A stretch of 64,000 bases of DNA, from assembly GCF_014204865.1 (NCBI RefSeq), contig NZ_JACHMG010000001.1, positions 6,350,501 through 6,414,500 of the forward strand, written 5' to 3'. The position numbers were made by a program, and so were the translations under genes. The stretch comes from Amycolatopsis jiangsuensis (GTDB lineage Bacteria; Actinomycetota; Actinomycetes; Mycobacteriales; Pseudonocardiaceae). The notes below the pieces were generated by a model. The model saw only the letters and a list, made by a program, of their open reading frames with translations. It was not told where the DNA came from and ran no database searches. Below are positions 1 to 64,000 of the stretch, in pieces. Position 1 is the first letter of the stretch, and each line of letters opens with the position of its first letter.

Positions 1-1
1 G

Positions 2-940
2 GGGCAGCCCGCGCCGGATCGTGACGCGAGCAACGACTCCGGCCCTGATCCCCGGGCACGGAGCCAGAAACCCCCGCCGGAGAAGAACCCGCCGTCTTCG
101 CCACCCGCGGTGCCGGCGAGTCCACCGGGCGCGCCACCGGGAGTGTCGGCCACCGGAGCTTCCGGTTCGGCGACGGTCGGCTGGGGTGCCGCGGCGAGCA
201 ACCGCGCCACCGTGACGTCCTACCGGATCAGCTGGGCCGGCGGCTCGAAGACCGTGGGCGGCGGCACCCGCAAGACCACGGTTTCCGGGCTCACCAACGG
301 AACTCGCTACACGTTCACGGTCGTCGCGGTGAACCGGGCGGGCACCGGGCCGGGAGCGTCCGCGTCGGCGACTCCGGCCGCAGCGGCGTCCGCGCCGTCG
401 CTGACCGCGACCCGCAGTGGCAGCGGGGTGTCGCTTTCCTGGAGCCGTCCGGAACTCGGCGGCGGGACACTGGTGCGCTACGAGGTTTCCGCCACTGGCC
501 TCGGTACCAAGAACGTTTCCGGGACCAGCACGTCCTACTCCGGGCTCAGTGCGGGGAAGTCCTACACCTTCACCGTGCGCGCGGTGACCAAGACGCCGGA
601 CGGGAACACCCTCGACGGCGCGGCGAGTTCGAAGAGCGTCCGGATTCCGGCGCAGGACGTCAAGATCGCCCAAGGCGAGCCGACTTCCACCAGCAACTGC
701 GACGAGAACTGTTACCGGGTGAACGTGACGGTCACCGGTTTCCCGCCGAACAGCCGGCTTTCGATCCGGCTCAGCTCGGACAGCAACACCAATGTCGAGA
801 CCGAGCACGCCACCACCGGCGCCGACGGCTCGGTCACCTACACCGAACTCGACTACGACCAGCCGGGCCAGACGGTCTGGGTGACCGTGACCGCCCCGGA
901 CGGCACCAGCGTCGAGTCCAACCACATCACCTGGAAATGA
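2..940 (+). CDS. Fibronectin type III repeat protein (5' end outside window)
   Basis: The frame is open from the first bases of the window, so this is the C-terminal part (about 312 residues) of a longer protein. It begins with a Pro/Lys/Ser-rich linker, followed by two FN3 domains (each ending in a Y-T-F-T-V strand) and a C-terminal beta domain with a close Cys pair (C-D-E-N-C). FN3 repeats usually mediate carbohydrate or protein contacts outside the cell. It ends 4 bases before the MoxR gene, so it is probably co-transcribed with MoxR, DUF58 and the transglutaminase-like gene. Whether the missing N-terminus has a signal peptide or membrane segment cannot be seen. Confidence 0.8.
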   Translation, partial: GQPAPDRDASNDSGPDPRARSQKPPPEKNPPSSPPAVPASPPGAPPGVSATGASGSATVGWGAAASNRATVTSYRISWAGGSKTVGGGTRKTTVSGLTNGTRYTFTVVAVNRAGTGPGASASATPAAAASAPSLTATRSGSGVSLSWSRPELGGGTLVRYEVSATGLGTKNVSGTSTSYSGLSAGKSYTFTVRAVTKTPDGNTLDGAASSKSVRIPAQDVKIAQGEPTSTSNCDENCYRVNVTVTGFPPNSRLSIRLSSDSNTNVETEHATTGADGSVTYTELDYDQPGQTVWVTVTAPDGTSVESNHITWK

Positions 941-944
941 GCCG

Positions 945-1907
945 ATGACCCCAGCACTGCCGCCCGGCACCGTCTACGAGCGCATCGCGGCGAATGTCCA
1001 CAGTGTCCTGCGTGGCAAGCCTCAGGTGGTGCGGCTCGCGATCGCCGCGCTGTTCGCCGAGGGGCACCTGCTCGTCGAGGACGTGCCGGGCGTCGGCAAG
1101 ACGACGCTGGCCCGCTGCCTCGCACGCAGTATCGGCGGTTCGTGGAACCGCATCCAGTTCACCCCGGACCTGCTGCCCGGTGACATCACCGGCGTGCCGG
1201 TCTACCACCAGCACGCCGAACGATTCGAGTTCCACCCCGGCGGGATCTTCGCGAACATCGTGGTCGCCGACGAGATCAACCGCGGCACCCCGAAAACGCA
1301 GTCCGCGCTGCTGGAGGTGATGGCCGAGCGGACGGTGACGGTGGACGCGGTGCGGCACGAGGTGCCGCGTCCGTTCCTGGTCGTGGCCACGCAGAACCCG
1401 ATCGAGATGGCCGGGACCTACCGGCTGCCCGAGGCCCAGCTGGACCGCTTCCTGATGCGGCTGGAGGTGGGGTACCCGGATCTGGCCAGCGAGGTCATGG
1501 TGATCATGGGCGAGTGTGCCGGCGTCGGCCCGGACGAGCTGTCGCCGGTGGTCGATCTGCCGACGGTGCAGCAGACGATCACCCAGGTCCGTTCGGCGCA
1601 CGTCGACCGCGCGGTCTGCGAGTACGCCGCCCGGCTCGCCGCCGCGACCCGCGAGCACGCCGCCTTGCGCTACGGCGCCAGCCCACGGGGCAGCATCGCG
1701 CTGATCCGCGCCGCGCAAGCGCTTGCGGCCACCTACGGCCGCGCGTTCGTGACCCCGGACGACGTCAAGGAGGTCGCCCACCCGGTACTGGCGCACCGGC
1801 TGATCCTCACCACCGACGCGGAACTGCACGACCGCAACCCGGCGACCGTCGTCGACGAGGTCCTGAACGCGACCCCGGCCCCGGCCGCGAGCGGAGCGGG
1901 AGCCTGA
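945..1907 (+). CDS. MoxR-family AAA+ ATPase
   Basis: A 320-residue AAA+ protein of the MoxR type, chaperone-like ATPases thought to help assemble or activate metal- or envelope-associated complexes. Walker A is DVPGVGKTT (46-54), Walker B VVADE (106-110), sensor 1 ATQNP (148-152), followed by LPEAQLDRF (161-169). Length is typical. The stop overlaps the next start (ATGA). MoxR followed by DUF58 and a transglutaminase-like membrane protein is a widespread conserved trio in actinobacteria; the substrate of the ATPase is unknown. Confidence 0.93.
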   Translation: MTPALPPGTVYERIAANVHSVLRGKPQVVRLAIAALFAEGHLLVEDVPGVGKTTLARCLARSIGGSWNRIQFTPDLLPGDITGVPVYHQHAERFEFHPGGIFANIVVADEINRGTPKTQSALLEVMAERTVTVDAVRHEVPRPFLVVATQNPIEMAGTYRLPEAQLDRFLMRLEVGYPDLASEVMVIMGECAGVGPDELSPVVDLPTVQQTITQVRSAHVDRAVCEYAARLAAATREHAALRYGASPRGSIALIRAAQALAATYGRAFVTPDDVKEVAHPVLAHRLILTTDAELHDRNPATVVDEVLNATPAPAASGAGA

Positions 1908-3223
1908 TGCCCGGGCCGGCGGAGCGTGACGCCGGGGGTTCGGTCGCGGGACCGTCCGGGCGCGGTGCCGGAGGTTCGGTAGCCGGACCGGCGGGGCCGT
2001 CGAAGGGTGGCGCCGGGGACTCGGCTCCGCGGCTGACTCGGCGTGATGCCGGAAGTTCAGCACCGCGGCCGCCCAAGCTGGGTGCCGGGGACTCGGTGCT
2101 CCGGCCGACCGGGCGGGGTGTCGGCGTCCTGGTGGCCACGGTCGGGCTGTTCGTGCTCGGGCAGGTCGCCGGGTTTCCGTTCTTCCTCGCCATTGCCGGT
2201 GCGGGGGCCGGGGTGCTCGTCTCGGCGGTCGCGGTGACCGGGCGGCGGCCGCGGGTCGCGGTCGCCCGTGAGGTGTATCCGGACCGGGTCGAGCGCGGCC
2301 GTCCGGCGTTCGCGCGGTTGCGCGTGCACAATCCGACCGGACGCAGGCAGGCCGCGTTCAGCGCGGTGGACACCATCGGCCCCGCCGGCCAGGCCGTCCG
2401 GGTGCGCGCGTTGCCGCCGAACGCGGAAGCCGTGCACCACTACGAACTCCCGACGACCCGGCGGGGCAGGCACCAGGTCGGCCCGCTCACGCTCGACCGC
2501 GGTGATCCGCTCGGGCTCGGAAACCGCCGGCTCACCACCGGGGAAACCGCGACGTTGTGGGTGTATCCGCGCGTCCACGTGCTGCGGGTGCCCGAGGGCG
2601 GCAGGCCCCGGCACCACCACGAGGGCGCGGCGGTCGACGAACGGTTGCGCGGTTCGTTCGACCTGCGTGAGGTGCGCGAGTACGTGCCCGGTGACGAAGT
2701 CCGGCACCTGCACTGGAAAGCGACCGCGCGGACCGGGCAGCTGATGGTTCGCGACTACGTCGATCCGGACCAGCCGCGGTTCACGACCGTGCTGGACACC
2801 CGGCTGACCGGGCCGCTGCTGGAAGAGGCGGTGGACCTCGCCGCCTCATTGGTCGCCGCCGCGGCGGGGGCCGATCAGCCGGTGCGGCTGGTCACCCCGG
2901 GCGGGCTCGACGTGGACACCGGCGGCGGCACCGTCGCGTCGCGTCGGCTGCTCGACGCGCTGTGCGAGGTGGCGCCCTCCGGTGGCGCCGCGTTAGTGCC
3001 TGACGAACTGCTCCGCTCCGGGGTCGGCGGACTGGCCGTGGTCACCGCTGGCGCCGGGCTCGCGGACCGGGCCGCGCTGGCCGCGCTGCGCGGCCGGTAC
3101 TCGCCGGTCACCGTGTTCGTGCTCGGCGAAGCCGGCCCGCTCGCCGGGATCCCCGGCGCGACGGTGCTTCCTGCCGCTGACGCCGCCGAGGCGGCCCGCC
3201 GGTGGAACGCGATCACCCGATGA
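1907..3223 (+). CDS. DUF58 domain protein (MoxR partner)
   Basis: Start chosen at the ATG overlapping the moxR stop (ATGA), giving 438 residues. The first ~65 residues are a low-complexity Gly/Ser/Ala/Pro stretch with imperfect repeats of G-G-S-V-A-G-P. Two hydrophobic helices follow (about 68-110), then a beta-rich domain and the DUF58 signature R-E-Y-V-P-G-D-E-V-R-H-L-H-W-K-A-T-A-R. DUF58 proteins have a vWA-like fold and are almost always coded next to MoxR. The repetitive N-terminal extension is not part of the usual family core. The stop overlaps the next start. Confidence 0.9.
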   Translation: MPGPAERDAGGSVAGPSGRGAGGSVAGPAGPSKGGAGDSAPRLTRRDAGSSAPRPPKLGAGDSVLRPTGRGVGVLVATVGLFVLGQVAGFPFFLAIAGAGAGVLVSAVAVTGRRPRVAVAREVYPDRVERGRPAFARLRVHNPTGRRQAAFSAVDTIGPAGQAVRVRALPPNAEAVHHYELPTTRRGRHQVGPLTLDRGDPLGLGNRRLTTGETATLWVYPRVHVLRVPEGGRPRHHHEGAAVDERLRGSFDLREVREYVPGDEVRHLHWKATARTGQLMVRDYVDPDQPRFTTVLDTRLTGPLLEEAVDLAASLVAAAAGADQPVRLVTPGGLDVDTGGGTVASRRLLDALCEVAPSGGAALVPDELLRSGVGGLAVVTAGAGLADRAALAALRGRYSPVTVFVLGEAGPLAGIPGATVLPAADAAEAARRWNAITR

Positions 3224-5280
3224 GTCCACAATGGACGAGACGGTCCGCGACCGCGCTCGTGCTGCTCGCCACCGGCCTTGCCGGGCTGTTGTTCACGCCG
3301 GTCTTCGGCGCCGGTGCGCTCGCGTTGCCGATCGTCGTGGTGCTGGTCGTGTGCTTCGCGGTCGCCGAGCTGTGTACCCGGGCGAGTGCGCTCGCGCCGT
3401 GGCGGCCGGTGCTCGCCCTCGTCGTCGGGCTGCTCGCGCTGGGAGTGCTGGAATTCGGCTTCACAGCGCAGCTGGCGGGCGGCCTGCTCGACGGTGTCAC
3501 GCAGTCCTGGCAGCTGACCCTGCAGTCGACCTGGCCCGCGCGGCCGGATCCGGAACTACTGCTGTTCGTGCCGCTGGCTGTGCTGTTCGCATCGGTGCTG
3601 GGTGTGGAACTGCTGCGCCGCCCGGCGGTGGCGCTGGTGCCGGGGCTCGCGGTCGCGGGGTTGAGCCAGGCCTACGTCGCGCTGTCCGGTGCGGTGGCCA
3701 CGGCTGCCGGGCTCGCCTACGTCCTCGTGGCCGGAGCGCTTCTGCTGGTGACCCGTGGCCAGGGCAGCCGTCCGGTGCTGCTGGTGCCGATGGTGGTGCT
3801 GGCGGTGGTCGTTTCGGTGGGGCTCACGGCATTCGACCAAGGCACCCAGCCGCCGGCCGCGCTGCACCACGAAGCCGCGCCGCTGCCGCCGCTGCGCGTT
3901 GACGATCCGCTCGACCAGATCGCGGAGCGGCTCACGCATCCGGCCACCCCGGTGTTCAGCTATTCCGGGGCCACCCAGGTCGATCGCTGGCGGATGGCCG
4001 TGCTCGACGACTTCGACGGCGTCACCTGGCGGGCCGAAGACGGCTACCGGCGTCTCGGTGCCTCGCTCGGCGAGGCGGCCCAGCACGCGCGGATCACCGT
4101 GCCCGCCTCGACCGACGGCCCGTGGTTGCCGAGCCAGCCCGAACCGGCGTCGGTGACCGGCATCGCGCCGCTGGTCGACCCGGGCACCGGGGTGCTTCTG
4201 CTGCCCGGCCGCAGCGGTCCGGTCAGCTACGACCTCGGCTGGCGGGAGCCGCGCGTTCCCGGTGCCCTCGTGGACGCCGGGATCGATCCGGACGCGGTGA
4301 CCGGCGGCCTCGGTCAGGTCCCTGCCGGAGTGGCGGACCTGGCCGGCAAGGCGACCGGCGGCCTGCGTCCGTCGTTCCGTTCCGCGTTGCAGCTCGAGCG
4401 TTACCTCAGCGAGAACTACCGGCTCGCGAACGGGCCCGCGCTGCCCACCGGCAGCGGCTGGGCGCAGCTGCGCACGTTCCTGTTCGGCACGAAAGCCGGT
4501 ACCAGTGAGCAGTTCGCCGCGGCGTACGTCGCGCTGGCCAGGATCACCGGCATCCCGGCCCGGCTCGCGGTCGGTTTCCGGGCTCCGGGCGCGACTTCCG
4601 GGACCGTCCACAATGGTGACGTGTTCGCCTGGCCGGAGGTGGCCGTCGCGGGCGCCGGCTGGGTGCCGCTGGATCCGGCACGGACCGCCGCGAACGGTTC
4701 CGGCCAGGCCGCGGGCCGGCTGGCGCAGGTGACCGCGCAGGCGCGGGCCGCGTTGCCGCCTCCGCCGCAGCTGCACGATCCGGACGTACCGAAGGACGAT
4801 ACGGCCGCGGCGGAGGACGGGGCCACCGGCTCGTGGCTGCCGATCGCGCTTTTGTGGCTGCTCGTCGGGCTGGCCGGGGTGCTGGTGCTACTGGTGCTTG
4901 CGATCCCGTTGCTGCGAAAGGTTCGCACGGCTCGCCGACGCCGGCGAACCGGCGCGGACGGGGTCGTCGCGGCGTGGCGGGAAGCGCGGGATCTCTTGCG
5001 CGCACGCGGTGTGGCCGTACCACCCGGCGCGACCGTGCGTGATCTCGCTGCACTCATCCCATCTACAGTGGACAGTTCGGTCAGAGAAGGGCTGGAGTGG
5101 CTGGCGCGGCAGGTGGATGTCGCACTGTGGTCGGGTGCGGCGACCGACGGCGCGGCGGTCGACCAGGCCTGGACCGCGGTACAAGCGATCCACAAAGGAC
5201 TGTCCGGAGCGCCGTTGCGTGTCCGGCTGCGGGCCGCGTTCGAAATCGGCAGCCTGCGCCCGGTACCGCAGCCGCGCTGA
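3220..5280 (+). CDS. Transglutaminase-fold membrane protein, catalytic Cys and His absent
   Basis: 686 residues from the ATG overlapping the DUF58 stop; an in-frame GTG at 3202 is possible but lies inside DUF58. An N-terminal bundle of about six membrane helices (TgpA/DUF3488-like) is followed by an extracytoplasmic transglutaminase-like domain, another membrane helix (about 533-555) and a cytoplasmic tail. The Cys motif reads G-T-S-E-Q-F-A, with Ser429 where family enzymes have Cys. The His motif reads D-V-F-A-W-P-E-V, with Phe469 where H-A-W is usual. It is therefore probably not a classical Cys-His-Asp enzyme, perhaps a binding module. It is the last gene of the MoxR unit. Confidence 0.88.
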   Translation: MSPQWTRRSATALVLLATGLAGLLFTPVFGAGALALPIVVVLVVCFAVAELCTRASALAPWRPVLALVVGLLALGVLEFGFTAQLAGGLLDGVTQSWQLTLQSTWPARPDPELLLFVPLAVLFASVLGVELLRRPAVALVPGLAVAGLSQAYVALSGAVATAAGLAYVLVAGALLLVTRGQGSRPVLLVPMVVLAVVVSVGLTAFDQGTQPPAALHHEAAPLPPLRVDDPLDQIAERLTHPATPVFSYSGATQVDRWRMAVLDDFDGVTWRAEDGYRRLGASLGEAAQHARITVPASTDGPWLPSQPEPASVTGIAPLVDPGTGVLLLPGRSGPVSYDLGWREPRVPGALVDAGIDPDAVTGGLGQVPAGVADLAGKATGGLRPSFRSALQLERYLSENYRLANGPALPTGSGWAQLRTFLFGTKAGTSEQFAAAYVALARITGIPARLAVGFRAPGATSGTVHNGDVFAWPEVAVAGAGWVPLDPARTAANGSGQAAGRLAQVTAQARAALPPPPQLHDPDVPKDDTAAAEDGATGSWLPIALLWLLVGLAGVLVLLVLAIPLLRKVRTARRRRRTGADGVVAAWREARDLLRARGVAVPPGATVRDLAALIPSTVDSSVREGLEWLARQVDVALWSGAATDGAAVDQAWTAVQAIHKGLSGAPLRVRLRAAFEIGSLRPVPQPR

Positions 5281-5346
5281 AGAACACCATCACCGGCGGC
5301 ACTGATCCGCCGCCCCGCGTTCCCGAGCGGACCGGCGCTTGTGTGC

Positions 5347-5380
5347 GTCGCGCAGGTGGGACCGGTCCCACTTGCGCGAC
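5347..5380. promoter_or_regulatory. 34-bp palindrome with LacI-type operator core
   Basis: The arms GTCGCGCAGGTGGGACC and GGTCCCACTTGCGCGAC (17 + 17) differ from perfect symmetry at one base pair. The centre, TGGGACCGGTCCCA (5357-5370), has the 14-bp, CG-centred form of LacI-family operators, such as the CebR-type TGGGAGCGCTCCCA. It lies about 40 bases upstream of the GH16-like gene, as expected for sugar-responsive repression. No LacI-family gene is in the window. Confidence 0.6.
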
Positions 5381-5411
5381 GGCACAGTGCCGGAGACCAA
5401 GGAGGGAACAC

Positions 5412-6620
5412 ATGTACCTGCGGCGAGTGTTTTGCGGCCTGGCGGCCGTGCTTCTCTCGGCCGGCCTGACGGGGGTCTCCGGAACCGCCGCGGCGGCGGA
5501 ACCACCACTGCCGGTCAGCGCGGTGACAGCCAGCGACGACGATGGCAACGTCGCGGCCAACACCATCGACGGCGACCTCGGCACCCGCTGGTCGGCCGAA
5601 GGTGACGGGGTATGGATCCAGTACGACCTCGGCTCCGCGCAGACCGTCGGGTCGGTCGCCATCGCCTGGCACCAGGGGGACACCAGGCGCAACACGTTCG
5701 ACGTGCAGCTGTCCGCGGACGCTTCGTCCTGGACCACCGTGCTGCGCGGAGAGGTTTCCAGCGGCAGCACCCTCGAGCCGCAGACCTACGACTTCCCCGA
5801 CGGAACCGGCCGCTACCTGCGCGTTGTCGGGCACGGCAACACCGGCAACGACTGGACCAGCATCACCGAAACGGCCGTGCAGGGCGCCGGCTCGGAGCAA
5901 CCGGGAGACGACCGGACCCAGGCGGCGGTGCGCTACGGCTGGGGAACCCCGCTGCCGATCTCGGACGAGTTCGGCTACACCGGTCCGGTGGACCCGCAGA
6001 AGTGGGACGTGCCCAAGGGCGACGAGGGCGGTACTGCCGGGTGCTGGGAGGGGCACAGCGGCCACGGCCGCCGGTGCGCCAAGAACAGCACGGTGGCCGA
6101 CGGCATCATGACCATGCGTGGTGAGGCCGACGGGGACACCGGCTGGCTGGGGCAGAAGGAGGAGCGCCGGTACGGCCGGTGGGAGATCCGGTCCCGTTCG
6201 CGCAACACCGGAAGTTCCGGCGAGCTGTACCACGTTCTGCACCTGATCTGGCCGACCTCGGAGAACCGCCACGAGGATGGCGAGTACGACTGGGTCGAGT
6301 ACTCCGATCCCGGCGCGCAGTGCCTGCAGGCGTTCCTGCACTACCCGCAGAGCCCGTCGGACGAGAAGGAACACGAAGAGCAGTGCCCGGTCGACATGAC
6401 CCACTGGCACAACTTCGCGTTCGAATGGACCGAGGACGGGCTGGTCGGCTACGTCGACGGCGAGGAGTGGTTCCGGCGGTCCGGCGGTGCCGGTTCCGAC
6501 CGCGGCGACATCCAGGACATGCCCTCGGGTCACCTGAACATCCAGCTCGACAACTTCACCGGCGAGAGCGGCCTGCGTCCCGCGGTCTTCGAAGTCGACT
6601 GGGTCCGCGTCTACTCCTGA
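5412..6620 (+). CDS. Secreted GH16-like glycoside hydrolase with discoidin-type binding domain
   Basis: Start fixed by AAGGAGGG at 5399-5406; 402 residues. The N-terminus is a Sec signal peptide with a cleavage-like G-T-A-A-A-A-E region. Residues ~33-155 form an F5/8 type C (CBM32-like) domain, then a linker and a GH16-like concanavalin fold. The GH16 catalytic signature E-x-D-x-x-E is present as E-Y-D-W-V-E (Glu291, Asp293, Glu296), followed by D-M-T-H-W-H-N-F-A-F-E-W. Family members hydrolyse beta-1,3/1,4 glucans or galactans; exact specificity cannot be read. It is 33 bases before the PL7 gene, which carries a paralogous binding domain, so both likely serve breakdown of marine- or plant-type polysaccharide. 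Confidence 0.87.
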   Translation: MYLRRVFCGLAAVLLSAGLTGVSGTAAAAEPPLPVSAVTASDDDGNVAANTIDGDLGTRWSAEGDGVWIQYDLGSAQTVGSVAIAWHQGDTRRNTFDVQLSADASSWTTVLRGEVSSGSTLEPQTYDFPDGTGRYLRVVGHGNTGNDWTSITETAVQGAGSEQPGDDRTQAAVRYGWGTPLPISDEFGYTGPVDPQKWDVPKGDEGGTAGCWEGHSGHGRRCAKNSTVADGIMTMRGEADGDTGWLGQKEERRYGRWEIRSRSRNTGSSGELYHVLHLIWPTSENRHEDGEYDWVEYSDPGAQCLQAFLHYPQSPSDEKEHEEQCPVDMTHWHNFAFEWTEDGLVGYVDGEEWFRRSGGAGSDRGDIQDMPSGHLNIQLDNFTGESGLRPAVFEVDWVRVYS

Positions 6621-6653
6621 GCAATCTGTTGTGGGAACGAGAAGTGAGGAACG

Positions 6654-7814
6654 ATGAAAAGAGCTTGTCTCGCGGTGGCGACCGTGGCGCTCACGGCCGG
6701 ACTGGTGGGCTTCTCCGGAACCGCCGCGCTGGCCGCCGGGGCACCGTTGAAGATCGAGACGGTGACGGCCGGCGGGGACGACGGCAACGTCCCGGCGAAC
6801 ACCCAGGACGACGACCTGGAGACCCGGTGGTCCGACGAGGGTGACGGAGCGTGGATCCAGTTCGACCTGGGCTCCGCGCAGACCGTCGGATCGGTGTCGC
6901 TCGCCTGGCACCAGGGCGACACCCGGACCACGAGCTTCGAGGTCCGGCTTTCCGGCGACGGTTCTTCGTGGACCACCGCGGTGCCCCGCCGGAACAGCAG
7001 CGGCAGCACTTCCCAGCTGGAGAACTACGACTTCGCCGACGAATCCGCGCGCTACGTTCGCGTGGTCGGTTACGGCAATACGGTGAACGACTGGACAAGC
7101 ATCACCGAAGCGCGGGTGAACGGGGCCGACGGAGGCGGTGGCGGGAGCGACTGTGCCAATCCGGCCGACGTGCTGGACCTCCAGAACTGGTACCTCGGCC
7201 TGCCGATCGGCGAGAAGGAGCATCCGCAGAACGTCAAGCAGCCGGAGCTGGCGACGTATTCGGTCGACCCGTGGTTCCGCGCCACCGACGACTGCACGGC
7301 GGTGCAGTTCCGGGCCGCGGTCAACGGCGTGACCACCAGCGGATCCGACTACCCGCGGTCGGAACTGCGGGAGATGACCGACTCGGGCAAGGAGGAGGCC
7401 AGCTGGTCCTCGACCTCGGGCACGCACACCATGGTGATCGACGAGGCCATCACCGCGGCTCCCGAGGGGCGGCCCAACATCGTCGCCGGTCAGATCCACG
7501 GCAGCGACGACGACCTCTCGGTGTTCCGGCTGGAGGGCAGCAAGCTCTACGTCACCGACGAGGACGAGAAGCACACGCTGCTGACCAGCGACTACGAGCT
7601 GGGTACCCGGTTCCAGGCGAAGTTCGTGGTGAGCGACGGAAAGATCAAGGCCTACTACAACGGAGACCTGAAGGCCACGCTCTCGAAGAAGTTCAGCGGC
7701 GCCTACTTCAAGGCCGGGGCCTACACCCAGGCCAACTGTGAGAAGACCTCGCCCTGCAGCGACAGCAATTACGGCGAGGTGAAGATCTACGATCTGGATG
7801 TTTCCCACGAGTAG
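6654..7814 (+). CDS. Secreted PL7 alginate-lyase-like enzyme with discoidin-type binding domain
   Basis: 386 residues starting with a signal peptide (M-K-R-A-C-L-A-V-A, then A-L-A-A-G). Residues ~28-155 form an F5/8 type C domain closely similar to that of the upstream gene; a Gly linker leads to a polysaccharide lyase family 7 domain. The three PL7 signatures are present: R-S-E-L-R-E-M (Arg235), Q-I-H (Gln280, His282) and Y-F-K-A-G-A-Y-T-Q (Tyr357 the likely catalytic Tyr). PL7 enzymes cleave alginate, and some cleave related glucuronans, by beta-elimination. Probably co-transcribed with the GH16-like gene under the upstream LacI-type operator. Confidence 0.9.
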   Translation: MKRACLAVATVALTAGLVGFSGTAALAAGAPLKIETVTAGGDDGNVPANTQDDDLETRWSDEGDGAWIQFDLGSAQTVGSVSLAWHQGDTRTTSFEVRLSGDGSSWTTAVPRRNSSGSTSQLENYDFADESARYVRVVGYGNTVNDWTSITEARVNGADGGGGGSDCANPADVLDLQNWYLGLPIGEKEHPQNVKQPELATYSVDPWFRATDDCTAVQFRAAVNGVTTSGSDYPRSELREMTDSGKEEASWSSTSGTHTMVIDEAITAAPEGRPNIVAGQIHGSDDDLSVFRLEGSKLYVTDEDEKHTLLTSDYELGTRFQAKFVVSDGKIKAYYNGDLKATLSKKFSGAYFKAGAYTQANCEKTSPCSDSNYGEVKIYDLDVSHE

Positions 7815-7871
7815 GACGAGATCGAGGTGTCCCGGTCGCCGCGGACAATAGTGTGCGCGGGACGAAACCGC

Positions 7872-7884
7872 TAAACTACCCGGT
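7872..7884 (+). promoter_or_regulatory. Leaderless-type -10 element for the kinase gene
   Basis: TAAACT (7872-7877) followed by 7 bases and then the GTG start matches the TANNNT-N6-7-start arrangement of leaderless actinobacterial mRNAs. No convincing ribosome binding site precedes the GTG. No clear -35 was identified. Confidence 0.45.
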
Positions 7885-9663
7885 GTGCGAACGGGGGACG
7901 TCGTCGGCGACCGATACCTGCTCGAGGACGCTCGAGGGGCAGGTACCGGTGGCATCGTCTGGACGGGGTTCGACCGGAAGCTGAAGCGGACCGTGGCCCT
8001 CAAACGGCCGCACGCGCTGGCCAGCCAGGCCGACCGGCTGCAGTTCCGGCAGGAGGCCGAGATCGCGGCGAGGGTGCACCACCCGAACGTGATCTCGGTC
8101 TTCGACACCGTCGACGACGACGAGTGCTGGCTGGTGATGGAGTACTCGCCTGCCCGCGGTCTGGACCAGGTGCTGGCGGCGGGCGGGCCGCTGCCGGCCG
8201 GGCGGGTGGCGCGGATCGGCGCGCAGATCGCGGCCGCGCTGTCGGCCGTGCACGCCCGCAACATCGTGCACCGGGACGTGAAGCCGGGCAACATCCTCGT
8301 CGACGACCAGGATTTCGCGCAGCTCACCGATTTCGGCATCTCCGTATGGCGGCAGGTGACGTGGACCGGCGACGGGTCCTTCAGCGGCACCGCCGGCTAC
8401 GCCGCCCCCGAGGTGGTCGCCGGCCGGCCGGCGACCACGGCGTCGGACGTGTTCTCCCTCGGCGCGACCCTCTTCGCCGCGCTCGAGGGCACCTCGCCGT
8501 TCGGCACCGGCGCGCCGGGCGAGGTGCTGAAGCGGGTGGGCGGCGGCGAGCTGCTGCCGTCACCCCACGCGGGCCCGCTCGCCCCGCTGCTGACGCGGAT
8601 GCTGGCGCTGGAGCCGCGGAAGCGGCCGACCGCCGAGGAGGCGCACGGGCAGCTCCGGGAACTCGGCGGTGCCGCGGCGGCGCCCTCCCCGGTGGTCCGG
8701 CCGGTCGTCACCGGACGCCCGTTCTGGCGCCGTCCGCGGTACCAGGCGCTCGCCGCCGCGGCGGTGGTCGCCGGCATCTGCGCCGCGGTGTTCCTCCGGA
8801 CGGACCAGCCGCAGCCCGGAACGAGCCAGGCAGCGGCGTCGGTCACCGACTTCGTCGGCGACGAGCGGACGGTCGACCCCTGCGCGCTGCTCGACCGGAA
8901 GGTGCTGGAGCAGTTCGGCCCGACGGAGCTGCAGAGCACCCGCGGGAACTTCAACCGCTGCGACGTCATGGTCAACAGCGGCGCCCAGGACTCGGTGGAC
9001 GTCGAGGTGCAGCTGGTCAGCCGCTCGGCGAACGAGGTGCCGGGCGGACCGGCCGAGGTGATCGTCGAGAAGCCCACGGACAGTGACGAATGCGACCGCA
9101 GCATGGTGCTCGATCGCGAGTACGCCGTACGGATCACCGCGAGCATGCCCAATCCTCCGGCGAACCTGTGCACCATCGCCGACGCGGCGGTGGAGGTGGT
9201 GCGCGACCACGTCACCGACGGCGGGGGGCTGCTCCCGCGCCGGTCGGTCGCCTTCCCCGCGGATTCGCTGGCCCTGCTCGACGCCTGTGCCCTGCTGGAC
9301 GCCGGGGCGCTGGCCGAACTGCCCGCGATCGACCCGCGATCCGCGCAGCCCGACTTCGGCAACTGGTCGTGCAAGTGGTTCGGCGGGGAAGGTGCGGCCC
9401 AGGTCCACCTCCGTTACGACCAGCACGTCGCCGGGGACAAGATCGGCGGGGAGCCGACTCCGCTGGGCAGCCACACCGCCTACGTCCGGCGGGACGTCGA
9501 CTCGGGCACCAGCTGCACGGTCACCGTGCCGCAGCAGAGCCGGCAGTGGCGTGCCGTCGTCGACCTGATGGTGCTCACGGTGAAGGGTGACCGGCCCGGC
9601 GACGAGTACTGCCCCGTCGCGACCCGGTTGTCGGCCGCGGCCGCCGCCGGGCTGCCGCACTGA
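7885..9663 (+). CDS. Receptor-type Ser/Thr protein kinase with DUF3558-like outer domains
   Basis: 592 residues. A PknB-type kinase domain covers ~8-265: A-L-K-R supplies the VAIK lysine, H-R-D-V-K-P-G-N (His129-Asp131) is the catalytic loop and D-F-G is intact, so it should be active. A membrane helix (~290-310) leads to an outside part with two Cys-containing units, each starting D-x-C-A-L-L-D, resembling tandem DUF3558 domains. The next gene codes an FHA (phosphothreonine-binding) protein, then mycP follows, so kinase and FHA may signal to the type VII locus. The ligand of the outer domain is unknown. Confidence 0.9.
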   Translation: MRTGDVVGDRYLLEDARGAGTGGIVWTGFDRKLKRTVALKRPHALASQADRLQFRQEAEIAARVHHPNVISVFDTVDDDECWLVMEYSPARGLDQVLAAGGPLPAGRVARIGAQIAAALSAVHARNIVHRDVKPGNILVDDQDFAQLTDFGISVWRQVTWTGDGSFSGTAGYAAPEVVAGRPATTASDVFSLGATLFAALEGTSPFGTGAPGEVLKRVGGGELLPSPHAGPLAPLLTRMLALEPRKRPTAEEAHGQLRELGGAAAAPSPVVRPVVTGRPFWRRPRYQALAAAAVVAGICAAVFLRTDQPQPGTSQAAASVTDFVGDERTVDPCALLDRKVLEQFGPTELQSTRGNFNRCDVMVNSGAQDSVDVEVQLVSRSANEVPGGPAEVIVEKPTDSDECDRSMVLDREYAVRITASMPNPPANLCTIADAAVEVVRDHVTDGGGLLPRRSVAFPADSLALLDACALLDAGALAELPAIDPRSAQPDFGNWSCKWFGGEGAAQVHLRYDQHVAGDKIGGEPTPLGSHTAYVRRDVDSGTSCTVTVPQQSRQWRAVVDLMVLTVKGDRPGDEYCPVATRLSAAAAAGLPH

Positions 9664-9666
9664 CCG

Positions 9667-9692
9667 CGCGTACTGGGAGGGGTCCCAGCGCG
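9667..9692 (+). terminator. Hairpin after the kinase gene
   Basis: CTGGGA-GGGG-TCCCAG stem extended by CGCG on both sides across an unpaired TA, 4 bases after the kinase stop. There is no T-run, so it may be an attenuator or processing site rather than a full terminator. Confidence 0.4.
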
Positions 9693-9741
9693 GCGCGGGA
9701 AGACTGACCGCAGCACAGCGCAGGACCCCGAGGAGGTGGGC

Positions 9742-10500
9742 ATGAACCACGAAAGCCTGGCCCGTGGCGTGCCCAGGGCCGTTCCCGGCGCGGTCGTCGC
9801 GTTGTCGTTGTCCGGGAAGCTCGTTCTCGGGCCCGCGGAAGGCCGCACCATCCGGTTCGGCCGCAACCGCCCCGCCGTCGAGGTCTGCGTGGGCGAGACG
9901 GACCTGCAGGTCAGCCGCACCCACGGCACCCTGACCCATCTCGACGGCCAGTGGTGGGTCCGCAACACCGGACGGCTGCCGATCCGCCTGCCACGCACGC
10001 GCCTGCTGTTCCGGGACGAGGATCCGGTGCCGCTGCAGGAGGGCTACACCCCGCTGTTCGTGCGCGGGTCACGCGACCGTGAGCATCTGCTCGAGATGTA
10101 CGTGGTGGGCTGGAACGGCGGTCAGCCCGCGGCACAGCACGACGCGGAGACCCAGCCGCGCAAACGCTGGCACCTGAGTCCCGAGGAGCAGCTGGTGCTC
10201 GTGGTGCTCGGGCAGCGTTATCTGCTGCACGAGTCGAACCCGCAGCCGATCTCCCGGCAGCATGCCGCGGAAATCCTCGCCGACCTGCAGCCGGAGGTCA
10301 ACTGGCGCGCCAAACGGGTCGAGCACGTGGTGGCCGAGGTCCGCGCGCGGCTTTCGGCACGCGGGGTGCACGGGCTGGTCCGCGACGAGGTCGGGGAGCC
10401 GGTGGGCAACGCCCTCACCGACAACCTGCTGCGCGAGCTGGTGCTGTCCACGACGCTGGTACCGACCGACCTGGTCATGCTCGACACTCTGCCCGGCTAG
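9742..10500 (+). CDS. FHA domain protein with C-terminal winged-helix-like region
   Basis: Start at ATG 9742, 5 bases after AGGAGG (9731-9736); an in-frame GTG at 9736 lies inside the binding site. 252 residues. The N-terminal ~120 residues form an FHA domain: an R-F-G-R strand, then S-R-T-H-G-T and N-T-G-R, the phosphothreonine-binding loops. Residues ~140-245 look like a helical DNA- or protein-binding domain (S-P-E-E-Q-L-V-L-V-V-L-G-Q-R, I-S-R-Q-H-A-A-E-I-L). It may be an adaptor reading phosphorylation by the kinase upstream. It sits immediately before mycP. Confidence 0.87.
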   Translation: MNHESLARGVPRAVPGAVVALSLSGKLVLGPAEGRTIRFGRNRPAVEVCVGETDLQVSRTHGTLTHLDGQWWVRNTGRLPIRLPRTRLLFRDEDPVPLQEGYTPLFVRGSRDREHLLEMYVVGWNGGQPAAQHDAETQPRKRWHLSPEEQLVLVVLGQRYLLHESNPQPISRQHAAEILADLQPEVNWRAKRVEHVVAEVRARLSARGVHGLVRDEVGEPVGNALTDNLLRELVLSTTLVPTDLVMLDTLPG

Positions 10501-10576
10501 TGCCGTGCCGGTGGTGGTGACCGCTTCCGGCCAGTGACCCCCGCGGCGGCCGTGGCACGCGGAGCATGGCGGCACC

Positions 10577-11863
10577 ATGAAACGATTCGTCGCCCTGCTC
10601 GCGCTCGTGCCGGCCTTGCTGGCGTCGGTGCCGCCGCTCGCTGATGCCGCGCCGCCCGCGGGCGCGTGTACCAGTGCGGAGTCCGCGCATTCGGTGATCG
10701 TGCCGGAGCCGTGGGCACAGCAGCTGTTCGATCCGAAACGGGTGTGGCCGCGCAGCACCGGTTCCGGCGTGCTCGTCGCGGTCGTCGACTCCGGCGTCGA
10801 CTCGGACCATCCGCAGCTGCGCGCGCCGGGCAAAGTGTTGCCAGGCAGGGATTTCTTCTACGCCGGTGCGCTGCCCGGCAACTACGACTGCGTGTCCCAC
10901 GGCACCGCGGTCGCCTCAATCATCGCGGCCGATCCGGTGGCAGGCGTGGGGTTCGCGGGAATCGCGCCGGGAGCGCGGATCCTGCCGGTGCGGATCACCG
11001 ACCGTGCGCTGAACGACGGTGGCGAACCGCAGCCGATCGACCCGGAGGCCGTCGGCAAGGGCATCCGCTACGCCGCCGACCAGGGTGCGAAGGTGATCAA
11101 CCTTTCGCTGTCGGGTTACCGCGATCTGCCCGCCATCCGGGACGCGGTCCGTTACGCACAGTCCCGGGACGCACTGATCGTCGCGGCGGCGGGAAACCGG
11201 CAGCAGGACTTCGCCGGTTCCGCCTCGTTCCCGGCCGGTTATCCCGGGGTGCTGGGGGTCGGCTCGATCGACATCGCCGGTGCACGGGACGACAGTTCGC
11301 AGATCGGTGGCTATGTCGACGTGATGGCGCCCGGCAAGAGCGTGGTCGCGGCGACTCGCGCCGGTGGGCACGATTACTGGGAGGGCACCAGTTTCGCCAC
11401 GCCGTTCGTCGCCGGCACTGCCGCGCTCGTACGGTCGGCTTGGCCCTCGCTGGACGCGCAGCAGGTGGCGCAGCGGTTGACTGCCACCGCAGCCGTCGCA
11501 CGCGGCGGCGCGGGCAGCCCTGCTTACGGCGCAGGCATTCTCGACCCGTACCGCGCGGTGACCGAAGGACTTTCCGGCGCGCCCGCCGTACTTCCTGCGG
11601 TGGCGCCGCAGGCCGTCGACGTCGCCGCCGAACGGGAGCACGCGTGGTGGGCGCGGACCGGTTCGACGGCGAAGCTCGTTGCTGCTGCATTGGTTCTGGC
11701 AATTCTGCTCGCCGTTCTCGGCACCGCGGTCGCCACTCGCGGACGCCGCCGGCGCTGGCGGGCCGGGCGGTCGGCGGCCACCCCGCGCACCGTCGCACGC
11801 GAGGAACCACCCGAGGAGATGTTCCTGTTCCCGCCGCCCGCGGTGGAGCGTCCGCAGTCCTGA
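10577..11863 (+). CDS. mycP: Mycosin, type VII secretion subtilisin-like protease
   Basis: 428-residue S8 peptidase with signal peptide (1-24) and a C-terminal membrane helix (~363-387) with a basic cytoplasmic tail, the mycosin architecture. The catalytic triad is visible: Asp71 (V-V-D-S-G-V-D), His109 (S-H-G-T-A) and Ser272 (G-T-S-F-A-T-P), with Asn207 as oxyanion residue. MycP is an essential component of ESX systems that stabilises the EccB-E complex and processes some substrates. It is coded 3.7 kb before eccC and followed directly by a lipoprotein gene. Confidence 0.94.
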   Translation: MKRFVALLALVPALLASVPPLADAAPPAGACTSAESAHSVIVPEPWAQQLFDPKRVWPRSTGSGVLVAVVDSGVDSDHPQLRAPGKVLPGRDFFYAGALPGNYDCVSHGTAVASIIAADPVAGVGFAGIAPGARILPVRITDRALNDGGEPQPIDPEAVGKGIRYAADQGAKVINLSLSGYRDLPAIRDAVRYAQSRDALIVAAAGNRQQDFAGSASFPAGYPGVLGVGSIDIAGARDDSSQIGGYVDVMAPGKSVVAATRAGGHDYWEGTSFATPFVAGTAALVRSAWPSLDAQQVAQRLTATAAVARGGAGSPAYGAGILDPYRAVTEGLSGAPAVLPAVAPQAVDVAAEREHAWWARTGSTAKLVAAALVLAILLAVLGTAVATRGRRRRWRAGRSAATPRTVAREEPPEEMFLFPPPAVERPQS

Positions 11864-11882
11864 TCGACCCACTGGAGGAAGC

Positions 11883-12359
11883 ATGAAACGCTGGTTCGCC
11901 GGAGCACTGCTGGTGGCGGCCTTGGCGGGCTGCTCACCGGAACCGCCCAGCGCGCCGCCGGTGACGCTGCCCGCACCGTCCTCGTCGTTCCATTCGATGT
12001 TCTCGAGCACCCCGGCCACGCCGAGCACGAGCAGCCCGGCCACGACCGCCGGCCCGGCGCTGACCTCGCAGCCGATGACCGCCGCCGACGGCCGGAAAAC
12101 GTCCGCCTGCCGCGACGGTTCCTGCGAGATCCTGGTGACCGCGGGCACCAGCGTGCCGTTCACCACGTACAACGGGTCGGGTTCGGCGATGGTGGACAGC
12201 GTGGGCCCGGAGGGGATCGTGCTCACCGTGTCCGCCGGCATCAGCGGGCAGTTCACCTCCGGGCCCAGTGCGGGTCAGTTCGCCGAGCTCAACGACGTGA
12301 AGTTCGTCCTGGCCGCCGCCCGCGCTGGCCGCGGGGTGCTCCGGCTGACCCGCGGTTGA
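11883..12359 (+). CDS. Small lipoprotein beside mycP
   Basis: 158 residues, start set by GGAGGAA at 11874-11880. Signal peptide with lipobox L-A-G-C, then a Ser/Thr/Pro-rich linker (~20-60) and a small beta domain containing a close Cys pair (S-A-C-R-D-G-S-C-E-I). It is 19 bases after mycP and probably co-transcribed. I do not recognise the family; lipoproteins in this position are common in actinobacterial type VII loci, and a role on the outer face of the membrane is inferred from context only. Confidence 0.8.
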   Translation: MKRWFAGALLVAALAGCSPEPPSAPPVTLPAPSSSFHSMFSSTPATPSTSSPATTAGPALTSQPMTAADGRKTSACRDGSCEILVTAGTSVPFTTYNGSGSAMVDSVGPEGIVLTVSAGISGQFTSGPSAGQFAELNDVKFVLAAARAGRGVLRLTRG

Positions 12360-12364
12360 CCGGT

Positions 12365-12398
12365 GCGGGTTTCCGGTCAGCGCGGGTTTCCGGTCAGC
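12365..12398. repeat. Perfect tandem 17-bp duplication over the LLM gene stop
   Basis: GCGGGTTTCCGGTCAGC occurs at 12365-12381 and again at 12382-12398. The second copy contains the stop codon of the minus-strand LLM gene, so the gene's 3' end has been duplicated outward. Confidence 0.9.
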
Positions 12399-13260
12399 GT
12401 GACGGGCGGATCAGCTCGTCGGCGACCCACTGCGCGACCCCGGCCGGGTAGGAATCGGGCAGCGTCAGGATCACGTGGCGGATCCCGGCGTCGATGGCTT
12501 CCCCGATCGAGGCCCGGGTGGCGCCGGGGTCGTCGTAGGAGACCGGGAGCGGGATCGAGCGGGTGATTTCCGCGGGGTCGCGGCCGATTTCGGTGCAGTA
12601 GCGGTCCAGCAGCTTGTTGCGGCTCATGATGTCGTCCATGTCGCCGCCGGCGATGTTGCAGATGTCCGCGTGCTGCGCGGCCACCCGCAGCGTGGCGGAG
12701 GCCCGTCCGCCGACGACGATCGGCGGATGCGGCCGTTGCACCGGCTTCGGATTGCTGTACGCACCGGTGAGCTGGACCTGCTCGCCGTCGAAGTCGAACG
12801 GCTCGTCCTCGGTCCACAGCCTGCGGATCACGGTGCAGGCTTCGGCGAACCGCTGCACGGCGTCGCGGGTTTCCAGGTACGGCAGGCCGTTCGCCTCGTA
12901 CTCGCGACGGGCGAAGGAAACGTCCGGCCGCGAGCCCACGCCGATGCCGAAGTCGAGCCTGCCGCCGGACACGATGTCCACGGTGGTGGCGATCTTGGCC
13001 AGCAGCGCGGGCGGGCGGATCCGGTTGCTGGTGACGAGCAGCCCGACGCGCAGCCGGTTGGTCCGCGCGGCGAGCGCGGACAGCATGGTCCAGCCCTCGA
13101 AGATCGGTCCTTCGAGGTCGCCGGTGATCGGCATGAGGTGGTCGAACAACCAGGCGTGCGCGATCTCCGGGATCGCGTCGGCCTCCAGCCAGACTCGCTG
13201 GAGATCGTCGTAGCTGACGTTGGAGGGGACGGTCAGGATGCCGAAAGTGGTGTCGGGCAT
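12394..13260 (-). CDS. LLM-class F420-dependent oxidoreductase
   Basis: 288 residues; ATG at 13260 preceded on the minus strand by AAGGGA. A luciferase-like TIM barrel: L-F-D-H-L-M-P near the start, V-G-L-L-V-T-S-N-R-I-R-P-P-A-L-L-A-K, and the family stretch G-G-R-L-D-F-G-I-G-V-G-S-R. In actinobacteria such proteins mostly use F420 for hydride transfer to or from small molecules; the substrate is unknown. It is divergent from a TetR gene with a palindrome between them, so it is probably that regulator's target. It interrupts the type VII locus without obvious functional connection. Confidence 0.88.
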   Translation of the reverse strand: MPDTTFGILTVPSNVSYDDLQRVWLEADAIPEIAHAWLFDHLMPITGDLEGPIFEGWTMLSALAARTNRLRVGLLVTSNRIRPPALLAKIATTVDIVSGGRLDFGIGVGSRPDVSFARREYEANGLPYLETRDAVQRFAEACTVIRRLWTEDEPFDFDGEQVQLTGAYSNPKPVQRPHPPIVVGGRASATLRVAAQHADICNIAGGDMDDIMSRNKLLDRYCTEIGRDPAEITRSIPLPVSYDDPGATRASIGEAIDAGIRHVILTLPDSYPAGVAQWVADELIRPSR

Positions 13261-13379
13261 GGGTTTTCCCTTTCTTGCGTGGATCGATGCGCCCACGCGG
13301 GCCGCTGCCGCGGGGTCCTCGCCGGTCGTCTCGGCCACGCCCTCGTCCGGCGGCTCCGGCTCTGGCAGAATGGAGAAGT

Positions 13380-13416
13380 GGAACGTTGCTCCGCCAACGA
13401 TACGGAGCAATGTTCC
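13380..13416. promoter_or_regulatory. Inverted repeat between LLM and TetR genes (probable TetR operator)
   Basis: GGAACGTTGCTCCG (13380-13393) and CGGAGCAATGTTCC (13403-13416) are inverted copies with one mismatch and a 9-base spacer. Each arm is itself nearly palindromic, which could allow two dimers to bind. Confidence 0.6.
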
Positions 13417-13448
13417 GCTTCGCAACCCCGGCAGGAAGGAACGACGTG

Positions 13449-14309
13449 ATGCACGACGACGGCAAGGGGACCACCCGCCCCCGGCGCGCCGCGCGGAAGT
13501 CGGGAGACGCGGGTGGGAAGCCGGGCGCAGTCCGGAAATCGGGCGCCGCAGGTGAGCCGGGCGCCGCGCGGAAGCCGGGCGCAGTCCGGAAATCGGGCGC
13601 CGCAGGTGAGCCGGGCGCCGCGCGGAAGCCGGGCGCGGTCCGGAAATCGGGTGCTGCCGGGGAGCCGGGCGCCGCGGCGCAGCGTTCCGATCGTGCTGCC
13701 GCGGCCGCTTCCGGGCAGGTCGAGGGGGCCGCGGCCAGGTCCGGGACCACGCCTGTCCGTTCGAAGCGTGCTGATGCCCGGCGGAACGAGAAGACCCTCC
13801 TCGACGCGGCCGCCGCGGTGTTCGTCGCGGGTGGGGTGGATGCGCCGGTCCGGGACATCGCCGCGCGGGCCGGGGTGGGGATGGGCACCGTCTACCGGCA
13901 TTTCCCGACGCGGGCGGACCTGATCATCGCCGTCTACCGGCACCAGGTCGAAGCCTGCGCCGAGGCGGGGCCGGTGCTGCTCGCGGACAGCGCGAGCCCG
14001 TACGTGGCGCTCACCGCGTGGATCGACCGGTTCGTCGACTTCCTCGTCACCAAGCACGGGCTCGCCGGCCGGTGGAAATCCGACGAGGGCGGCTTCGACG
14101 CCTTGCACGCCTACTTCCTCGACCGGCTCGTGCCGGTGTGCGCCGAACTGCTCGACGCGGCCGTGGCGGCGAACGAGATCGAGACCGACCTGGCCGCGCT
14201 CGAACTCATGCGCGGCGTCGGGAACCTCTGCATCGGTGCCGAAGACGCGCGTTACGACGCGCGCCGGCTGGTGGCCGTTCTCCTCGCGGGACTGCGCCGG
14301 CGGCCGTAG
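13449..14309 (+). CDS. TetR-family regulator with repetitive basic N-terminal extension
   Basis: 286 residues from ATG 13449 (AGGAAGGA at 13433-13440); GTG 13446 is equally placed. The TetR helix-turn-helix is at ~115-160 (D-A-A-A-A-V-F, A-A-R-A-G-V-G-M-G-T-V-Y-R-H-F-P), followed by the helical ligand domain. Unusually, ~100 residues precede it, including nearly three copies of an 18-residue unit with K-S-G-A-A-G-E-P-G-A-A-R, rich in Lys/Arg/Gly/Ala. The extension looks disordered and might bind DNA non-specifically. Likely represses itself and the divergent LLM gene. Confidence 0.87.
   Translation: MHDDGKGTTRPRRAARKSGDAGGKPGAVRKSGAAGEPGAARKPGAVRKSGAAGEPGAARKPGAVRKSGAAGEPGAAAQRSDRAAAAASGQVEGAAARSGTTPVRSKRADARRNEKTLLDAAAAVFVAGGVDAPVRDIAARAGVGMGTVYRHFPTRADLIIAVYRHQVEACAEAGPVLLADSASPYVALTAWIDRFVDFLVTKHGLAGRWKSDEGGFDALHAYFLDRLVPVCAELLDAAVAANEIETDLAALELMRGVGNLCIGAEDARYDARRLVAVLLAGLRRRP
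13521..13679 (+). repeat. 54-bp tandem repeat inside the TetR gene
   Basis: Copies at 13521-13574 and 13575-13628 are identical; a third, diverged and slightly shortened, starts at 13629. The unit is 18 codons, so the frame is kept. Confidence 0.9.
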
Positions 14310-14367
14310 CGACGGGTGGGCGCGTCATCCGGCCTGTCGTCACGTGATCCTCCGGCCGGACGGGCGC

Positions 14368-14565
14368 TCAGCCGTTCCCGACTACCTGCAGCAGCACGAT
14401 CATCAGCAGGAACACGATGCCGAAAGCCTGCGCGACCGCGGTCCACGTCGGTGGCTGCTCGCCGTTCTTCCGTGCCGCTCGGGCCTTGAACGACGCGGGC
14501 AGGAACAGCGCCAGGGCGAGGGGCACCAGGATCAGCGTCAGCCAGTCGACCGTCACCGGATTCAT
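14368..14565 (-). CDS. Small two-helix membrane protein
   Basis: 65 residues from ATG 14565. Two hydrophobic helices (about 8-25 and 43-63) flank a short basic cytoplasmic-type loop (S-F-K-A-R-A-A-R-K-N-G-E-Q). No family recognised. It lies downstream of the WXG100 pair on the same strand, but a strong hairpin separates them. The compositional bias and clean membrane pattern support a real gene; a role in the type VII locus is only suggested by position. Confidence 0.6.
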   Translation of the reverse strand: MNPVTVDWLTLILVPLALALFLPASFKARAARKNGEQPPTWTAVAQAFGIVFLLMIVLLQVVGNG

Positions 14566-14661
14566 CGTGGCTACCTGTCTTTCTCGTCGTGAACGGAGTA
14601 CGGCCATCGTCCACGCAGGCGAAGGCCGTCCGGGGCTGATGACCTTCTCCTGCCACGGAAA

Positions 14662-14695
14662 GGGCCCTTCGCCGTGGCGCGGTGGCGAAGGGCCC
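14662..14695 (-). terminator. Strong hairpin after the WXG100 pair
   Basis: GGGCCCTTCGCC and GGCGAAGGGCCC form a perfect 12-bp stem with a 10-base loop, about 19 bases past the stop of the second WXG100 gene on the minus strand. No T-run; typical of GC-rich actinobacterial terminators. Confidence 0.7.
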
Positions 14696-14713
14696 CGGGG
14701 AATCCACTGTGGA

Positions 14714-15010
14714 CTAGATGCTGACGCCGCCCACCCGCGCCTTGGCGGAGGCGAGTGCCTGCTGCAGCTCGCCGTTGGCCTTGACCACGCCGCCACGCAG
14801 CGCCTGCAGCATGTCCTGCTGCGCGGTGGAAACCTGCTGCCACGCCTGGTTCACCTCGGTGAACTGGCCGCCTGCCTGGTCCAGCCAGTCGTTGGCGGTG
14901 GCACCGGACGCGGTGCGCCAGGTGTCCATCTCCTGCTGCACCTTGCCGACCGTCGCCATGATCTGCGACGAAAGCTGGTCCAGCTGACCGAAATCGCCCT
15001 TGATCAGCAT
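14714..15010 (-). CDS. WXG100-family protein (EsxA-like partner)
   Basis: 98 residues from ATG 15010, one base after the stop of the other esx-like gene. Two amphipathic helices around a turn, N-D-W-L-D-Q-A-G-G-Q-F, which holds the Trp of WXG but has Asp instead of Gly two residues on. It lacks a YxxxD/E tail, as EsxA-type members often do when paired with a signal-bearing EsxB. Expected to form a heterodimer with the 115-residue neighbour and be secreted through EccC. Confidence 0.88.
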   Translation of the reverse strand: MLIKGDFGQLDQLSSQIMATVGKVQQEMDTWRTASGATANDWLDQAGGQFTEVNQAWQQVSTAQQDMLQALRGGVVKANGELQQALASAKARVGGVSI

Positions 15011-15011
15011 G

Positions 15012-15359
15012 TCATCCTCCTGCCGGGTTGAGCGCGCCGCCGAACGGGGACATCCCGCCGGCCGCGTGCAGGCCGGACGCGCTGGCCTGGTCGGCCATGT
15101 CGTAGGTGTTCGACGAGTACTTGGTGTTCTCGCCCAGGTGGTCGAGTGCCGCGACGAGCCGGTTGATGCCCTGCTCCCAGTTGGCGTGCGCGGCGTCGAA
15201 CGCCGGCCGCGCGGTGCCCTCCCACTGGCCCTTGAGCGCTTCCACGGTCGGCCGCAGCGTCGCCTGGTGGGACCGGATGTTCGTGGACACCGTGCCGGCC
15301 ATCTGCGCACCGCGCTGCAGGCTCTCGGTCACACCGTGCAGCTGATCGCCATTCGGCAT
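15012..15359 (-). CDS. WXG100-family protein with YxxxD secretion signal (EsxB-like)
   Basis: 115 residues, start ATG 15359 after AAAGGAG. The hairpin turn has W-E-G (46-48) in G-Q-W-E-G-T-A-R-P-A-F. After the second helix lies Y-D-M-A-D (Tyr86, Asp90), matching the YxxxD/E signal read by EccC, then a flexible Gly-rich tail. First gene of a two-gene unit divergent from eccC, the classic EsxB position. Confidence 0.91.
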   Translation of the reverse strand: MPNGDQLHGVTESLQRGAQMAGTVSTNIRSHQATLRPTVEALKGQWEGTARPAFDAAHANWEQGINRLVAALDHLGENTKYSSNTYDMADQASASGLHAAGGMSPFGGALNPAGG

Positions 15360-15399
15360 GGGTGCTCGCTCCTTTCCCGGTTTCCCTTCGGGGTCGGTA

Positions 15400-15420
15400 C
15401 ACGGGCGCCTCGGGCCCGTG
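15400..15420. promoter_or_regulatory. Inverted repeat in the esx/eccC divergent promoter region
   Basis: CACGGGC-GCCTCGG-GCCCGTG, a 7-bp perfect stem in the 180-base region between the esx pair and eccC. Could be an operator or part of the esx leader; no -10/-35 could be assigned with confidence. Confidence 0.35.
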
Positions 15421-15539
15421 ATCCGAAGCTAGCTCCACCGTCGCCGGTCACGGTCCGGCGAGGCCTCTTCCTGCCACCGCGGCCCCGGTGAACCGCCGGG
15501 CGGTGATGATCGCCGGGAGGACATCAGGAGGAGGCAGTC

Positions 15540-18500
15540 GTGGCGACAGTCGTGGTGCGCAGGCCGATGCGCCGCCCGGGACCGGAAATGCCCTCGGGCG
15601 AGCTGGTGCTGGACGCGCCTCCCGAGCTGCCCGCCGCGCCCGGCCGAGGGTGGACGCAGGCGCTGATGGTGCTGCCGATGGTGGCCATGATGGCCGCGAT
15701 GGTGCTGCTGTTCAGCGGGAACGGAACGAGCAGCACGATCCGGTACGTGGTGTTCGGGCTCTTCGGGGTCGCCATCGCCGGGATGATCGTGGTGTCGTTC
15801 CTGGGCAGCGGCGGCGCGTCCAAACGCGAGATGGCCCACGCGCGCCGGAGGTACCTGCGCGAGCTCGCCCAGCACCGGATGCGTGTCGCGCGCACGGCCC
15901 GCCGGCAACGGGAAGCGTTGTGGTACCTGCATCCCGAGCCGGACGCGCTGTGGTCGGTCGCCGCGAGTCACCGGCTGTGGGAGCGCCGTCGCGGTGACGC
16001 GGACTTCGGCGCGGTCCGGATCGGCCTCGGCAGGCAGAGCCTGGCGAAACCGCTCGTGGCGCCGGACACGAAGCCGCTCGAGCAGCTGGAACCGTTGTCG
16101 GCACTGGCTTTGCGCCGGTTCATCACCACCTACTCGGCGATCGGCGGACTGCCGCTCGCGCTCGCGGTCGACGGGTTCGCCCGGATCCACTTCGACGGCG
16201 ACCAGCGGCGCGCGACCGGTCTGGTGCGGGCGATGCTCGCCCAGCTGGCCGTCCTGCAGCCCCCGGACGACGTGCGCATCGCGGTGTGCGCCGGCCCGGA
16301 CCGGATGGCCGAATGGGACTGGGTCAAATGGCTGCCGCACGCCCAGCATCCGGAGCGCACCGACGCACTCGGTCCGCTCCGCCTGGTCGCGAACTCGATC
16401 ACCACGCTGGAAGTGCTATTGGAGGACGTACTCGCGAACCGTCCGCGGTTCGATCCGCAGTCCTCAGCCCGGGCGTCCGGCCCGCATCTCGTGGTCGTGC
16501 TGGACGGCGGTTCGTTCGCCGGGTCGGATCACCTGATGACCCTCGGCGGCGTCGAGGGCGTCACGCTGCTCGACCTCACCACGGTGCCGCCGGGCACGCC
16601 GGAGCCGACCGTCCTCGTGCTCGACCTCGGCCCGGACGGCACCCTGACCAACGACACCGGCGAGGCCGAAACTGTGCTGGGGCAAGCGGATCGGCTGCCA
16701 GTCGCGGCCGCCGAGGCGCTGGCCCGGCAGCTGGCGCCACTGCGGCTGACCGCGGCCAGCCGCGGGGAACAGCCGCTCAGCGCCGAGCTCGGCCTGGAGA
16801 GCCTGCTGGAGTTGGGAGATCCGTTTGCTTTCGATCCTGCCGACACCTGGCTGCCGCGGCCCAGCCGCGATCGGCTGCGGGTGAGGTTCGGCATCCGCCC
16901 GGACGGCACTCCGATCGAACTGGACCTCAAGGAGTCCGCGCAGGACGGCATGGGCCCGCACGGGTTGCTGATCGGTGCGACCGGATCCGGCAAGAGCGAG
17001 CTGCTGCGGACACTGGTGCTCGCGCTGGCGATCACGCACCCGCCGAACACGCTGAACTTCGCGCTGATCGACTTCAAGGGCGGCGCGACGTTCACCCGGC
17101 TCGACAGGCTGCCGCACACCAGTGCCGTGATCACGAACCTCGCCGAGGAACTGCCGCTGGTCGACCGTATGACGGAAGCGATCAACGGCGAGCTGATCCG
17201 GCGGCAGGAACTCCTGCGCGCGGCTGGGAACTTCTCCTCGTTGCGGGACTACGAAAAGGCTCGCAACGCCGGAGCGCCGCTGCCCGAGGTGCCGACGCTG
17301 CTGGTGGTGTGTGACGAGTTCAGCGAGCTGCTGTCCGCTCGGCCGGACTTCATCGACATGTTCGTCCAGATCGGACGCGTCGGCCGGTCGCTCGGCGTGC
17401 ACCTGCTGCTCGCGTCGCAGCGGCTGGAGGAAGGCCGGTTGCGTGGCTTGGACACGCATCTGTCCTATCGGATCGGGCTGCGCACGTTCTCCGAGATCGA
17501 CAGCAGGGTCGTGCTGGGCGTGACCGACGCGTTCACGCTGCCACGCGCGCCCGGACACGGCTTCCTGAAGTTCGGTGACGAGCCGATGGTCCGGTTCCGC
17601 TCGGCCTACGTGTCCGGAGTGCACACCGCGGGTGCTGCACCGCCGGCGAAGGGGCCGGTCGAGCTGCCCGGAATGCAGGTCTATTCGACCGCTTATGTCG
17701 CGCCGCCGGCCGACGACGTCCCCGAGGATCCTCCAGCGGAGGATCCGGACGAGGCGATCGGTGAAAGCCTAATGGACATCCTGGTCGACCGGTTCACCGG
17801 CCGCGGCGTTCCTGCTCACCAGATCTGGCTTTCCCCACTCGCTGAGCCACCTACTTTGGACGGTCTGCTAGGGACGGCCGAAGTGGACGTCGAACGCGGA
17901 CTTCAAGCTGGAGAACAAGATCTGCGTGGTTCGTTGAAGGTCGTCGCAGGTGTCGTCGACCGGCCACTGGAACAACGGCGTGACCCGCTGGTGCTGGACC
18001 TCTCCGCCGCGGCGGGGCATGTGGTCGTCACCGGTGCGCCGCGGTCGGGCAAGAGCACCGCACTCCGGTCGATCATCACTTCGCTGTCCCTCACGCACAC
18101 TCCGCGCGAGGTGCAGTTCTACTGTCTGGACTTCGGCGGCGGATCGCTGTCCTCGCTGCGAGGGCTGCCGCATGTCGGCGGGGTCGCGGGCCGGCAGAAC
18201 GTCGGTGCGGTGAGGCGGACCGTCGCCGAACTGTCCACTGTGCTCTCCGGCCGGGAGCGTCGATTCGCCGAGGACGAAGTGGACGGCATGGCGGCCTACC
18301 GGCAACTCCATCCCGAAGACGACCGCTACGGTGACGTGTTCCTGGTCGTGGACGGCTGGTCCACTCTGCGCAAGGACTTCGAGGACCTGGAGGACGTCGT
18401 CGGCGCGATCGCCGCACGCGGCCTCGCCTACGGAGTCCACATCATCGCGACCTGCTCACGGTCCTTCGACTTGCGACCCAATGTGCGTGACCTGTTCGGC

Positions 18501-19490
18501 AGCCGGATCGAACTCCGGCTCGGCGACCCCATCGACACCGCTGTGGACCGGACGAGCGCGCTGAACGTGCCGGAGAACTCGCCCGGTCGGGGTATCACGA
18601 GCAGTGGGTACCAGTTGCTGATGGCGCTGCCGCGAGCGGACGGTCGCGACAGCGTCGACGACTTGCCGACGGGAGTGTCCACTTTGGTCGCTGCGGTGCG
18701 TGCCGCGTGGCAGGGCGAGCCCGCGCCGAATGTCCGCCTGCTGCCGGCGAAACTGGTCTACGAGGCGTTGCCGCCGCGCGACGATCCGGCCGCCCACCAG
18801 CTCACCATCGGCATCGCGGAACAGGACCTCGCACCCGTGCAGCTCGATTTCGCCGCGGACGCGCATCTGCTGCTGCTCGGCGACGCGGATTCCGGCAAGA
18901 CCGCGTTCCTGCGCGCGCTGGCCCGGCGGATCACCGAGTCCTACCTCCCCGGGCAGGCCCGGATCCTGCTCGTGGACCACCGTCGTGGCCTGCTCGGGGA
19001 GGTCGGCCAGGACCATCTCCTCGGCTACGGAACCGATCTCGCCACCACCACCCGGCTGATGAACGACGCGGCCCGCGCGATGGCCGATCGGCTGCCCGGC
19101 CCGGACGTGACGCCGGAACAACTGCGGGCCCGCAGCTGGTGGCAGGGGCCGGAACTGTTCGTGCTCGTCGACGACTACGACCTCGTCGCCTCGGCGATGG
19201 AGAACCCGTTCCTGCCGCTCATGGACTACCTCGCCCAGGGACGCGACATCGGGCTGCACGTGGTGCTGACCCGCCGGACCGGCGGCGCCGGGCGGGCGTT
19301 GTTCGAGCAGTTCCTCGCGCGGGTGCGTGACATCGGTTCGCCGGGCCTGATGCTGTCCGGCGATCGCGAGGAGGGCCCGCTGTTCGGCGGGCTCAAACCC
19401 GAGACCCTGCCGCCCGGGCGCGGCAGGCTGATCACTCGCCGCGACGGGGCCCGGCTGCTCCAGCTGGCCTGGCTGCCGCCGCGTGAGTGA
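15540..19490 (+). CDS. eccC: EccC, FtsK/SpoIIIE-type ATPase of the type VII system
   Basis: 1316 residues from GTG 15540 with AGGAGGAGG just upstream. Two N-terminal membrane helices (~42-85), a DUF-type stalk, then three FtsK-like ATPase domains with P-loops GATGSGKS (479-486), GAPRSGKS (832-839) and GDADSGKT (1114-1121). EccC is the motor that recognises EsxB-type signals and drives export. Here it is a single fused protein, as in ESX-4-like and many non-mycobacterial systems, rather than split EccCa/EccCb. All three Walker A lysines are kept, although domains 2 and 3 are often degenerate in the family. Confidence 0.96.
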   Translation: MATVVVRRPMRRPGPEMPSGELVLDAPPELPAAPGRGWTQALMVLPMVAMMAAMVLLFSGNGTSSTIRYVVFGLFGVAIAGMIVVSFLGSGGASKREMAHARRRYLRELAQHRMRVARTARRQREALWYLHPEPDALWSVAASHRLWERRRGDADFGAVRIGLGRQSLAKPLVAPDTKPLEQLEPLSALALRRFITTYSAIGGLPLALAVDGFARIHFDGDQRRATGLVRAMLAQLAVLQPPDDVRIAVCAGPDRMAEWDWVKWLPHAQHPERTDALGPLRLVANSITTLEVLLEDVLANRPRFDPQSSARASGPHLVVVLDGGSFAGSDHLMTLGGVEGVTLLDLTTVPPGTPEPTVLVLDLGPDGTLTNDTGEAETVLGQADRLPVAAAEALARQLAPLRLTAASRGEQPLSAELGLESLLELGDPFAFDPADTWLPRPSRDRLRVRFGIRPDGTPIELDLKESAQDGMGPHGLLIGATGSGKSELLRTLVLALAITHPPNTLNFALIDFKGGATFTRLDRLPHTSAVITNLAEELPLVDRMTEAINGELIRRQELLRAAGNFSSLRDYEKARNAGAPLPEVPTLLVVCDEFSELLSARPDFIDMFVQIGRVGRSLGVHLLLASQRLEEGRLRGLDTHLSYRIGLRTFSEIDSRVVLGVTDAFTLPRAPGHGFLKFGDEPMVRFRSAYVSGVHTAGAAPPAKGPVELPGMQVYSTAYVAPPADDVPEDPPAEDPDEAIGESLMDILVDRFTGRGVPAHQIWLSPLAEPPTLDGLLGTAEVDVERGLQAGEQDLRGSLKVVAGVVDRPLEQRRDPLVLDLSAAAGHVVVTGAPRSGKSTALRSIITSLSLTHTPREVQFYCLDFGGGSLSSLRGLPHVGGVAGRQNVGAVRRTVAELSTVLSGRERRFAEDEVDGMAAYRQLHPEDDRYGDVFLVVDGWSTLRKDFEDLEDVVGAIAARGLAYGVHIIATCSRSFDLRPNVRDLFGSRIELRLGDPIDTAVDRTSALNVPENSPGRGITSSGYQLLMALPRADGRDSVDDLPTGVSTLVAAVRAAWQGEPAPNVRLLPAKLVYEALPPRDDPAAHQLTIGIAEQDLAPVQLDFAADAHLLLLGDADSGKTAFLRALARRITESYLPGQARILLVDHRRGLLGEVGQDHLLGYGTDLATTTRLMNDAARAMADRLPGPDVTPEQLRARSWWQGPELFVLVDDYDLVASAMENPFLPLMDYLAQGRDIGLHVVLTRRTGGAGRALFEQFLARVRDIGSPGLMLSGDREEGPLFGGLKPETLPPGRGRLITRRDGARLLQLAWLPPRE

Positions 19491-19525
19491 GCCGTAGTGC
19501 CGAGATTCTCGTAAGGAGGCGGAAA

Positions 19526-19846
19526 ATGGCACAGGAACTGAGCGGGATCACCGATGCGATGATGAAGTTCAACCCCCAGCCCCCGACGGGCGGACTGGGT
19601 GGTGGCAGTGCGGGTGCGACCGGCGCGAGTGGCGGTATGCCGGAGGGTGCCGCGTTCGCGCAGGCCGAGCAGCAGTCCGCGCAGGAGGTGCAGAAGTTCC
19701 TCGAGAACGTCAAGAAGGGCTTCGGGGCGTACGCCTCGATCGCCCGCACATCCGCTGACGACTATCTGCGGGCCGATCAGTCCGGGAAGTCCCCGATCGC
19801 GAAGGCGGGGGACCTCTCGCCGGTGAAACCGGGGGTTCCGCGATGA
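19526..19846 (+). CDS. Small type VII substrate-like protein with YxxxD motif
   Basis: 106 residues, start set by AAGGAGG (19513-19519). A Pro/Gly-rich segment (15-40) is followed by a long amphipathic helix (~42-78) and then Y-L-R-A-D (Tyr80, Asp84), the general ESX signal YxxxD/E, and a short tail. It resembles the PE/EspC-type partner of a secreted pair, though no PE motif is present. Its stop overlaps the start of the next, longer gene, so both probably act as a pair. Confidence 0.75.
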   Translation: MAQELSGITDAMMKFNPQPPTGGLGGGSAGATGASGGMPEGAAFAQAEQQSAQEVQKFLENVKKGFGAYASIARTSADDYLRADQSGKSPIAKAGDLSPVKPGVPR

Positions 19847-21183
19847 GTTACAGCGGGACGGCGTTCCCCCAGCAGGCACAGATGATGGCAGCGACCGCGC
19901 CGCTGGCCGGGGTCGCGCAGCAGGCCGCCGAGATGTGGAAGCAGGCGAAGACCCAGCTCACCGGCGCTTCGTCGTCGCTGCAACAACACCTCAAGGCACT
20001 CGAACCGGAGTGGACCGACGAGGCGGGCGGGCAGCTGCAGCAGCGCGGCGGACGCAGCCGCGCGGACATCGACTCGTGGACGACTGGGATCGACCAGACG
20101 GTACAGGCGCTCGGGCAGCTTTCCGGGGCGATCACCAGTACCGGGCAGTGGTTCCAGCAGATGACCCAGTTGATGCAGCAGAACCCGCTGGTCGCGGCCC
20201 TGTTCATGGAGCAGCTGGGGCAGCTGGGCGGGCAGCGGCTGGATCAGCTCGCCGAGCAGTTCCGGACCGCCACCGAGGCCGTCCGGAACACCAAGGGCAA
20301 CGACTGGAGCGGTCCGCTCGGCGGCGGCGGTTCGTCGACCACTTCGTCTGGTGGTCGCTCTTCGGGCGGTGGTCAGCAGGGAGGTTCCGCGAGTGGCGGT
20401 GGCTCCTCATCCGGCGGTGATCAGGCGGGTGGCGACCAGGGCGAGCAGTCCGGTGGCGAGTCGGGTGATGACGCATCGGGCGGTGACGCATCGGATGGTT
20501 CGGACACCCAGCTGCCCGGGGACGAGTCACTGGTACCGGATCCGGGCAGCGGCGACCCGTCGTTGTCCGGGCTGGGGAGCGCGCCGGCACCGATCGCGCC
20601 ACCGACCCTCCCGCCGCTGCCGGCCGGTCCCGCGCCGTCGCTGCCCGGCGGGCTCGCGATGCCGATGCCCGGGCTCGGCGGCATCGGTGGGCTGGGCGGC
20701 GGGTTCGGCGGCGTGCCCGGGGTGAAGCTGGGCGGCGGTGCGAAACAGCTCCCGCAGGCGGCGTTCCCGGTGACACAACAGACCACCGTGCCCACCAGCG
20801 GCGAGGCCCCGAGGGTCGAGGAGGTCCCGCCGCCCCGCCCACCCGGCGGCAGCAGTGGTGGTGGCATGCCGATGACGCCGATGTCCGGGCTGGCCGGCGC
20901 GGCAGGCGGTGGCGGTGGAGCGCCGGGTTCCGGTGCAGTGCACCACGTACCGGCCGGCCGAGGTGCCCGCCGCACCGCTCCGCCGGGCCTGCCCGCGGCA
21001 CTGCGCGGCAAATCTGGCCGGACCGATCCGGCAGCCTTCGCCCCGCTGGCCCGTACGGCACGCCGAGACCGTGCCGACGACGGTGGCAAGGTCGAATTTC
21101 TCGCAGAGGACCTGTGGCAGGTAGACGAATCGGGCGCGAGCGCACTCGATCAGCCCACCCGGCCACGCCGTCCCACGCGCTGA
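19843..21183 (+). CDS. Long WXG/PPE-like type VII protein with Gly/Ser- and Pro-rich tail
   Basis: 446 residues, coupled to the preceding gene by an ATGA overlap. Residues 1-155 are helical and WXG100/PPE-like, with E-P-E-W-T-D-E-A-G at the turn and many Gln. Residues ~160-225 are nearly pure Gly/Ser/Asp, ~230-370 Pro/Gly-rich, and the end is basic with F-L-A-E-D-L-W-Q-V-D-E, a motif I associate with actinobacterial PPE-like proteins. Probably a secreted effector or structural component exported with its small partner. Classical P-P-E at the N-terminus is absent. Confidence 0.8.
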   Translation: MSYSGTAFPQQAQMMAATAPLAGVAQQAAEMWKQAKTQLTGASSSLQQHLKALEPEWTDEAGGQLQQRGGRSRADIDSWTTGIDQTVQALGQLSGAITSTGQWFQQMTQLMQQNPLVAALFMEQLGQLGGQRLDQLAEQFRTATEAVRNTKGNDWSGPLGGGGSSTTSSGGRSSGGGQQGGSASGGGSSSGGDQAGGDQGEQSGGESGDDASGGDASDGSDTQLPGDESLVPDPGSGDPSLSGLGSAPAPIAPPTLPPLPAGPAPSLPGGLAMPMPGLGGIGGLGGGFGGVPGVKLGGGAKQLPQAAFPVTQQTTVPTSGEAPRVEEVPPPRPPGGSSGGGMPMTPMSGLAGAAGGGGGAPGSGAVHHVPAGRGARRTAPPGLPAALRGKSGRTDPAAFAPLARTARRDRADDGGKVEFLAEDLWQVDESGASALDQPTRPRRPTR

Positions 21184-21194
21184 GCACATGCGCA

Positions 21195-21225
21195 GCGGCA
21201 CCACCGGCCCGCCCGGTGGTGCCGC
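21195..21225 (+). terminator. Rho-independent terminator of the eccC unit
   Basis: GCGGCACCACCGG-CCCGC-CCGGTGGTGCCGC: a perfect 13-bp stem followed by TTCTTT, 11 bases after the stop of the PPE-like gene. Confidence 0.85.
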
Positions 21226-21288
21226 TTCTTTCCCGCCAGGGCGCGGAATCCTGCGGAATGCCACAGCGGCGGTACCTTCGCGGTGTCG

Positions 21289-21411
21289 TCGTTGTGGTTC
21301 GCGTGTTTGCGGTCAGTATTGCCGTGCCGCCGTTGTGGTTCACGCGCCTGCTGTTACCACTGCCGCATCGCCGTTGTGGTTCATGCGTCCGCCGTCACCA
21401 CTGCCGCATCG
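21289..21411. repeat. Three tandem 41-bp degenerate repeats overlapping the eccB 3' end
   Basis: Units at 21289-21329, 21330-21370 and 21371-21411 each open with (C/T)CGTTGTGGTTC. The last two also end alike, in CCACTGCCGCATCG. The third contains the eccB stop and last codons. The rest of 21184-21394 holds only the terminator. Confidence 0.8.
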
Positions 21412-22792
21412 CCGCGTCGTGGTCCAGTCCTGGTCCCTGCGGTACCCGGGCCATCAGCGCGGCCGGTATGCGGACCGGTCGGATCCCGGTGTATCCCAGA
21501 TATCCCAGCACGTCCGCGCTGCCCAGCGGGTAGGCCCGGCCCAGATCGGTCACCACGGCGTAGGTGCCGGCCGGAGCGCGTTCGCTCGCCAGGACTTCGA
21601 CGACCGCCGCCGTCCCTGGCGGCACCACGACCTGGTCGGCCAGGGCGACGCCGCCGGTGGTGCGGCCCGCGGTGGTCGTCGCCGGTTCGGGGAGGACGGC
21701 GTCCACGCTCACCCGGGGCACGAACGACGCCGGGTCGAAGGCCAGGCAGACATGGTCGTCCACGGCCGGGGCGAATTCCGGCCGCGCCGAGGGCAGGTCC
21801 CGGCCGGACTTCGCCGGGCGATCGGCGACCTTCGCGCCGCTCAGCTCGATCGGGCTGAGCCGTACCGGGAACGGTTCCGCGCCGCCATAGGCCACGGTGG
21901 TCGGGCGGTAGGCGCGCTGGATCTCGTACTCCAGTGGGGAAATCGGTCGAAGCTGCCCACTTTCCGCCAGGTAGTGCTGATTTTCCAGGGCGAGCAGCTG
22001 CCCGGCCAGTACGTCCGGGCGTCCGGGCACCGCCTGCGACGGCTTTCCCGCGTCGGGCACCGGGATCGGCAGTACCGGAGCGCCCTCGGGAAGCACGTCG
22101 ACGACCGCGGCGCCGACCCGGCTGACTGGAGCCGACCCCAGCGCCAGCCCGACGGTGACCGCGTCCTCGGCTGCGATCCGGTGCCGGTACCCGCCGGACA
22201 CCAGGTATTCGTCACCACTTTCCGGCGTACGCACGAGCAGTCCGCGCTCGCCGAGCGGAGTTCCGCCGGGCGGTTGGTGGCCGGTGAACAAGGCCGACCG
22301 GTAGGTGCTCGCGCCGGCGAGGTCGGTGCCGGGCTGGGAGCACAGCGTCCAGCCACCGGTGAGCACGCGGTCCGCGCCGGGAAGGGCGTCCGGCGCGTCC
22401 TGGATGCCGATCCGCGGGCCGCGCGGAACGCCGGCGAGCGAATTGGCCGACACCGACGCTGTAGGCGCGTGTGTGCCGAGAGCCAGCAGCGCGGACGCGT
22501 AGTTCGCCACTGGGTCGAGTTTGCCGTTGAGGTAGACGTAGCGGGTCCCGGTTTCCTTTTCCACCACCACGGATTTGCCGTCCTGCCAGCTGCGGTCGCC
22601 ACCAGGGGAGAGTAGTCCGTACACGCCGGCTGCGGCGAGACCGATGACTGCGAGCACGACCCCGCCGACGGCCGCGCCTGAGGGAAGCCGGAACGGTGGC
22701 TGTTCCGGGTCGGTTTCCCTGGTCACCAGTGCGGACACCGTGCGCTGCAGCAGGAATTGGTGGGCTTGGAGCCGATCACGTGCGGTGGCCAC
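21395..22792 (-). CDS. eccB: EccB, type VII secretion core membrane protein
   Basis: 465 residues from GTG 22792, one base after the eccD stop and 5 bases after GGGAGG. The N-terminus A-T-A-R-D-R-L-Q-A-H-Q-F-L-L-Q-R-T is the characteristic EccB opening; one membrane helix (42-61) is followed by a large outer domain with a Cys pair (Cys at W-T-L-C-S and H-V-C-L-A). EccB links the inner-membrane core to the periplasmic side and MycP. The last residues overlap a tandem repeat array. Confidence 0.94.
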   Translation of the reverse strand: MATARDRLQAHQFLLQRTVSALVTRETDPEQPPFRLPSGAAVGGVVLAVIGLAAAGVYGLLSPGGDRSWQDGKSVVVEKETGTRYVYLNGKLDPVANYASALLALGTHAPTASVSANSLAGVPRGPRIGIQDAPDALPGADRVLTGGWTLCSQPGTDLAGASTYRSALFTGHQPPGGTPLGERGLLVRTPESGDEYLVSGGYRHRIAAEDAVTVGLALGSAPVSRVGAAVVDVLPEGAPVLPIPVPDAGKPSQAVPGRPDVLAGQLLALENQHYLAESGQLRPISPLEYEIQRAYRPTTVAYGGAEPFPVRLSPIELSGAKVADRPAKSGRDLPSARPEFAPAVDDHVCLAFDPASFVPRVSVDAVLPEPATTTAGRTTGGVALADQVVVPPGTAAVVEVLASERAPAGTYAVVTDLGRAYPLGSADVLGYLGYTGIRPVRIPAALMARVPQGPGLDHDAAMRQW

Positions 22793-22793
22793 G

Positions 22794-24170
22794 TCAACCT
22801 CCCAGCCCGCGCAGGTAGCCGTACAGCCCGAGTACCGCACACACCACCGGGATCACGGCCAGCACGACCGCGACCTCCAGAAGTTCGGCGTAGCGGCCCC
22901 ACCGCGGACTCGACTCGTGGGTACTGTGACGGAGTCCGACCAAAACGATCACTGTGGACAGTCCCAACAGGACCGGGTAAGCGGCTCGCAGCGGTCCGGC
23001 AGCGAGAAGCGGCCCGAGCGTCAACGCGGCCGCACCGGATCCGGCGGCGACCAGCAGAGCGATTCGCTGCACCAGCACCGGGTGCAACCTGGCACGCAGA
23101 GTGAACCCCGCGGTGAGCAGCCCCGTGACCACCAGCTCGGCGGTTCCACCGTCGCGAACCAGCAGGAAGTTCGCCGGGACGACAGTCAGGACGAGCCCGC
23201 AGATGAGACCGGTGAGCAGACCGTCGGCGCGCACGACGGTGGCGTACACGGCGGCGCGCGGCGGCTGGGGCTCGTCGCGCAGGAGGTCGGCCGTGCCTCG
23301 CGGCAGCACCGGAATCGGCATCCGTGCGGCGCGGATGGACAGCGGGGCGAGCAGCGGGGAAAAGACGAGCACGGCGCCCGCGACGATCGCGGCCGCTCCC
23401 GTGCCGCCGATCTGGCCCATCGTCGCCAGCCAGCCGCCGAGCACGGTCAGGAGCCCGGTCGTGGCGCCGGCGATGAACAGAGCCGGACGTTCGACGACGC
23501 CGAGCAGGCCGAGCACCGCCGCGAGCAGCAAAGCCGCCCCGGCCGCGATCAGCTGGGGTGCACCGAGCCCGGTGAGCGACCGGTCGGCGGCGAAGAGCAA
23601 CCCTCCGCCGGCGAAGGCGAACGGCAACGCGATCGCGCCGAGGATCGCGCCCGCCCCGGCGTCGCCCGCCGCCCGGGCCAGCGCGACGCCCGCGACGAGC
23701 AGCAGCGCGGCGCCACCGAGCGCGCAGGCGGCCGGGCCGGGCCACGGCGGCCCGGCGGTGAGGACCGCGACGAGCGCCAGCAGCGCAGCCGCCCCTCCCG
23801 CGACGAGTCCGGCCCGGCGGGTGTGCGCCGGTTCCCACGCGCTGCCGGCTCGTTCCGCTCCGGCCGCGATCGCGGCGACCAGGTCGTCGTACTCGAGTTC
23901 GGGCCATTCGGTGCGTGCCGGGACGAGGTTGAGCACCTCGCCGTCGAGTACGTGGTGCGAGGACAGCGTGCCGGCGCCGTCGAGGGTGGTGCCGTCCGCG
24001 CGGCGGAGCACCCAGCCGCCGTGGGCCACCCCCTGGTCGGCCAGCTGTTCCCCGGCGTGCTGGAGCAGGCCGGGCAGCAGCTCGGCGATCGGGGACCGTT
24101 CCGGCAGGGTCAGATCGACGCGGCGGGCCGGTGCCGCCACCGTCACCCGGACGAGGCCGATGGTGGGCAT
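22794..24170 (-). CDS. eccD: EccD, type VII secretion membrane channel component
   Basis: 458 residues from ATG 24170 with GAGAGGAAG upstream. An N-terminal ubiquitin-like domain (1-90: R-V-T-V-A-A-P, V-D-L-T-L-P-E, L-D-G-E-V-L-N-L-V) precedes about eleven membrane helices. This is the EccD pattern; EccD dimers form the membrane pore vestibule. First gene of a minus-strand unit with eccB. No eccE follows, in contrast to ESX-1/2/3/5 loci. Confidence 0.94.
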   Translation of the reverse strand: MPTIGLVRVTVAAPARRVDLTLPERSPIAELLPGLLQHAGEQLADQGVAHGGWVLRRADGTTLDGAGTLSSHHVLDGEVLNLVPARTEWPELEYDDLVAAIAAGAERAGSAWEPAHTRRAGLVAGGAAALLALVAVLTAGPPWPGPAACALGGAALLLVAGVALARAAGDAGAGAILGAIALPFAFAGGGLLFAADRSLTGLGAPQLIAAGAALLLAAVLGLLGVVERPALFIAGATTGLLTVLGGWLATMGQIGGTGAAAIVAGAVLVFSPLLAPLSIRAARMPIPVLPRGTADLLRDEPQPPRAAVYATVVRADGLLTGLICGLVLTVVPANFLLVRDGGTAELVVTGLLTAGFTLRARLHPVLVQRIALLVAAGSGAAALTLGPLLAAGPLRAAYPVLLGLSTVIVLVGLRHSTHESSPRWGRYAELLEVAVVLAVIPVVCAVLGLYGYLRGLGG

Positions 24171-24311
24171 TGCGGGTCTTCCTCTCGCCAGATGTGCCGC
24201 GGCGGCAGCAACCTGCCGGGACGGCCGCGCACGGCTCGGACTTCTCCTACGATGGGGGCCCGGCCACGCTGGTGGAACGGGGTCGGCAGCTAGCGGACAC
24301 GGAGGTCAGGC

Positions 24312-26561
24312 GTGCGAGGCGATTCGGCGGGGCGGGAGAACCCAGTGGCCTCCTCCAGCGGCTGGACCCCACTCGGCAGCGGTCCGGTCGCCACTGTCTA
24401 CTCCGGACTGCATCGCGGTCTTCCGGTGGCGCTCAAAGTGTTCCCCTCGCGGTTCGACCGTTCCACTCTGTCCACAGTGGATAAGCAACGCGGTCGCCTT
24501 CGCGAAGTGGGCTCGGTGCTGCCGGTGCACGGCATCGACCGGCTGCCCGACGGCAGGCACGCGCTGCGGATGGAGCTGTGCCCGCAGTCGCTGGCCGCCC
24601 TGCTGTCCCGGGTGGGTCGCCTGGGACCGATGGACACGGTGGTCCTGGGCCACGCGGTGGCCACGGCGCTGGCCGGAGCCCACGCCGCCGGCGTGGTACA
24701 CGGCGGGGTGAAGCCGTCGAACGTGCTGTTCCGCTCGTCCGGCCAGCCGGTGCTGGCGGACTTCGGGATCGCGCTGCGCCAGGCGTTCCCGCGCGACCCG
24801 GTGGAGTCCCTGGAGTATCTGGCGCCGGAGACGCTGCGCACCCAGACCCTGGACGAGCGCAGCGATCTCTACGGTCTGGGCGCCCTGCTGCACGTCGTGC
24901 TGACCGGCCGCCACCCGCTGCCGAGCCACCTGGGCGAACCGGTGGGTGAACGCGTGCTGCGCCTGCTGCGCACCCCGGTACCGGCCATCCACGAACCGGG
25001 CGTACCGGTGGAACTGTCCACAGTGGTCGGACGCCTGCTGGCTCCGGACCCGGCCCACCGCCCCGCCGACGCGGCCTGGGTAGCCGCCCGCCTCGGCGAG
25101 ATGATTGCCCGGCTTTCGTCAGCCATGTCCGCCCCGGGATCGGCGGGGGCGGGGCTTCCGGTGGGGCCGGGGCCGATAGGGCTGGCGGGGCCCGGGGCGA
25201 TGGGACCGGCGGGGCCTGGGCTGGCGGGGCCGGGGGCGGTGCCGCCGGGACCGATGGACTCGGTGTCAGTGGGCCCGGGGTCGGTGTTCGGAGGGGCTTC
25301 CTCCTCGGATTCCGAAGCTCCGGGGATGGCGTCCCCGGAGACCGGACTGGGGTCAGGGGCTGCAGAAGCCGCGTCTGGTGGGTCCGGATCTGTGGGGACT
25401 GCGTCCGCTGGAGCCGGGCCTGCGGAATCTGTGTCCCGAGTGCCTGCGTCCGCAGAATCTGTATCGGCGGGGGGTTCGCAGCAGGAGTCCGGGGCGCCGG
25501 TTTCGCTGCCACCGGGGTCTGTGGCAGCGGCCTCCGAGTCGCCGGGACACGTGGATCCGGTTCCACCGGCTTCGGGGGCGGTAGGTGCTGTGCCGCCGGC
25601 ACTGGCGGAGCCTGCGTCGCCGGACGTTCGGCCTGTTCCCGGGGATTCCCAGGCAGCAGCGGAAGAAGCGGCCTTCGACGACTTCGGGGACCTGAGCGCG
25701 GCGGACGACTTCACGGAGTTGGGCGCGGCGGACGACTTCGCGGCGCTGGCGGCGGAGGAGGGAGTCCCGGAGCTGGGCGCGGAGGGCGACTTCGCGGAAG
25801 TGTCGCCGGCCGCCGCACTGCCCGCGTCGGCGGTCGCGGAGTTGCCCGCTGGGCCGCGGGGGCCGGGGTACGCGGGGCCACAGCCCGCTTCGGGTGCGTG
25901 GGGTGGGGCTGGGCATCCCGGGAACTCCGCTGGGCATGGCGCGCCGGAGGGGGCCGGGGCTTCGGAGGACTCGCCTGCGTGGGACGCGGTGAAGTACCCC
26001 GGAACTCCTGCCTCGCAGGCCCCGGAAGGACAGTTCCCTGGTGCGCCGCGGAGTGGAGCTGCGGGTTCCGAGGTGCCCGGGCCGGACGGAGCGGCCGCGG
26101 AGCCGGGCACCCAGCGCGTCCCGCAGGAGACGCGGGGCGGGCGGCGGGTGCGGCCGGACTTCGTCGTCGGGGGGATCGTGCTGGTGGCGGTGGTCGGGGT
26201 GGGGCTGGCCATGGTGCTCAGCGGAGGCTCCGACGACCTCACCACCACGGCGCGGACGCCCCCACCCGCGCCGTCCTCGGCGGCTGCTTCCCCGGCGGTC
26301 GACGTCCGGCTGGAGCAGCCCGCCGATCACGGCAAACAGGTCACGCTCACCTGGACCAGCAGTTCCGACACGGTCGACTACGCGGTGATCGTCGCCCCCG
26401 AAGGCGAACCGAACCGCGCGGTGCTCGCGCAGCGCCAACACAGCCTGACGGTCCCGGTCGACCCGCTCCGACGCTACTGCTTCGAGGTACAGGCGACCGA
26501 CAGCCAGGCCGTCTACCACAGCGAACCGCAAGCCATCCGCGGCGCGACCTGCCACCGCTGA
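24312..26561 (+). CDS. Membrane-anchored Ser/Thr kinase homologue, probable pseudokinase
   Basis: 749 residues from GTG 24312 (GGAGG at 24301-24305). The kinase-like domain (~15-270) keeps a Gly-rich loop (L-G-S-G-P-V-A-T-V-Y), the ATP-binding Lys (V-A-L-K-V-F) and D-F-G. The catalytic loop, however, is H-G-G-V-K-P-S-N (130-137) with Gly132 replacing the catalytic Asp. A long low-complexity Gly/Pro/Ala then Asp/Glu-rich stretch (~275-610) leads to a membrane helix (~618-640) and an outer FN3-like domain with two Cys. Divergent from eccD, so plausibly a scaffold or sensor of the secretion system. Confidence 0.85.
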   Translation: MRGDSAGRENPVASSSGWTPLGSGPVATVYSGLHRGLPVALKVFPSRFDRSTLSTVDKQRGRLREVGSVLPVHGIDRLPDGRHALRMELCPQSLAALLSRVGRLGPMDTVVLGHAVATALAGAHAAGVVHGGVKPSNVLFRSSGQPVLADFGIALRQAFPRDPVESLEYLAPETLRTQTLDERSDLYGLGALLHVVLTGRHPLPSHLGEPVGERVLRLLRTPVPAIHEPGVPVELSTVVGRLLAPDPAHRPADAAWVAARLGEMIARLSSAMSAPGSAGAGLPVGPGPIGLAGPGAMGPAGPGLAGPGAVPPGPMDSVSVGPGSVFGGASSSDSEAPGMASPETGLGSGAAEAASGGSGSVGTASAGAGPAESVSRVPASAESVSAGGSQQESGAPVSLPPGSVAAASESPGHVDPVPPASGAVGAVPPALAEPASPDVRPVPGDSQAAAEEAAFDDFGDLSAADDFTELGAADDFAALAAEEGVPELGAEGDFAEVSPAAALPASAVAELPAGPRGPGYAGPQPASGAWGGAGHPGNSAGHGAPEGAGASEDSPAWDAVKYPGTPASQAPEGQFPGAPRSGAAGSEVPGPDGAAAEPGTQRVPQETRGGRRVRPDFVVGGIVLVAVVGVGLAMVLSGGSDDLTTTARTPPPAPSSAAASPAVDVRLEQPADHGKQVTLTWTSSSDTVDYAVIVAPEGEPNRAVLAQRQHSLTVPVDPLRRYCFEVQATDSQAVYHSEPQAIRGATCHR

Positions 26562-27252
26562 ACCAGCGCCCGGCTTCACCACCGCGACACGGGACCGACG
26601 GGGGAACAACGGTGGCAGATCGGCCGCTGATGCCGGATCCTCGGCCGGGTTGCCGGGTTGCCGGGTTGCCGGGTTGCCGGGTTGCCGGGTTGCCGGGTTG
26701 CCGGGTTGGCGGGTTGGCGGCGCGCCGGGTGGGTGGTGGGCTGGGTGGTTGCCGGGCCGGAAGTTCCGCTGTGTGGATGGATTACTGGGCTGGAAGTCTG
26801 CTGCGGCGGAGGGTTGTCGTGGTGGAGGGACATCGTGGTGGAGCTGCGTCCGGCCGGGTGGGTTGCGGGAGTGAATGTGTTGCCGGGGAGTGGAGTTTGC
26901 TGCGTAGGTCGGTTGCCGGGACGGAGAGGCAAGCGGGGCAGCTGGTGCGCCAAGGGCCCGGGGAGCAGGAGGGGTAGGCGAGGCAGGCGGGCGTGGGTCA
27001 GGTACGTAGCGGGTGTTACCGCTGGCTTCCGGGTGCCGAGCGGCAGAAGAGGGGCGAGAGCGGCGGCAGGAGCGCGGGTAGGCCGCAGCAGCGGCGGGGG
27101 TGAGCGGCCTTGGTTGAGGTGCGTGGCGGGTGTTACCGCTGGCTCCCCGGTGCCGAGGGAAAGAGGGGCAAGCAGGGCACCACGCGCGCCGAAGAGGCCG
27201 GAGGAGCAGCGGCGGTAGGCGAGGCAGACGTGACTGAGGTGCGCGCCGGGGG
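26562..27252. other. Repeat-rich spacer without a convincing gene
   Basis: 691 bases between the pseudokinase and SRPBCC genes. It holds the octamer array and the long-period repeats listed separately, plus G/T-rich degenerate copies between them. Open frames here give only Pro/Thr/Gln/Arg-rich low-complexity products with no ribosome binding sites. I see no promoter or RNA gene I can defend. Confidence 0.6.
26647..26718. repeat. GGGTTGCC octamer array, nine units
   Basis: Seven GGGTTGCC units (26647-26702) and two GGGTTGGC units (26703-26718) in perfect register. Nine G-triplets spaced by five bases satisfy a G-quadruplex pattern on the plus strand. Confidence 0.93.
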
Positions 27253-27275
27253 TTACCGCGGGAGCGCGGGCCGGC
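27001..27275. repeat. Degenerate long-period (117-120 bp) repeats ending in the SRPBCC gene
   Basis: Similar blocks, GGTRCGTRGCGGGTGTTACCGC-like, begin at 27001, 27118 and 27238, preceded by related GGTAGGCGAGGCAG blocks. The third includes the stop codon of the minus-strand SRPBCC gene. Periods are 117 and 120 bases. Confidence 0.65.
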
Positions 27276-27780
27276 CGGAGGTGCTGGGCTGGGGCGGTCG
27301 TGTGGCGAGTTCGGCCAAGTGGTGCAGTGAGGCGGTCAGGTGGCCGGGGGAGAACGGCGGGAAACGGAGGTACTCCCGGATGGGTTGCGGGACTGCGGAC
27401 CAGTCGTAGGTGAGCGTGACCTCGGTTGTGGCCGGGTCGTGGGGTACGAGGTCGTAGCGCCAGCTCCAGCCGCCGAAGTCCAGTTGGCCGTCGTCCTTTT
27501 CATAGCCTGGTAGCCAGCTGATGATTTGCGGCGCGTCGAACAGCTCGACCCGGTTGATCGTCCGGTAGGCACCGTCCGGGTGGTTGGCGTGGTACATGTT
27601 CATCCGGAAGATCTGGTCCGGCTCGGTCAGCGGTGCCGGGTCGAGGGCCTGCTGCACCCAGCCGGTGCCGTCGATCGCAGCGTGGGTCGTCGGGTCCGCC
27701 AGGATCGCGAAGACCGACGTGGCGGAAGCGGCGACGGTCAGCGTGGCGTTGACATGCTCCACTGTGGACTGATCGGGCAT
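27253..27780 (-). CDS. SRPBCC / polyketide-cyclase-like protein
   Basis: 175 residues; ATG 27780 follows AAGGGA at the right distance, preferred to GTG 27798. START-like fold: N-terminal strand with V-E-H-V-N-A-T-L-T-V-A-A-S-A-T-S-V-F-A-I-L-A-D-P, then G-W-S-W-R-Y-D-L-V-P and a C-terminal helix. Members bind hydrophobic small molecules; no catalytic prediction possible. It follows the MoaD-like gene by 26 bases and is probably the last gene of the BNR-MoaD-SRPBCC unit. Confidence 0.83.
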   Translation of the reverse strand: MPDQSTVEHVNATLTVAASATSVFAILADPTTHAAIDGTGWVQQALDPAPLTEPDQIFRMNMYHANHPDGAYRTINRVELFDAPQIISWLPGYEKDDGQLDFGGWSWRYDLVPHDPATTEVTLTYDWSAVPQPIREYLRFPPFSPGHLTASLHHLAELATRPPQPSTSGRPALPR

Positions 27781-27806
27781 GCGGATTCCCTTCGGCACAA
27801 AGGTTC

Positions 27807-28109
27807 TCAGCCGCCGGCCATCGCGCCGACGATCAGGAACGGCTCCGCGCCGGTGGTGACGGCGGTGGGCAACGGGGCGTCCGGGGAGCTGTTCGACAGG
27901 TCGGTCTCACAGGCGAAGAACCGGACGTACGCGCGGCGCCTGCCGGTGCCGGTGTCGCGCACCGTGCCGCGCAGCATCGGATAACGCTGCTCCAGCGCGT
28001 CGAGCAGCGTGCGTTGCGTGGGTGGCTCGCCGACCGCCAGCTCGACCTCCCCGCCGACCTTGGCCAGCGTGCGCAGGTGGGTGGGCAGCTTGACGCGGAC
28101 GGTGGTCAT
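27807..28109 (-). CDS. MoaD/ThiS-like ubiquitin-fold protein
   Basis: 100 residues: beta-grasp pattern ([14 protein letters not shown]) ending in G-A-M-A-G-G, the Gly-Gly tail that is adenylated and thiocarboxylated in sulfur carriers. Its ATG overlaps the stop of the BNR-repeat gene (ATGA), so the two are translationally coupled. No moeB/thiF or molybdenum synthase gene is adjacent; the sulfur acceptor is unknown. Coupling of a sulfur-carrier-like protein to a BNR-repeat protein is seen in other bacteria. Confidence 0.83.
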
Positions 28110-29221
28110 CGCAGCGTCTGCACCTCGACCGAGTAGACCGGGGGCAGGTCTCGCACGATCGGCGTCCAGCGCTCGCCCGAATCGGGGGACACGTAGACCT
28201 GACCGCCGGTGGTGCCGAAGTAGACCCCGGCCTCGTCGAGGGAGTCGACGGCCATCGCGTCACGCAGGATGTTCACGTAGCAGTCGCGCTGCGGCAGCCC
28301 GGTGGTGAGCGCCTCCCACTCCCCGCCGCCCGAGCGGCTGCGGTACACCCGCAGCTTGCCCTCCGGCGGATAGTGCTCCGAATCGCTGTGGATCGGCACC
28401 ACGTAGATCGTCTCCGGTTCGTGCGGGTGCACGGCGATCGGGAAGCCGAAATCGCTGGGCAGGTTGCCGCTGATCTCCCGCCACGAATCCCCGGCGTCGT
28501 CCGAACGCATCACGTCCCAGTGCTTCTGCATGAACAGCACGTCCGGCCGCGCGGGGTGCTGGGCGATCCGGTGCACGCAGTGCCCGACCTCGGCGGCCGG
28601 GTCCGGGATGCCCTCGGAGCGCAGACCGCGGTTGATCGGCTGCCACGACTGCCCGTTGTCGTCGCTGCGGAACGCGCCGGCGGCGGAGATCGCGGTGAAG
28701 ATCCGCGCCGGATCACGGGGGTCGAGGATGATCGTGTGCAGGCACAGCCCGCCCGCGCCGGGCTGCCAGCGCGGGCCGGAGGTGTGCTTGCGCAGCGCGG
28801 TCAGCTCGCCCCAGCTCTTGCCGCCGTCGGTGCTGCGGTACAGCGCCGCGTCCTGCGCGCCCGCGTACACGGTGTCCGGGTCGGTGGGCGAGGGCTCCAG
28901 ATGCCAGATCCGGGTGAACTCCCACGGCTTCGGCGTGCCGTCGTACCACAGGTGCTCGCCCGCTCCGCCCTCGTAGCCGAAGTCGTGGTCGACCTGGTGC
29001 CAGGTGCGGCCGCCGTCGTCGGAACGCTGGATGAGCTGCCCGAACCACGACGTGGACTGCGAGGCGTACAGCCGGTCGGGATCGGCGGGCGAGCCGGCCA
29101 CGTGGTAGACCTCCCAGCCACCGAAGTGCGGGCCCTCGACCTGCCATTCGGCGCGGCCGCCGTCGGAGGTGAGGACGAACGCGCCCTTGCGTGTGCCGAC
29201 CAGTACCCGTACTCCGGACAT
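28106..29221 (-). CDS. BNR/sialidase-like repeat propeller protein
   Basis: 371 residues from ATG 29221 (GGGGAG 5 bases before); ATG 29224 is adjacent. At least five S-x-D-x-G-x-(S/T)-W Asp-box repeats (for example [40 protein letters not shown]) give a beta-propeller like exo-sialidases and YCF48-type proteins. No signal peptide, so cytoplasmic and unlikely to be a true sialidase. Coupled to the MoaD-like gene. Confidence 0.85.
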
Positions 29222-29270
29222 CATGACTCCCCGTGTTCAGTGTCACCGGGAGTCAACCTAGCCACGCAGG

Positions 29271-30053
29271 TCACCGGCTTCTTCTCCGTTCTTGCGCTTC
29301 CGCCGACGCCAGGGGCGGCAGCGCCACGAGCACCGGCGGCGTCCACGGTGGCGCGAGGTCCAGCCGGACCGTCCGCCGCTGTGGCGCGGCCGGGCGCGGC
29401 CGGATCCACACCGGCTCCGGGTGCACGCCGACCACCTGCACCGGCGGGACGAGCTGGTCACGCGGGCTGCCCCGGGCAGGCAGCGCGCAGGCCATCAGCC
29501 GGTAACTGCCGGGCGGGGCCCCGGCCAACGTGAACTCCTGCCGCTCGTCGAGCAGCGCGCCGCTGACCGGGACGCCCTGTGCCGCCTGCCGGGGGAACAG
29601 CCCGACGTACACCGCCGGCGCACCGTCGAGCGCCATGACCGCGGCAGGGCTCAGCCACGCCCGCCCGGTGACCACGCCGCCGCCCGCGATCGGGCCCGGC
29701 ACGTGGACCGGCCTTGGCGGATGGTCGCCGAGCAGCTTCGGCAGCATCCGGAACTGCTGCGGACCGATCCCGACGGCCGCGGTGAACCGGGTGGTGAACG
29801 TGCCGGCCGCGCAGAAACCCACCGCGTTGCACACGTCCACGACCTTCTCGTCGCTTTCCAGCAGTAACCGCTTGGCGAGCTGGAACCGCTGTGCGGCAAG
29901 GAACTTCCCCGGCGGCATGCCAACCTGCCGCTCGAACGCGCGCGCCAGGTGGAACGGGCTGTAGCCGACATGGTCGGCCACGTCGCCGAGCCGCAGCTCC
30001 GTCGTGGCTCCCGCGGCGAGGAACCTCGCCGCCTCGAGTACCGCCTCCCGCAT
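29271..30053 (-). CDS. AraC-family transcriptional regulator
   Basis: 260 residues from ATG 30053 with GAGGAGG upstream. Unusually for the family, the DNA-binding part is N-terminal: two helix-turn-helix units at ~10-105 (L-G-D-V-A-D-H-V-G-Y-S-P-F-H-L-A-R-A-F and D-V-C-N-A-V-G-F-C-A-A-G-T-F-T-T-R-F), followed by a ~150-residue beta-rich domain of unknown ligand. It lies between acyl-CoA synthetase and BNR genes on the same strand and may control either. Confidence 0.87.
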   Translation of the reverse strand: MREAVLEAARFLAAGATTELRLGDVADHVGYSPFHLARAFERQVGMPPGKFLAAQRFQLAKRLLLESDEKVVDVCNAVGFCAAGTFTTRFTAAVGIGPQQFRMLPKLLGDHPPRPVHVPGPIAGGGVVTGRAWLSPAAVMALDGAPAVYVGLFPRQAAQGVPVSGALLDERQEFTLAGAPPGSYRLMACALPARGSPRDQLVPPVQVVGVHPEPVWIRPRPAAPQRRTVRLDLAPPWTPPVLVALPPLASAEAQERRRSR

Positions 30054-30127
30054 TGCCCACCTCCTCGCCAGGTTGTGTGACCAGGGTAAACGGGCACTAC
30101 GACAATTTCGGAGCTCGCGCGATCGCG

Positions 30128-31972
30128 TCACGGTGTACGCGTCACGCGCCAGTCGATCGCGTAGCGGCGCAGGATCGTTTTCACCGCCGATTCACCGGTC
30201 TCACTCGCGGTCTCCACCACCGCGAGAACCGAGCCACGGTCGATCTCGACCTCGATCGCGGCGACGCCGGCCACGTCCGCCAGTGCCTTGGTGAGTTCGC
30301 GGCGAGCCGCGTCGGCCCGCAGCGCGGGTTTGTACGGTTTGCCGACGTCGGTGACCGGCAGTGCGTCGAGGACGGTCACGGTCTTCGGCGCGGCGGCGGA
30401 TTCCGGCACCTTGCCGCGCGCCCACTCGCGCAGCTGCAGTTCGGTGACCGACGAGCCCGGCGCGAGCGTGACGTAGGCGACGGGCACTTCTCCGGAGTGG
30501 ATGTCCGGCCGCCCCACCGCTCCGGCCCCCGTGACCTCGGGATGGGCGAGGAGGGCGTCCTCGATCTGCGCGGGGTCGATGTTGTGGCCACCGCGGATGA
30601 TGAGGTCCTTCGCACGGCCGGCCAGGTACACGAAACCGTCCGGGTCGAGGTGCGCGAGGTCGCCGGTGTCGAGCCAGCCGCCGGAAAGCTTGCCCAGCCC
30701 GTCGAGGACGTGGCCGTGCTCGCCGTGACCGGTGACGTAGCCGGGGAACACGGTGGGGCCGCTGATCACGAGGATGCCCGCCTGGCCGGGTGGAAGGTCT
30801 TCCCAGCTGCCGTCGGGCCGGACCCGCACGGCTTTCATCCGCTGGTAGGGCAGTCGCTGGCCGACCGAGCCCGGTCGCGGGGAATCGGGGAAGGCGCGGG
30901 CGCTGGCGCAGGTCGCCTCGGTCAGCCCGTATCCCTCGACGAGCGTGATGCCGGTGTGGCTCTCGAAGTTCTCCCGCACGGCGGCGGGTAGGGGAGAAGC
31001 TCCGACCATGGCGACGCGCAGGCTGCTGAGGTCGGCGTCGACCGGGCACTGGGCGAGTACGGAGTAGACGGTCGGCACCGCGCTCATCGCGGAAATCCGG
31101 TAGTGCTCGACGAGTTTCCAGAACTGTCCGTAGAGCGCGAGGTCGCGGTAGCCCAGCGGGCCGGCCCAGACCGCGCCCTGGCCTTTGAACAGCGGCGCGA
31201 GAACAGTGACGATCAGTGCGTTGACGTGGAACAGCGGCAGCGCCGCGAAAAGCACGGACTCCTCGTCGAGCAGGGAGTTGGCGGCCAGCTTCGGGGCGCC
31301 GGTGGTGCCGCCGGTGTGGAAGAACGCCGCCAGATCGCCGGACTGTGGTGGCACACCGTGGAAAACGGACGGGTCCTGCCCGGCCGCCAGCTCACCGAGA
31401 TAGCCGATCCGTACGCCGGCTACGGCCGGCAGCTCCGCCGGTGCGCCGGTGGTTCCGGTGGGCCGGAGTACCAGCACGGTGTCGAGGTGTCCGTCCCGGG
31501 CGAGGTCGTGCGCGGTTTCCCAGATCTCGGGGGACAACTCGGGACCGGCGGTGATGAGGATGCGCGCGCCCGCGAGTCGCAGCAGGTCGGTGAGGTGCGG
31601 GCGGGAGAGCCCGCCGTTCAGGGGTGCCGCGATGCCGGCGAGCTGCGCGGCGAGGGTCGCGGGCACCAGCTCGGCGGTGTTGGGTGACATCAGCGCGACC
31701 GCGTCGTCCCGGCGGATACCGAGTTCGTGCAACAGGTTCGCGTACCGGTGGACTTCACCGAGGAGTCCGGCGAACCTGCGGTGCGCGGGTTCGCGCCAGC
31801 GTGTGGCGTCCGGCAGCGTGGTGATCGCCGTCCGGTCGGGCCAGGTGGCCGCGGCCCTGGACAGCAGGGCGTAGGTCGACCCGGGGAGCCCGCGTTCGGC
31901 CAGTGGCACGGCTTCGATCCCGGCGAGGTCCGTGGGTCCGGCGTACCGCGGCCAGAGCAGGTTCTCGGTCAT
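30128..31972 (-). CDS. AMP-forming acyl-CoA synthetase
   Basis: 614 residues; the ATG at 31972 overlaps the stop of the FAH-family gene (ATGA). ANL-superfamily motifs: F-F-H-T-G-G-T-T-G-A-P-K (AMP-binding P-loop), E-G-Y-G-L-T-E-A-T, and W-L-D-T-G-D-L-A-H-L-D-P-D-G-F with G-R-A-K-D-L-I-I-R-G-G-H-N-I-D-P. The C-terminal catalytic Lys region V-G-K-P-Y-K-P is present. Activates a carboxylic acid to its CoA ester; coupling to an FAH-type hydrolase suggests catabolism of an aromatic or ring-derived acid, which is inference. Confidence 0.92.
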   Translation of the reverse strand: MTENLLWPRYAGPTDLAGIEAVPLAERGLPGSTYALLSRAAATWPDRTAITTLPDATRWREPAHRRFAGLLGEVHRYANLLHELGIRRDDAVALMSPNTAELVPATLAAQLAGIAAPLNGGLSRPHLTDLLRLAGARILITAGPELSPEIWETAHDLARDGHLDTVLVLRPTGTTGAPAELPAVAGVRIGYLGELAAGQDPSVFHGVPPQSGDLAAFFHTGGTTGAPKLAANSLLDEESVLFAALPLFHVNALIVTVLAPLFKGQGAVWAGPLGYRDLALYGQFWKLVEHYRISAMSAVPTVYSVLAQCPVDADLSSLRVAMVGASPLPAAVRENFESHTGITLVEGYGLTEATCASARAFPDSPRPGSVGQRLPYQRMKAVRVRPDGSWEDLPPGQAGILVISGPTVFPGYVTGHGEHGHVLDGLGKLSGGWLDTGDLAHLDPDGFVYLAGRAKDLIIRGGHNIDPAQIEDALLAHPEVTGAGAVGRPDIHSGEVPVAYVTLAPGSSVTELQLREWARGKVPESAAAPKTVTVLDALPVTDVGKPYKPALRADAARRELTKALADVAGVAAIEVEIDRGSVLAVVETASETGESAVKTILRRYAIDWRVTRTP

Positions 31973-32901
31973 CGTGCCCACCGCACCACGGTGCGCTGGG
32001 TGCCCAGATCGATCGCGCCGTCGTCGGTGGCCACGGTGGTCTCGATGACGTCACCGTCCTTGAGGTAACGGGGATTCCTTGCCTGGCCCCGGAAAAAGAG
32101 CTTCCACTTGAGTGCGGGCGGCAGGAGCGAACCGATCAGCTCCACCGGTTTCGGCGGGGCGGACAGCGCCGTGCCCGCCGGAGTCCCGGTCAGTATGAGG
32201 TCGCCGGGGTCGAGTCGCTGGAAGCGGGTGAGCGCGCGCAACGCCTTGGCGGGCGGGTGGATCATGTCGGCGGCGGTCCGATCCTGGCGGATCTCGCCGT
32301 TCACGCTCAGCCGCAGGCGCAGGTCGGGGAACCGGTCGAGCTCGTCGCCGTCCAGCAGCACGAGCGCGGGCCCGGCCGGGGTGAACGTCGGATAGGACTT
32401 GCTTTCGTAGAACTGGGTCTGCGGCAGCTGCAGGTCACGCGCGGAGATGTCGTTCGTGACCACCAGGCCGGCGACGTGGCCGGCGAGCCCGCTCAGCTGC
32501 GTGCCCGCCGGGATCTCCCGGCCGATGACGAGCCCGATCTCCACCTCGTAGTCCAGCAGCCGTACGTGTGCCGGCCGCAGGACGTCCTCGTACGGGCCGC
32601 TGAGCGAACCGGACGTCTTGCGGAAGAACGTCAGCGGCACGGTCGCCGGATTGCCACCGGTGTCCTCGACGTGGGAGGCGTAGTTGGTCATCTGGGCGAC
32701 CACCCGGCACGGCGCGGTGACCGGCGAGACCAGGTCGAGGTCCGCGACCGGGACGCCACCGCCGCGCGCCGCCGCGGCTTCGAGCGCCGGCCGGTCGGCC
32801 AGCAGCTGCGCGGTGGTCGTGGCGCCGGTGGCGACCTCGGCCGCTCCGGACGGGGTGGCAACCCACCAGGCGTCGGCGGTGCGCAGTACGGAAATGCTCA
32901 T
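31969..32901 (-). CDS. Fumarylacetoacetate hydrolase family protein
   Basis: 310 residues, ATG 32901. FAH fold with the metal ligands E-V-E-I-G-L-V-I-G and N-D-I-S-A-R-D-L-Q, and the C-terminal G-D-L-I-L-T-G-T-P-A-G motif. Family members hydrolyse or decarboxylate 2-oxo acids at the end of aromatic catabolic routes. First gene of a unit with the acyl-CoA synthetase. The upstream region holds a palindrome facing a decayed TetR gene, presumably its former regulator. Confidence 0.92.
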   Translation of the reverse strand: MSISVLRTADAWWVATPSGAAEVATGATTTAQLLADRPALEAAAARGGGVPVADLDLVSPVTAPCRVVAQMTNYASHVEDTGGNPATVPLTFFRKTSGSLSGPYEDVLRPAHVRLLDYEVEIGLVIGREIPAGTQLSGLAGHVAGLVVTNDISARDLQLPQTQFYESKSYPTFTPAGPALVLLDGDELDRFPDLRLRLSVNGEIRQDRTAADMIHPPAKALRALTRFQRLDPGDLILTGTPAGTALSAPPKPVELIGSLLPPALKWKLFFRGQARNPRYLKDGDVIETTVATDDGAIDLGTQRTVVRWAR

Positions 32902-32980
32902 GACACAGCAACTTTCAGCAGGCCGCGAGGGCGGTGGGAGTCGATCGGCGGACGTGGTGCGGCAGCACTTCCTCTGAACA

Positions 32981-32994
32981 TGACGATATCATCA
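32981..32994. promoter_or_regulatory. Near-palindrome in the FAH / TetR-pseudogene intergenic region
   Basis: TGACGATATCATCA is symmetric apart from one base pair and is strikingly AT-rich against its surroundings. It fits an operator for the now frameshifted TetR protein. Confidence 0.45.
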
Positions 32995-33027
32995 GTTACG
33001 ATCTGAACGTCAGTCAAGGGATGGGGG

Positions 33028-33639
33028 ATGGCTGAGCAGGTGGCTGGAGCGGCGAGGGCGCCCCCGCGCGGCGCTGCTGGGTGCGGCGCAAGCGTGCATC
33101 GCCAAGGGCTCCACGAACGTCGCGATCCTCGATATCACCCAGGCGGCCCGACGTCGGGCTGGGATCCTTCGGCAACCTGTTCGAGAACAAGGAACAGCTC
33201 TACCGGGCCGCGGTGGAGGACGCGCTGGACCGCTACGGCGCGCTGCTCGACGAGCTGACCGCGGACTGGCCGATCCGGCGCACGCGTTCGCGCAGAGCTT
33301 CCGGCTGAGCGGGCGCCTGCACCGGCTCCGGCCCGAGCTGAGCCGGGTACTTGCTGAACAACGGGCTGACGCAGGCGAACTCGGGCCGCGGGCCGGCCGC
33401 GACATCGAGGCCGCGGTCGAGGCAGGCCGGTTCACCGTGCGCGACCCGGGGCCGGCCATGGTCACCGTGGCGGGCGCGATGCTGTGCCTGGGCAGCCTGC
33501 CCGGTCGCGATGCCGCGGCTGCCATCGACCAGGTGACCGAAGACCTGCTCCGGATGCTCGGCCTGTCCGCCGGGGAAGCCGCCGAACTCTGTCGCGGCGC
33601 CCTGCTCGACGTCGATCCTGCCGGCTGGCCGACCCCTGA
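33028..33639 (+). pseudogene. Frameshifted TetR-family regulator
   Basis: The TetR protein can be read only by changing frame three times. It starts M-A-E-Q-V-A in frame 1, then R-R-G-R-P-R-A-A-L-L-G-A-A-Q-A-C to D-I-T-Q-A-A in frame 2. D-V-G-L-G-S-F-G-N-L-F-E-N-K-E-Q-L-Y follows in frame 3, and from D-P-A-H-A-F the frame 2 reading returns. The shifts fall near 33046, 33149 and 33271 and look like single-base changes. The intact frame 2 runs past its natural end, while frame 1 has a stop at 33637. Divergent from the FAH gene. Either a recent pseudogene or, less likely, clustered sequence errors. Confidence 0.75.
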
Positions 33640-33770
33640 CCGCCGATGCGTGCGGCCGGGGACCGCCGCGCAGGTCGTTCAACCGATTTTCGTACCTGGC
33701 CGAGGGAGAGATCGGCCGTCAGACGCGGCGGACTCCTTCCTGCCGGTCTCCTCCGGCCCGCCGGCGGCTG

Positions 33771-34724
33771 CTACCTCTCGTGCTCCCAGCTGCCGCGCGT
33801 GTCGACGCCCGCGGCGTCCGCCAGCGCCTCCAGCTCCGCGATGTCCTCTTCGGCGAGCTCGATGCCGTGCGCCCGGACCAGCCCGTCGAGGTGACTCGCC
33901 TTCGTGACCCCGATGATCGGGGTGGTCCCCTTGGCGATGGCCCAGGCGGTGGCGACACCGGCGGCGGACGCGCCGCGGGCCTCGCCTATCGCCGCCATCC
34001 GGTCCGTCAGTGCCTGCAGCTGGGGCAGGATGTCGTTGTACACGGCCGCCCGGCTGCTGCCCTCCGGCAACGGCCGGTCCGGGTGGTACCTGCCGGTCAG
34101 CGCCCCCTGTTCGAGGACCATGTAGGAGAAGAACCGCACGTCGTGCTCGCGGCAGTGCTCGAGAATGCCTGCGCGCTCGGAGCTGCGGTACAGGAGGCTG
34201 TAGTGGTTCTGGACCGCCTCCACCCGGAAGCCAGCCTCGCCGAGAATCTGATCGGCGAGCGCGATTTCCTCCAGGTTGTGGTTCGAGACGCCGACCTGTT
34301 TGATCCGGCCGCGCTGCAGCAGCGGAATGAGCCGCGGCGTCCACCGGGCCACGTCGGCGGTATTGTGGATCCAGTACAGATCCACGTAGTCCGTGCCCAG
34401 CCGGTCGAGGCTCTGCTCCAGCATGTCCGCGACCGGATCATCGCCGTCGCCCGCGATCTGCGGGGTGAACTTCGTCGACAGCTGGTACTCGCTGCGGGCG
34501 TAGCCTTTCAGCGCTTGGGCGAGGACCGTCTCCGAGCGGCCCATGCCGTACACCACCGCGGTGTCCCACAGCGTGAATCCGTTCGACTGCGCCTTCTCGA
34601 CGATCTCTCGCAGGCCGGCGCCGGTCAGCTGACTGCCGAAATAGCCGTCGCCCACCTCGCCGCTGTCTCCCCAGGCCCACGTGCCCAGTGCCGCCGCCGG
34701 CGTGGTCCCCGTCGTGCTCGTCAT
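33771..34724 (-). CDS. Aldo/keto reductase
   Basis: 317 residues from ATG 34724 (CAGGGA upstream). NADPH-dependent TIM-barrel reductase; the catalytic tetrad Asp-Tyr-Lys-His appears as D-T-A-V-V-Y, S-T-K-F and W-I-H-N. The cofactor stretch near the end reads I-I-G-V-T-K-A. Substrate unknown. Divergent from an MmyB-like regulator across an interlocked palindrome, which suggests direct control by it. Confidence 0.92.
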   Translation of the reverse strand: MTSTTGTTPAAALGTWAWGDSGEVGDGYFGSQLTGAGLREIVEKAQSNGFTLWDTAVVYGMGRSETVLAQALKGYARSEYQLSTKFTPQIAGDGDDPVADMLEQSLDRLGTDYVDLYWIHNTADVARWTPRLIPLLQRGRIKQVGVSNHNLEEIALADQILGEAGFRVEAVQNHYSLLYRSSERAGILEHCREHDVRFFSYMVLEQGALTGRYHPDRPLPEGSSRAAVYNDILPQLQALTDRMAAIGEARGASAAGVATAWAIAKGTTPIIGVTKASHLDGLVRAHGIELAEEDIAELEALADAAGVDTRGSWEHER

Positions 34725-34796
34725 GTTCCCTGCCTTCGTTCTCCGTCGTGACCTTCGATCCCCAGCAGACCGCGCCGGCCGCCACCGGAGAAGGTC

Positions 34797-34827
34797 GCGT
34801 TCATGGGGGGTATGAACGCAACCCCCC
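34797..34827. promoter_or_regulatory. Interlocked palindromes between aldo/keto reductase and MmyB-like regulator
   Basis: GCGTTCAT (34797-34804) pairs with ATGAACGC (34812-34819) across GGGGGGT. GGGGGGT (34805-34811) in turn pairs with ACCCCCC (34821-34827). The two repeats interleave. Probable regulator binding site just upstream of the regulator's -10 element (TACCGT, 34847-34852). Confidence 0.6.
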
Positions 34828-34859
34828 TCGTGTCGTGACCAGCGGCTACCGTGAACGAC

Positions 34860-35792
34860 ATGGACCAGCAGCCCGGAAACCGAGGTGAAATCCGGGACTT
34901 CCTTGCCAGCCGGCGCGCCAGGATCACCCCGGCGCAGGTCGGGCTGCCGACCAGTGCCCGTCGCCGGGTCGCCGGACTGCGGCGCGAGGAGGTCGCTGTC
35001 CTCGCCGGCGTGAGCACGGAGTGGTACACGCGGCTGGAGAAGGGGCACATCGGCGGCGTGTCCGAAGACGTCCTCGATGCGGTCGCCCGCGCCCTGCGGC
35101 TGGACGACGACGAACGCACGTACTTGTTCGACCTGGCCCGATCGTCGCGGTCCGCGAGCCGCAGGCCCTCGCGTCGCCGGGACGTCGAGGTGCCGCCCCG
35201 GGTCCAGTGGCTGCTCGACTCGATGACGATGTCCTCGGCGTTCGTGCGCAACGGCCGCACGGACGTCGTCGCCGGCAACTCCCTGGCCCGAGCCCTGTAC
35301 GCGCCGATGTTCGACAGCGCCACCGTCGACCGACGCGGCCGTCCCAACGTCGCCCGCTACATCTTCCTCGACCCCGGCGCGCGGGACTTCTTCGTCGATT
35401 GGGACGCCGCCGGCAACGCCACAGCCGCGCTGCTGCGCGCCGAGGCCGCGCGCGAGTCCCGCGACCGGGCGCTGCGCGAACTGATCGGTGAGCTGTGCAC
35501 GCTCAGCCCCGAGTTCCGCGAGCAGTGGGCCGCGCACGACGTCCTGCTCCGCCACGACGGCATCAAACGGCTCCGGCACCCCGAGGTCGGGCACCTGGAA
35601 CTGACCTTCCAGTCCCTCGACCTACCGCTGTCCGGCCGGGCCGTGCACGACCTGATCACCTACACCGCCGAACCCGGCACCGCATCCGAAGACCGGCTCA
35701 AACTCCTCGCCAGCTGGGCAGCCACGCCATCCCGGACGGCCGAGCCCGGAACCCGCGGTCCGGACCCGGCCGGCCACGCGGAGCTTCCGTAA
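34860..35792 (+). CDS. XRE-type regulator with MmyB-like ligand domain
   Basis: Start taken at ATG 34860: TACCGT (34847-34852) lies exactly 7 bases upstream, a leaderless layout, and no ribosome binding site is seen; GTG 34851 is the alternative. 310 residues. An XRE helix-turn-helix at ~35-90 (R-R-E-E-V-A-V-L-A-G-V-S-T-E-W-Y-T-R-L-E-K-G) and a C-terminal MmyB-like PAS-fold domain (N-S-L-A-R-A-L-Y-A-P-M-F, H-D-G-I-K-R-L-R-H-P-E-V-G). Such regulators typically sit next to one oxidoreductase gene that they control, here the divergent aldo/keto reductase. Confidence 0.9.
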   Translation: MDQQPGNRGEIRDFLASRRARITPAQVGLPTSARRRVAGLRREEVAVLAGVSTEWYTRLEKGHIGGVSEDVLDAVARALRLDDDERTYLFDLARSSRSASRRPSRRRDVEVPPRVQWLLDSMTMSSAFVRNGRTDVVAGNSLARALYAPMFDSATVDRRGRPNVARYIFLDPGARDFFVDWDAAGNATAALLRAEAARESRDRALRELIGELCTLSPEFREQWAAHDVLLRHDGIKRLRHPEVGHLELTFQSLDLPLSGRAVHDLITYTAEPGTASEDRLKLLASWAATPSRTAEPGTRGPDPAGHAELP

Positions 35793-35808
35793 GTCCTGGC
35801 GCAGCGCG

Positions 35809-36480
35809 TCACCGGTGGTCCGTGGCGATCATGGACGTGAAGAGCCGGGGCAGTACCTCGGTCAGGTAGCTGGTGTCCACGTGGCCGGGGCGATCGTCCA
35901 GGATCGCGCGCTCCAGCGTGGTTTCGTAGAGAGCCACGATGGTGACGATCGCGTTGCGGGGGTCGAGGCCCAGGCGGAGGTCCAGCCGGTCCAGCATGGT
36001 CTGCAGGATGTCGGTGAGCGCGTCGTGGAACCGGCGCTCGGCGGCGGCGGTCGGGGCGCGCAGTTCCGGCTGCCGCAGTGCCTGGGCGCGGAACTCGAGG
36101 TTGAGCAGGTACCACGTCACGTCCGCGGTCAGCGACTCCATGAACAGCATGCCGACGTCGCGCAGGACCCGGTCGACCACGCCCGGCGAATCCCGGTCGG
36201 CTGTGCGGACGGTCTGCTCGACGGCTTCCCGCAGCCGCTGCGCCCGCTCCCGCATGCGGATTTCGTACAGGGCCAGGAACAGCTCTTCCTTGCTGGCGAA
36301 ATTCGAGTAGAACGCGCCACGGGTGAACCCGGCGCGCTCGCAGATCAGCTCGACCGGCGCGTCCCGGATGCCCAGCTCGGCGAACACGTCGTAGGCCGCC
36401 TCGATCACCCTGCGCCGGGTCTCCGCCCGCCGCCGGGACGGCCGCCGCGGACCGGCCAGCTCCGCCTCGCTGATCGCCAT
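35809..36480 (-). CDS. TetR-family regulator
   Basis: 223 residues from ATG 36480 (AAGGTGA upstream). DNA-binding helices at ~15-65 (I-E-A-A-Y-D-V-F-A-E-L-G-I-R, I-C-E-R-A-G-F-T-R-G-A-F-Y-S-N-F), then an all-helical ligand domain. Divergent from the MMPL exporter gene, with an inverted repeat in the 110-base gap; it most likely represses the exporter and itself, as is common for TetR-MMPL pairs. Confidence 0.9.
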   Translation of the reverse strand: MAISEAELAGPRRPSRRRAETRRRVIEAAYDVFAELGIRDAPVELICERAGFTRGAFYSNFASKEELFLALYEIRMRERAQRLREAVEQTVRTADRDSPGVVDRVLRDVGMLFMESLTADVTWYLLNLEFRAQALRQPELRAPTAAAERRFHDALTDILQTMLDRLDLRLGLDPRNAIVTIVALYETTLERAILDDRPGHVDTSYLTEVLPRLFTSMIATDHR

Positions 36481-36537
36481 GGCGTTCACCTTACTTTCGC
36501 CTTCCACCCGGAGGAGTGACGCGATGCACTGCCCATA

Positions 36538-36571
36538 GGATACGTACTGCATTACGATACACCGCGTATCC
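36538..36571. promoter_or_regulatory. Inverted repeat in the TetR/MMPL divergent promoter
   Basis: GGATACG (36538-36544) and CGTATCC (36565-36571) flank an AT-rich 20-base core that itself contains GTACTGCATTACGATAC with partial symmetry. Located 20 bases before the MMPL start. Candidate operator. Confidence 0.5.
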
Positions 36572-36590
36572 AACCTGGTCAGGAGTGCTC

Positions 36591-39284
36591 GTGTCGTCGT
36601 TTCTCTACCGGCTGGGCCGGGCCGCGGCTCGCGCCCGGGTGCTGGTGCTCGCGCTGTGGGTGGTGCTGCTGGCCGCGGCCGGCGGGGCCGCGGTGCTGGT
36701 CAACCAGGGCACCGACGACACGTTCGCCATCCCCGGCTCGGAATCCCAGGACGCGCTCGATCACCTCGGCCGGGTCTTCCCCGAGGTGAGCGGCACGTCC
36801 GCGCAGCTGGTGCTGGTGGTGCCGGGTCAGGTCGACACGCCCCGGGCGCGCGCGGCGGTGGCGGAAGCGGCCGACCGCGCCGGGAAGCTCGACCAGGTGG
36901 CCACGGTGGTCAGCCCGTTCGACCGCACCGTGCAAGGCGCGGTGTCCGGTGACGGACACGCGGCGCTGCTCACCGTGCAGCTGAAGGTCCAGCTCACCGC
37001 CGTCCAGCCGGAGACCAGGACACAGCTCAGCGCGATCGCGCACGATCTGGCCACGCGCGTCGGCGACGGCGCGGAGGTGCACTCCGGCGGGGACGCGTTC
37101 TCCGACCGGGTGCCGAAACTCAGCCCCACCGAGGGAATCGGCCTGCTCATCGCCCTGGTCGTCCTGCTGCTGATGTTCCGGTCGCTGATCGCCGCGGTGA
37201 TGCCGCTGGGGACCGCGATTCTCGGTGTCGGCCTGGCGGCCGGGCTGATCTATCTCGCCACGATCGCCATCCCGATCTCCTCGACCGCACCGATGCTGGC
37301 GGTGATGATCGGGCTCGCGGTCGGCATCGACTACGCCCTGTTCCTGTTGTCGCGGCACCGCGACCAGCTCGCGGACGGGCTCGAGGTCGAGGAGTCGATC
37401 GCCCGCGCCACGGCCACCGCCGGATCCGCGGTGATCTTCGCCGGTCTCACCGTGGTGATCGCGTTGCTCGGCCTGTCCGTGGCCGGAATCCCGTTCCTCA
37501 CCACGATGGGGGTCGCCGCCGCGGTCGCCGTCGCACTCGCCGTCGGCATCGCGATCACCCTCGTGCCCGCGCTGATGTCGTTCGCGGGCAAGCGGTTGCG
37601 GCCGCGGAAGCCGCGGCGCGGGAAGCGCCGCCGCACCCCGCCGCAGATCGCGCGCTGGTGGGTGCGCACCGCGACGCGCTCGCCGCTGGTGACCGTGGTG
37701 CTCGTCGTCGTCGGGCTGGCGGTCTGCGCGATCCCCGCCACCGGACTGCGGCTGGCGTTGCCGGACAACGGAACCGAGGAACACGGCAGTACGGCGCGGG
37801 ACACCTACGACGTCGTGAGCGAGCACTTCGGCCCCGGCTACAACGGCCCGCTCATCGTCACCGCGGACATCATCACCAGCACCGATCCGATCGGGCTGGT
37901 GAACCGGATGGCGGACGAGATCCGCGGGCTGCCCGGTGTCGCCTCGGTGCCGCTGGCCACGCCGAATCCCAAGGGCGACACCGGGATCATCCAGGTCATC
38001 CCGGAGACGCCACCGGATTCCGAGGCGACCGACGAGTTGGTCGCCCTGCTGCGCGGGCAGGAGCAGCACTTCCTCGACGCGTACGGCACGCAGACCGCGG
38101 TCACCGGGATCACCGCTGTCGGCATCGACGTGTCCGCGCAGCTGGGCAGTGCGCTGCTGCCGTTCGGAATCCTCGTCGTCGGGCTTTCGCTGATCCTGCT
38201 GGCCATGGTGTTCCGGTCAATCTGGGTGCCGATCAAGGCGACCGTGGGCTACCTGCTGTCGGTGGCGGCCGCGTTCGGCGCCACGTCGTTCGTGTTCGTG
38301 CAGGGACACCTCGCCGGCGCGCTGAACGTGACCCACACCGGCAGTGTGATCAGCTTCCTGCCGATCATCCTCATGGGTGTCCTTTTCGGACTTGCCATGG
38401 ACTACGAGGTGTTCCTGGTGTCCCGGATCCGGGAGGACTTCGTGCACCGCGGTGATCCGCGCCAGGCCATCGAATCCGGGTTCGTCTCCGCGTCCAGGGT
38501 GGTGGTCGCGGCCGCGGTGATCATGTTCGCGGTGTTCGCCGCGTTCGTGCCGGAGGGCAGCGCCACCATCCAGCCGATCGCGTTCAGCCTCGCGGTCGGG
38601 GTGTTCGTGGACGCCTTCATCGTGCGGATGACGCTGGTGCCCGCGGTGCTGGCGCTGCTGGGCCGCCGGGCCTGGGGGCTGCCGCCGAAGCTCGACCGGA
38701 CGCTGCCGGTGTTCGACGCCGAGGGCGATTCGCTCATGCACGAGCTGCGCCTGGCCGACTGGCCGGGGACCGACGAGGCGGTGAGCGCCCGCGGCCTCCG
38801 GCTGGACGACGACCGCGGCCGCGCGGTCTTCACCGGCGTCGATCTGAGCCTGCCGCGTGGCGGGGTGCTCGTGCTGCACGGGGCTTCCGGAAAAACCGCT
38901 CTGCTGTACACGATCGCCGGGCGGGTCACGAAGTTCTCCGGCGACCTCAAGGTGCTCGGCCGGGTCCTGCCGCAGCACGCGCACGCGTTGCGCCGTGACG
39001 TGGCCGTGGTTGCCTGCCGGGACACCGGTCCAGCCGCGGAGGAGGTCGCTGCCGCACTCGAGAGCGAGGCGCGGCTCGTGGTGCTCGACGACGTCGACCT
39101 CGTACTGCGTCCCGACAGCCGCGACCGGCTACGGGCCTTGCTCGCCGAGCGCCGCAGCGCCTCCGGCGAGCCTGTGACTTTCGTGGTGACCTGCCAGGAC
39201 CCGGAGCGGGTCCGGGACCTGCTGCCCGCCGGGGCGACGCGCCTGCACCCCCTCACCGCCACTCAGCCCGCCGAGGTCTCCTGA
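36591..39284 (+). CDS. MMPL-family RND exporter fused to a C-terminal ABC-type ATPase domain
   Basis: 897 residues from GTG 36591, 5 bases after AGGAG. Residues 1-~715 are a standard MMPL transporter: twelve membrane helices in two halves, with G-L-A-V-G-I-D-Y-A-L-F and G-L-A-M-D-Y-E-V-F proton-relay motifs in TM4 and TM10. The extra ~170 residues resemble an ABC nucleotide-binding domain: a strand-rich opening, a shortened P-loop G-A-S-G-K-T (764-769), a Walker-B-like L-V-V-L-D-D (about 829-834) and a T-C-Q-D switch-like end. No ABC signature (LSGGQ) is seen, so activity is uncertain. Coupled to the YhgE/Pip gene by a 1-base overlap. Confidence 0.88.
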   Translation: MSSFLYRLGRAAARARVLVLALWVVLLAAAGGAAVLVNQGTDDTFAIPGSESQDALDHLGRVFPEVSGTSAQLVLVVPGQVDTPRARAAVAEAADRAGKLDQVATVVSPFDRTVQGAVSGDGHAALLTVQLKVQLTAVQPETRTQLSAIAHDLATRVGDGAEVHSGGDAFSDRVPKLSPTEGIGLLIALVVLLLMFRSLIAAVMPLGTAILGVGLAAGLIYLATIAIPISSTAPMLAVMIGLAVGIDYALFLLSRHRDQLADGLEVEESIARATATAGSAVIFAGLTVVIALLGLSVAGIPFLTTMGVAAAVAVALAVGIAITLVPALMSFAGKRLRPRKPRRGKRRRTPPQIARWWVRTATRSPLVTVVLVVVGLAVCAIPATGLRLALPDNGTEEHGSTARDTYDVVSEHFGPGYNGPLIVTADIITSTDPIGLVNRMADEIRGLPGVASVPLATPNPKGDTGIIQVIPETPPDSEATDELVALLRGQEQHFLDAYGTQTAVTGITAVGIDVSAQLGSALLPFGILVVGLSLILLAMVFRSIWVPIKATVGYLLSVAAAFGATSFVFVQGHLAGALNVTHTGSVISFLPIILMGVLFGLAMDYEVFLVSRIREDFVHRGDPRQAIESGFVSASRVVVAAAVIMFAVFAAFVPEGSATIQPIAFSLAVGVFVDAFIVRMTLVPAVLALLGRRAWGLPPKLDRTLPVFDAEGDSLMHELRLADWPGTDEAVSARGLRLDDDRGRAVFTGVDLSLPRGGVLVLHGASGKTALLYTIAGRVTKFSGDLKVLGRVLPQHAHALRRDVAVVACRDTGPAAEEVAAALESEARLVVLDDVDLVLRPDSRDRLRALLAERRSASGEPVTFVVTCQDPERVRDLLPAGATRLHPLTATQPAEVS

Positions 39285-41242
39285 TGCTCAAGCCATTCGC
39301 CAATTCCGCGCGTGCACTGGCCGCCGGACCGCTGACCTGGCGCAGCTGGGCCGGCCTGATCGCCGTGCCGCTGCTCGTGATGGGGCTGCTCACCTGGGCG
39401 TTCTGGACGCCGGAGGCCAACCACGACACGGCGAAGGCCGCGGTGGTCAACAACGACGAGCCGGTGCAGGTCAACGGCCAGACCCTGCCGCTGGGCCGCC
39501 AGCTCGCCGGATACCTCACCCACAGCGACGATTCCGCCTACACCTGGGCACTCACCGACGCCGAAGACGCGGCGTCCGGGCTCGCCGACGGCAGCTACAC
39601 CGCGGTCGTGACCATTCCGGCGGACTTCTCCGCGCGGGCGACCTCGGCCGCGACCGGGAAACCGCTCGCGGCAAGGAAAGCACAGGTGGACGTGCGGACC
39701 TCGAACGCGGCCGGGGTCAGCGATCCCGACCTTTCCGAACGCGTGGCGCAAGCCACCCGGCGGACGTTGAGCCAGCAGGTCGTGGAGACCTATCTGGACA
39801 ATGTGTACGTCGGGTTCACCACGATCCACAAGCAAGTCGGCGAAGCCGCGGACGGTGCCGGGCAGCTCGCCGACGGTACGGCGCAGCTGAAGGACGCCAC
39901 CGGCCGGCTCGCCTCCGGCGCCGCGCAGCTCGCCGAGGGAACTGGGCAGCTGGCCGGCGGTTCCGGTCAGCTGTCCTCCGGGTTGACGCAGGCGGAACGG
40001 GACACCGCGCAGCTTCCCGCGCTGACCCGCCGGCTGGCCGACGGCGCTGACCAGGTCGCGCAGGGCAACGAAAAGCTGGCGGACACCGTCGTACCGCTGG
40101 CGAACCGGATCATCGCCGCGATCGACGCGTTGCCCTCCGCCGCGGATACCGCGCGGCAGTTCCGCCGGCTTGCCGAGGACTGCGTGGACAACGGTGGTTC
40201 GTCGTCTTTCTGCGGTCAGCTCCGGGAGGCTGCGGAACGGTTCACCGCGGAGGCCGGGAAGATCGATGAGGGCAAGGCCGGCGTCCGGGCGAACGCGGTG
40301 CGGGCGCGCGACTCGATCCAGGCTCTCGCCGACGGAGCCCGCCAGGTGGCCGACGGCAACGAGCAGCTCGCCGGCAAATCCGGTGAGCTCGCTTCGGGTA
40401 TCGCCGAAGCCGCCGACGGCGCACGTCAGCTGGACCAAGGCGTGCGACAGGCCGATTCCGGTGCGCGCGAGCTGTCCAGCGGCGCCGGACAGCTCGACAC
40501 CGGGACCAAGAAGGTCGACGACGGCGCGCAGGAGCTCGCGACCCAGCTCGACAAGGGCCGGGGCCAGGTGCCCAGCTACACCGACGCCGAGCGTGCGCAC
40601 CTGAAGACGGTCGCGTCGGACCCGACCACCGCCGCCACCGACAGCACCCCGATCGGAACCCTGGCGCTCACCCTGTTCGCGGTGCTCGCCCTGTGGGCGC
40701 TCGCGCTGGCCACCTACATCATCACCAGGGCCGTTCCGGACGGGGTGCTCACGGCTCGCGAGCCGACCTGGCGCATCATCCTCCGCGCGGCCATCCCGGG
40801 TGCCACCGCGGCCGGGCTGGCCGCGGTCGCGATCACCGCGATCGCCGTGCCCGTGGTGAAACCGGGGTTCGCCGGAAGCGTCGGTTTCCTGCTGATCTCG
40901 CTGCTGGCCGCGTCCGCGTTCGTCGCGTTGAACCAGGCCGCGACGGCGATCTTCGGCCGTGCCGGCCGGATCGCCTCACTGGCCGTGCTGCTGCTGGCCG
41001 GAGCGACCGGCGTCGTGTCCACCCTGCCCGGCCCGCTCTACACGATCGCCGGCTACCTGCCCACGCACGGTGCCGTGCTCGCACTGCGGGCCGCGGCCAC
41101 CGACGGCATCGGCCTCGGTACCGGGATCGCCGAACTGGTCGCGTGGCTGCTCGTCGGCACGCTCGTCTCGATCCTGGTCACCGACCGGCGCCGGTACCTG
41201 TCCGGCAAGAGTCTCCGGCCGCGGGTCCCGGCGCATGCCTGA
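39284..41242 (+). CDS. YhgE/Pip-type membrane protein
   Basis: 652 residues. One N-terminal membrane helix, then a long outer region. That region holds heptad-like repeats such as G-A-G-Q-L-A-D-G-T-A-Q-L and S-G-A-A-Q-L-A-E-G (~187-265 and again ~345-420), forming coiled-coil or beta-helical stalks. Near the C-terminus come about six membrane helices (~460-640) of the ABC-2 type. This is the YhgE/Pip architecture, seen in phage receptors and in EsaA-like type VII proteins. Overlaps the MMPL stop, so both likely form one export complex. Confidence 0.88.
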   Translation: MLKPFANSARALAAGPLTWRSWAGLIAVPLLVMGLLTWAFWTPEANHDTAKAAVVNNDEPVQVNGQTLPLGRQLAGYLTHSDDSAYTWALTDAEDAASGLADGSYTAVVTIPADFSARATSAATGKPLAARKAQVDVRTSNAAGVSDPDLSERVAQATRRTLSQQVVETYLDNVYVGFTTIHKQVGEAADGAGQLADGTAQLKDATGRLASGAAQLAEGTGQLAGGSGQLSSGLTQAERDTAQLPALTRRLADGADQVAQGNEKLADTVVPLANRIIAAIDALPSAADTARQFRRLAEDCVDNGGSSSFCGQLREAAERFTAEAGKIDEGKAGVRANAVRARDSIQALADGARQVADGNEQLAGKSGELASGIAEAADGARQLDQGVRQADSGARELSSGAGQLDTGTKKVDDGAQELATQLDKGRGQVPSYTDAERAHLKTVASDPTTAATDSTPIGTLALTLFAVLALWALALATYIITRAVPDGVLTAREPTWRIILRAAIPGATAAGLAAVAITAIAVPVVKPGFAGSVGFLLISLLAASAFVALNQAATAIFGRAGRIASLAVLLLAGATGVVSTLPGPLYTIAGYLPTHGAVLALRAAATDGIGLGTGIAELVAWLLVGTLVSILVTDRRRYLSGKSLRPRVPAHA

Positions 41243-41411
41243 GCAAGCGCTGGGACACGCGCACGAGAAGTAACCAAGCCCGCACCGTTGGTGTAATTTC
41301 GGGTGACTTCTTCCCGGTAAAGGGGCAATTCAGGCAGGTTTATTACCCAAGGTGCGAGATTAATCTGCCTAACTCGGCCTTTCGGGTGAACGACTTCGCT
41401 ACCGTGGGCGG
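41243..41411. other. AT-enriched intergenic region
   Basis: Between the YhgE/Pip and protease genes. It is noticeably richer in A/T than its surroundings and holds a weak inverted repeat AGGCAG...CTGCCT around TTTATTACCC. TACCGT (41400-41405), 6 bases before GTG 41412, fits a leaderless -10. Probably the promoter region of the protease gene. Confidence 0.45.
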
Positions 41412-42287
41412 GTGGTCGGTGTGAAGGCGTTCTCCGCGCAGCGGGCGAGCTTTCGGTTCGGCGCGATGGTGGTGGCCGTGATCGCCGGGGCGGGGGGTGC
41501 CGCCACCTACGTCGGCGTGCAGCGGGCTGCGCCGGAGGCGGCCGCCGCGGTCGTCACCCGGGGAGCGGCGGCCGGTGGGTCCGCGCCGCCGCCGTCGGTG
41601 AAAGCATCGTCGGAGTCGCTGCCGGTGTCCGACACGCCGTTCAGTGCGAAGCTCTCCTCCACCGACATCCCGGAGGAAGGCGGCGGTGTGCGCACCGGCG
41701 GGTGCAGCGGCGCGCTCGTCGCGACCGACTGGATCGTCACCGCCGGGCACTGCTTCCACGACGTGCACGGCAAACGCAGCAGCGGGCGTCCGGACTACCA
41801 CATGAAGGTGGCGATCGGGAAGCAGACCGACTCCGATCCGCACGGGCACGTGGTCGAGGTCGTGGACACCCGGCAGTCGCCCTACAGCGATCTCGCGCTG
41901 GCCCGGCTGAGCAGCCCGATCACCGACATCCAGCCGCTCCAGCTGCCCGACGGTCCGCCGAAGACCGGGCAGCGGGCCACGTTCGTCGGCTGGGGATCGC
42001 TCTCGTCGAAGGTGATCGTGCAGTCCGACCACCTCAAACGCGGCGACTTCTCGGTGCATTCGGTGCGCCAGTACGAACTCGACCTCGAACCGGTGCACGA
42101 ACGCACCGTGGAGAACAGTCCCTGCCCGGACGATTCGGGCTCGCCCTACTTCGTGCCCGGCGACGACGGCGGTCACGTGCTCGTCGCGGTCGAGAACTTC
42201 GGTCCGGACTGCCCGAACCCCGGACTGGAGACCGCGGCGCGGGTGGATTCGATCCGGTCCTGGATCCACCAGCAGCTCGGTTCCTGA
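41412..42287 (+). CDS. Trypsin-like secreted serine protease (S1)
   Basis: 291 residues. A signal anchor (~15-35) and Ala/Ser-rich linker precede a chymotrypsin fold. Catalytic residues: His113 in T-A-G-H-C, Asp160 in Y-S-D-L-A-L-A, Ser242 in P-D-D-S-G-S-P. The usual G-D-S-G-G-P is thus altered to D-D-S-G-S-P, but the Ser and preceding Asp remain. Three or four Cys could form disulfides. Start GTG 41412 has a leaderless layout; GTG 41421 is an alternative. Exported or membrane-tethered; target unknown. Confidence 0.85.
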   Translation: MVGVKAFSAQRASFRFGAMVVAVIAGAGGAATYVGVQRAAPEAAAAVVTRGAAAGGSAPPPSVKASSESLPVSDTPFSAKLSSTDIPEEGGGVRTGGCSGALVATDWIVTAGHCFHDVHGKRSSGRPDYHMKVAIGKQTDSDPHGHVVEVVDTRQSPYSDLALARLSSPITDIQPLQLPDGPPKTGQRATFVGWGSLSSKVIVQSDHLKRGDFSVHSVRQYELDLEPVHERTVENSPCPDDSGSPYFVPGDDGGHVLVAVENFGPDCPNPGLETAARVDSIRSWIHQQLGS

Positions 42288-42356
42288 CCCGCCGCACAAT
42301 GGCACGGGCCGCGCGCGTCCGCCCGCGGTCGCCGGCGAGCCGTAGGAAAGGCGCGT

Positions 42357-43250
42357 ATGACAACCCGTGTTCTGGTGCCCTGGTCCGATCTGTCCGTGCC
42401 CGCCGAGCTGACGCCGGTGGTCTGGGACGGCCGCGGCACCCCGCCGGAAGGTCTGGACCAGGTCGAGTTCTACGTGCTGCCCTACGACAGCGGTGCGGCA
42501 CCGTTGCGGCTCTTCCCGCAGCTCCCGTCGTTGCGCGCGGTACAGACGCTTTCCGCCGGTTACGAGCAGATTCTCCCGCTGCTGCCGGAAGGTGTGCGGC
42601 TGGCCAGCGGGCGTGGCCTGCACGATCTCAGCGTCGCCGAGCACGCGCTCGCGCTGATGCTGTCGGCGCAGCGGTTCCTCCCGCGCTGGTTCGCCCAGCA
42701 GCGGACCGGCGACTGGGACCGGGCGCACACCCGGTCGCTGGCCGATGCCAGGGTGCTGCTCGTCGGCTACGGCTCCATCGGCCGGGCGATCGAGCGGTAC
42801 CTGCTGGCGGGGGAGGCGGAAGTGGTGCCGGTCGCGAGCACCGCGCGCCCCGGGGTGCACGGCGTCGCCGAGCTTCCCGGCCTTCTGCCGACCGCGGACA
42901 TCGTGGTGCTCGTGCTCCCCGACGCCCCGCGGACCCGGGGTCTGCTGGGGGCCGCGGAGCTGGCCGCGCTGCCGGATTCCGCGCTGGTGGTGAACGTGGG
43001 ACGGGGCACCGCGATCGACACCGCCGCCCTGACCGCCGAGGTGGCTGCCGGACGGTTGCGTGCCGCGCTCGACGTCACCGATCCGGAGCCGTTGCCCGCA
43101 GATCATCCCTTGTGGACACTGGGCGGTGCGATCATCACCCCGCACGTCGCCGGCGGCTCGGACTCGTTCTATCCACGCGCCAAGCGGCTCGCCGAACGGC
43201 AGCTCCGCCACTTCGCCGCGGGCGAGGAACTGGAGAACCTGGTCCGCTGA
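42357..43250 (+). CDS. D-2-hydroxyacid dehydrogenase (NAD-dependent)
   Basis: 297 residues, start after TAGGAAAG. Rossmann motif V-G-Y-G-S-I-G and the catalytic set Arg (N-V-G-R-G), Glu (D-P-E-P-L-P) and His (I-T-P-H-V-A-G-G) are all present. It reduces 2-oxo acids or oxidises D-2-hydroxy acids; the substrate cannot be told from sequence. Ends 7 bases from the convergent response regulator gene. No operon partner. Confidence 0.92.
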   Translation: MTTRVLVPWSDLSVPAELTPVVWDGRGTPPEGLDQVEFYVLPYDSGAAPLRLFPQLPSLRAVQTLSAGYEQILPLLPEGVRLASGRGLHDLSVAEHALALMLSAQRFLPRWFAQQRTGDWDRAHTRSLADARVLLVGYGSIGRAIERYLLAGEAEVVPVASTARPGVHGVAELPGLLPTADIVVLVLPDAPRTRGLLGAAELAALPDSALVVNVGRGTAIDTAALTAEVAAGRLRAALDVTDPEPLPADHPLWTLGGAIITPHVAGGSDSFYPRAKRLAERQLRHFAAGEELENLVR

Positions 43251-43257
43251 ACGCGGG

Positions 43258-44187
43258 TCAGCGAAGTACCCGCGCCCGCATGGCCAGCGCGACCATCTGG
43301 GCGCGGTCGCCGGTGCCGATGCGGCGTCCGATGCGGGACAAGTGGGATTTGACTGTGAGCGCGGACAGTGAGAGCTCCTCGCCGATCTCCTTGTTGGACT
43401 GCCCGTCCGCGGCGAGCTGGAGCACCTCGATCTCCCGTGCGGACAGCTCGTGCGGTGCGCCGTCGGCCCCGACGACGAGAGTGCCGCTCCGGCGCGCCGG
43501 GCCGGGCGGCGCCGGGGATTTCAGCAGATACGCCTGAGCGCCGGCCTGGAACGCGGAGCGCACCTCGGCAGCGTCGCCGGCGTCGGCCAGCACGACCACG
43601 CGCGGCCAGCCGCGACTGCGCAGGTCGGCGATGAGCTTCGCGCCCCCGTCGGCCAGCCCGAGATCGACGACGGCAAGGTCGCACGGTTCGGCGGCCCGCG
43701 CCTCGACCGCCGTGGCGGCCGTACGGACGACGGTCGCCCCCATCCGGATCAGCTGCGCCGTAACGGCTTCCCGCGCCGCCGGCCGGTCCTCGACGAGCAG
43801 GACGGAGAACTGGTCCTCCCGCGGTGGCGGCACTCCTGCCGGCGCGGCCGCGGGCGGGTTGGTCGCGGGCTGGGCGGTTGTGGGCTGGGTGGTTGTGGGC
43901 TGGGTGGTTGTGGGCCGGGCGGTTGTGGGCTGGGTGGTCGCGAGCCGGGTGGTGATGGGCGGGATGGCATGGGGCCACTCTCGCGGATTGGCGTGTACTC
44001 TTCCCTGCGCGCTGCCCCGCGCACCTTCCTGTGGAGGGAAGCTGTCCCGCGGGCCTTCCTGTGGAGGGAAGCTGTCCCGCGGGCCTTCCTGTGGAGGGAA
44101 GCGGCCTTCGTCGCCGCGCGGATCGGGCCGGAGGTCCGCCAGTCGCCGCAGGCGCTGCCGGTCGGAGTCCTCGAAGGTCGGCGACAT
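43258..44187 (-). CDS. LuxR/NarL-type response regulator with repetitive N-terminal linker
   Basis: 309 residues from ATG 44187, 8 bases after GAAGGGAG; GTG 44232 is a weaker choice. About 125 residues of extension come first, with three F-P-P-Q-E-G repeats and a (T-T-x-Q-P)n stretch. A receiver domain follows (V-L-L-V-E-D acidic pair, phospho-acceptor Asp in A-V-V-D-L-G-L, Lys in Y-L-L-K-S). A LuxR helix-turn-helix ends the protein (L-S-A-R-E-I-E-V-L-Q-L, N-K-E-I-G-E-E-L, T-V-K-S-H-L). An N-terminal extension on a receiver is unusual. No histidine kinase is nearby. Confidence 0.87.
   Translation of the reverse strand: MSPTFEDSDRQRLRRLADLRPDPRGDEGRFPPQEGPRDSFPPQEGPRDSFPPQEGARGSAQGRVHANPREWPHAIPPITTRLATTQPTTARPTTTQPTTTQPTTAQPATNPPAAAPAGVPPPREDQFSVLLVEDRPAAREAVTAQLIRMGATVVRTAATAVEARAAEPCDLAVVDLGLADGGAKLIADLRSRGWPRVVVLADAGDAAEVRSAFQAGAQAYLLKSPAPPGPARRSGTLVVGADGAPHELSAREIEVLQLAADGQSNKEIGEELSLSALTVKSHLSRIGRRIGTGDRAQMVALAMRARVLR
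43856..43960. repeat. 15-bp tandem repeats coding Thr/Gln/Pro linker
   Basis: About seven units of TGGGTGGTTGTGGGC and variants, in the linker of the response regulator (minus strand reads T-T-x-Q-P). In frame; G-rich on the plus strand. Confidence 0.85.
44024..44103. repeat. 30-bp tandem repeats in the response regulator N-terminus
   Basis: Identical 30-base units at 44024-44053 and 44054-44083 and a partial third at 44084-44103, coding F-P-P-Q-E-G-P-R-D-S. The near-identity suggests recent expansion. Confidence 0.9.
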
Positions 44188-44568
44188 TTCCGCGCTCCCT
44201 TCGCCCCGTGCCGGGTGTCCGTCGTTGGCCACTTCCGGGGGTCACACTATCGGGCTACGGGCGCGGCGCAGGGTGGTTTGCGAATTGTTGTGCGGATGGG
44301 CGCGCGCCCGCGTCCGGTTGCGGCGAACGGACCAGCAGAGCGGGGCAAAACGGGCAAATCACCACTCGTGCTCCTACCTAAATGTCACCTGAAAGTTGTA
44401 CAAAAGTGCACTGGAGGGACCACTCACGGTGGCGATGTGAGCTGTGTGTATGCTCCGGTCTCGCTTGACTGGGTGGATTCTTCACCCGAATTCATGGCCG
44501 TTGTGATCGGGGAGCTGTGATCTCACGCGGTCCGTTGTTTCGAGGTTCGGGACTGGATGGGAGAAAGC
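44188..44568. other. Long divergent regulatory region upstream of the thioester-domain gene
   Basis: 381 bases between the response regulator and the thioester-domain gene, without a plausible gene. Relatively AT-rich from ~44380, with TTGTACAA near 44396 and a direct repeat TGTGATC at 44502-44508 and 44516-44522. Probably a long leader or multi-input promoter for the wall protein; no single promoter can be assigned. Confidence 0.45.
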
Positions 44569-45735
44569 ATGCACAGCAGGTCGATCGTGGCGCGTGGCGG
44601 GCTCGCGGTGGTGGCCGCGTCCGCGGCGCTGATGGTGACCTCGCCCGCCGCCGGTGCGGACACCGGCGCGCAGGCCCAGAACGGAGCGGCCACCGGCACC
44701 GTGGTGCAGGGCGGCAAGTCCGGCTACACGGTCAACCTCGGCGGCTCGGAGCCGACCGGGACGGTGTTGTTCAACCTCAAGCTCGCCGACGGCAGCCTGC
44801 TCAAGATGTACTGCGTGCAGATCGAGGTCAGCACGAAGAATGGGGACGAGGTCGTCGAGCACTCGTGGGACGACTACCCGGACGCGAAGTCGCCGTTCCG
44901 CAAGAACAACGACAAGGTCAACTGGGTGCTGCAGCACGGCTACCCGACGACCGGCGCGGACAGCCTCGCCAAGGCGGTGACCGGCGGGGGAACCGAGCTG
45001 CACGGCGGGCTTTCCACCGTCGAGGCGATCACCGCGACGCAGGCCGCGGTGTGGCACTTCAGTGACGACAAGGACCTCGACCGCGACAACCCGCTCGCGG
45101 GCAAGGCTTCGGCGGACGACGCCGCGGACGTCCTGGCCGTCTACGACTACCTGACCGGCAAGGACAACACCGGCATCGGCGAGCAGCCGAAGCCGGCGCT
45201 GACCATCACCCCGGCCAAGGCGAGCGGCACCGCGGGCGAGAAGATCGGCCCGTTCACCGTCTCCACGACCGGTGCCGTCACCGACCTCAGCAGCGAGCTG
45301 CCCGAGGGCGTCACGCTCGTCGACGAGGACGGCAACGAGGTCAAGACCGCGGACGTCAAGGACGGCACCAAGCTGTACCTGCAGGTCGACAAGGACGCCA
45401 AGCCCGGCACCGCCGAGCTCGCCATCAAGGCCGCCGGTGACGTCCAGACCGGACGGCTGTTCGTGTCCAAGGACTACGCCAAGCACCCGACCCAGTCGCT
45501 GATCGTCGCCGAGTCGCAGAAGACCGCGGTCGAGGCGAACGCGACCGGCACCTGGACCGAGGCCGGCGCGGCCACGACCACCCCGGCGCCGTCCAGCCAG
45601 GCCCCGGCAGGGGGCCAGGCACCGCTGGCGAACACCGGCGTGAACGCCGCACTGCCGATCGGCATCGGCGCCGCACTGGTGATCGCGGGCGGGGCGATGC
45701 TGCTGGTGGTGCGCCGCCGCCGGGGCAACGCCTGA
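44569..45735 (+). CDS. Thioester-domain (TQxA) cell wall protein with LAxTG anchor
   Basis: 388 residues from ATG 44569 (GGGAG 5 bases before; ATG 44557 less likely). Signal peptide (1-30), then a thioester domain. Cys82 in M-Y-C-V-Q-I-E and Gln158 in T-A-T-Q-A-A-V-W (the TQxA motif) are the pair that forms an internal thioester able to bond covalently to host or surface molecules. A beta-sandwich domain (~205-330) follows, then a Thr/Pro/Ala linker, L-A-N-T-G, a hydrophobic helix and an R-R-R-R tail, a sortase (class E-type) signal. Probably a surface adhesin. Its start lies 381 bases from the divergent response regulator. Confidence 0.9.
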   Translation: MHSRSIVARGGLAVVAASAALMVTSPAAGADTGAQAQNGAATGTVVQGGKSGYTVNLGGSEPTGTVLFNLKLADGSLLKMYCVQIEVSTKNGDEVVEHSWDDYPDAKSPFRKNNDKVNWVLQHGYPTTGADSLAKAVTGGGTELHGGLSTVEAITATQAAVWHFSDDKDLDRDNPLAGKASADDAADVLAVYDYLTGKDNTGIGEQPKPALTITPAKASGTAGEKIGPFTVSTTGAVTDLSSELPEGVTLVDEDGNEVKTADVKDGTKLYLQVDKDAKPGTAELAIKAAGDVQTGRLFVSKDYAKHPTQSLIVAESQKTAVEANATGTWTEAGAATTTPAPSSQAPAGGQAPLANTGVNAALPIGIGAALVIAGGAMLLVVRRRRGNA

Positions 45736-45755
45736 TCCACTGACGACACACCCTC

Positions 45756-45783
45756 GGGGGCCGGTCCACTCGGACCGGCCCCC
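45756..45783 (+). terminator. Terminator after the thioester-domain gene
   Basis: GGGGGCCGGTCC-ACTC-GGACCGGCCCCC: a perfect 12-bp stem with a 4-base loop, followed by GTTGT. ACGACA/TGTCGT outside the stem can extend it. Confidence 0.85.
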
Positions 45784-46089
45784 GTTGTCGTGCGCGGGGC
45801 TGAAGTGTGGTGCGCGGGGTGGGGGTGCTCGGCCCGGCTGGTCGTACGCGCGGAGGGGCTGTGGGTGCGCGGGCCGGGTTGTCCGTGCCGTGGGGTCGGC
45901 TGTGGCCCGTGCGCGGGCCGGGCGGGTGGGTGGTGCGTGGGTCGGCTGTGGTCCGTGGACGGGATTGTGGCGCGCGGGGGCCCGTGTTGACCTGGCCGGT
46001 GCCGTGCTCATGCCGGATCGTGCTGTTCGGGCCGGTTGCCGTGTCCAGTTTCCGTTTCCGCGGTGGGGCGGCGGGAATGCGCGAGAGGC
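45784..46089. other. G-rich degenerate repeat spacer
   Basis: No plausible gene. Plus strand is strongly G/T-biased, with loosely repeated GTGCGCGGG and GTCGGCTGTGG(C/T)CCGTG blocks. It resembles the spacer at 26.7-27.2 kb in composition. It separates the thioester-domain terminator from the convergent LCP gene. Confidence 0.55.
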
Positions 46090-47595
46090 TCAGTTCACGC
46101 AGGTCACTCCACCGGCCGTGATCGGTGGTGGGGTCTGGGCCTGTGCGGGGGCGGTGAACGCGGACGGATGCACCGCGCTGTCGTCGCCGCTGCTTTCTCC
46201 GCTGCCGTCTCCGTTGCTGCCTCCGCTGCCGTCCTCGTAGTCCTTGCCGAGATAGACGCGGAAGTGGTTCTCGGGCAGCGAACTGTCGCTGGCGACCGGC
46301 ATTCCGCCCAGTGCGTCGGCGATCTTCGTGGCCGCGGTGCGCTGTGCGTGTCCGTAGTAGACGATCGAGGACTTGCGGGTGGTGCCGTTGTCCACCGAGC
46401 CGCGGCCGTAGCCGGCGGCCGAGAGCTTGTCCGCTGCACGGCCGGCGAGGCCGTCGCCGCCCGAGGAGTTGCGCACGTCGACCACATAGGACGACAGGGC
46501 CGGATCCCGCGAGCCCGACGACGGCGAATTCGGCTGGGACTCCGGCGCTCCGCCGGTCTGCTCGCGCACGAACTGCTGTACCTGGTCGGGATCCACCTCG
46601 ACCGCGTCGCCGTCGGACGGGGTCTTCAGTGAGATGTTGACCACCGGCACGGTGACGAACCGGATCGCGCCCGCGCTGATCCCGTGCAGCTGCTGGGCGA
46701 AACCGAGGATGTCCCAGTCCGCGTCGACCACCACGGCCTTCTTCACCGCGTCGATGAGGTCGTTCAGCTTGCCCGGATCGGCGAGCGTGCCCGCGGACAG
46801 GATCGTCTTGGCCATACTGGCCATGAACGCCTGCTGCCGCTTGATCCGGTCCAGGTCGCCGTTGGGCAGGCCGTGCCGCTGACGCACGAACTGCAGGGCC
46901 TTCGCCCCGGCAACGGTCTGGTTGCCCGCGGGAAAGTGCGCACCCGAATACGGGTCCTGCACCGTCTCGGTGAGACACACCGGAACGCCGCCCACGGCCT
47001 GGCTCACCGAGTAGAACCCGGCGAGGTTCACCGCCGCGTAGTGCGTGATGGTCAGCCCGGTGAACTCCTGCACGGTCTCGATGGCCGTCTTCGCACCCGC
47101 CTGCGCCGCGTCGGTTTCCAGCTGGGCACCGGATTCGCCCTTCGCGCCCAGGCTGTTCTTCGCCTCCGTCTGGCCGTAGGTGTAAGCGGAGTTGATCTTG
47201 TGCTTGCCGTAGTCCCCGGCGACGCGCACATAGGAATCACGCGGGATGGAGATCGCGGTGGCCTGTCCGCCGCCGGCCGGAAGGTGCACCACGATCATCG
47301 TGTCCGTGGTGTCGCCGCCGTCGTCGGCTCCGCCCGCGTGCAGCTGCTTGAGCACGTCGGCGGGCAGTGGGTTGCCCTGTGCGTCGGTACGTGTGTCGAG
47401 CCCGACGAGGAGGATGTTCTGTTCGTCCAGCGGCGAGCTCTCGCCGGCGCCGATCACGTCGGCCCTGGTCAGCCCGTCGGTCAGGTCGTGCAGGGTCGAC
47501 CACGCGTACCCGGTGCCGCCGAGGACCAGCAGGGACACCACCACGAGCACCACCTGCGCGGCACGCATCGGTCCGGCAATCGGGCTGCGACGCAT
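46090..47595 (-). CDS. LCP-family (LytR-CpsA-Psr) wall glycopolymer ligase
   Basis: 501 residues from ATG 47595, 5 bases after AAAGGAG. One N-terminal membrane helix (~12-32), then the LCP domain: D-T-R-T-D, D-T-T-D-T-M-I-V-V-H, the Arg-rich I-P-R-D-S-Y-V-R-V and R-Q-R-H-G-L-P-N-G-D-L-D-R-I-K-R-Q-Q. A LytR_C domain (~375-450) and a Ser/Gly/Pro-rich tail follow. LCP proteins attach teichoic-acid- or arabinogalactan-type polymers to peptidoglycan outside the cell; in actinobacteria LCP plus LytR_C is the usual arrangement. Confidence 0.93.
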   Translation of the reverse strand: MRRSPIAGPMRAAQVVLVVVSLLVLGGTGYAWSTLHDLTDGLTRADVIGAGESSPLDEQNILLVGLDTRTDAQGNPLPADVLKQLHAGGADDGGDTTDTMIVVHLPAGGGQATAISIPRDSYVRVAGDYGKHKINSAYTYGQTEAKNSLGAKGESGAQLETDAAQAGAKTAIETVQEFTGLTITHYAAVNLAGFYSVSQAVGGVPVCLTETVQDPYSGAHFPAGNQTVAGAKALQFVRQRHGLPNGDLDRIKRQQAFMASMAKTILSAGTLADPGKLNDLIDAVKKAVVVDADWDILGFAQQLHGISAGAIRFVTVPVVNISLKTPSDGDAVEVDPDQVQQFVREQTGGAPESQPNSPSSGSRDPALSSYVVDVRNSSGGDGLAGRAADKLSAAGYGRGSVDNGTTRKSSIVYYGHAQRTAATKIADALGGMPVASDSSLPENHFRVYLGKDYEDGSGGSNGDGSGESSGDDSAVHPSAFTAPAQAQTPPPITAGGVTCVN

Positions 47596-47756
47596 CGGGG
47601 CTCCTTTTTCTGCCACGCCGAAGCCGGCGTACGTCGTCCGGTGGTCGAAGGGCCCACGGTAGCGGCTGGCTCACCCGGCCGGGTTACCACCTTGTCCGTA
47701 GGGGTGCCCGGCGTCTCGGCGACTAGGCTCGGTCCGCGCCGCGAAGGGAGACTGCG

Positions 47757-48482
47757 ATGGCGGGTGCGCTGGTCACCGGAGGTTCGCGTGGGATCGGGCG
47801 CGCGATCGCGCAGCGGCTGGGGGCGGCCGGCCTGCCGGTCGGGGTCAACTATCGCACTGACGAGGCCGCGGCGCGGGCGGTCGTCGGCGAGATCATCGCC
47901 GGCGGCGGTGCGGCCGTCGCGCTGCGTGGTGACGTCACCGACGACGCCGAGCTGCGCGGGCTTTTCGACGCCGCGGAGCGGGAATTCGATGGTCTGGACG
48001 TGGTCGTGGCCAACGTCGGGGTCGCTCGGTTCGCCCCGCTGGCCGACACCACCGACGAGGATTTCGACCTGGTCTTCTCGACCAACCTGCGTTCGGCGTT
48101 CGCCACCCTGCGGGAGGCCGCGCGACGGGTCCGTGACGGTGGCCGGATCGTGGTGATCTCCAGCGGCGTGGTGGTCACGGCCCGTGCCGGCACGGGAATC
48201 TACGGGGCGAGCAAGGCCGCCGGAGACCATTTCGTGCGTGCACTGGCGAAGGAGCTGGGCCCGCGTGGCATCACCGTGAACAGCGTGCTGCCCGGTGCTG
48301 TTCGCACGGAGGCACTCGTCGCGGATGGGCCGGCCGGCGTAATCGAGTACAGCGCGCGCCAGACTCCGCTCGGCCGCATCGGCGAACCGGACGACATCGC
48401 CGGCATCGTGGGATTCCTGGTGTCGGACGCGGCACGCTGGGTCACCGGGCAGACCCTGCACGCAGGTGGCGGCCAGTTCTGA
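47757..48482 (+). CDS. Short-chain dehydrogenase/reductase
   Basis: 241 residues, ATG 47757 after GAAGGGAG. Classical SDR: T-G-G-S-R-G-I-G cofactor motif near residue 8, N-V-G-V-A for N-A-G, catalytic Ser (V-I-S-S-G), Y-G-A-S-K and V-N-S-V-L-P-G-A-V-R-T. 3-oxoacyl-reductase-like (FabG-type) in overall sequence, but the substrate is unknown. A TetR gene follows 78 bases later on the same strand. Confidence 0.92.
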   Translation: MAGALVTGGSRGIGRAIAQRLGAAGLPVGVNYRTDEAAARAVVGEIIAGGGAAVALRGDVTDDAELRGLFDAAEREFDGLDVVVANVGVARFAPLADTTDEDFDLVFSTNLRSAFATLREAARRVRDGGRIVVISSGVVVTARAGTGIYGASKAAGDHFVRALAKELGPRGITVNSVLPGAVRTEALVADGPAGVIEYSARQTPLGRIGEPDDIAGIVGFLVSDAARWVTGQTLHAGGGQF

Positions 48483-48560
48483 GCCGAGTGGTTTCCGGGC
48501 CGCTGTCAACGCTTTCCCAACCGGCAGTCCGGACAGCGACGCCACGATAGAATGACGGAC

Positions 48561-49175
48561 ATGACCGTGGCGAAGGAGCGCATCTCCCGCCGCGCTGTGG
48601 ACAAGTTCGCCCAGCGGCGGGAACAGCTGGCCGAATCCGCTCTCCAAGCGCTGGCGGACCTGGGTTATGCCCGCACGAGCCTGCGGGAGATCGCGCAGAA
48701 GTCGGGTTTCTCGCACGGCGTGCTGCACTACTACTTCGCCGACAAGGTCGAGCTGCTCACCTACGCCGTGCGCAAGTTCGAGAAGGTGTGCGTGACCCGT
48801 TACGACGACGTGGTGGCGGACGCGGGCTCGGCCGATGAGCTGAAGCGCGGCTTCGGTGCGGCCATGGCAGGCACGCTGCGTTCGGACGCGGCCATGCACC
48901 GGCTGTGGTACGACCTGCGCAACCAAAGTCTTTTCGAGGACTCTTTCCGTGCCGATGTGCTGGACATCGACGCGCAGCGCCAGGACATGGTGTGGCGGGT
49001 GGTCGAGCGCTACGCCGAGTTCGCCGGACAGCCGCCGCTGGTGTCGCCGGAGGTCGCCTACGCCACCTTCGACGGCCTGTTCCACCGCGCGCTGCTGCAC
49101 CAGCTGTCCGGGCAGCAGGCGGCGGCGGAAGGGCTGGCCGCCGACGTCGAAGAGCTGCTGGCCCGGCTCGTCTGA
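48561..49175 (+). CDS. TetR-family regulator
   Basis: 204 residues. ATG 48561 chosen because TAGAAT (48548-48553) lies exactly 7 bases upstream, a leaderless promoter; ATG 48552 would lie within that element. Helix-turn-helix at ~25-70 (L-R-E-I-A-Q-K-S-G-F-S-H-G-V-L-H-Y-Y-F-A-D-K), then a helical ligand domain. Resembles BetI-like TetR proteins in the H-Y-Y-F turn. Own promoter despite following the SDR gene; target not evident. Confidence 0.88.
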   Translation: MTVAKERISRRAVDKFAQRREQLAESALQALADLGYARTSLREIAQKSGFSHGVLHYYFADKVELLTYAVRKFEKVCVTRYDDVVADAGSADELKRGFGAAMAGTLRSDAAMHRLWYDLRNQSLFEDSFRADVLDIDAQRQDMVWRVVERYAEFAGQPPLVSPEVAYATFDGLFHRALLHQLSGQQAAAEGLAADVEELLARLV

Positions 49176-49224
49176 GCCACCTCAAGTCCACTGTGGAGCT
49201 GTACGTGCCGGAAACCGTGATCGG

Positions 49225-50406
49225 TCACCGCCGTCCTGATTGCCTGAGCACCGGCAGCGCGGCCAGCAGCGCGATCACACGGAGCACGCCGGCCACCGGG
49301 TAGGGCGCGCGCAGGCCGAAAGTCTCGGCGACCAACCCGCCGGCCAGCGCGCCGAACGGAACCAGGCCGCGGCCGAGGAGCCGGTACACGCTGGTGACTC
49401 GCCCCAGCAGTGGGGCGGGCACCAGTTCCTGCCGCTGGCTCACCGTGATCACGTTCCACAGGGTCGTCACGAATCCGTTGGCGGCGAGCAGGGCACCGAG
49501 CACGAACGGGTTCGGGCTGAAGCCGAGTGCGGTGAACACGAGTGCGTTCGCCGCGAGCGTGCCGGCCAGTGCGCGGCGCTCGCCGAGGAGCCGGACCACC
49601 CGGGCGTTGAGCAGACCGCCGGCCAGGGCCCCGACTGCCGCGGCGGCGAGCAGCAGCCCGTAGGCCGCCGGGCTGACGTGCAGGGCGCGGGTCGCGAGCA
49701 GCACCAGCGTCGCGGTGGCGAGCTGACCGCAGAAAGTGTTGACGCCGACCACCAGGGCCAGCGTGCGCAACAGCCGGTGCCGGGCGAGCCAGCGAACGCC
49801 TTCCCCGATCGGCGCACGCGATGGTGCACGGGGTTCGCGTTGCCGTGAAAGGGAAAACAACAGTGCCGCGGATGCTGCGAAGGAGACCGCGTCCACTCCG
49901 AACGGCAGCGGTGGCGCTGCCGCGAACAACGCACTGCCCAGTGGCGGCCCGGCGAACTGGACGCCGACCACCGTTGCGGTCTGCAATGCGCCGTTCGCGC
50001 GGTGCAGCAACGGCTTCGGCACGATCGCGGGCAGGAATGCCTGCGCTGCCGTGCCGAAGACGACGTCTCCGGCGCCCAGCGCGAACGCGGTGAGCGCGAG
50101 CACGGCGACTCCGGCGTACCCGCAGGCCAGCGCGACGGCTGCGGCGACCACCGCCTGGACCACTTGCGCCCGCCCCATCAATCCCGCCCGGTCGCGTCGA
50201 TCGGCCCACTGCCCGGCAGGCAGGGTGAGCAGCAGCCAGGGCAGGGAGGCCGCCGCAGCGACCGCGGAAACCAGCCGCGGATCGTCCGTGCGCGCGGCTG
50301 CGAGCAGCGGTACGGCCGCGGTGAAGGCACCGTCGCCGACGGTGGAGATTCCGGTTGCCCACCACAGTTTCCGGTAGGCCGGGGAAAGCCGGGGCATACC
50401 GGGCAT
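49225..50406 (-). CDS. MFS transporter (putative exporter)
   Basis: 393 residues with about 12 membrane helices and the inter-helix motif G-Q-W-A-D-R-R-D-R, typical of drug-exporter-like MFS proteins. ATG 50406 and 50397 are both possible. Divergent from an aldo/keto reductase gene across a perfect palindrome, with an ArsR regulator downstream of the latter, so all three likely form one regulon. Confidence 0.9.
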   Translation of the reverse strand: MPGMPRLSPAYRKLWWATGISTVGDGAFTAAVPLLAAARTDDPRLVSAVAAAASLPWLLLTLPAGQWADRRDRAGLMGRAQVVQAVVAAAVALACGYAGVAVLALTAFALGAGDVVFGTAAQAFLPAIVPKPLLHRANGALQTATVVGVQFAGPPLGSALFAAAPPLPFGVDAVSFAASAALLFSLSRQREPRAPSRAPIGEGVRWLARHRLLRTLALVVGVNTFCGQLATATLVLLATRALHVSPAAYGLLLAAAAVGALAGGLLNARVVRLLGERRALAGTLAANALVFTALGFSPNPFVLGALLAANGFVTTLWNVITVSQRQELVPAPLLGRVTSVYRLLGRGLVPFGALAGGLVAETFGLRAPYPVAGVLRVIALLAALPVLRQSGRR

Positions 50407-50437
50407 CCTGAACGGCCGGGCGGGCAGCGGATACGTT

Positions 50438-50452
50438 TTAGCGTGCCGCTAA
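50438..50452. promoter_or_regulatory. Palindrome TTAGCG-TGC-CGCTAA (probable ArsR-type operator)
   Basis: Perfect 6 + 3 + 6 palindrome in the 73-base gap between the MFS and aldo/keto reductase genes. The AT-edged, GCG-containing form is typical for ArsR-family sites, and an ArsR-type protein is coded 1 kb downstream. Confidence 0.6.
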
Positions 50453-50479
50453 CTGCTCGCCGGGGAGTAGCGTCGCGGT

Positions 50480-51445
50480 ATGAAGAGCATGCCGCTCGGT
50501 GGTACGGGCATCGAAATCGGCCAGTTCGTCTTCGGCGCCGGTTCCATCGGCGGGGTCGGGGGTGCGCCGCAGACCCGTGGGCTCGGCATCACCGAAGAGC
50601 AGGGGTTCGCGCGCCTCGACGAAGCCTATGAGCTGGGGATTCGCGTCGTCGACACCGCCGACGTGTACGCACAGGGCGACAGCGAGGTGGCCGTCGGCCG
50701 GTGGCTGTCGCAGCGGGAGCCCTCCGATGTGCTGGTGCAGACCAAGTTCGGCGGCGTCGCGCGGGACGGCAAGCCGGCCTCGGACCTGTCCGGCGCGCAT
50801 CTGCGGCGGCAGCTCGCCCAGAGCATCGAGCGGCTCGGCCGGGTGGATCTCTACCTCTCGCACGTTCCCGACCCGGACACGCCGCCGGAAGAGACGCTCA
50901 CCGCGTTCGCCGAAGCACGCGAGGCGGGCCTGATCCGCGCGTTCGGCGTGTGCAACGTCGATGCCGGCCTGCTGGAGGCGCTGCTGAAGACCGCGGCGGA
51001 CGCCGGGCTGCCGCGTCCGGAGTTCGTGCAGAACGGCTTCAGCCTGCTCAACCGCGCCGACGAGCCGGAGCTGCTGCCCCTGGTCCGGAGCGAAGGCCTT
51101 GGCTACCTGGCGTTCTCGCCGCTGGCCGGCGGCGTGCTGTCCGAGCGTTACCTGGACGGCGCCGCCCCGCAGCCGGGCAGCCGGATCGCCGTCGCCGGTG
51201 ACCAGTTCTACCCGGGCGCCCACACCGAGGAGAACCTGGCGCGGGTGACGCGGCTGCGCGAGCTGGCCCGGCGGCGGGAGGTCAGCGTCGCGGGGCTGGC
51301 GCTGGCGTGGCTGAGCGCGCATCCGGCAGTCACGGCTCCGATCGTCTCGCCGAGCAGCGAAACGCAATGGCAAGCGGTCCGGGAAGCCCTGTCGTTCGAG
51401 CTCGACGCCGAGTCCGCGGCGGAGATCTCCGAACTGTTCGGGTGA
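50480..51445 (+). CDS. Aldo/keto reductase
   Basis: 321 residues, ATG 50480; TAGCGT (50468-50473) lies 6 bases upstream, suggesting a leaderless message. AKR tetrad: D-T-A-D-V-Y, V-Q-T-K-F and L-Y-L-S-H-V. Not closely similar to the aldo/keto reductase at 34 kb. Followed 6 bases later by the ArsR-type regulator, so co-transcribed with it. Confidence 0.92.
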   Translation: MKSMPLGGTGIEIGQFVFGAGSIGGVGGAPQTRGLGITEEQGFARLDEAYELGIRVVDTADVYAQGDSEVAVGRWLSQREPSDVLVQTKFGGVARDGKPASDLSGAHLRRQLAQSIERLGRVDLYLSHVPDPDTPPEETLTAFAEAREAGLIRAFGVCNVDAGLLEALLKTAADAGLPRPEFVQNGFSLLNRADEPELLPLVRSEGLGYLAFSPLAGGVLSERYLDGAAPQPGSRIAVAGDQFYPGAHTEENLARVTRLRELARRREVSVAGLALAWLSAHPAVTAPIVSPSSETQWQAVREALSFELDAESAAEISELFG

Positions 51446-51451
51446 CCGCTG

Positions 51452-52432
51452 GTGCCGCTCACCGTGGCACTCGGGGTCGGCGAGCTGGCGCAAACCCGGT
51501 TCGCGGTCTCTCCACTGTCCGAGACGGTGGCCGCGTTGCTGCAGCTCAACGGGCGCAATCCGAACGTGCTGCACCTGCGGTGGCTGCGCTGGGCGGCCGG
51601 GCAGCTGAGTCAGGGTGAGCTGCCGCTGACCTCGGCGCTGCTGGCCGCCGAGCGCCCGAGCTGGCCCAACTTCCTGGTGCCCGCGCCGGTGGGTCCGGCG
51701 GCTTCGCTGGACGACGACCTGGCCGCACTGCGCCGGACCAGCGCGCGGCAGGTGCGGGCGAGCCTTCGGCGGGTGTTCGGTGACGAGCTGCCCGCCGCGG
51801 CCCGGCCGTTGGCCGAGAAACCCGCTGCGGGGTTGAAGACCGTGGCCGGCGAGCTGCGCGTGGCCTACGAGCGGGTGGTCGAGCCGCAGTGGCAGCGGAT
51901 CCGGGCGTTGCTCGACGCGGACGTCGGGTACCGGGCGCGGCGGCTGGCCGCGGGTGGAGCCGCCCGGCTGTTCGCCGATCTGCACCCCGATCTGCGCTGG
52001 GAGCCCGGGCGGCTGGTGCGTGCGGGTGGCCCGGCGCGGCGGGCCCGGCTGGGGCCGGGCGGGCTGGTGCTGATGCCGGTCGCACTCGGCTCGCCGGACG
52101 TGTTCGTCCGGGCTCACACCGCCACCCAGACCACGATCCGCTATCCGGCCCGCGGCATTGGTGCACTGTGGACGGCGAGCACGCGGCCGTCCGGCGACTG
52201 GGTGGCGCGGCTGCTGGGCCCGGCCAGGGCGGAGCTGCTGGCCGCACTGCGTTCCCCCGCGACGACCAGTGACCTCGCGGCCGCGCTCGACGTCACCCCG
52301 AGCGCGGTGTCCCAGCACCTGCGGGTGCTGCGGGAAACCGGGCTGGTGGCGCGCGAGCGGACCGGCCGGTCGGTGCTGTACTTCGCCACCGACCTGGGCG
52401 CGGCGCTGCTCGCCGGACCGGCAGTTACCTGA
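51452..52432 (+). CDS. ArsR-type winged-helix regulator with large N-terminal domain
   Basis: 326 residues from GTG 51452, 6 bases after the reductase stop. The first ~240 residues form a DUF5937-like domain of unknown function. The last ~85 are an ArsR winged helix (L-L-A-A-L-R-S-P-A-T-T-S-D-L-A-A-A-L-D-V-T-P-S-A-V-S-Q-H-L-R-V-L-R-E-T-G-L-V). No metal-binding Cys motif, so probably a sensor of an organic ligand. Likely acts on the palindrome at 50438. Confidence 0.88.
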   Translation: MPLTVALGVGELAQTRFAVSPLSETVAALLQLNGRNPNVLHLRWLRWAAGQLSQGELPLTSALLAAERPSWPNFLVPAPVGPAASLDDDLAALRRTSARQVRASLRRVFGDELPAAARPLAEKPAAGLKTVAGELRVAYERVVEPQWQRIRALLDADVGYRARRLAAGGAARLFADLHPDLRWEPGRLVRAGGPARRARLGPGGLVLMPVALGSPDVFVRAHTATQTTIRYPARGIGALWTASTRPSGDWVARLLGPARAELLAALRSPATTSDLAAALDVTPSAVSQHLRVLRETGLVARERTGRSVLYFATDLGAALLAGPAVT

Positions 52433-52505
52433 TCGTGGACAGTTGTTACCTGCCGCGGACGTCCAGCACACCGTCCGGCGACACCACCGCGCGAAAGTGC
52501 TTCTC

Positions 52506-53036
52506 GTGCGGAAATTCCTCGTGGTGCCCGGTGTCGTGCTGCCCTGTCTCGCGGTGTTGCCGGCCGGATGTTCGTCCGGAGACGATCCGGACGAGAACCC
52601 GGCGGACGGCGGAATACCCTCGGATGTCCGGCTCACGCCGTCCGACACGGACTACCCGGCGGTCGGGAAGCTCGATCCGGCGTTGCGGAACGCCTTGCAG
52701 CAGGCGGCGAAGGACGCCCGCGACCGCGACGTGGACATCCGGATCACCTCCGGCTGGCGCAGCAAGGCCTACCAGCAGCGGTTGCTGGAGGAGGGCGTGT
52801 CGAAGTACGGCAGTCTCGCCGAGGCGAGGCAGTACGTGAACACGCCGGAGAAATCCACCCACGTGTTCGGCCGGGCGGTGGACGTGGGCCCGACCCGGGC
52901 CGACGACTGGCTCATCCAGCACGGTGCGGATTACGGCCTCTGCCAGGCCTACGCCAACGAAATGTGGCACTTCGAACTGCTGACCACCCCCGGTGGGGAC
53001 TGTCCGCCGCAGCTGTCGGACGCCGCCGCCGGATAG
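52506..53036 (+). CDS. VanY-like D,D-carboxypeptidase lipoprotein (M15)
   Basis: 176 residues from GTG 52506 (alternative GTG 52497). Lipobox L-P-A-G-C (Cys22), Asp/Glu-rich linker, then an M15 peptidase domain: S-T-H-V-F-G-R-A-V-D (His119, Asp126 zinc ligands) and E-M-W-H-F-E-L (Glu152 catalytic, His155 zinc). Trims terminal D-Ala from peptidoglycan stem peptides on the outer membrane face. Shorter than many VanY proteins but with all active-site residues. Confidence 0.9.
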   Translation: MRKFLVVPGVVLPCLAVLPAGCSSGDDPDENPADGGIPSDVRLTPSDTDYPAVGKLDPALRNALQQAAKDARDRDVDIRITSGWRSKAYQQRLLEEGVSKYGSLAEARQYVNTPEKSTHVFGRAVDVGPTRADDWLIQHGADYGLCQAYANEMWHFELLTTPGGDCPPQLSDAAAG

Positions 53037-53122
53037 CGGCCATCGGCGGTTCCGCACGGTTGCGCGCGCCGGTCCGTGTCATGATCGGGGCCGGCAGGGG
53101 GCGTAGCGACCAGGGAGCGGGG

Positions 53123-53980
53123 ATGACCACCAGCCGCCGGACCGGAGCGGAGCTCAACAGCGGGATCCTGCCCGGCAACGTGCGGGCGGACGACTGGGTA
53201 CTGCTCGCGCTCGCACTGGTTTCGGCCGGGCTGCTGGGCTACACCCTGATCGCACCGCCGCCACCGGACGCCGCGCAGTGGATTTACACCGCGGACTGCG
53301 TGGTGTGCGGGATTTTCCTCCTGGAACTGCTGTGGCGATGGCGCAAACAGGGCTGGCGGGCGGCCTTCCTCGCCCGAAGGTGGTACGAGGTGTTCGCGAT
53401 GATCCCGGTCGCACACCCCGGTTTCACCGTGCACCACCAGGTGCTCGCGGTGATCCTGCTGCTGGTGCGGCTCGGCCGGGCCGCCGACCGCGCGGTCGGT
53501 GAGCAGTTCACCTACCGGCTCGTGGACAAGCTGTCCGAGCCGATCGTGCAGGCCATCAAGAAACCGGTCACCATCGCCGTGCTCGACGAGGTGGTGAAGG
53601 TGCTGGAGACCGGGAACTACCCGGAAAATCTCGCGAAATCACTCGACGAGAACAAGGCCGAGCTGCGTGCGATCATCACCGAGAAGCTGGCCGCCGATCC
53701 GCAGTTGGGCAAGCTGCGCCGGCTGCCCTTCCACGACGAGGTCGTGCGCACGGTCGTGGACACCTCGTTCCGGGTGCTGCTGGAAGTGCTGGCGGACCCG
53801 CGCATCGACGACTTCTTCTCCGCCGTCGTGCGCGACAACCGTGAGCAGATCCGCCGGGCCGTGGTGCTCGGGCTCAACGACACGGACGAATCACCGGACG
53901 AACTCCTGCTCCGCACCCGTACCCAGCGCACCGCGGCGCGGGAGTACGACGAGAGTCACCCGGACCACCCGCACCACTGA
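53123..53980 (+). CDS. Membrane protein with voltage-sensor-like helices
   Basis: 285 residues from ATG 53123 (AGGGAG upstream). Four hydrophobic segments in the first ~125 residues resemble the S1-S4 unit of ion transporters. S2 has F-L-L-E-L-L-W-R-W, S3 W-Y-E-V-F-A-M-I-P and S4 L-L-V-R-L-G-R-A-A-D-R with Arg at intervals. No S5-pore-S6 follows; the remaining ~160 residues are soluble and helical, with many charges. It might be a voltage-sensing domain alone or a distant ion-transporter relative. Function not known. Confidence 0.65.
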   Translation: MTTSRRTGAELNSGILPGNVRADDWVLLALALVSAGLLGYTLIAPPPPDAAQWIYTADCVVCGIFLLELLWRWRKQGWRAAFLARRWYEVFAMIPVAHPGFTVHHQVLAVILLLVRLGRAADRAVGEQFTYRLVDKLSEPIVQAIKKPVTIAVLDEVVKVLETGNYPENLAKSLDENKAELRAIITEKLAADPQLGKLRRLPFHDEVVRTVVDTSFRVLLEVLADPRIDDFFSAVVRDNREQIRRAVVLGLNDTDESPDELLLRTRTQRTAAREYDESHPDHPHH

Positions 53981-54131
53981 CAGTCCTCAGTGGAGGGTCG
54001 GAACCACGGTGCGGCGTCGTTCGCTGACCCTGCGTGGCATGCCTCGCCACTGTGGCGCGCGCCTCCGGCAGGAGTAGGCTGAGCGAACTCGTTCCTTTGC
54101 TGCACAAGGATTGTTTGGAGTCGTGGGCGTC

Positions 54132-54353
54132 ATGGACAGCGGGCAGCAGGCACAGCGGTGCCGTCGGCAGGGGTGTGTGGCACCGTCGCTGTGGCGGGGG
54201 CTGTGCTCCGCGCACTGGAACCGCTGGCAGAGCGGCGCCGACGCGCTCGAGCTGCCCGACGACGACGTCCCGCCACCGCCCGCACAGGTGTGGTGGCCCC
54301 CGGAGCGCACGCATGCCGCACCGCTGAGCAGCCGGGTGCCGCCGGGCTCCTGA
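54132..54353 (+). CDS. Small zinc-finger-like protein
   Basis: 73 residues from ATG 54132 (GTG 54123 possible). The motif C-R-R-Q-G-C...R-G-L-C-S-A-H-W-N-R-W matches the C-x4-C...G-L-C-x2-H pattern of small HNH/zinc-finger-like proteins of actinobacteria. The Pro/Asp-rich tail looks disordered. Function unknown; perhaps DNA binding. The 151-base upstream gap contains the palindrome CGCCACTGTGGCG (54045-54057). Confidence 0.6.
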   Translation: MDSGQQAQRCRRQGCVAPSLWRGLCSAHWNRWQSGADALELPDDDVPPPPAQVWWPPERTHAAPLSSRVPPGS

Positions 54354-54395
54354 CCGGCAGCTGGTGACCACGGGTGAGTCCGCGGTCGGGCCTGG

Positions 54396-54911
54396 TCACC
54401 GGTGCACGGTGAGCGTGGCCGGGCCGAGCCGCAGCACGCCGTCGTCCAGCGGTCCGCACCGCACGCCGCCGCGCCCGCGCAGGCCGCGGAACGCGCCGGG
54501 CCCCACCGACACGTCCATCCAGGCACACGGGTTGGCCGGCCGGAACGCCTGCAGCCGCACCGGCCCGTCGCCGGAGTCCAGGGAGAACAGCGCCCCCGGA
54601 CGGTCGCGGCCCGCGGCCAGCTCGTCGATCCGGAAGCCACGCAGCACGATGTTGCGCCGGGTCAGGTGCGGATCGGGCGCGCCGAACGGGTCCAGCGCCG
54701 CGGCATCGAACACGGTGACCGCGGCCCGCCGGTGCGCGGCCTGGTTGAAGTACCGGTCGCCGACCAGGCCAAGGCCCGCGCGCACGGTCACGTGATCCCG
54801 CGCGGTCCCGGCCGGTTCCGGGGCCGGCCCGTCCGCCGGGCGGCCCTCGAAGGCGTGTACCGGCGAGACGAGCAGCGCCACGATCTCCACCGTCCGGCTG
54901 CTGCTGTCCAC
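54396..54911 (-). CDS. MOSC-domain protein
   Basis: 171 residues from GTG 54911. MOSC fold motifs: G-L-G-L-V-G-D-R-Y-F, T-R-R-N-I-V-L-R-G and the conserved Cys in R-P-A-N-P-C-A-W-M-D. MOSC domains transfer sulfur, or bind molybdenum cofactor; single-domain forms have unclear substrates. The 66-residue gene follows upstream on the same strand with a 10-base gap, so they may be co-transcribed. Confidence 0.87.
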   Translation of the reverse strand: MDSSSRTVEIVALLVSPVHAFEGRPADGPAPEPAGTARDHVTVRAGLGLVGDRYFNQAAHRRAAVTVFDAAALDPFGAPDPHLTRRNIVLRGFRIDELAAGRDRPGALFSLDSGDGPVRLQAFRPANPCAWMDVSVGPGAFRGLRGRGGVRCGPLDDGVLRLGPATLTVHR

Positions 54912-54921
54912 GCCCTCGACG

Positions 54922-55122
54922 TTACCCGGCGAGAAGCCGCTGCAGCCGGGCGCGCGCCATCCGGTAGAGCAGTTCGCCGGCCTCGTCCGGCACGATCCGG
55001 CCGTCGAGGGCGAGCCCGGTCGCCCGGACCACCTCCTCGACCACGGGCGCGGGCAGCTTGCCCGCGAACTCGCCGGTCAGCCACACGCTGACCTCGTTTT
55101 CGGCTCTGGTGCGCACAGCCAT
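54922..55122 (-). CDS. Small helical protein (three-helix-bundle type)
   Basis: 66 residues, ATG 55122 after GGAG. Three predicted helices: V-S-V-W-L-T-G-E-F, P-A-P-V-V-E-E-V-V-R-A-T and A-G-E-L-L-Y-R-M-A-R-A-R-L-Q-R-L-L. This resembles the small 'three-helix bundle dimerisation' proteins common in actinobacteria. No known function. First gene of a unit with the MOSC protein. Confidence 0.65.
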   Translation of the reverse strand: MAVRTRAENEVSVWLTGEFAGKLPAPVVEEVVRATGLALDGRIVPDEAGELLYRMARARLQRLLAG

Positions 55123-55234
55123 CGGATGCTCCGGTTTCCGCTCGTGGGGCCGTACGGGGCGGCCCGACGCTGGTCAGACGTGCGAGCCGGGCGGGTATGA
55201 CGCGAAATCGGGACCCCTCCCGCGTGGGTCGGCC

Positions 55235-55247
55235 TACGGTCCCCGCC
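55235..55247 (+). promoter_or_regulatory. Leaderless-type -10 of the Hsp70 operon
   Basis: TACGGT (55235-55240) followed by 7 bases and ATG 55248; no ribosome binding site in front of the ATG. Indicates the operon starts here. Confidence 0.5.
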
Positions 55248-56639
55248 ATGGGTGAGAACGAGGGCCGGGGCCGGGCCGCCGCGGCACGCCTGCGGGCGAT
55301 CTCCACGCCCGAGCTGTACCGGCGCAACCCGTTCCGGATCACCGGGCTCACCGCGACCGCGACCCGGCGGGAGGTGCGGGAGCGGCGGCTTCGGGTGCTG
55401 GGGGTACTCGAAGTCGGCGGTGCCCGGCCGCCGGGCGTGCCCGGTGACGCGTCCGCCGACGAGGTGCGCGCGGCGTTCGACGCGCTCGGCAACGCCGAGC
55501 ACCGGTTCGTGGACGAGCTGTTCTGGACCTGGGGGCCACCCTCGGACTGCGGCTGCCCGGCGCAGCTGCATCGAGCGCACGACAACGCGGTGACCGCGTA
55601 TGCCGGAGCACTCGACGCCGAAGCGGAACGGACCGAAGACCACCCCGCGCCGCTGTGGCACGACGCTGCCCGCAGCTGGGACGCCGCCCTGAGCAACGGT
55701 GCGTTCCGGGCACATCTGGTGCACCGGACAGGCAAGCTCGGTGACCGCCGGCTTGATGAGTCCTCCGTGGACGGATTACGTGCGGCGCTGCCCGAGGCCT
55801 TGCTGGCGCCACTGGTCTCGCTGCTCTCGTCCTCGCCGAGACCGGATCGGTTCGTCGAATACCTGACGCTGTTCGGGGCCGCGCGACACGTCGTCGAGGA
55901 CGCCCGTATGGAGGCGGCCGGCGGGACCTACCAGCAGGTCGAGGAGCTGCTGAAAGGACTGCGTTCCGCGGTGGACGGCGACCAGGCCAGGACCGCGGCC
56001 GACCGGCTCGTGGAAGAGCTGCCGCCCCTGCTCGACCGGCTCGAGGAAGTCGTTCCCCGCGAGGAGTTCCGCCGTACCGCGGCGTTCAGCGAGGCGGCGG
56101 CGGTGCTGGCGAACAACATCGGCGTCGCCCTCGGAGAGAACGGGGACGCACCGGCGAACCTGCTGCGTGAGGTGTTCGCCGCGGGCCGCGGCTGGACCAC
56201 GGACCCGGACACCCTGGCAGCACTGGAACGCAACGAAAGTGCTGCCCTGGCTGAGAAACCGTGGTACGGGACTCCGGGCCGCCCGGCGCCGCTCATGCAT
56301 CGCTCGACGGCCCCGGCGCAACCGCAGGCCTCCCTCGCCCTGGTGCTGGCCGCGTTGGTGCATGTGGCCGCCGGGATCACGTTCCTCGCGGTGACGCTGA
56401 TTTCGCCGCTGCTGCCGATTCTCCTGATCGGCCTGCCGGGTTTGTTGATTTCTCTTGGCGCGGCGGGAAATCCGCGCACCGGGCGGCCGCGGTTCCCGGT
56501 GCTGCTCGGCGTGGACGCTGTCTTGTACCTCGGCGTGGCACACGGTTCGCCGGCGTCGTGGGTAGTCGTGGTTCTCGCGGTGGTGCTGCTGATCGTCGCG
56601 CCCGCCACCTTCGTCTCGACCGAGCGGGAGTACCGGTGA
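55248..56639 (+). CDS. Membrane protein of the Hsp70 operon
   Basis: 463 residues. The N-terminal part (~20-120) begins T-P-E-L-Y-R-R-N-P-F-R-I-T-G-L with an Arg-rich helix and a C-G-C motif. It could be a degenerate J-like or client-binding domain, but there is no H-P-D. A long helical middle (~120-345) is followed by about four membrane helices (~370-450). Its stop overlaps the start of the GrpE-like gene (GTGA). I do not recognise the family; the operon context suggests a membrane co-chaperone or substrate adaptor for the Hsp70. Confidence 0.75.
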   Translation: MGENEGRGRAAAARLRAISTPELYRRNPFRITGLTATATRREVRERRLRVLGVLEVGGARPPGVPGDASADEVRAAFDALGNAEHRFVDELFWTWGPPSDCGCPAQLHRAHDNAVTAYAGALDAEAERTEDHPAPLWHDAARSWDAALSNGAFRAHLVHRTGKLGDRRLDESSVDGLRAALPEALLAPLVSLLSSSPRPDRFVEYLTLFGAARHVVEDARMEAAGGTYQQVEELLKGLRSAVDGDQARTAADRLVEELPPLLDRLEEVVPREEFRRTAAFSEAAAVLANNIGVALGENGDAPANLLREVFAAGRGWTTDPDTLAALERNESAALAEKPWYGTPGRPAPLMHRSTAPAQPQASLALVLAALVHVAAGITFLAVTLISPLLPILLIGLPGLLISLGAAGNPRTGRPRFPVLLGVDAVLYLGVAHGSPASWVVVVLAVVLLIVAPATFVSTEREYR

Positions 56640-57139
56640 ACGAACAGCGCAACGACGCCCGGCAACGCCGGTACCACAAGGAGTTCCGGATCGCCGAACC
56701 CGGCCTGCACGCCGATGACCGAGCCCGGCTGCGGGACCTGTTGGCGCAGCTTTCCGCCGTACGGCAAGCGGTTCCGGAGCGTACCGGGCCGGAACTGTCC
56801 GAATCGGACCTCGCGGCCGCGGCGACCGCGCTGTGGAAGGCACGGCGCAGGCTCGACGGCGCGCAGGACCGGGTGGCCCGCCAGGCGGGGCGGCTGCTGC
56901 GGGCGTCCCACGATGCGCTCCACGACGCCGGGGTGGAAGTACAGGACCACGACGGTGCGCCGTTCGACACCGGCCTGGCCCTGGAGGTGCTGCTGTTCCA
57001 GGACCAACCGGGGCTGGACATGGAACGGGTGGTGGAAACGGTCCGGCCCTCGGTCTATCTGATGCAGCGGCGGATCCAGATGGGGCAGGTCGTCGTGGGA
57101 CGTCCGGCCGGGCAGGCAGGGGAGGAAACGGATGCGTGA
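56636..57139 (+). CDS. GrpE-like nucleotide exchange factor
   Basis: 167 residues from GTG 56636. Helical N-terminal half, then a GrpE-like C-terminal beta domain. Conserved pattern G-A-P-F-D-T-G-L-A-L-E-V-L, V-V-E-T-V-R-P-S-V-Y and G-Q-V-V-V-G-R-P corresponds to GrpE G-x-P-F-D...V-x-x-x-x-R-x-G-Y...V-x-V-G. Lower similarity than a housekeeping grpE. Eight-base overlap with the Hsp70 gene indicates a dedicated exchange factor for it. Confidence 0.75.
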   Translation: MNEQRNDARQRRYHKEFRIAEPGLHADDRARLRDLLAQLSAVRQAVPERTGPELSESDLAAAATALWKARRRLDGAQDRVARQAGRLLRASHDALHDAGVEVQDHDGAPFDTGLALEVLLFQDQPGLDMERVVETVRPSVYLMQRRIQMGQVVVGRPAGQAGEETDA

Positions 57140-59624
57140 CACGATCGACTTCGGCATCGACCTCGGCACCACGAACAGCGCGATCGCGGTGCTCGACGGC
57201 GGCGCGGTCTCGGTGGTCAAGAACCACAAGCAGATCGACTACACGCCGTCGGCGGTGTGGATGCGCAAGCGTGGCGTGCTCGTGGTCGGCAGCGGTGCGC
57301 TCGACCGCCTCGACAACGATCCCGACAACGTGCAGATCGAGTTCAAGCAGGCGATGGGGCTGCCCGACGCCCGCCGTGAATTCCCCGCCGCGGGGGTGTC
57401 GATGACCCCGGTCGAGCTGTCCGCCGAGGTGCTGAAGGCGTTGCGCGAAGACACCGGACGCTCCCTCCACGAGCCGCCGCAGGCAGCGGTGATCACGGTG
57501 CCCGCCGCGTTCCGGCTCAACCAGACCGAGGCCACGCAGGAGGCGGCTCGGCTGGCCGGCTTCACCGGACCGTGCCAGCTGCTGCAGGAACCCACCGCGG
57601 CGGCTTTCGCGTTCGGCTTCCAGAACGAGAGCCGGGGCGCCCACTGGATGGTGTTCGACCTCGGCGGCGGGACGTTCGACTCGGCTGTGGTCAGCACCGT
57701 GGAGGAGGAGCTGAGCGTGCTGCACCACGCCGGCGACACGCACCTCGGCGGCCGGAACATCGACCGGATGCTGGTCGATCGGTTGCTCGTGCCCGCGGTC
57801 GAACGCCAGCTCGGGTTTCGCGACTTCACCCGGGACAACCCGCGCTGGCAACGGCATTTCGCACATCTGCGCAGTGCCGCGGAGGCCGCGAAAATCGAGC
57901 TGTCCCAGCAGGAGCAGACCCAGGTGATGGTGATGCTCGACCGCGGTGACGGCGAGAGCGAGATGCTCGACGTGACCGTGCGCCGGGAGGAGGTGGACCA
58001 GCTGGCCAAGCCGTTCTACCTGCGCGCGATCCAGCTGTGCCGGGACGCGCTGGACTCGGCCAACCTGCGCGCGCCGGACATCGACCGGCTGCTGCTCGTC
58101 GGTGGCCCGACGCAGGCACCAGGGCTGCGGGAGCTGCTGGCCGATCCGGTCGAGGGGCTCGGGATTCCGCTCGACCACAGCCAGGACCCGAGCACGGTGG
58201 TCGCCCGCGGCGCGGCGCTCTACGCCGGCACGATCGCGCTGCCGCGGATCGAGCGTCCGGTCAAGCGCGGTGAGTACTCGCTGAAACTGTCCTACCCCGC
58301 GACGTCCAGCCTGCCGATGGTGCCGGTGTCCGGCCGTTGTTCGACCGAGGGCGAGGCGGACTGGAGCCGGTTCCGGATCGCGCTGAACGACCCGGAGCGG
58401 CGGCCCGCGTACCGGACCGTCCCGGTTTCGCTGTCCCCGGACGGCACGTTCACCGTCGACGTGCTGCTCGCGGAACGGACCGTCAACCGGTTCGGCGTGG
58501 AGCTGACCGATCCGTCCGGGGCGCCGGCACCCGTCCAGCCCGCCACCCTCACGATCACCCACCAGCCCAACGAGATGATGGGGCAAACCGTGGTGAACAC
58601 CGTCGGGCTGACCGAGGCCGACGGCAGTTTCACCCCGATGCTGATGAAGAACACCCCACTGCCCGCCTCGAAACGGCAGACGTTCTACACCACCTCGACG
58701 CTGCGCCGCGGCGACACCTCGGCGGTGATCCGCATCCCGGTCGCCGAGGGGGAACGGCGCAGGGGCGACCGGAACCAGCAGGTCGGCGTGATCGAGATCC
58801 GGGCACGGGACGTGCGGTTCGACGTGCCCCGGGGCAGGGACGTCGAGATGACCTTCGAGATGGACGAATCACGGCAGGTGACCGTGGTGGCCTACGTACC
58901 GATGCTGGATCGGGAGTTCGAGGCCGTGATCGACCTGAAGCAGCAGCGGATTCCGGACGAGCAGCTGCTGCGCCGGATGCTGAGCGAACTGGAGGCGCGG
59001 CACGAAGAGCTGCGGTCCCAGGTCGAGACGACGCGGTCGGACCGGGCTCGCGGACTGCTGCAGCGGCTGGACGACCGGGCCACGGTGGCGACCGCGCGGG
59101 ACGAGGTGACGGCCGGGCGCACCGACGAGGCCGCGGCCACCGCGGCGGAGGAGCGGATGCGGGACGCGCAGGCCGACCTCGACGACATCGAGGCGGAACT
59201 GCGGGTGCCGGAGGTGATGGAACGGCTGTCCGACCAGATCGAGTACACCCGTGGCCTCGTCGATCGGGTCGGCTCCGAGGAGGACCGCGCCGAACTGGCC
59301 GATATCGAGCGGCGGTACGCGGCCGTGGCGCAGGACCGTGACGCCGATGCCGGCGAACGGCTGTCCGACCGGCTGCTGGACCTGCAGGTGGTGCTGCTGC
59401 GCCGGGACGGTTCGCTGGACCTGGAGGTGTTCAACGCCCTGCGTGCGATGCAGGGCCAGATGACCGACCCGGCGCGGGCGCGTGAACTGATCCGTGAGGG
59501 TGAGCGGATGGTCTCGGCGTCGAACTGGGCCGCGCTGCCGGACGTCAACCGCCGCCTGCGCAAGCTGCTGCCGGATCAGGGCCGCGACGTCCGGTCCGGC
59601 GTGCAGCGGAAGGACCGCCCGTGA
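57132..59624 (+). CDS. Divergent Hsp70-family protein with extended coiled-coil tail
   Basis: 830 residues, longer than DnaK (~610-640). ATPase domain: G-I-D-L-G-T-T-N-S (8-16), D-L-G-G-G-T-F-D (176-183), L-L-V-G-G-P-T-Q-A-P; the phosphate-binding loops are intact. Residues ~390-590 form beta domains unlike the DnaK substrate-binding domain. From ~600 to 790 there are highly charged, Arg/Glu-rich helices predicted to coil. No EEVD or other usual tail. A dnaK paralogue with its own GrpE-like and membrane partners; probable role in envelope-linked protein remodelling (inference). Confidence 0.88.
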   Translation: MRDTIDFGIDLGTTNSAIAVLDGGAVSVVKNHKQIDYTPSAVWMRKRGVLVVGSGALDRLDNDPDNVQIEFKQAMGLPDARREFPAAGVSMTPVELSAEVLKALREDTGRSLHEPPQAAVITVPAAFRLNQTEATQEAARLAGFTGPCQLLQEPTAAAFAFGFQNESRGAHWMVFDLGGGTFDSAVVSTVEEELSVLHHAGDTHLGGRNIDRMLVDRLLVPAVERQLGFRDFTRDNPRWQRHFAHLRSAAEAAKIELSQQEQTQVMVMLDRGDGESEMLDVTVRREEVDQLAKPFYLRAIQLCRDALDSANLRAPDIDRLLLVGGPTQAPGLRELLADPVEGLGIPLDHSQDPSTVVARGAALYAGTIALPRIERPVKRGEYSLKLSYPATSSLPMVPVSGRCSTEGEADWSRFRIALNDPERRPAYRTVPVSLSPDGTFTVDVLLAERTVNRFGVELTDPSGAPAPVQPATLTITHQPNEMMGQTVVNTVGLTEADGSFTPMLMKNTPLPASKRQTFYTTSTLRRGDTSAVIRIPVAEGERRRGDRNQQVGVIEIRARDVRFDVPRGRDVEMTFEMDESRQVTVVAYVPMLDREFEAVIDLKQQRIPDEQLLRRMLSELEARHEELRSQVETTRSDRARGLLQRLDDRATVATARDEVTAGRTDEAAATAAEERMRDAQADLDDIEAELRVPEVMERLSDQIEYTRGLVDRVGSEEDRAELADIERRYAAVAQDRDADAGERLSDRLLDLQVVLLRRDGSLDLEVFNALRAMQGQMTDPARARELIREGERMVSASNWAALPDVNRRLRKLLPDQGRDVRSGVQRKDRP

Positions 59625-60502
59625 CCGGGCCCGGCGGGATGCTGGAAGCGGAGCTGGTCCTCGCCGAGGCCGCCGACCTCGCCCGCGACGGGCAGTATCC
59701 GGCTGCCGTGGAACTGCTGAGTGGCGGACCGGACGATCCGGCGTACCTGGACCTGCTGGCCCGCGTGCACGCCCAGTCCGGCGACCTGGACGCGGCCGAC
59801 GCGGCGTGGGCGGCGGTGCTGCGGCTGCGGCCGGACGATCCCCACGCGGAGGCCGGACGGCGGGTGCTCGCCCGGATCCGTTCGGGACGGCTGCGCCGTC
59901 GTCCGGTCCGGCGCAAGCTGCTGGCCGGCGGGGCGGTCGTGCTGGCCGCTGCGGTGGTCACCGGTGGCGTGGTGCTGGCGACGCGCCCCGCGCCGCCGGT
60001 TGCGGCCGCCCAGCCGGACCGCGGCCTGCGTGCCGAACTCGACCGGCTGCACGTCGCACAGTCCAGCGCCGCAGCGGCAAAAACCGCGCAGCAGCAACGG
60101 CTCACTGACCTGGCCGGCGCGTTGGCCGCACCCGATGTGACTGTGACGCAAGGGGATGGCGAGGTGGTCGTCACCTTCGACCAAGGCCTGTTCGGGCCGG
60201 ACGCGATCAGTCCGGACCCGGCAGGCCGAGCGGCGCTGGAACAGTGGGCATCTGTCCTAAAAGGACAGTCAGTGCGGGTGACCGTGGTCGGCCACGGCGT
60301 CGCGGTCGCCGGTGGCCCGGCCGGTGGCGGCTCGACGGTCTCGCTGGCGCGGGCGGCCTCGGCGGCCAGGGTGCTGGCCACCGCGAGCGGATTGCCGTTG
60401 ACGACGTTCGCGGTTTCGAGTGCCGACCAGACGGCCTCGGCGCATCCGGACGGCGGACCGGAGGCGAACCGCACGGTGACCCTGGAAGTGCGGCCGAGCT
60501 GA
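59621..60502 (+). CDS. TPR - membrane helix - OmpA-like domain protein
   Basis: 293 residues from GTG 59621, overlapping the Hsp70 stop (GTGA). Residues 1-85 are TPR-like helices (A-D-L-A-R-D-G-Q-Y-P-A-A-V-E-L-L, A-A-D-A-A-W-A-A-V-L-R-L-R-P-D-D-P-H-A). A single membrane helix (~102-122) leads to an outer coiled segment and an OmpA-like domain (~165-290: V-T-F-D-Q-G-L-F, V-R-V-T-V-V-G-H-G, L-A-R-A-A-S-A-A-R-V, N-R-T-V-T-L-E-V). OmpA-like domains bind peptidoglycan, and TPR commonly docks Hsp70. The protein could connect the chaperone to the cell wall. Confidence 0.8.
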   Translation: MTGPGGMLEAELVLAEAADLARDGQYPAAVELLSGGPDDPAYLDLLARVHAQSGDLDAADAAWAAVLRLRPDDPHAEAGRRVLARIRSGRLRRRPVRRKLLAGGAVVLAAAVVTGGVVLATRPAPPVAAAQPDRGLRAELDRLHVAQSSAAAAKTAQQQRLTDLAGALAAPDVTVTQGDGEVVVTFDQGLFGPDAISPDPAGRAALEQWASVLKGQSVRVTVVGHGVAVAGGPAGGGSTVSLARAASAARVLATASGLPLTTFAVSSADQTASAHPDGGPEANRTVTLEVRPS

Positions 60503-60607
60503 GTCTCCCCGCGGACGGGGCACAGTCGTGCGGTGGTCCTGCCTTGCCCGGCCCAGGCCGCTCCCGTTCGCTGGACGCTCTCGAAATGTCGTGCTATTAC
60601 TCGAAAA

Positions 60608-60619
60608 GACCGTCCGGTC
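60608..60619. promoter_or_regulatory. Palindrome GACCG-TC-CGGTC before the P450 gene
   Basis: 5 + 2 + 5 inverted repeat about 25 bases before the P450 start and just after TATTAC (60595-60600), a possible -10. Could be an operator. Confidence 0.4.
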
Positions 60620-60642
60620 CCCGAACCCAGGAGGCTCGTCCG

Positions 60643-61833
60643 ATGACGACCGAGGCCTGTCCGTATCCGTTCCCGGAGGCCGGGCAGCTGGCGCTGGCCC
60701 CGGAGTACGGCCGGTTCCGCAGGTCCGGCGAACTCGGCCGGGTGGAGATGCCGCACGGCGGCACGGCCTGGCTGGCGACCGCGCTGACCGACGTCAAGCT
60801 CGTGCTGGCCGACCTCCGGTTCAGTCGCGCCGCGGCACTGCACAACGACATGCCGCGCACGGTCCCGATGGTCGAGACCACTCCCAACCTGCTGAACCTG
60901 GATCCGCCCGAGCACACCCGGGTGCGCCGGGTGGTCGCGCGGACGTTCACGGTGCGCCGGGTCGAACTGCTGCGGCCCAAGATCCAGCGGCTGGTCGACG
61001 GCCTGCTGGACCGGATGATCGAGCAGGGCCCGCCCGCCGACCTGGTCACCGATTTCGCGCTGCCGCTGGCGATCACCGCGATCAGTGAACTGCTCGGCAT
61101 CCCGCAGGACCGGCGTTCCCAGTTCCACGAGTGGTCGGACAAGGGCGCGGCCATCTCCGACGTGCCGGTCGAGGAGATCGTCGAGGCGCGCCGTCAGCTG
61201 GAGATCTTCTTCCGCGAGCTCGCGGAGGAACGCCGGGTGACGCCGACCGACGATCTGATCGGCCAGATCGTCTCGGCGCGCGACGCCGAGGACCGGCTGA
61301 CCGACGACGAGCTCGTGCAGCTGGGCACCACCCTGCTCGCCGCCGGGCACGAGACCACGGCCAACCAGCTCTCCGGGTACGTGTTCACCCTGCTCAACCG
61401 GCCCGAGCTGTGGCAGCGGCTGCGCGGTGAGCCGGAGCTGGTGCCCGCCGCGGTCGAGGAGCTGGCGCGGATCACCCCGCTCGGCGTGGTCACCTTCGGC
61501 CGGATCGCCAGGGAGGATGTCGAGGTCGGCGGCACCCTGGTGCGTGCGGGGGAGACCGTGGTCTGTCAGATCGCGGCCGCCAACCGGGACGAGGTCGCGT
61601 TCGCCGATCCCGACGAGGTCGACTTCGACCGCGAGACCAACCCGCACATCTCGTTCGGCCACGGCGTGCACCACTGCCTCGGCGCGCCGCTCGCCCGGGT
61701 GGAGCTGCAGATCGGGCTCGCCGCGGTGCTGCGCAGGCTGCCGGAGCTGCGCCTGGCGGTACCGGCCGAAGAGGTTCCGTTCAAGACCGGCCGGCTGCTG
61801 CGCGGACCGAAGTCGCTGCCGGTCACCTGGTAG
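60643..61833 (+). CDS. Cytochrome P450
   Basis: 396 residues from ATG 60643 (AGGAGG upstream). Heme-thiolate motif F-G-H-G-V-H-H-C-L-G with Cys345, I-helix A-G-H-E-T-T, K-helix E-x-x-R in V-E-E-L-A-R. Soluble bacterial class; needs ferredoxin and reductase, none of which is adjacent. Substrate unknown. Probably its own transcript. Convergent with the TetR gene 9 bases downstream. Confidence 0.93.
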   Translation: MTTEACPYPFPEAGQLALAPEYGRFRRSGELGRVEMPHGGTAWLATALTDVKLVLADLRFSRAAALHNDMPRTVPMVETTPNLLNLDPPEHTRVRRVVARTFTVRRVELLRPKIQRLVDGLLDRMIEQGPPADLVTDFALPLAITAISELLGIPQDRRSQFHEWSDKGAAISDVPVEEIVEARRQLEIFFRELAEERRVTPTDDLIGQIVSARDAEDRLTDDELVQLGTTLLAAGHETTANQLSGYVFTLLNRPELWQRLRGEPELVPAAVEELARITPLGVVTFGRIAREDVEVGGTLVRAGETVVCQIAAANRDEVAFADPDEVDFDRETNPHISFGHGVHHCLGAPLARVELQIGLAAVLRRLPELRLAVPAEEVPFKTGRLLRGPKSLPVTW

Positions 61834-61842
61834 CGAGCTGCT

Positions 61843-62400
61843 TCAGCGGAGAGCCGGCAGCGGCGCGCTGACCGCTGCCGGGGACAGGCTGTCGAGCAGC
61901 AGCGCGAGGTAGCGGCGCCACTGCGCGCCTGCCCCGGCCACGAGCATCGTGATCAGGCACGGCAGGTCCTCGAGCACCAGGTCCGCGCGCACGGCGCCGG
62001 ATCGCTGTGCGCGTGCCAGCACTTCGCCGAACGGCTCGAGGTGGCGGCCGGCGACCTCGGCCGCGAGCGCGTTGCCGTTGGCCGCCGCGAGGATCCCCGG
62101 ATGGTCGAGAAAGACCGTGACGCCGCTCGCCAGGACGGTCTCCAGCGCCACCCGCGGGTCGGACTCCGCGGCGACGCGGCGGCGCAGCGGCTCCACCTGC
62201 TCGGCGAAGTAGTCCTCCAGCACTGCCGCGAGCAGCTCGTCCCTCGTGGGGAAATGCCGGTAGAGCGTGCGCGCGCTGACCCCGGCCGACTTCGCGATCC
62301 GGTCGAGCCCGGCCTCGCCGCCGTCTCGGACGGCCTCCCGCGCCGCGGCCAGGATGGCGCGCCGGTTGTGCTGGGCGTCGGCGCGCGGACGTTCGGTCAC
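61843..62400 (-). CDS. TetR-family regulator
   Basis: 185 residues from GTG 62400; on the minus strand TAGCGT (62412-62407) lies 6 bases before the start, a leaderless layout. Helix-turn-helix ~25-65 (I-A-K-S-A-G-V-S-A-R-T-L-Y-R-H-F-P). Divergent from an LLM oxidoreductase with a 26-bp palindrome between, hence its likely operator. May also affect the convergent P450. Confidence 0.9.
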   Translation of the reverse strand: MTERPRADAQHNRRAILAAAREAVRDGGEAGLDRIAKSAGVSARTLYRHFPTRDELLAAVLEDYFAEQVEPLRRRVAAESDPRVALETVLASGVTVFLDHPGILAAANGNALAAEVAGRHLEPFGEVLARAQRSGAVRADLVLEDLPCLITMLVAGAGAQWRRYLALLLDSLSPAAVSAPLPALR

Positions 62401-62423
62401 GGTGGCACGCTAGCACCGGCGGC

Positions 62424-62449
62424 CTAAATGTCAGTCGACTGCCATTTAG
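62424..62449. promoter_or_regulatory. 26-bp palindromic operator between TetR and LLM genes
   Basis: Half-sites CTAAATGTCAGTC (62424-62436) and GACTGCCATTTAG (62437-62449) are inverted copies with one mismatched pair. It sits between the -10 elements of both genes, so binding would block both. Confidence 0.8.
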
Positions 62450-62463
62450 GCTACAGTGCTGTC

Positions 62464-63288
62464 ATGGACCACGGAATCGTCACCTTCCTCACCGACTACG
62501 GCATCGCACCGACCGACCTCGGCCGGGCGGTGGAGGAACGCGGGTTCGGCTCGCTGTTGCTCACCGAGCACACCCACATCCCGGTCAGCCGCCGCACGCC
62601 GTACCCGGTGGGCGCTGCCGAACCCCAGCCGTTGCCGAGGTACTACTCGCACACCTTCGACCCGTTCACCGCGCTCGCCGCGATCGCGGCTTCGACCAGC
62701 CGGATCGGGCTGGGCACGGCGGTTTCACTGATCAACCAGCACCATCCGATCACCCTGGCCAAACAGGTCGCGAGCGTGGACCGCATCTCGGCCGGCCGGT
62801 TCGAGCTGGGCGTGGGCCCTGGCTGGAACGCCGAGGAGATGGAGAACCACGGCGTCGCCCCGGCCCGGCCGATCGCGCGGATGCTCGAGCACCTCGCGGC
62901 CATGCGAACAATCTGGACCGAGGACGAACCCGAGTTCCACGGTGAGTTCGTGGACTTCGACCCGATCTGGTCCTGGCCGAAGCCGGACCGCAGGCTGCCG
63001 GTGCTGATCGCCGGCGTGGGACCGAGAGTGCTGGACCGGGTGCTCAGCCACGGGGACGGCTGGCTGCCGCTTCCGCTGTACCCGATCGAGGTCCTGCGCG
63101 AGCGGATCGCTGAACTGCGCACGCGCGCCGGACGTCCGGTCGGCGTGACGCTCTACGGCGCCGACCCGGAAAAGCTGGCCGACTACGAGGAAGCCGGCGT
63201 CGACCGGGTCCTGTTCGAACTCGACGACCACGAGGACCCGGCCGGCACGCTGCGGCAGCTCGACCGGCTGGCCGGATTCGTCCACTGA
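62464..63288 (+). CDS. LLM-class F420-dependent oxidoreductase
   Basis: 274 residues. ATG 62464 chosen: TACAGT (62452-62457) is 6 bases upstream (leaderless). An earlier in-frame ATG at 62428 lies inside the operator. Luciferase-like barrel: L-L-L-T-E-H-T-H-I-P, L-G-T-A-V-S-L-I-N-Q-H-H-P-I-T-L-A-K, G-R-F-E-L-G-V-G-P-G-W-N. Related to, but not a close copy of, the LLM gene at 12.4 kb; both pair with a TetR gene. Substrate unknown. Confidence 0.91.
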   Translation: MDHGIVTFLTDYGIAPTDLGRAVEERGFGSLLLTEHTHIPVSRRTPYPVGAAEPQPLPRYYSHTFDPFTALAAIAASTSRIGLGTAVSLINQHHPITLAKQVASVDRISAGRFELGVGPGWNAEEMENHGVAPARPIARMLEHLAAMRTIWTEDEPEFHGEFVDFDPIWSWPKPDRRLPVLIAGVGPRVLDRVLSHGDGWLPLPLYPIEVLRERIAELRTRAGRPVGVTLYGADPEKLADYEEAGVDRVLFELDDHEDPAGTLRQLDRLAGFVH

Positions 63289-63295
63289 GCGAGGT

Positions 63296-64000
63296 TCAGA
63301 GCCGGTGGGCCCGGAAGAAGTGCCGGATCACCGGGGTCGCGTCGATGACGGTCGGGGTTTCGGAGTCCAGGTTGGGTTCCGTGCTCGGCCACACGTGCCC
63401 GGCGCCTTCGACGCGGTAGTGCACCAGCGAGCAGCCCAGCCACCGCTGTACGACGACGTCGTGCACCGGAGAGTACGACAGCGGACGCGGGAAGCAGTGG
63501 TCGCGCGAAGTCCAGCCGGCCAGCCAGTCCGGAATGGACGGAAGGCCCTTCGCCGGGTTGCCGGTGTAGGGAATCGTGGTGTCCGCGGTGCCGTGGAAGT
63601 CCAGCAGCGCCACCTTGCGCGAGGGGTGGCACGCCCCGCCCTGCGGGTAGAAGGCACCGGAAACCGGGGCGAACGCGGCGAACCGGCCGGCCATCCGGCA
63701 GGCCAGCACACCGACGAAGCCGCCGCCGTTGGACTTGCCGGTGGCGTAGATCCGCGACGGGTCCACGCACAGCTGCCCCTGCAACGAGGTGAGCAGGTCG
63801 CTGGTGAACTGCACGTCGTCCGCCGAGGCCGAGTACGGCGCACCGGTCCAGGCGGTTTCGCCGTCGGTGCCGACGAGCCCCTGCGGGTACACCGCGATCT
63901 GGTCCGAACCCGAGAAGCCGGACAGCTCCTCCTGGTACTGCGAGGTGCGCTTGTGCCCGTGGAAGGAAAGCACCAGCGGGTACCTGCGGTGCGGGTTGTA
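63296..64000 (-). CDS. PHB-depolymerase/feruloyl-esterase-like alpha/beta hydrolase (5' end outside window)
   Basis: The frame is open to the window edge, so the N-terminus, probably with a signal peptide, is missing; 234 residues are visible. Esterase-lipase fold of the LpqC/PHB depolymerase type: S-F-H-G-H-K near the cut, nucleophile elbow G-K-S-N-G-G, then D-F-H-G-T-A-D (Asp) and V-E-G-A-G-H-V-W-P (His). Several Cys suggest an exported enzyme. Hydrolyses ester bonds of polymers or plant phenolics; exact substrate unknown. Confidence 0.88.
   Translation of the reverse strand, partial: YNPHRRYPLVLSFHGHKRTSQYQEELSGFSGSDQIAVYPQGLVGTDGETAWTGAPYSASADDVQFTSDLLTSLQGQLCVDPSRIYATGKSNGGGFVGVLACRMAGRFAAFAPVSGAFYPQGGACHPSRKVALLDFHGTADTTIPYTGNPAKGLPSIPDWLAGWTSRDHCFPRPLSYSPVHDVVVQRWLGCSLVHYRVEGAGHVWPSTEPNLDSETPTVIDATPVIRHFFRAHRL

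Follow-up and report, generated by a model that had tools for sequence, protein, structure and literature searches.

A four-gene Hsp70 operon of Amycolatopsis jiangsuensis with J-like membrane, GrpE-like and TPR-OmpA-like partners and an apparently altered J/Hsp70 switch

The DNA analysed here (the window) is a stretch of 64,000 nucleotides of the Amycolatopsis jiangsuensis genome, and between positions 55248 and 60502 it contains four genes, ORF1 to ORF4, all on the + strand (Table 1). Direct reading of the letters bore out an earlier, sequence-only reading of this DNA in that successive genes overlap by 4, 8 and 4 bases. The longest frame for ORF1 begins at 55197, yet its relatives begin at the ATG at 55248. 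Downstream of the operon are genes for a cytochrome P450, a TetR regulator and a luciferase-like protein, and the gene frame 5' of it had no Pfam match. The single leaderless promoter proposed in the sequence-only reading was not supported, as a sigma-70 scan returned no sites in 54900–60700 and the promoter and terminator scan gave no excess over shuffled sequences. The hexamer TACGGT ends 8 bases 5' of the ORF1 ATG, and no Shine-Dalgarno sequence is evident, so a leaderless start is still conceivable.

Table 1. Genes and predicted features of the operon (positions in the window).
Feature	Position	Strand	Details
ORF1	55248..56639	+	463 aa; J-like domain, helical repeat-like middle, C-terminal hydrophobic helices
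J-like domain of ORF1	55326..55508	+	residues 27-87, no HPD; profile comparison
CxC...H..HD motif of ORF1, possible metal site	55548..55583	+	residues 101-112
Hydrophobic C-terminal helices of ORF1	56334..56633	+	residues 363-462, 2 to 4 TM helices; model helices and hydropathy
ORF2	56636..57139	+	GTG start, 167 aa, GrpE-like; GrpE beta domain matched at residues 90-161
ORF3	57132..59624	+	Hsp70 family protein, 830 aa; Pfam HSP70 5.7e-75
Nucleotide-binding domain (NBD) of ORF3	57150..58235	+	R167-equivalent is Gln149 (57576-57578)
Extra stretch replacing short interdomain linker of ORF3	58239..58598	+	about residues 370-489
Substrate-binding beta domain (SBD-beta) of ORF3	58599..58961	+	about residues 490-610
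Charged C-terminal tail of ORF3	58962..59621	+	sequence; no own Pfam family above cut-off
ORF4	59621..60502	+	GTG start; TPR-like (residues 21-78), TM (101-119), OmpA-like C-terminus (about 161-293)

The assignment of ORF3 as an Hsp70 of this length with a charged tail was confirmed by its Pfam match and its sequence. Its score against the DnaK profile TIGR02350 was 269.4 bits with a cut-off of 822.55, so the threshold for DnaK proper was not reached. ORF2 had no Pfam match at E<=1 and so did not reach the PF01025 cut-off, and a PDB sequence search with its profile returned no matches. When its predicted model (pLDDT 88.7) was compared with the PDB, GrpE chains took all of the first 12 places. 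Based on this model, ORF2 is assigned as a divergent GrpE with a predicted GrpE fold, which upholds the earlier proposal.

The predicted model of ORF1 was all-helical (pLDDT 88.2) with hydrophobic stretches at the C-terminus, consistent with its earlier description as a multi-helix membrane protein; its N-terminal domain, which had been called unrecognised, is J-like by profile comparison. A profile of 66 ORF1 relatives was aligned over 60 columns with a J-domain profile (18 J domains of actinobacterial genomes, rows selected by a pattern) at a probability of 94.5 and a score of 41.3, and the 14 divergent ORF1 rows alone gave a probability of 95.8 and a score of 46.7. The controls scored 18.0 (the best of 100 column shuffles) and 10.3 (the reversed profile), and a forced global alignment of the two profiles was weaker, with a probability of 67.6. 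Foldseek and VIA-align comparisons of the whole ORF1 model listed helical repeats for the most part, with J domains missing from lists that a single domain can fill, and a PDB sequence search with the ORF1 profile gave 10 matches that were weak and unrelated.

Based on the profile comparisons, we consider the N-terminal domain of ORF1 to be a J-domain relative. We describe it as J-like, and not as a J-domain protein proper, because the HPD motif between helices II and III is missing. None of the 66 rows long enough to judge had an HPD in this loop, and the sole HPD among the J-like rows, in locus L071, sits before helix I. In helix II, the position of R22 was basic in 63 of 67 sequences, which suggests that docking of the J-like domain may have been retained. 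The CxC...H..HD motif was invariant in 17 rows, and the pattern was present in 47 of 66 loci.

The available text of PMC8215388 reports that H33 of the HPD binds linker residue L391, that D35 binds R167 and Q378, and that, in all systems tested, J no longer stimulated Hsp70 once the His or Asp of the HPD had been changed; in the available text of PMC7289447, R167 is the centre of the NBD/SBD-linker network. We compared residues at such positions in 66 ORFs scoring above 250 bits plus the window ORF3, with 20 ordinary actinobacterial DnaKs as reference. The ATPase residues have been kept in the operon family, with K70 present in 66 of 67 sequences and both E171 and the Asp of DLGGGTFD in all 67. 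At the R167-equivalent position, Arg was found in 0/67 (Pro in 64, Thr in 2, and Gln in the window) versus 20/20 ordinary DnaKs, and at the N170 position all 67 had Gln, whereas 19 of 20 ordinary DnaKs had Asn. The equivalents of E206 and E217, which we take to be acidic NBD positions with a role in J contact, were acidic in 1/67 each in the family versus 20/20 and 19/20, respectively, in the ordinary DnaKs.

The distance from the end of the NBD to the first Gly of SBD-beta was 82–146 residues, with a median of 130, in 61 of the 67 family sequences (rows that were short were omitted, as were two in which the NBD end had no match, and the minimum of 82, from L009, stems from a late NBD-end match). 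It was 129 residues in the window and 23 in all 18 measured of the 20 ordinary DnaKs; in place of the short linker there are about 106 additional residues. No family sequence matched a DLLLD-type linker pattern, versus 17/20 ordinary DnaKs, using patterns that differed slightly in letters and range for the two groups. We considered D481 as an additional lost contact and rejected it, as ordinary actinobacterial DnaKs had Asn there in 17 of 18 cases. Loss of R167 is not unique in itself: the genome encodes three further Hsp70-like proteins with no recognisable SBD in the aligned part, and, as judged by eye, two of them are without the Arg and one has it.

Together, the alignments indicate that the trigger contact between J domain and Hsp70 is missing on both sides, the HPD from the J-like loop and R167 and the linker from the Hsp70, which makes a different switch likely. 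One explanation that dispenses with a switch is that the J-like domain, like mitochondrial Pam16, serves as an inert tether and that the Hsp70 is a membrane ATP-gated holdase or scaffold without a J trigger. The missing HPD and the near-total loss of acidic residues at the E206 and E217 equivalents are in keeping with this, and PMC11349236, in its available text, describes Pam16 as J-like and is doubtful about stimulation of Hsp70 by such domains. We nevertheless consider an inert tether somewhat improbable, given that the ATPase residues and a GrpE partner have been kept and that the basic R22 position in helix II points to docking. It is very improbable that the operon is an ordinary spare DnaK-DnaJ-GrpE set with nothing special in its location or switch. 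All three roles are represented in it, and extra dnaK copies occur in 19.4% of 3247 actinobacterial genomes according to the available text of PMC11019930, but the score of ORF3 falls well below the DnaK cut-off, the HPD, Arg167 and linker are gone, and two of the partners have TM segments.

ORF4 had been read as a TPR-TM-OmpA-like protein, and the profile comparison, together with Pfam OmpA matches in relatives, supported this. The protein had sub-threshold Pfam TPR matches and one hydrophobic segment, and its C-terminus scored 42.1 against an OmpA profile of three pattern-chosen rows, the best of 60 shuffles scoring 15.4. The window ORF4 itself had no Pfam OmpA match at E<=1. Among its relatives, those of L053 (8.6e-11) and L059 (1.4e-7) matched above the cut-off, L060 matched below it (9.6e-4), L067 matched at 5.7e-5, and L016, L043 and L051 had no Pfam OmpA match. 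The stretch of 15 residues ahead of the TM segment contains 8 Lys/Arg, and the TPR part would therefore lie inside and the C-terminus outside.

With regard to wall binding, D271 and R286 of Acinetobacter baumannii OmpA are presumably the Asp and Arg that bind DAP. In the OmpA-like domain of the window the Arg was kept, as it was in 48/48 rows, and Val occupied the Asp position (GHGV); GHTD at this motif was found in 4/48 rows. At the gene position of ORF4, L061 (Chloroflexota), L072 (Omnitrophota) and L074 (Acetobacteraceae, with BON) encode TPR-TM-LysM proteins. The strongest evidence for a likely contact between the outer domain and the wall is that two unrelated types of wall-binding domain occur in this one slot. 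The wall anchoring proposed earlier is plausible for the family and weaker for the window copy, where the usual OmpA Asp is absent.

A profile scan of genome contigs with the ORF2 profile identified 68 loci. The J-like gene accompanies ORF2 in 66 of these and the Hsp70 gene in 65; similarity identified ORF4 in 52, and 45 have a Ser/Thr kinase gene upstream. The exceptions to linkage include L037, L064 and L068, whose stretches end at a contig end, and L076, which is weak throughout, though included in the ORF4 count of 52. ORF4-type genes were also found downstream by eye at L043, L048, L053, L072 and L074. The linkage exceeds chance because the four genes stay together across distant taxa, and the linkage of homologues that the earlier reading had predicted was thus observed; the genome also has ordinary DnaK, GrpE and DnaJ genes, grouped at 5.367–5.370 Mb. 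In a second sample of 30 family loci, which overlaps the first in that it includes the window and several genomes of the 68 loci, the Hsp70 was next to ORF2 in 30/30 and Arg at R167 was found in 0/30; within the 1.5 kb examined, a J-like gene was found in 25/30. The pairwise distances of the four proteins correlated at 0.88–0.92 over 45 loci (L022, L049, L057, L070, L075 and L076 were excluded, and the other omitted loci were without one of the four genes), a value reached by 0/500 permutations, with the species tree still in the signal.

No linked kinase was found at the window copy nor at its six closest loci (L009–L014), and a kinase was present at L015 and L065, which are likewise from Amycolatopsis. 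The genome of the window had 15 kinase matches, the best 36% identical, and two of these lie within the window, more than 30 kb from the operon. FHA homologues were found in 31 of the 68 stretches (L076 included), and some were fused to a Trans_reg_C domain.

At the phylum level, 7 of 396 genomes matched at E<=0.001 and the only strong match was the window's own; the six further matches, at 20.6–26.2 bits, are perhaps ordinary GrpE. At the family level 32 of 297 genomes matched, spanning 13 of 46 genera, and in the genus the set was present in 5 genomes and absent from at least 20. Outside Actinobacteria, loci were found in metagenome bins of Chloroflexota (L061, L068), Deltaproteobacteria (L064), Bacteroidetes (L067), Omnitrophota (L071, L072) and Acetobacteraceae (L074), and in an isolate of Edaphobacter (L069). 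The gene set is accessory, rare and patchy, and any function in the envelope is therefore not a general one.

This patchy spread would also fit a role in biological conflict, as an anti-invader module that is related to the GAP1-N2 HSP70 theme and has its response threshold set by the chaperone. The available text of Kaur et al. (2020, PMC7159879) links HSP70, GrpE and DnaJ or TPR proteins to such systems, and L061 has an additional HSP70 without a peptide-binding domain, as the GAP1-N2 theme can. We regard a conflict module as quite unlikely, since GAP1-N2 was found in 6 of the 28 genomes searched (the window's own genome not among them), the five matches examined overlapped no locus and came from contigs that differ in length from the locus contigs, and the position of the sixth exceeds the length of its locus contig. 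In addition, the four proteins had no match at E<=1 in PADLOC-DB 2.0.0, and no effector family was among the 25 of 48 families listed from a neighbour scan that covered 62 of 112 conserved neighbour frames.

The mitochondrial PAM motor consists of Pam16/Pam18, mtHsp70 and Mge1. Like the operon, it brings together a membrane-bound J-like protein, an Hsp70 and a GrpE, a likeness of working, with homology considered at the level of the shared families. The yeast motor, however, pairs the J-like Pam16 with the HPD-bearing Pam18, whereas the operon has no linked HPD protein and has a wall-type partner. With DnaK-DnaJ-GrpE the operon has in common the Hsp70 ATPase domain and SBD-beta, the GrpE fold and a J-domain relative; it differs in having no HPD or R167, an insert for the short linker, TM segments in its J-like and TPR partners, and a wall-type domain. 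The GAP1-N2 systems, as described in the available text of PMC7159879, resemble the operon in their membrane ties and in the linkage, mostly in actinobacteria, of an HSP70 to GrpE and to a protein that carries DnaJ or TPR. They differ in that no GAP1 was found in the locus stretches checked and no FNIII in ORF1 by Pfam, the operon family having a kinase and a wall-domain TPR protein instead. That text is silent on any loss of HPD or R167 and names neither a wall-domain TPR protein nor a kinase alongside the HSP70-GrpE-DnaJ set. Myxococcus DnaK2 is likewise an extra DnaK that prefers membrane proteins, and the available text of PMC11019930 names no such operon for it. A literature search, with subscription papers largely outside its reach, found no description of this four-gene set and no account of a route by which it would link wall state with protein quality control in the cytoplasm.

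Of the earlier reading as an envelope-anchored chaperone complex, the linkage, the GrpE and the OmpA-like protein stand; it had missed the J-like domain, the lost contacts, the linker insert and the kinase and FHA neighbours. The loss of HPD, R167 and linker, the kinase linkage, the recurrence of the set beyond Actinobacteria and the exchange of OmpA-like for LysM domains are new relative to it. We regard it as an even prospect that the operon encodes a dedicated Hsp70 set tethered from membrane to wall, with an ATPase that is triggered without the usual HPD-arginine contact. The function and anchoring of this set are what we infer from the evidence above. The outer domain of ORF4 would meet the wall while its cytoplasmic TPR recruits the Hsp70, ORF1 would keep the Hsp70 at the membrane via the J-like domain, and ORF2 would power nucleotide exchange on ORF3. 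Either the insert or a J-like contact of rebuilt form may trigger ATP hydrolysis. Many relatives have a linked Ser/Thr kinase, frequently accompanied by an FHA gene, and through it the chaperone set would be tied to phosphorylation signalling; the set may then serve in the folding, assembly or gating of envelope or signalling proteins according to the state of the wall.

More tentatively, we speculate that the loci could represent a cross-phylum class of Hsp70 in which the HPD loop, arginine and short linker have been discarded, a folded insert couples the ATPase to the client-binding domain, and OmpA-like or LysM domains fix the machine to peptidoglycan. In its fuller form the machine would be connected both to a Ser/Thr kinase and to a transcription factor with FHA, with wall state gating chaperone action and gene expression. 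A natural set that keeps the ATPase without the HPD, arginine and linker would make the replaceability of the J/Hsp70 switch directly testable. The proximity of an Hsp70 gene to genes for wall-binding domains and a kinase suggests a route by which wall state may reach cytoplasmic protein quality control.

Among the relatives of ORF1, the predicted membrane protein with the J-like domain, a possible metal site differs in position among loci. By pattern count, 47 of the 66 loci carry CxC...H..HD on the C-terminal side of the J-like domain, seven carry a CxxC...RCxxC ribbon near the transmembrane helices, and in the other 12 the relative has neither. In the Edaphobacter locus, the stretch N-terminal to the J-like domain resembled, by eye, a response-regulator receiver domain, and the remainder of the ORF1 match fell in the next frame after the J-like part. 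The match to ORF2, the GrpE-like protein, was split across two reading frames in L070 and in L075, which in each case is either real or a sequencing fault.

The window's own genome holds three additional Hsp70-like proteins (L003, L004 and L005; frames of 673, 660 and 786 aa), whose alignments covered the ATPase domain only, with no recognisable substrate-binding domain in the aligned part. This genome also has a second GrpE-like gene (Pfam GrpE match, 8.5e-8), which is flanked by two dynamin-family GTPase genes, with a PEP carboxykinase gene nearby; no Hsp70 match in the genome falls in this region. In a Chloroflexota bin (L061), an Hsp70 gene with the ATPase domain only sits between the genes for the GrpE-like protein and the full-length Hsp70.

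Locus coordinates of the features described
Feature	Locus	Source	Coordinates
ORF1 relative with receiver-like stretch	L069	Edaphobacter	4592-5533
Split ORF2 match	L070		6702-7246
Split ORF2 match	L075		6992-7467
Region with second GrpE-like gene	L205	Window's genome, ~5.277-5.281 Mb	3146-7742
ATPase-domain-only Hsp70 gene	L061	Chloroflexota bin	7475-8740
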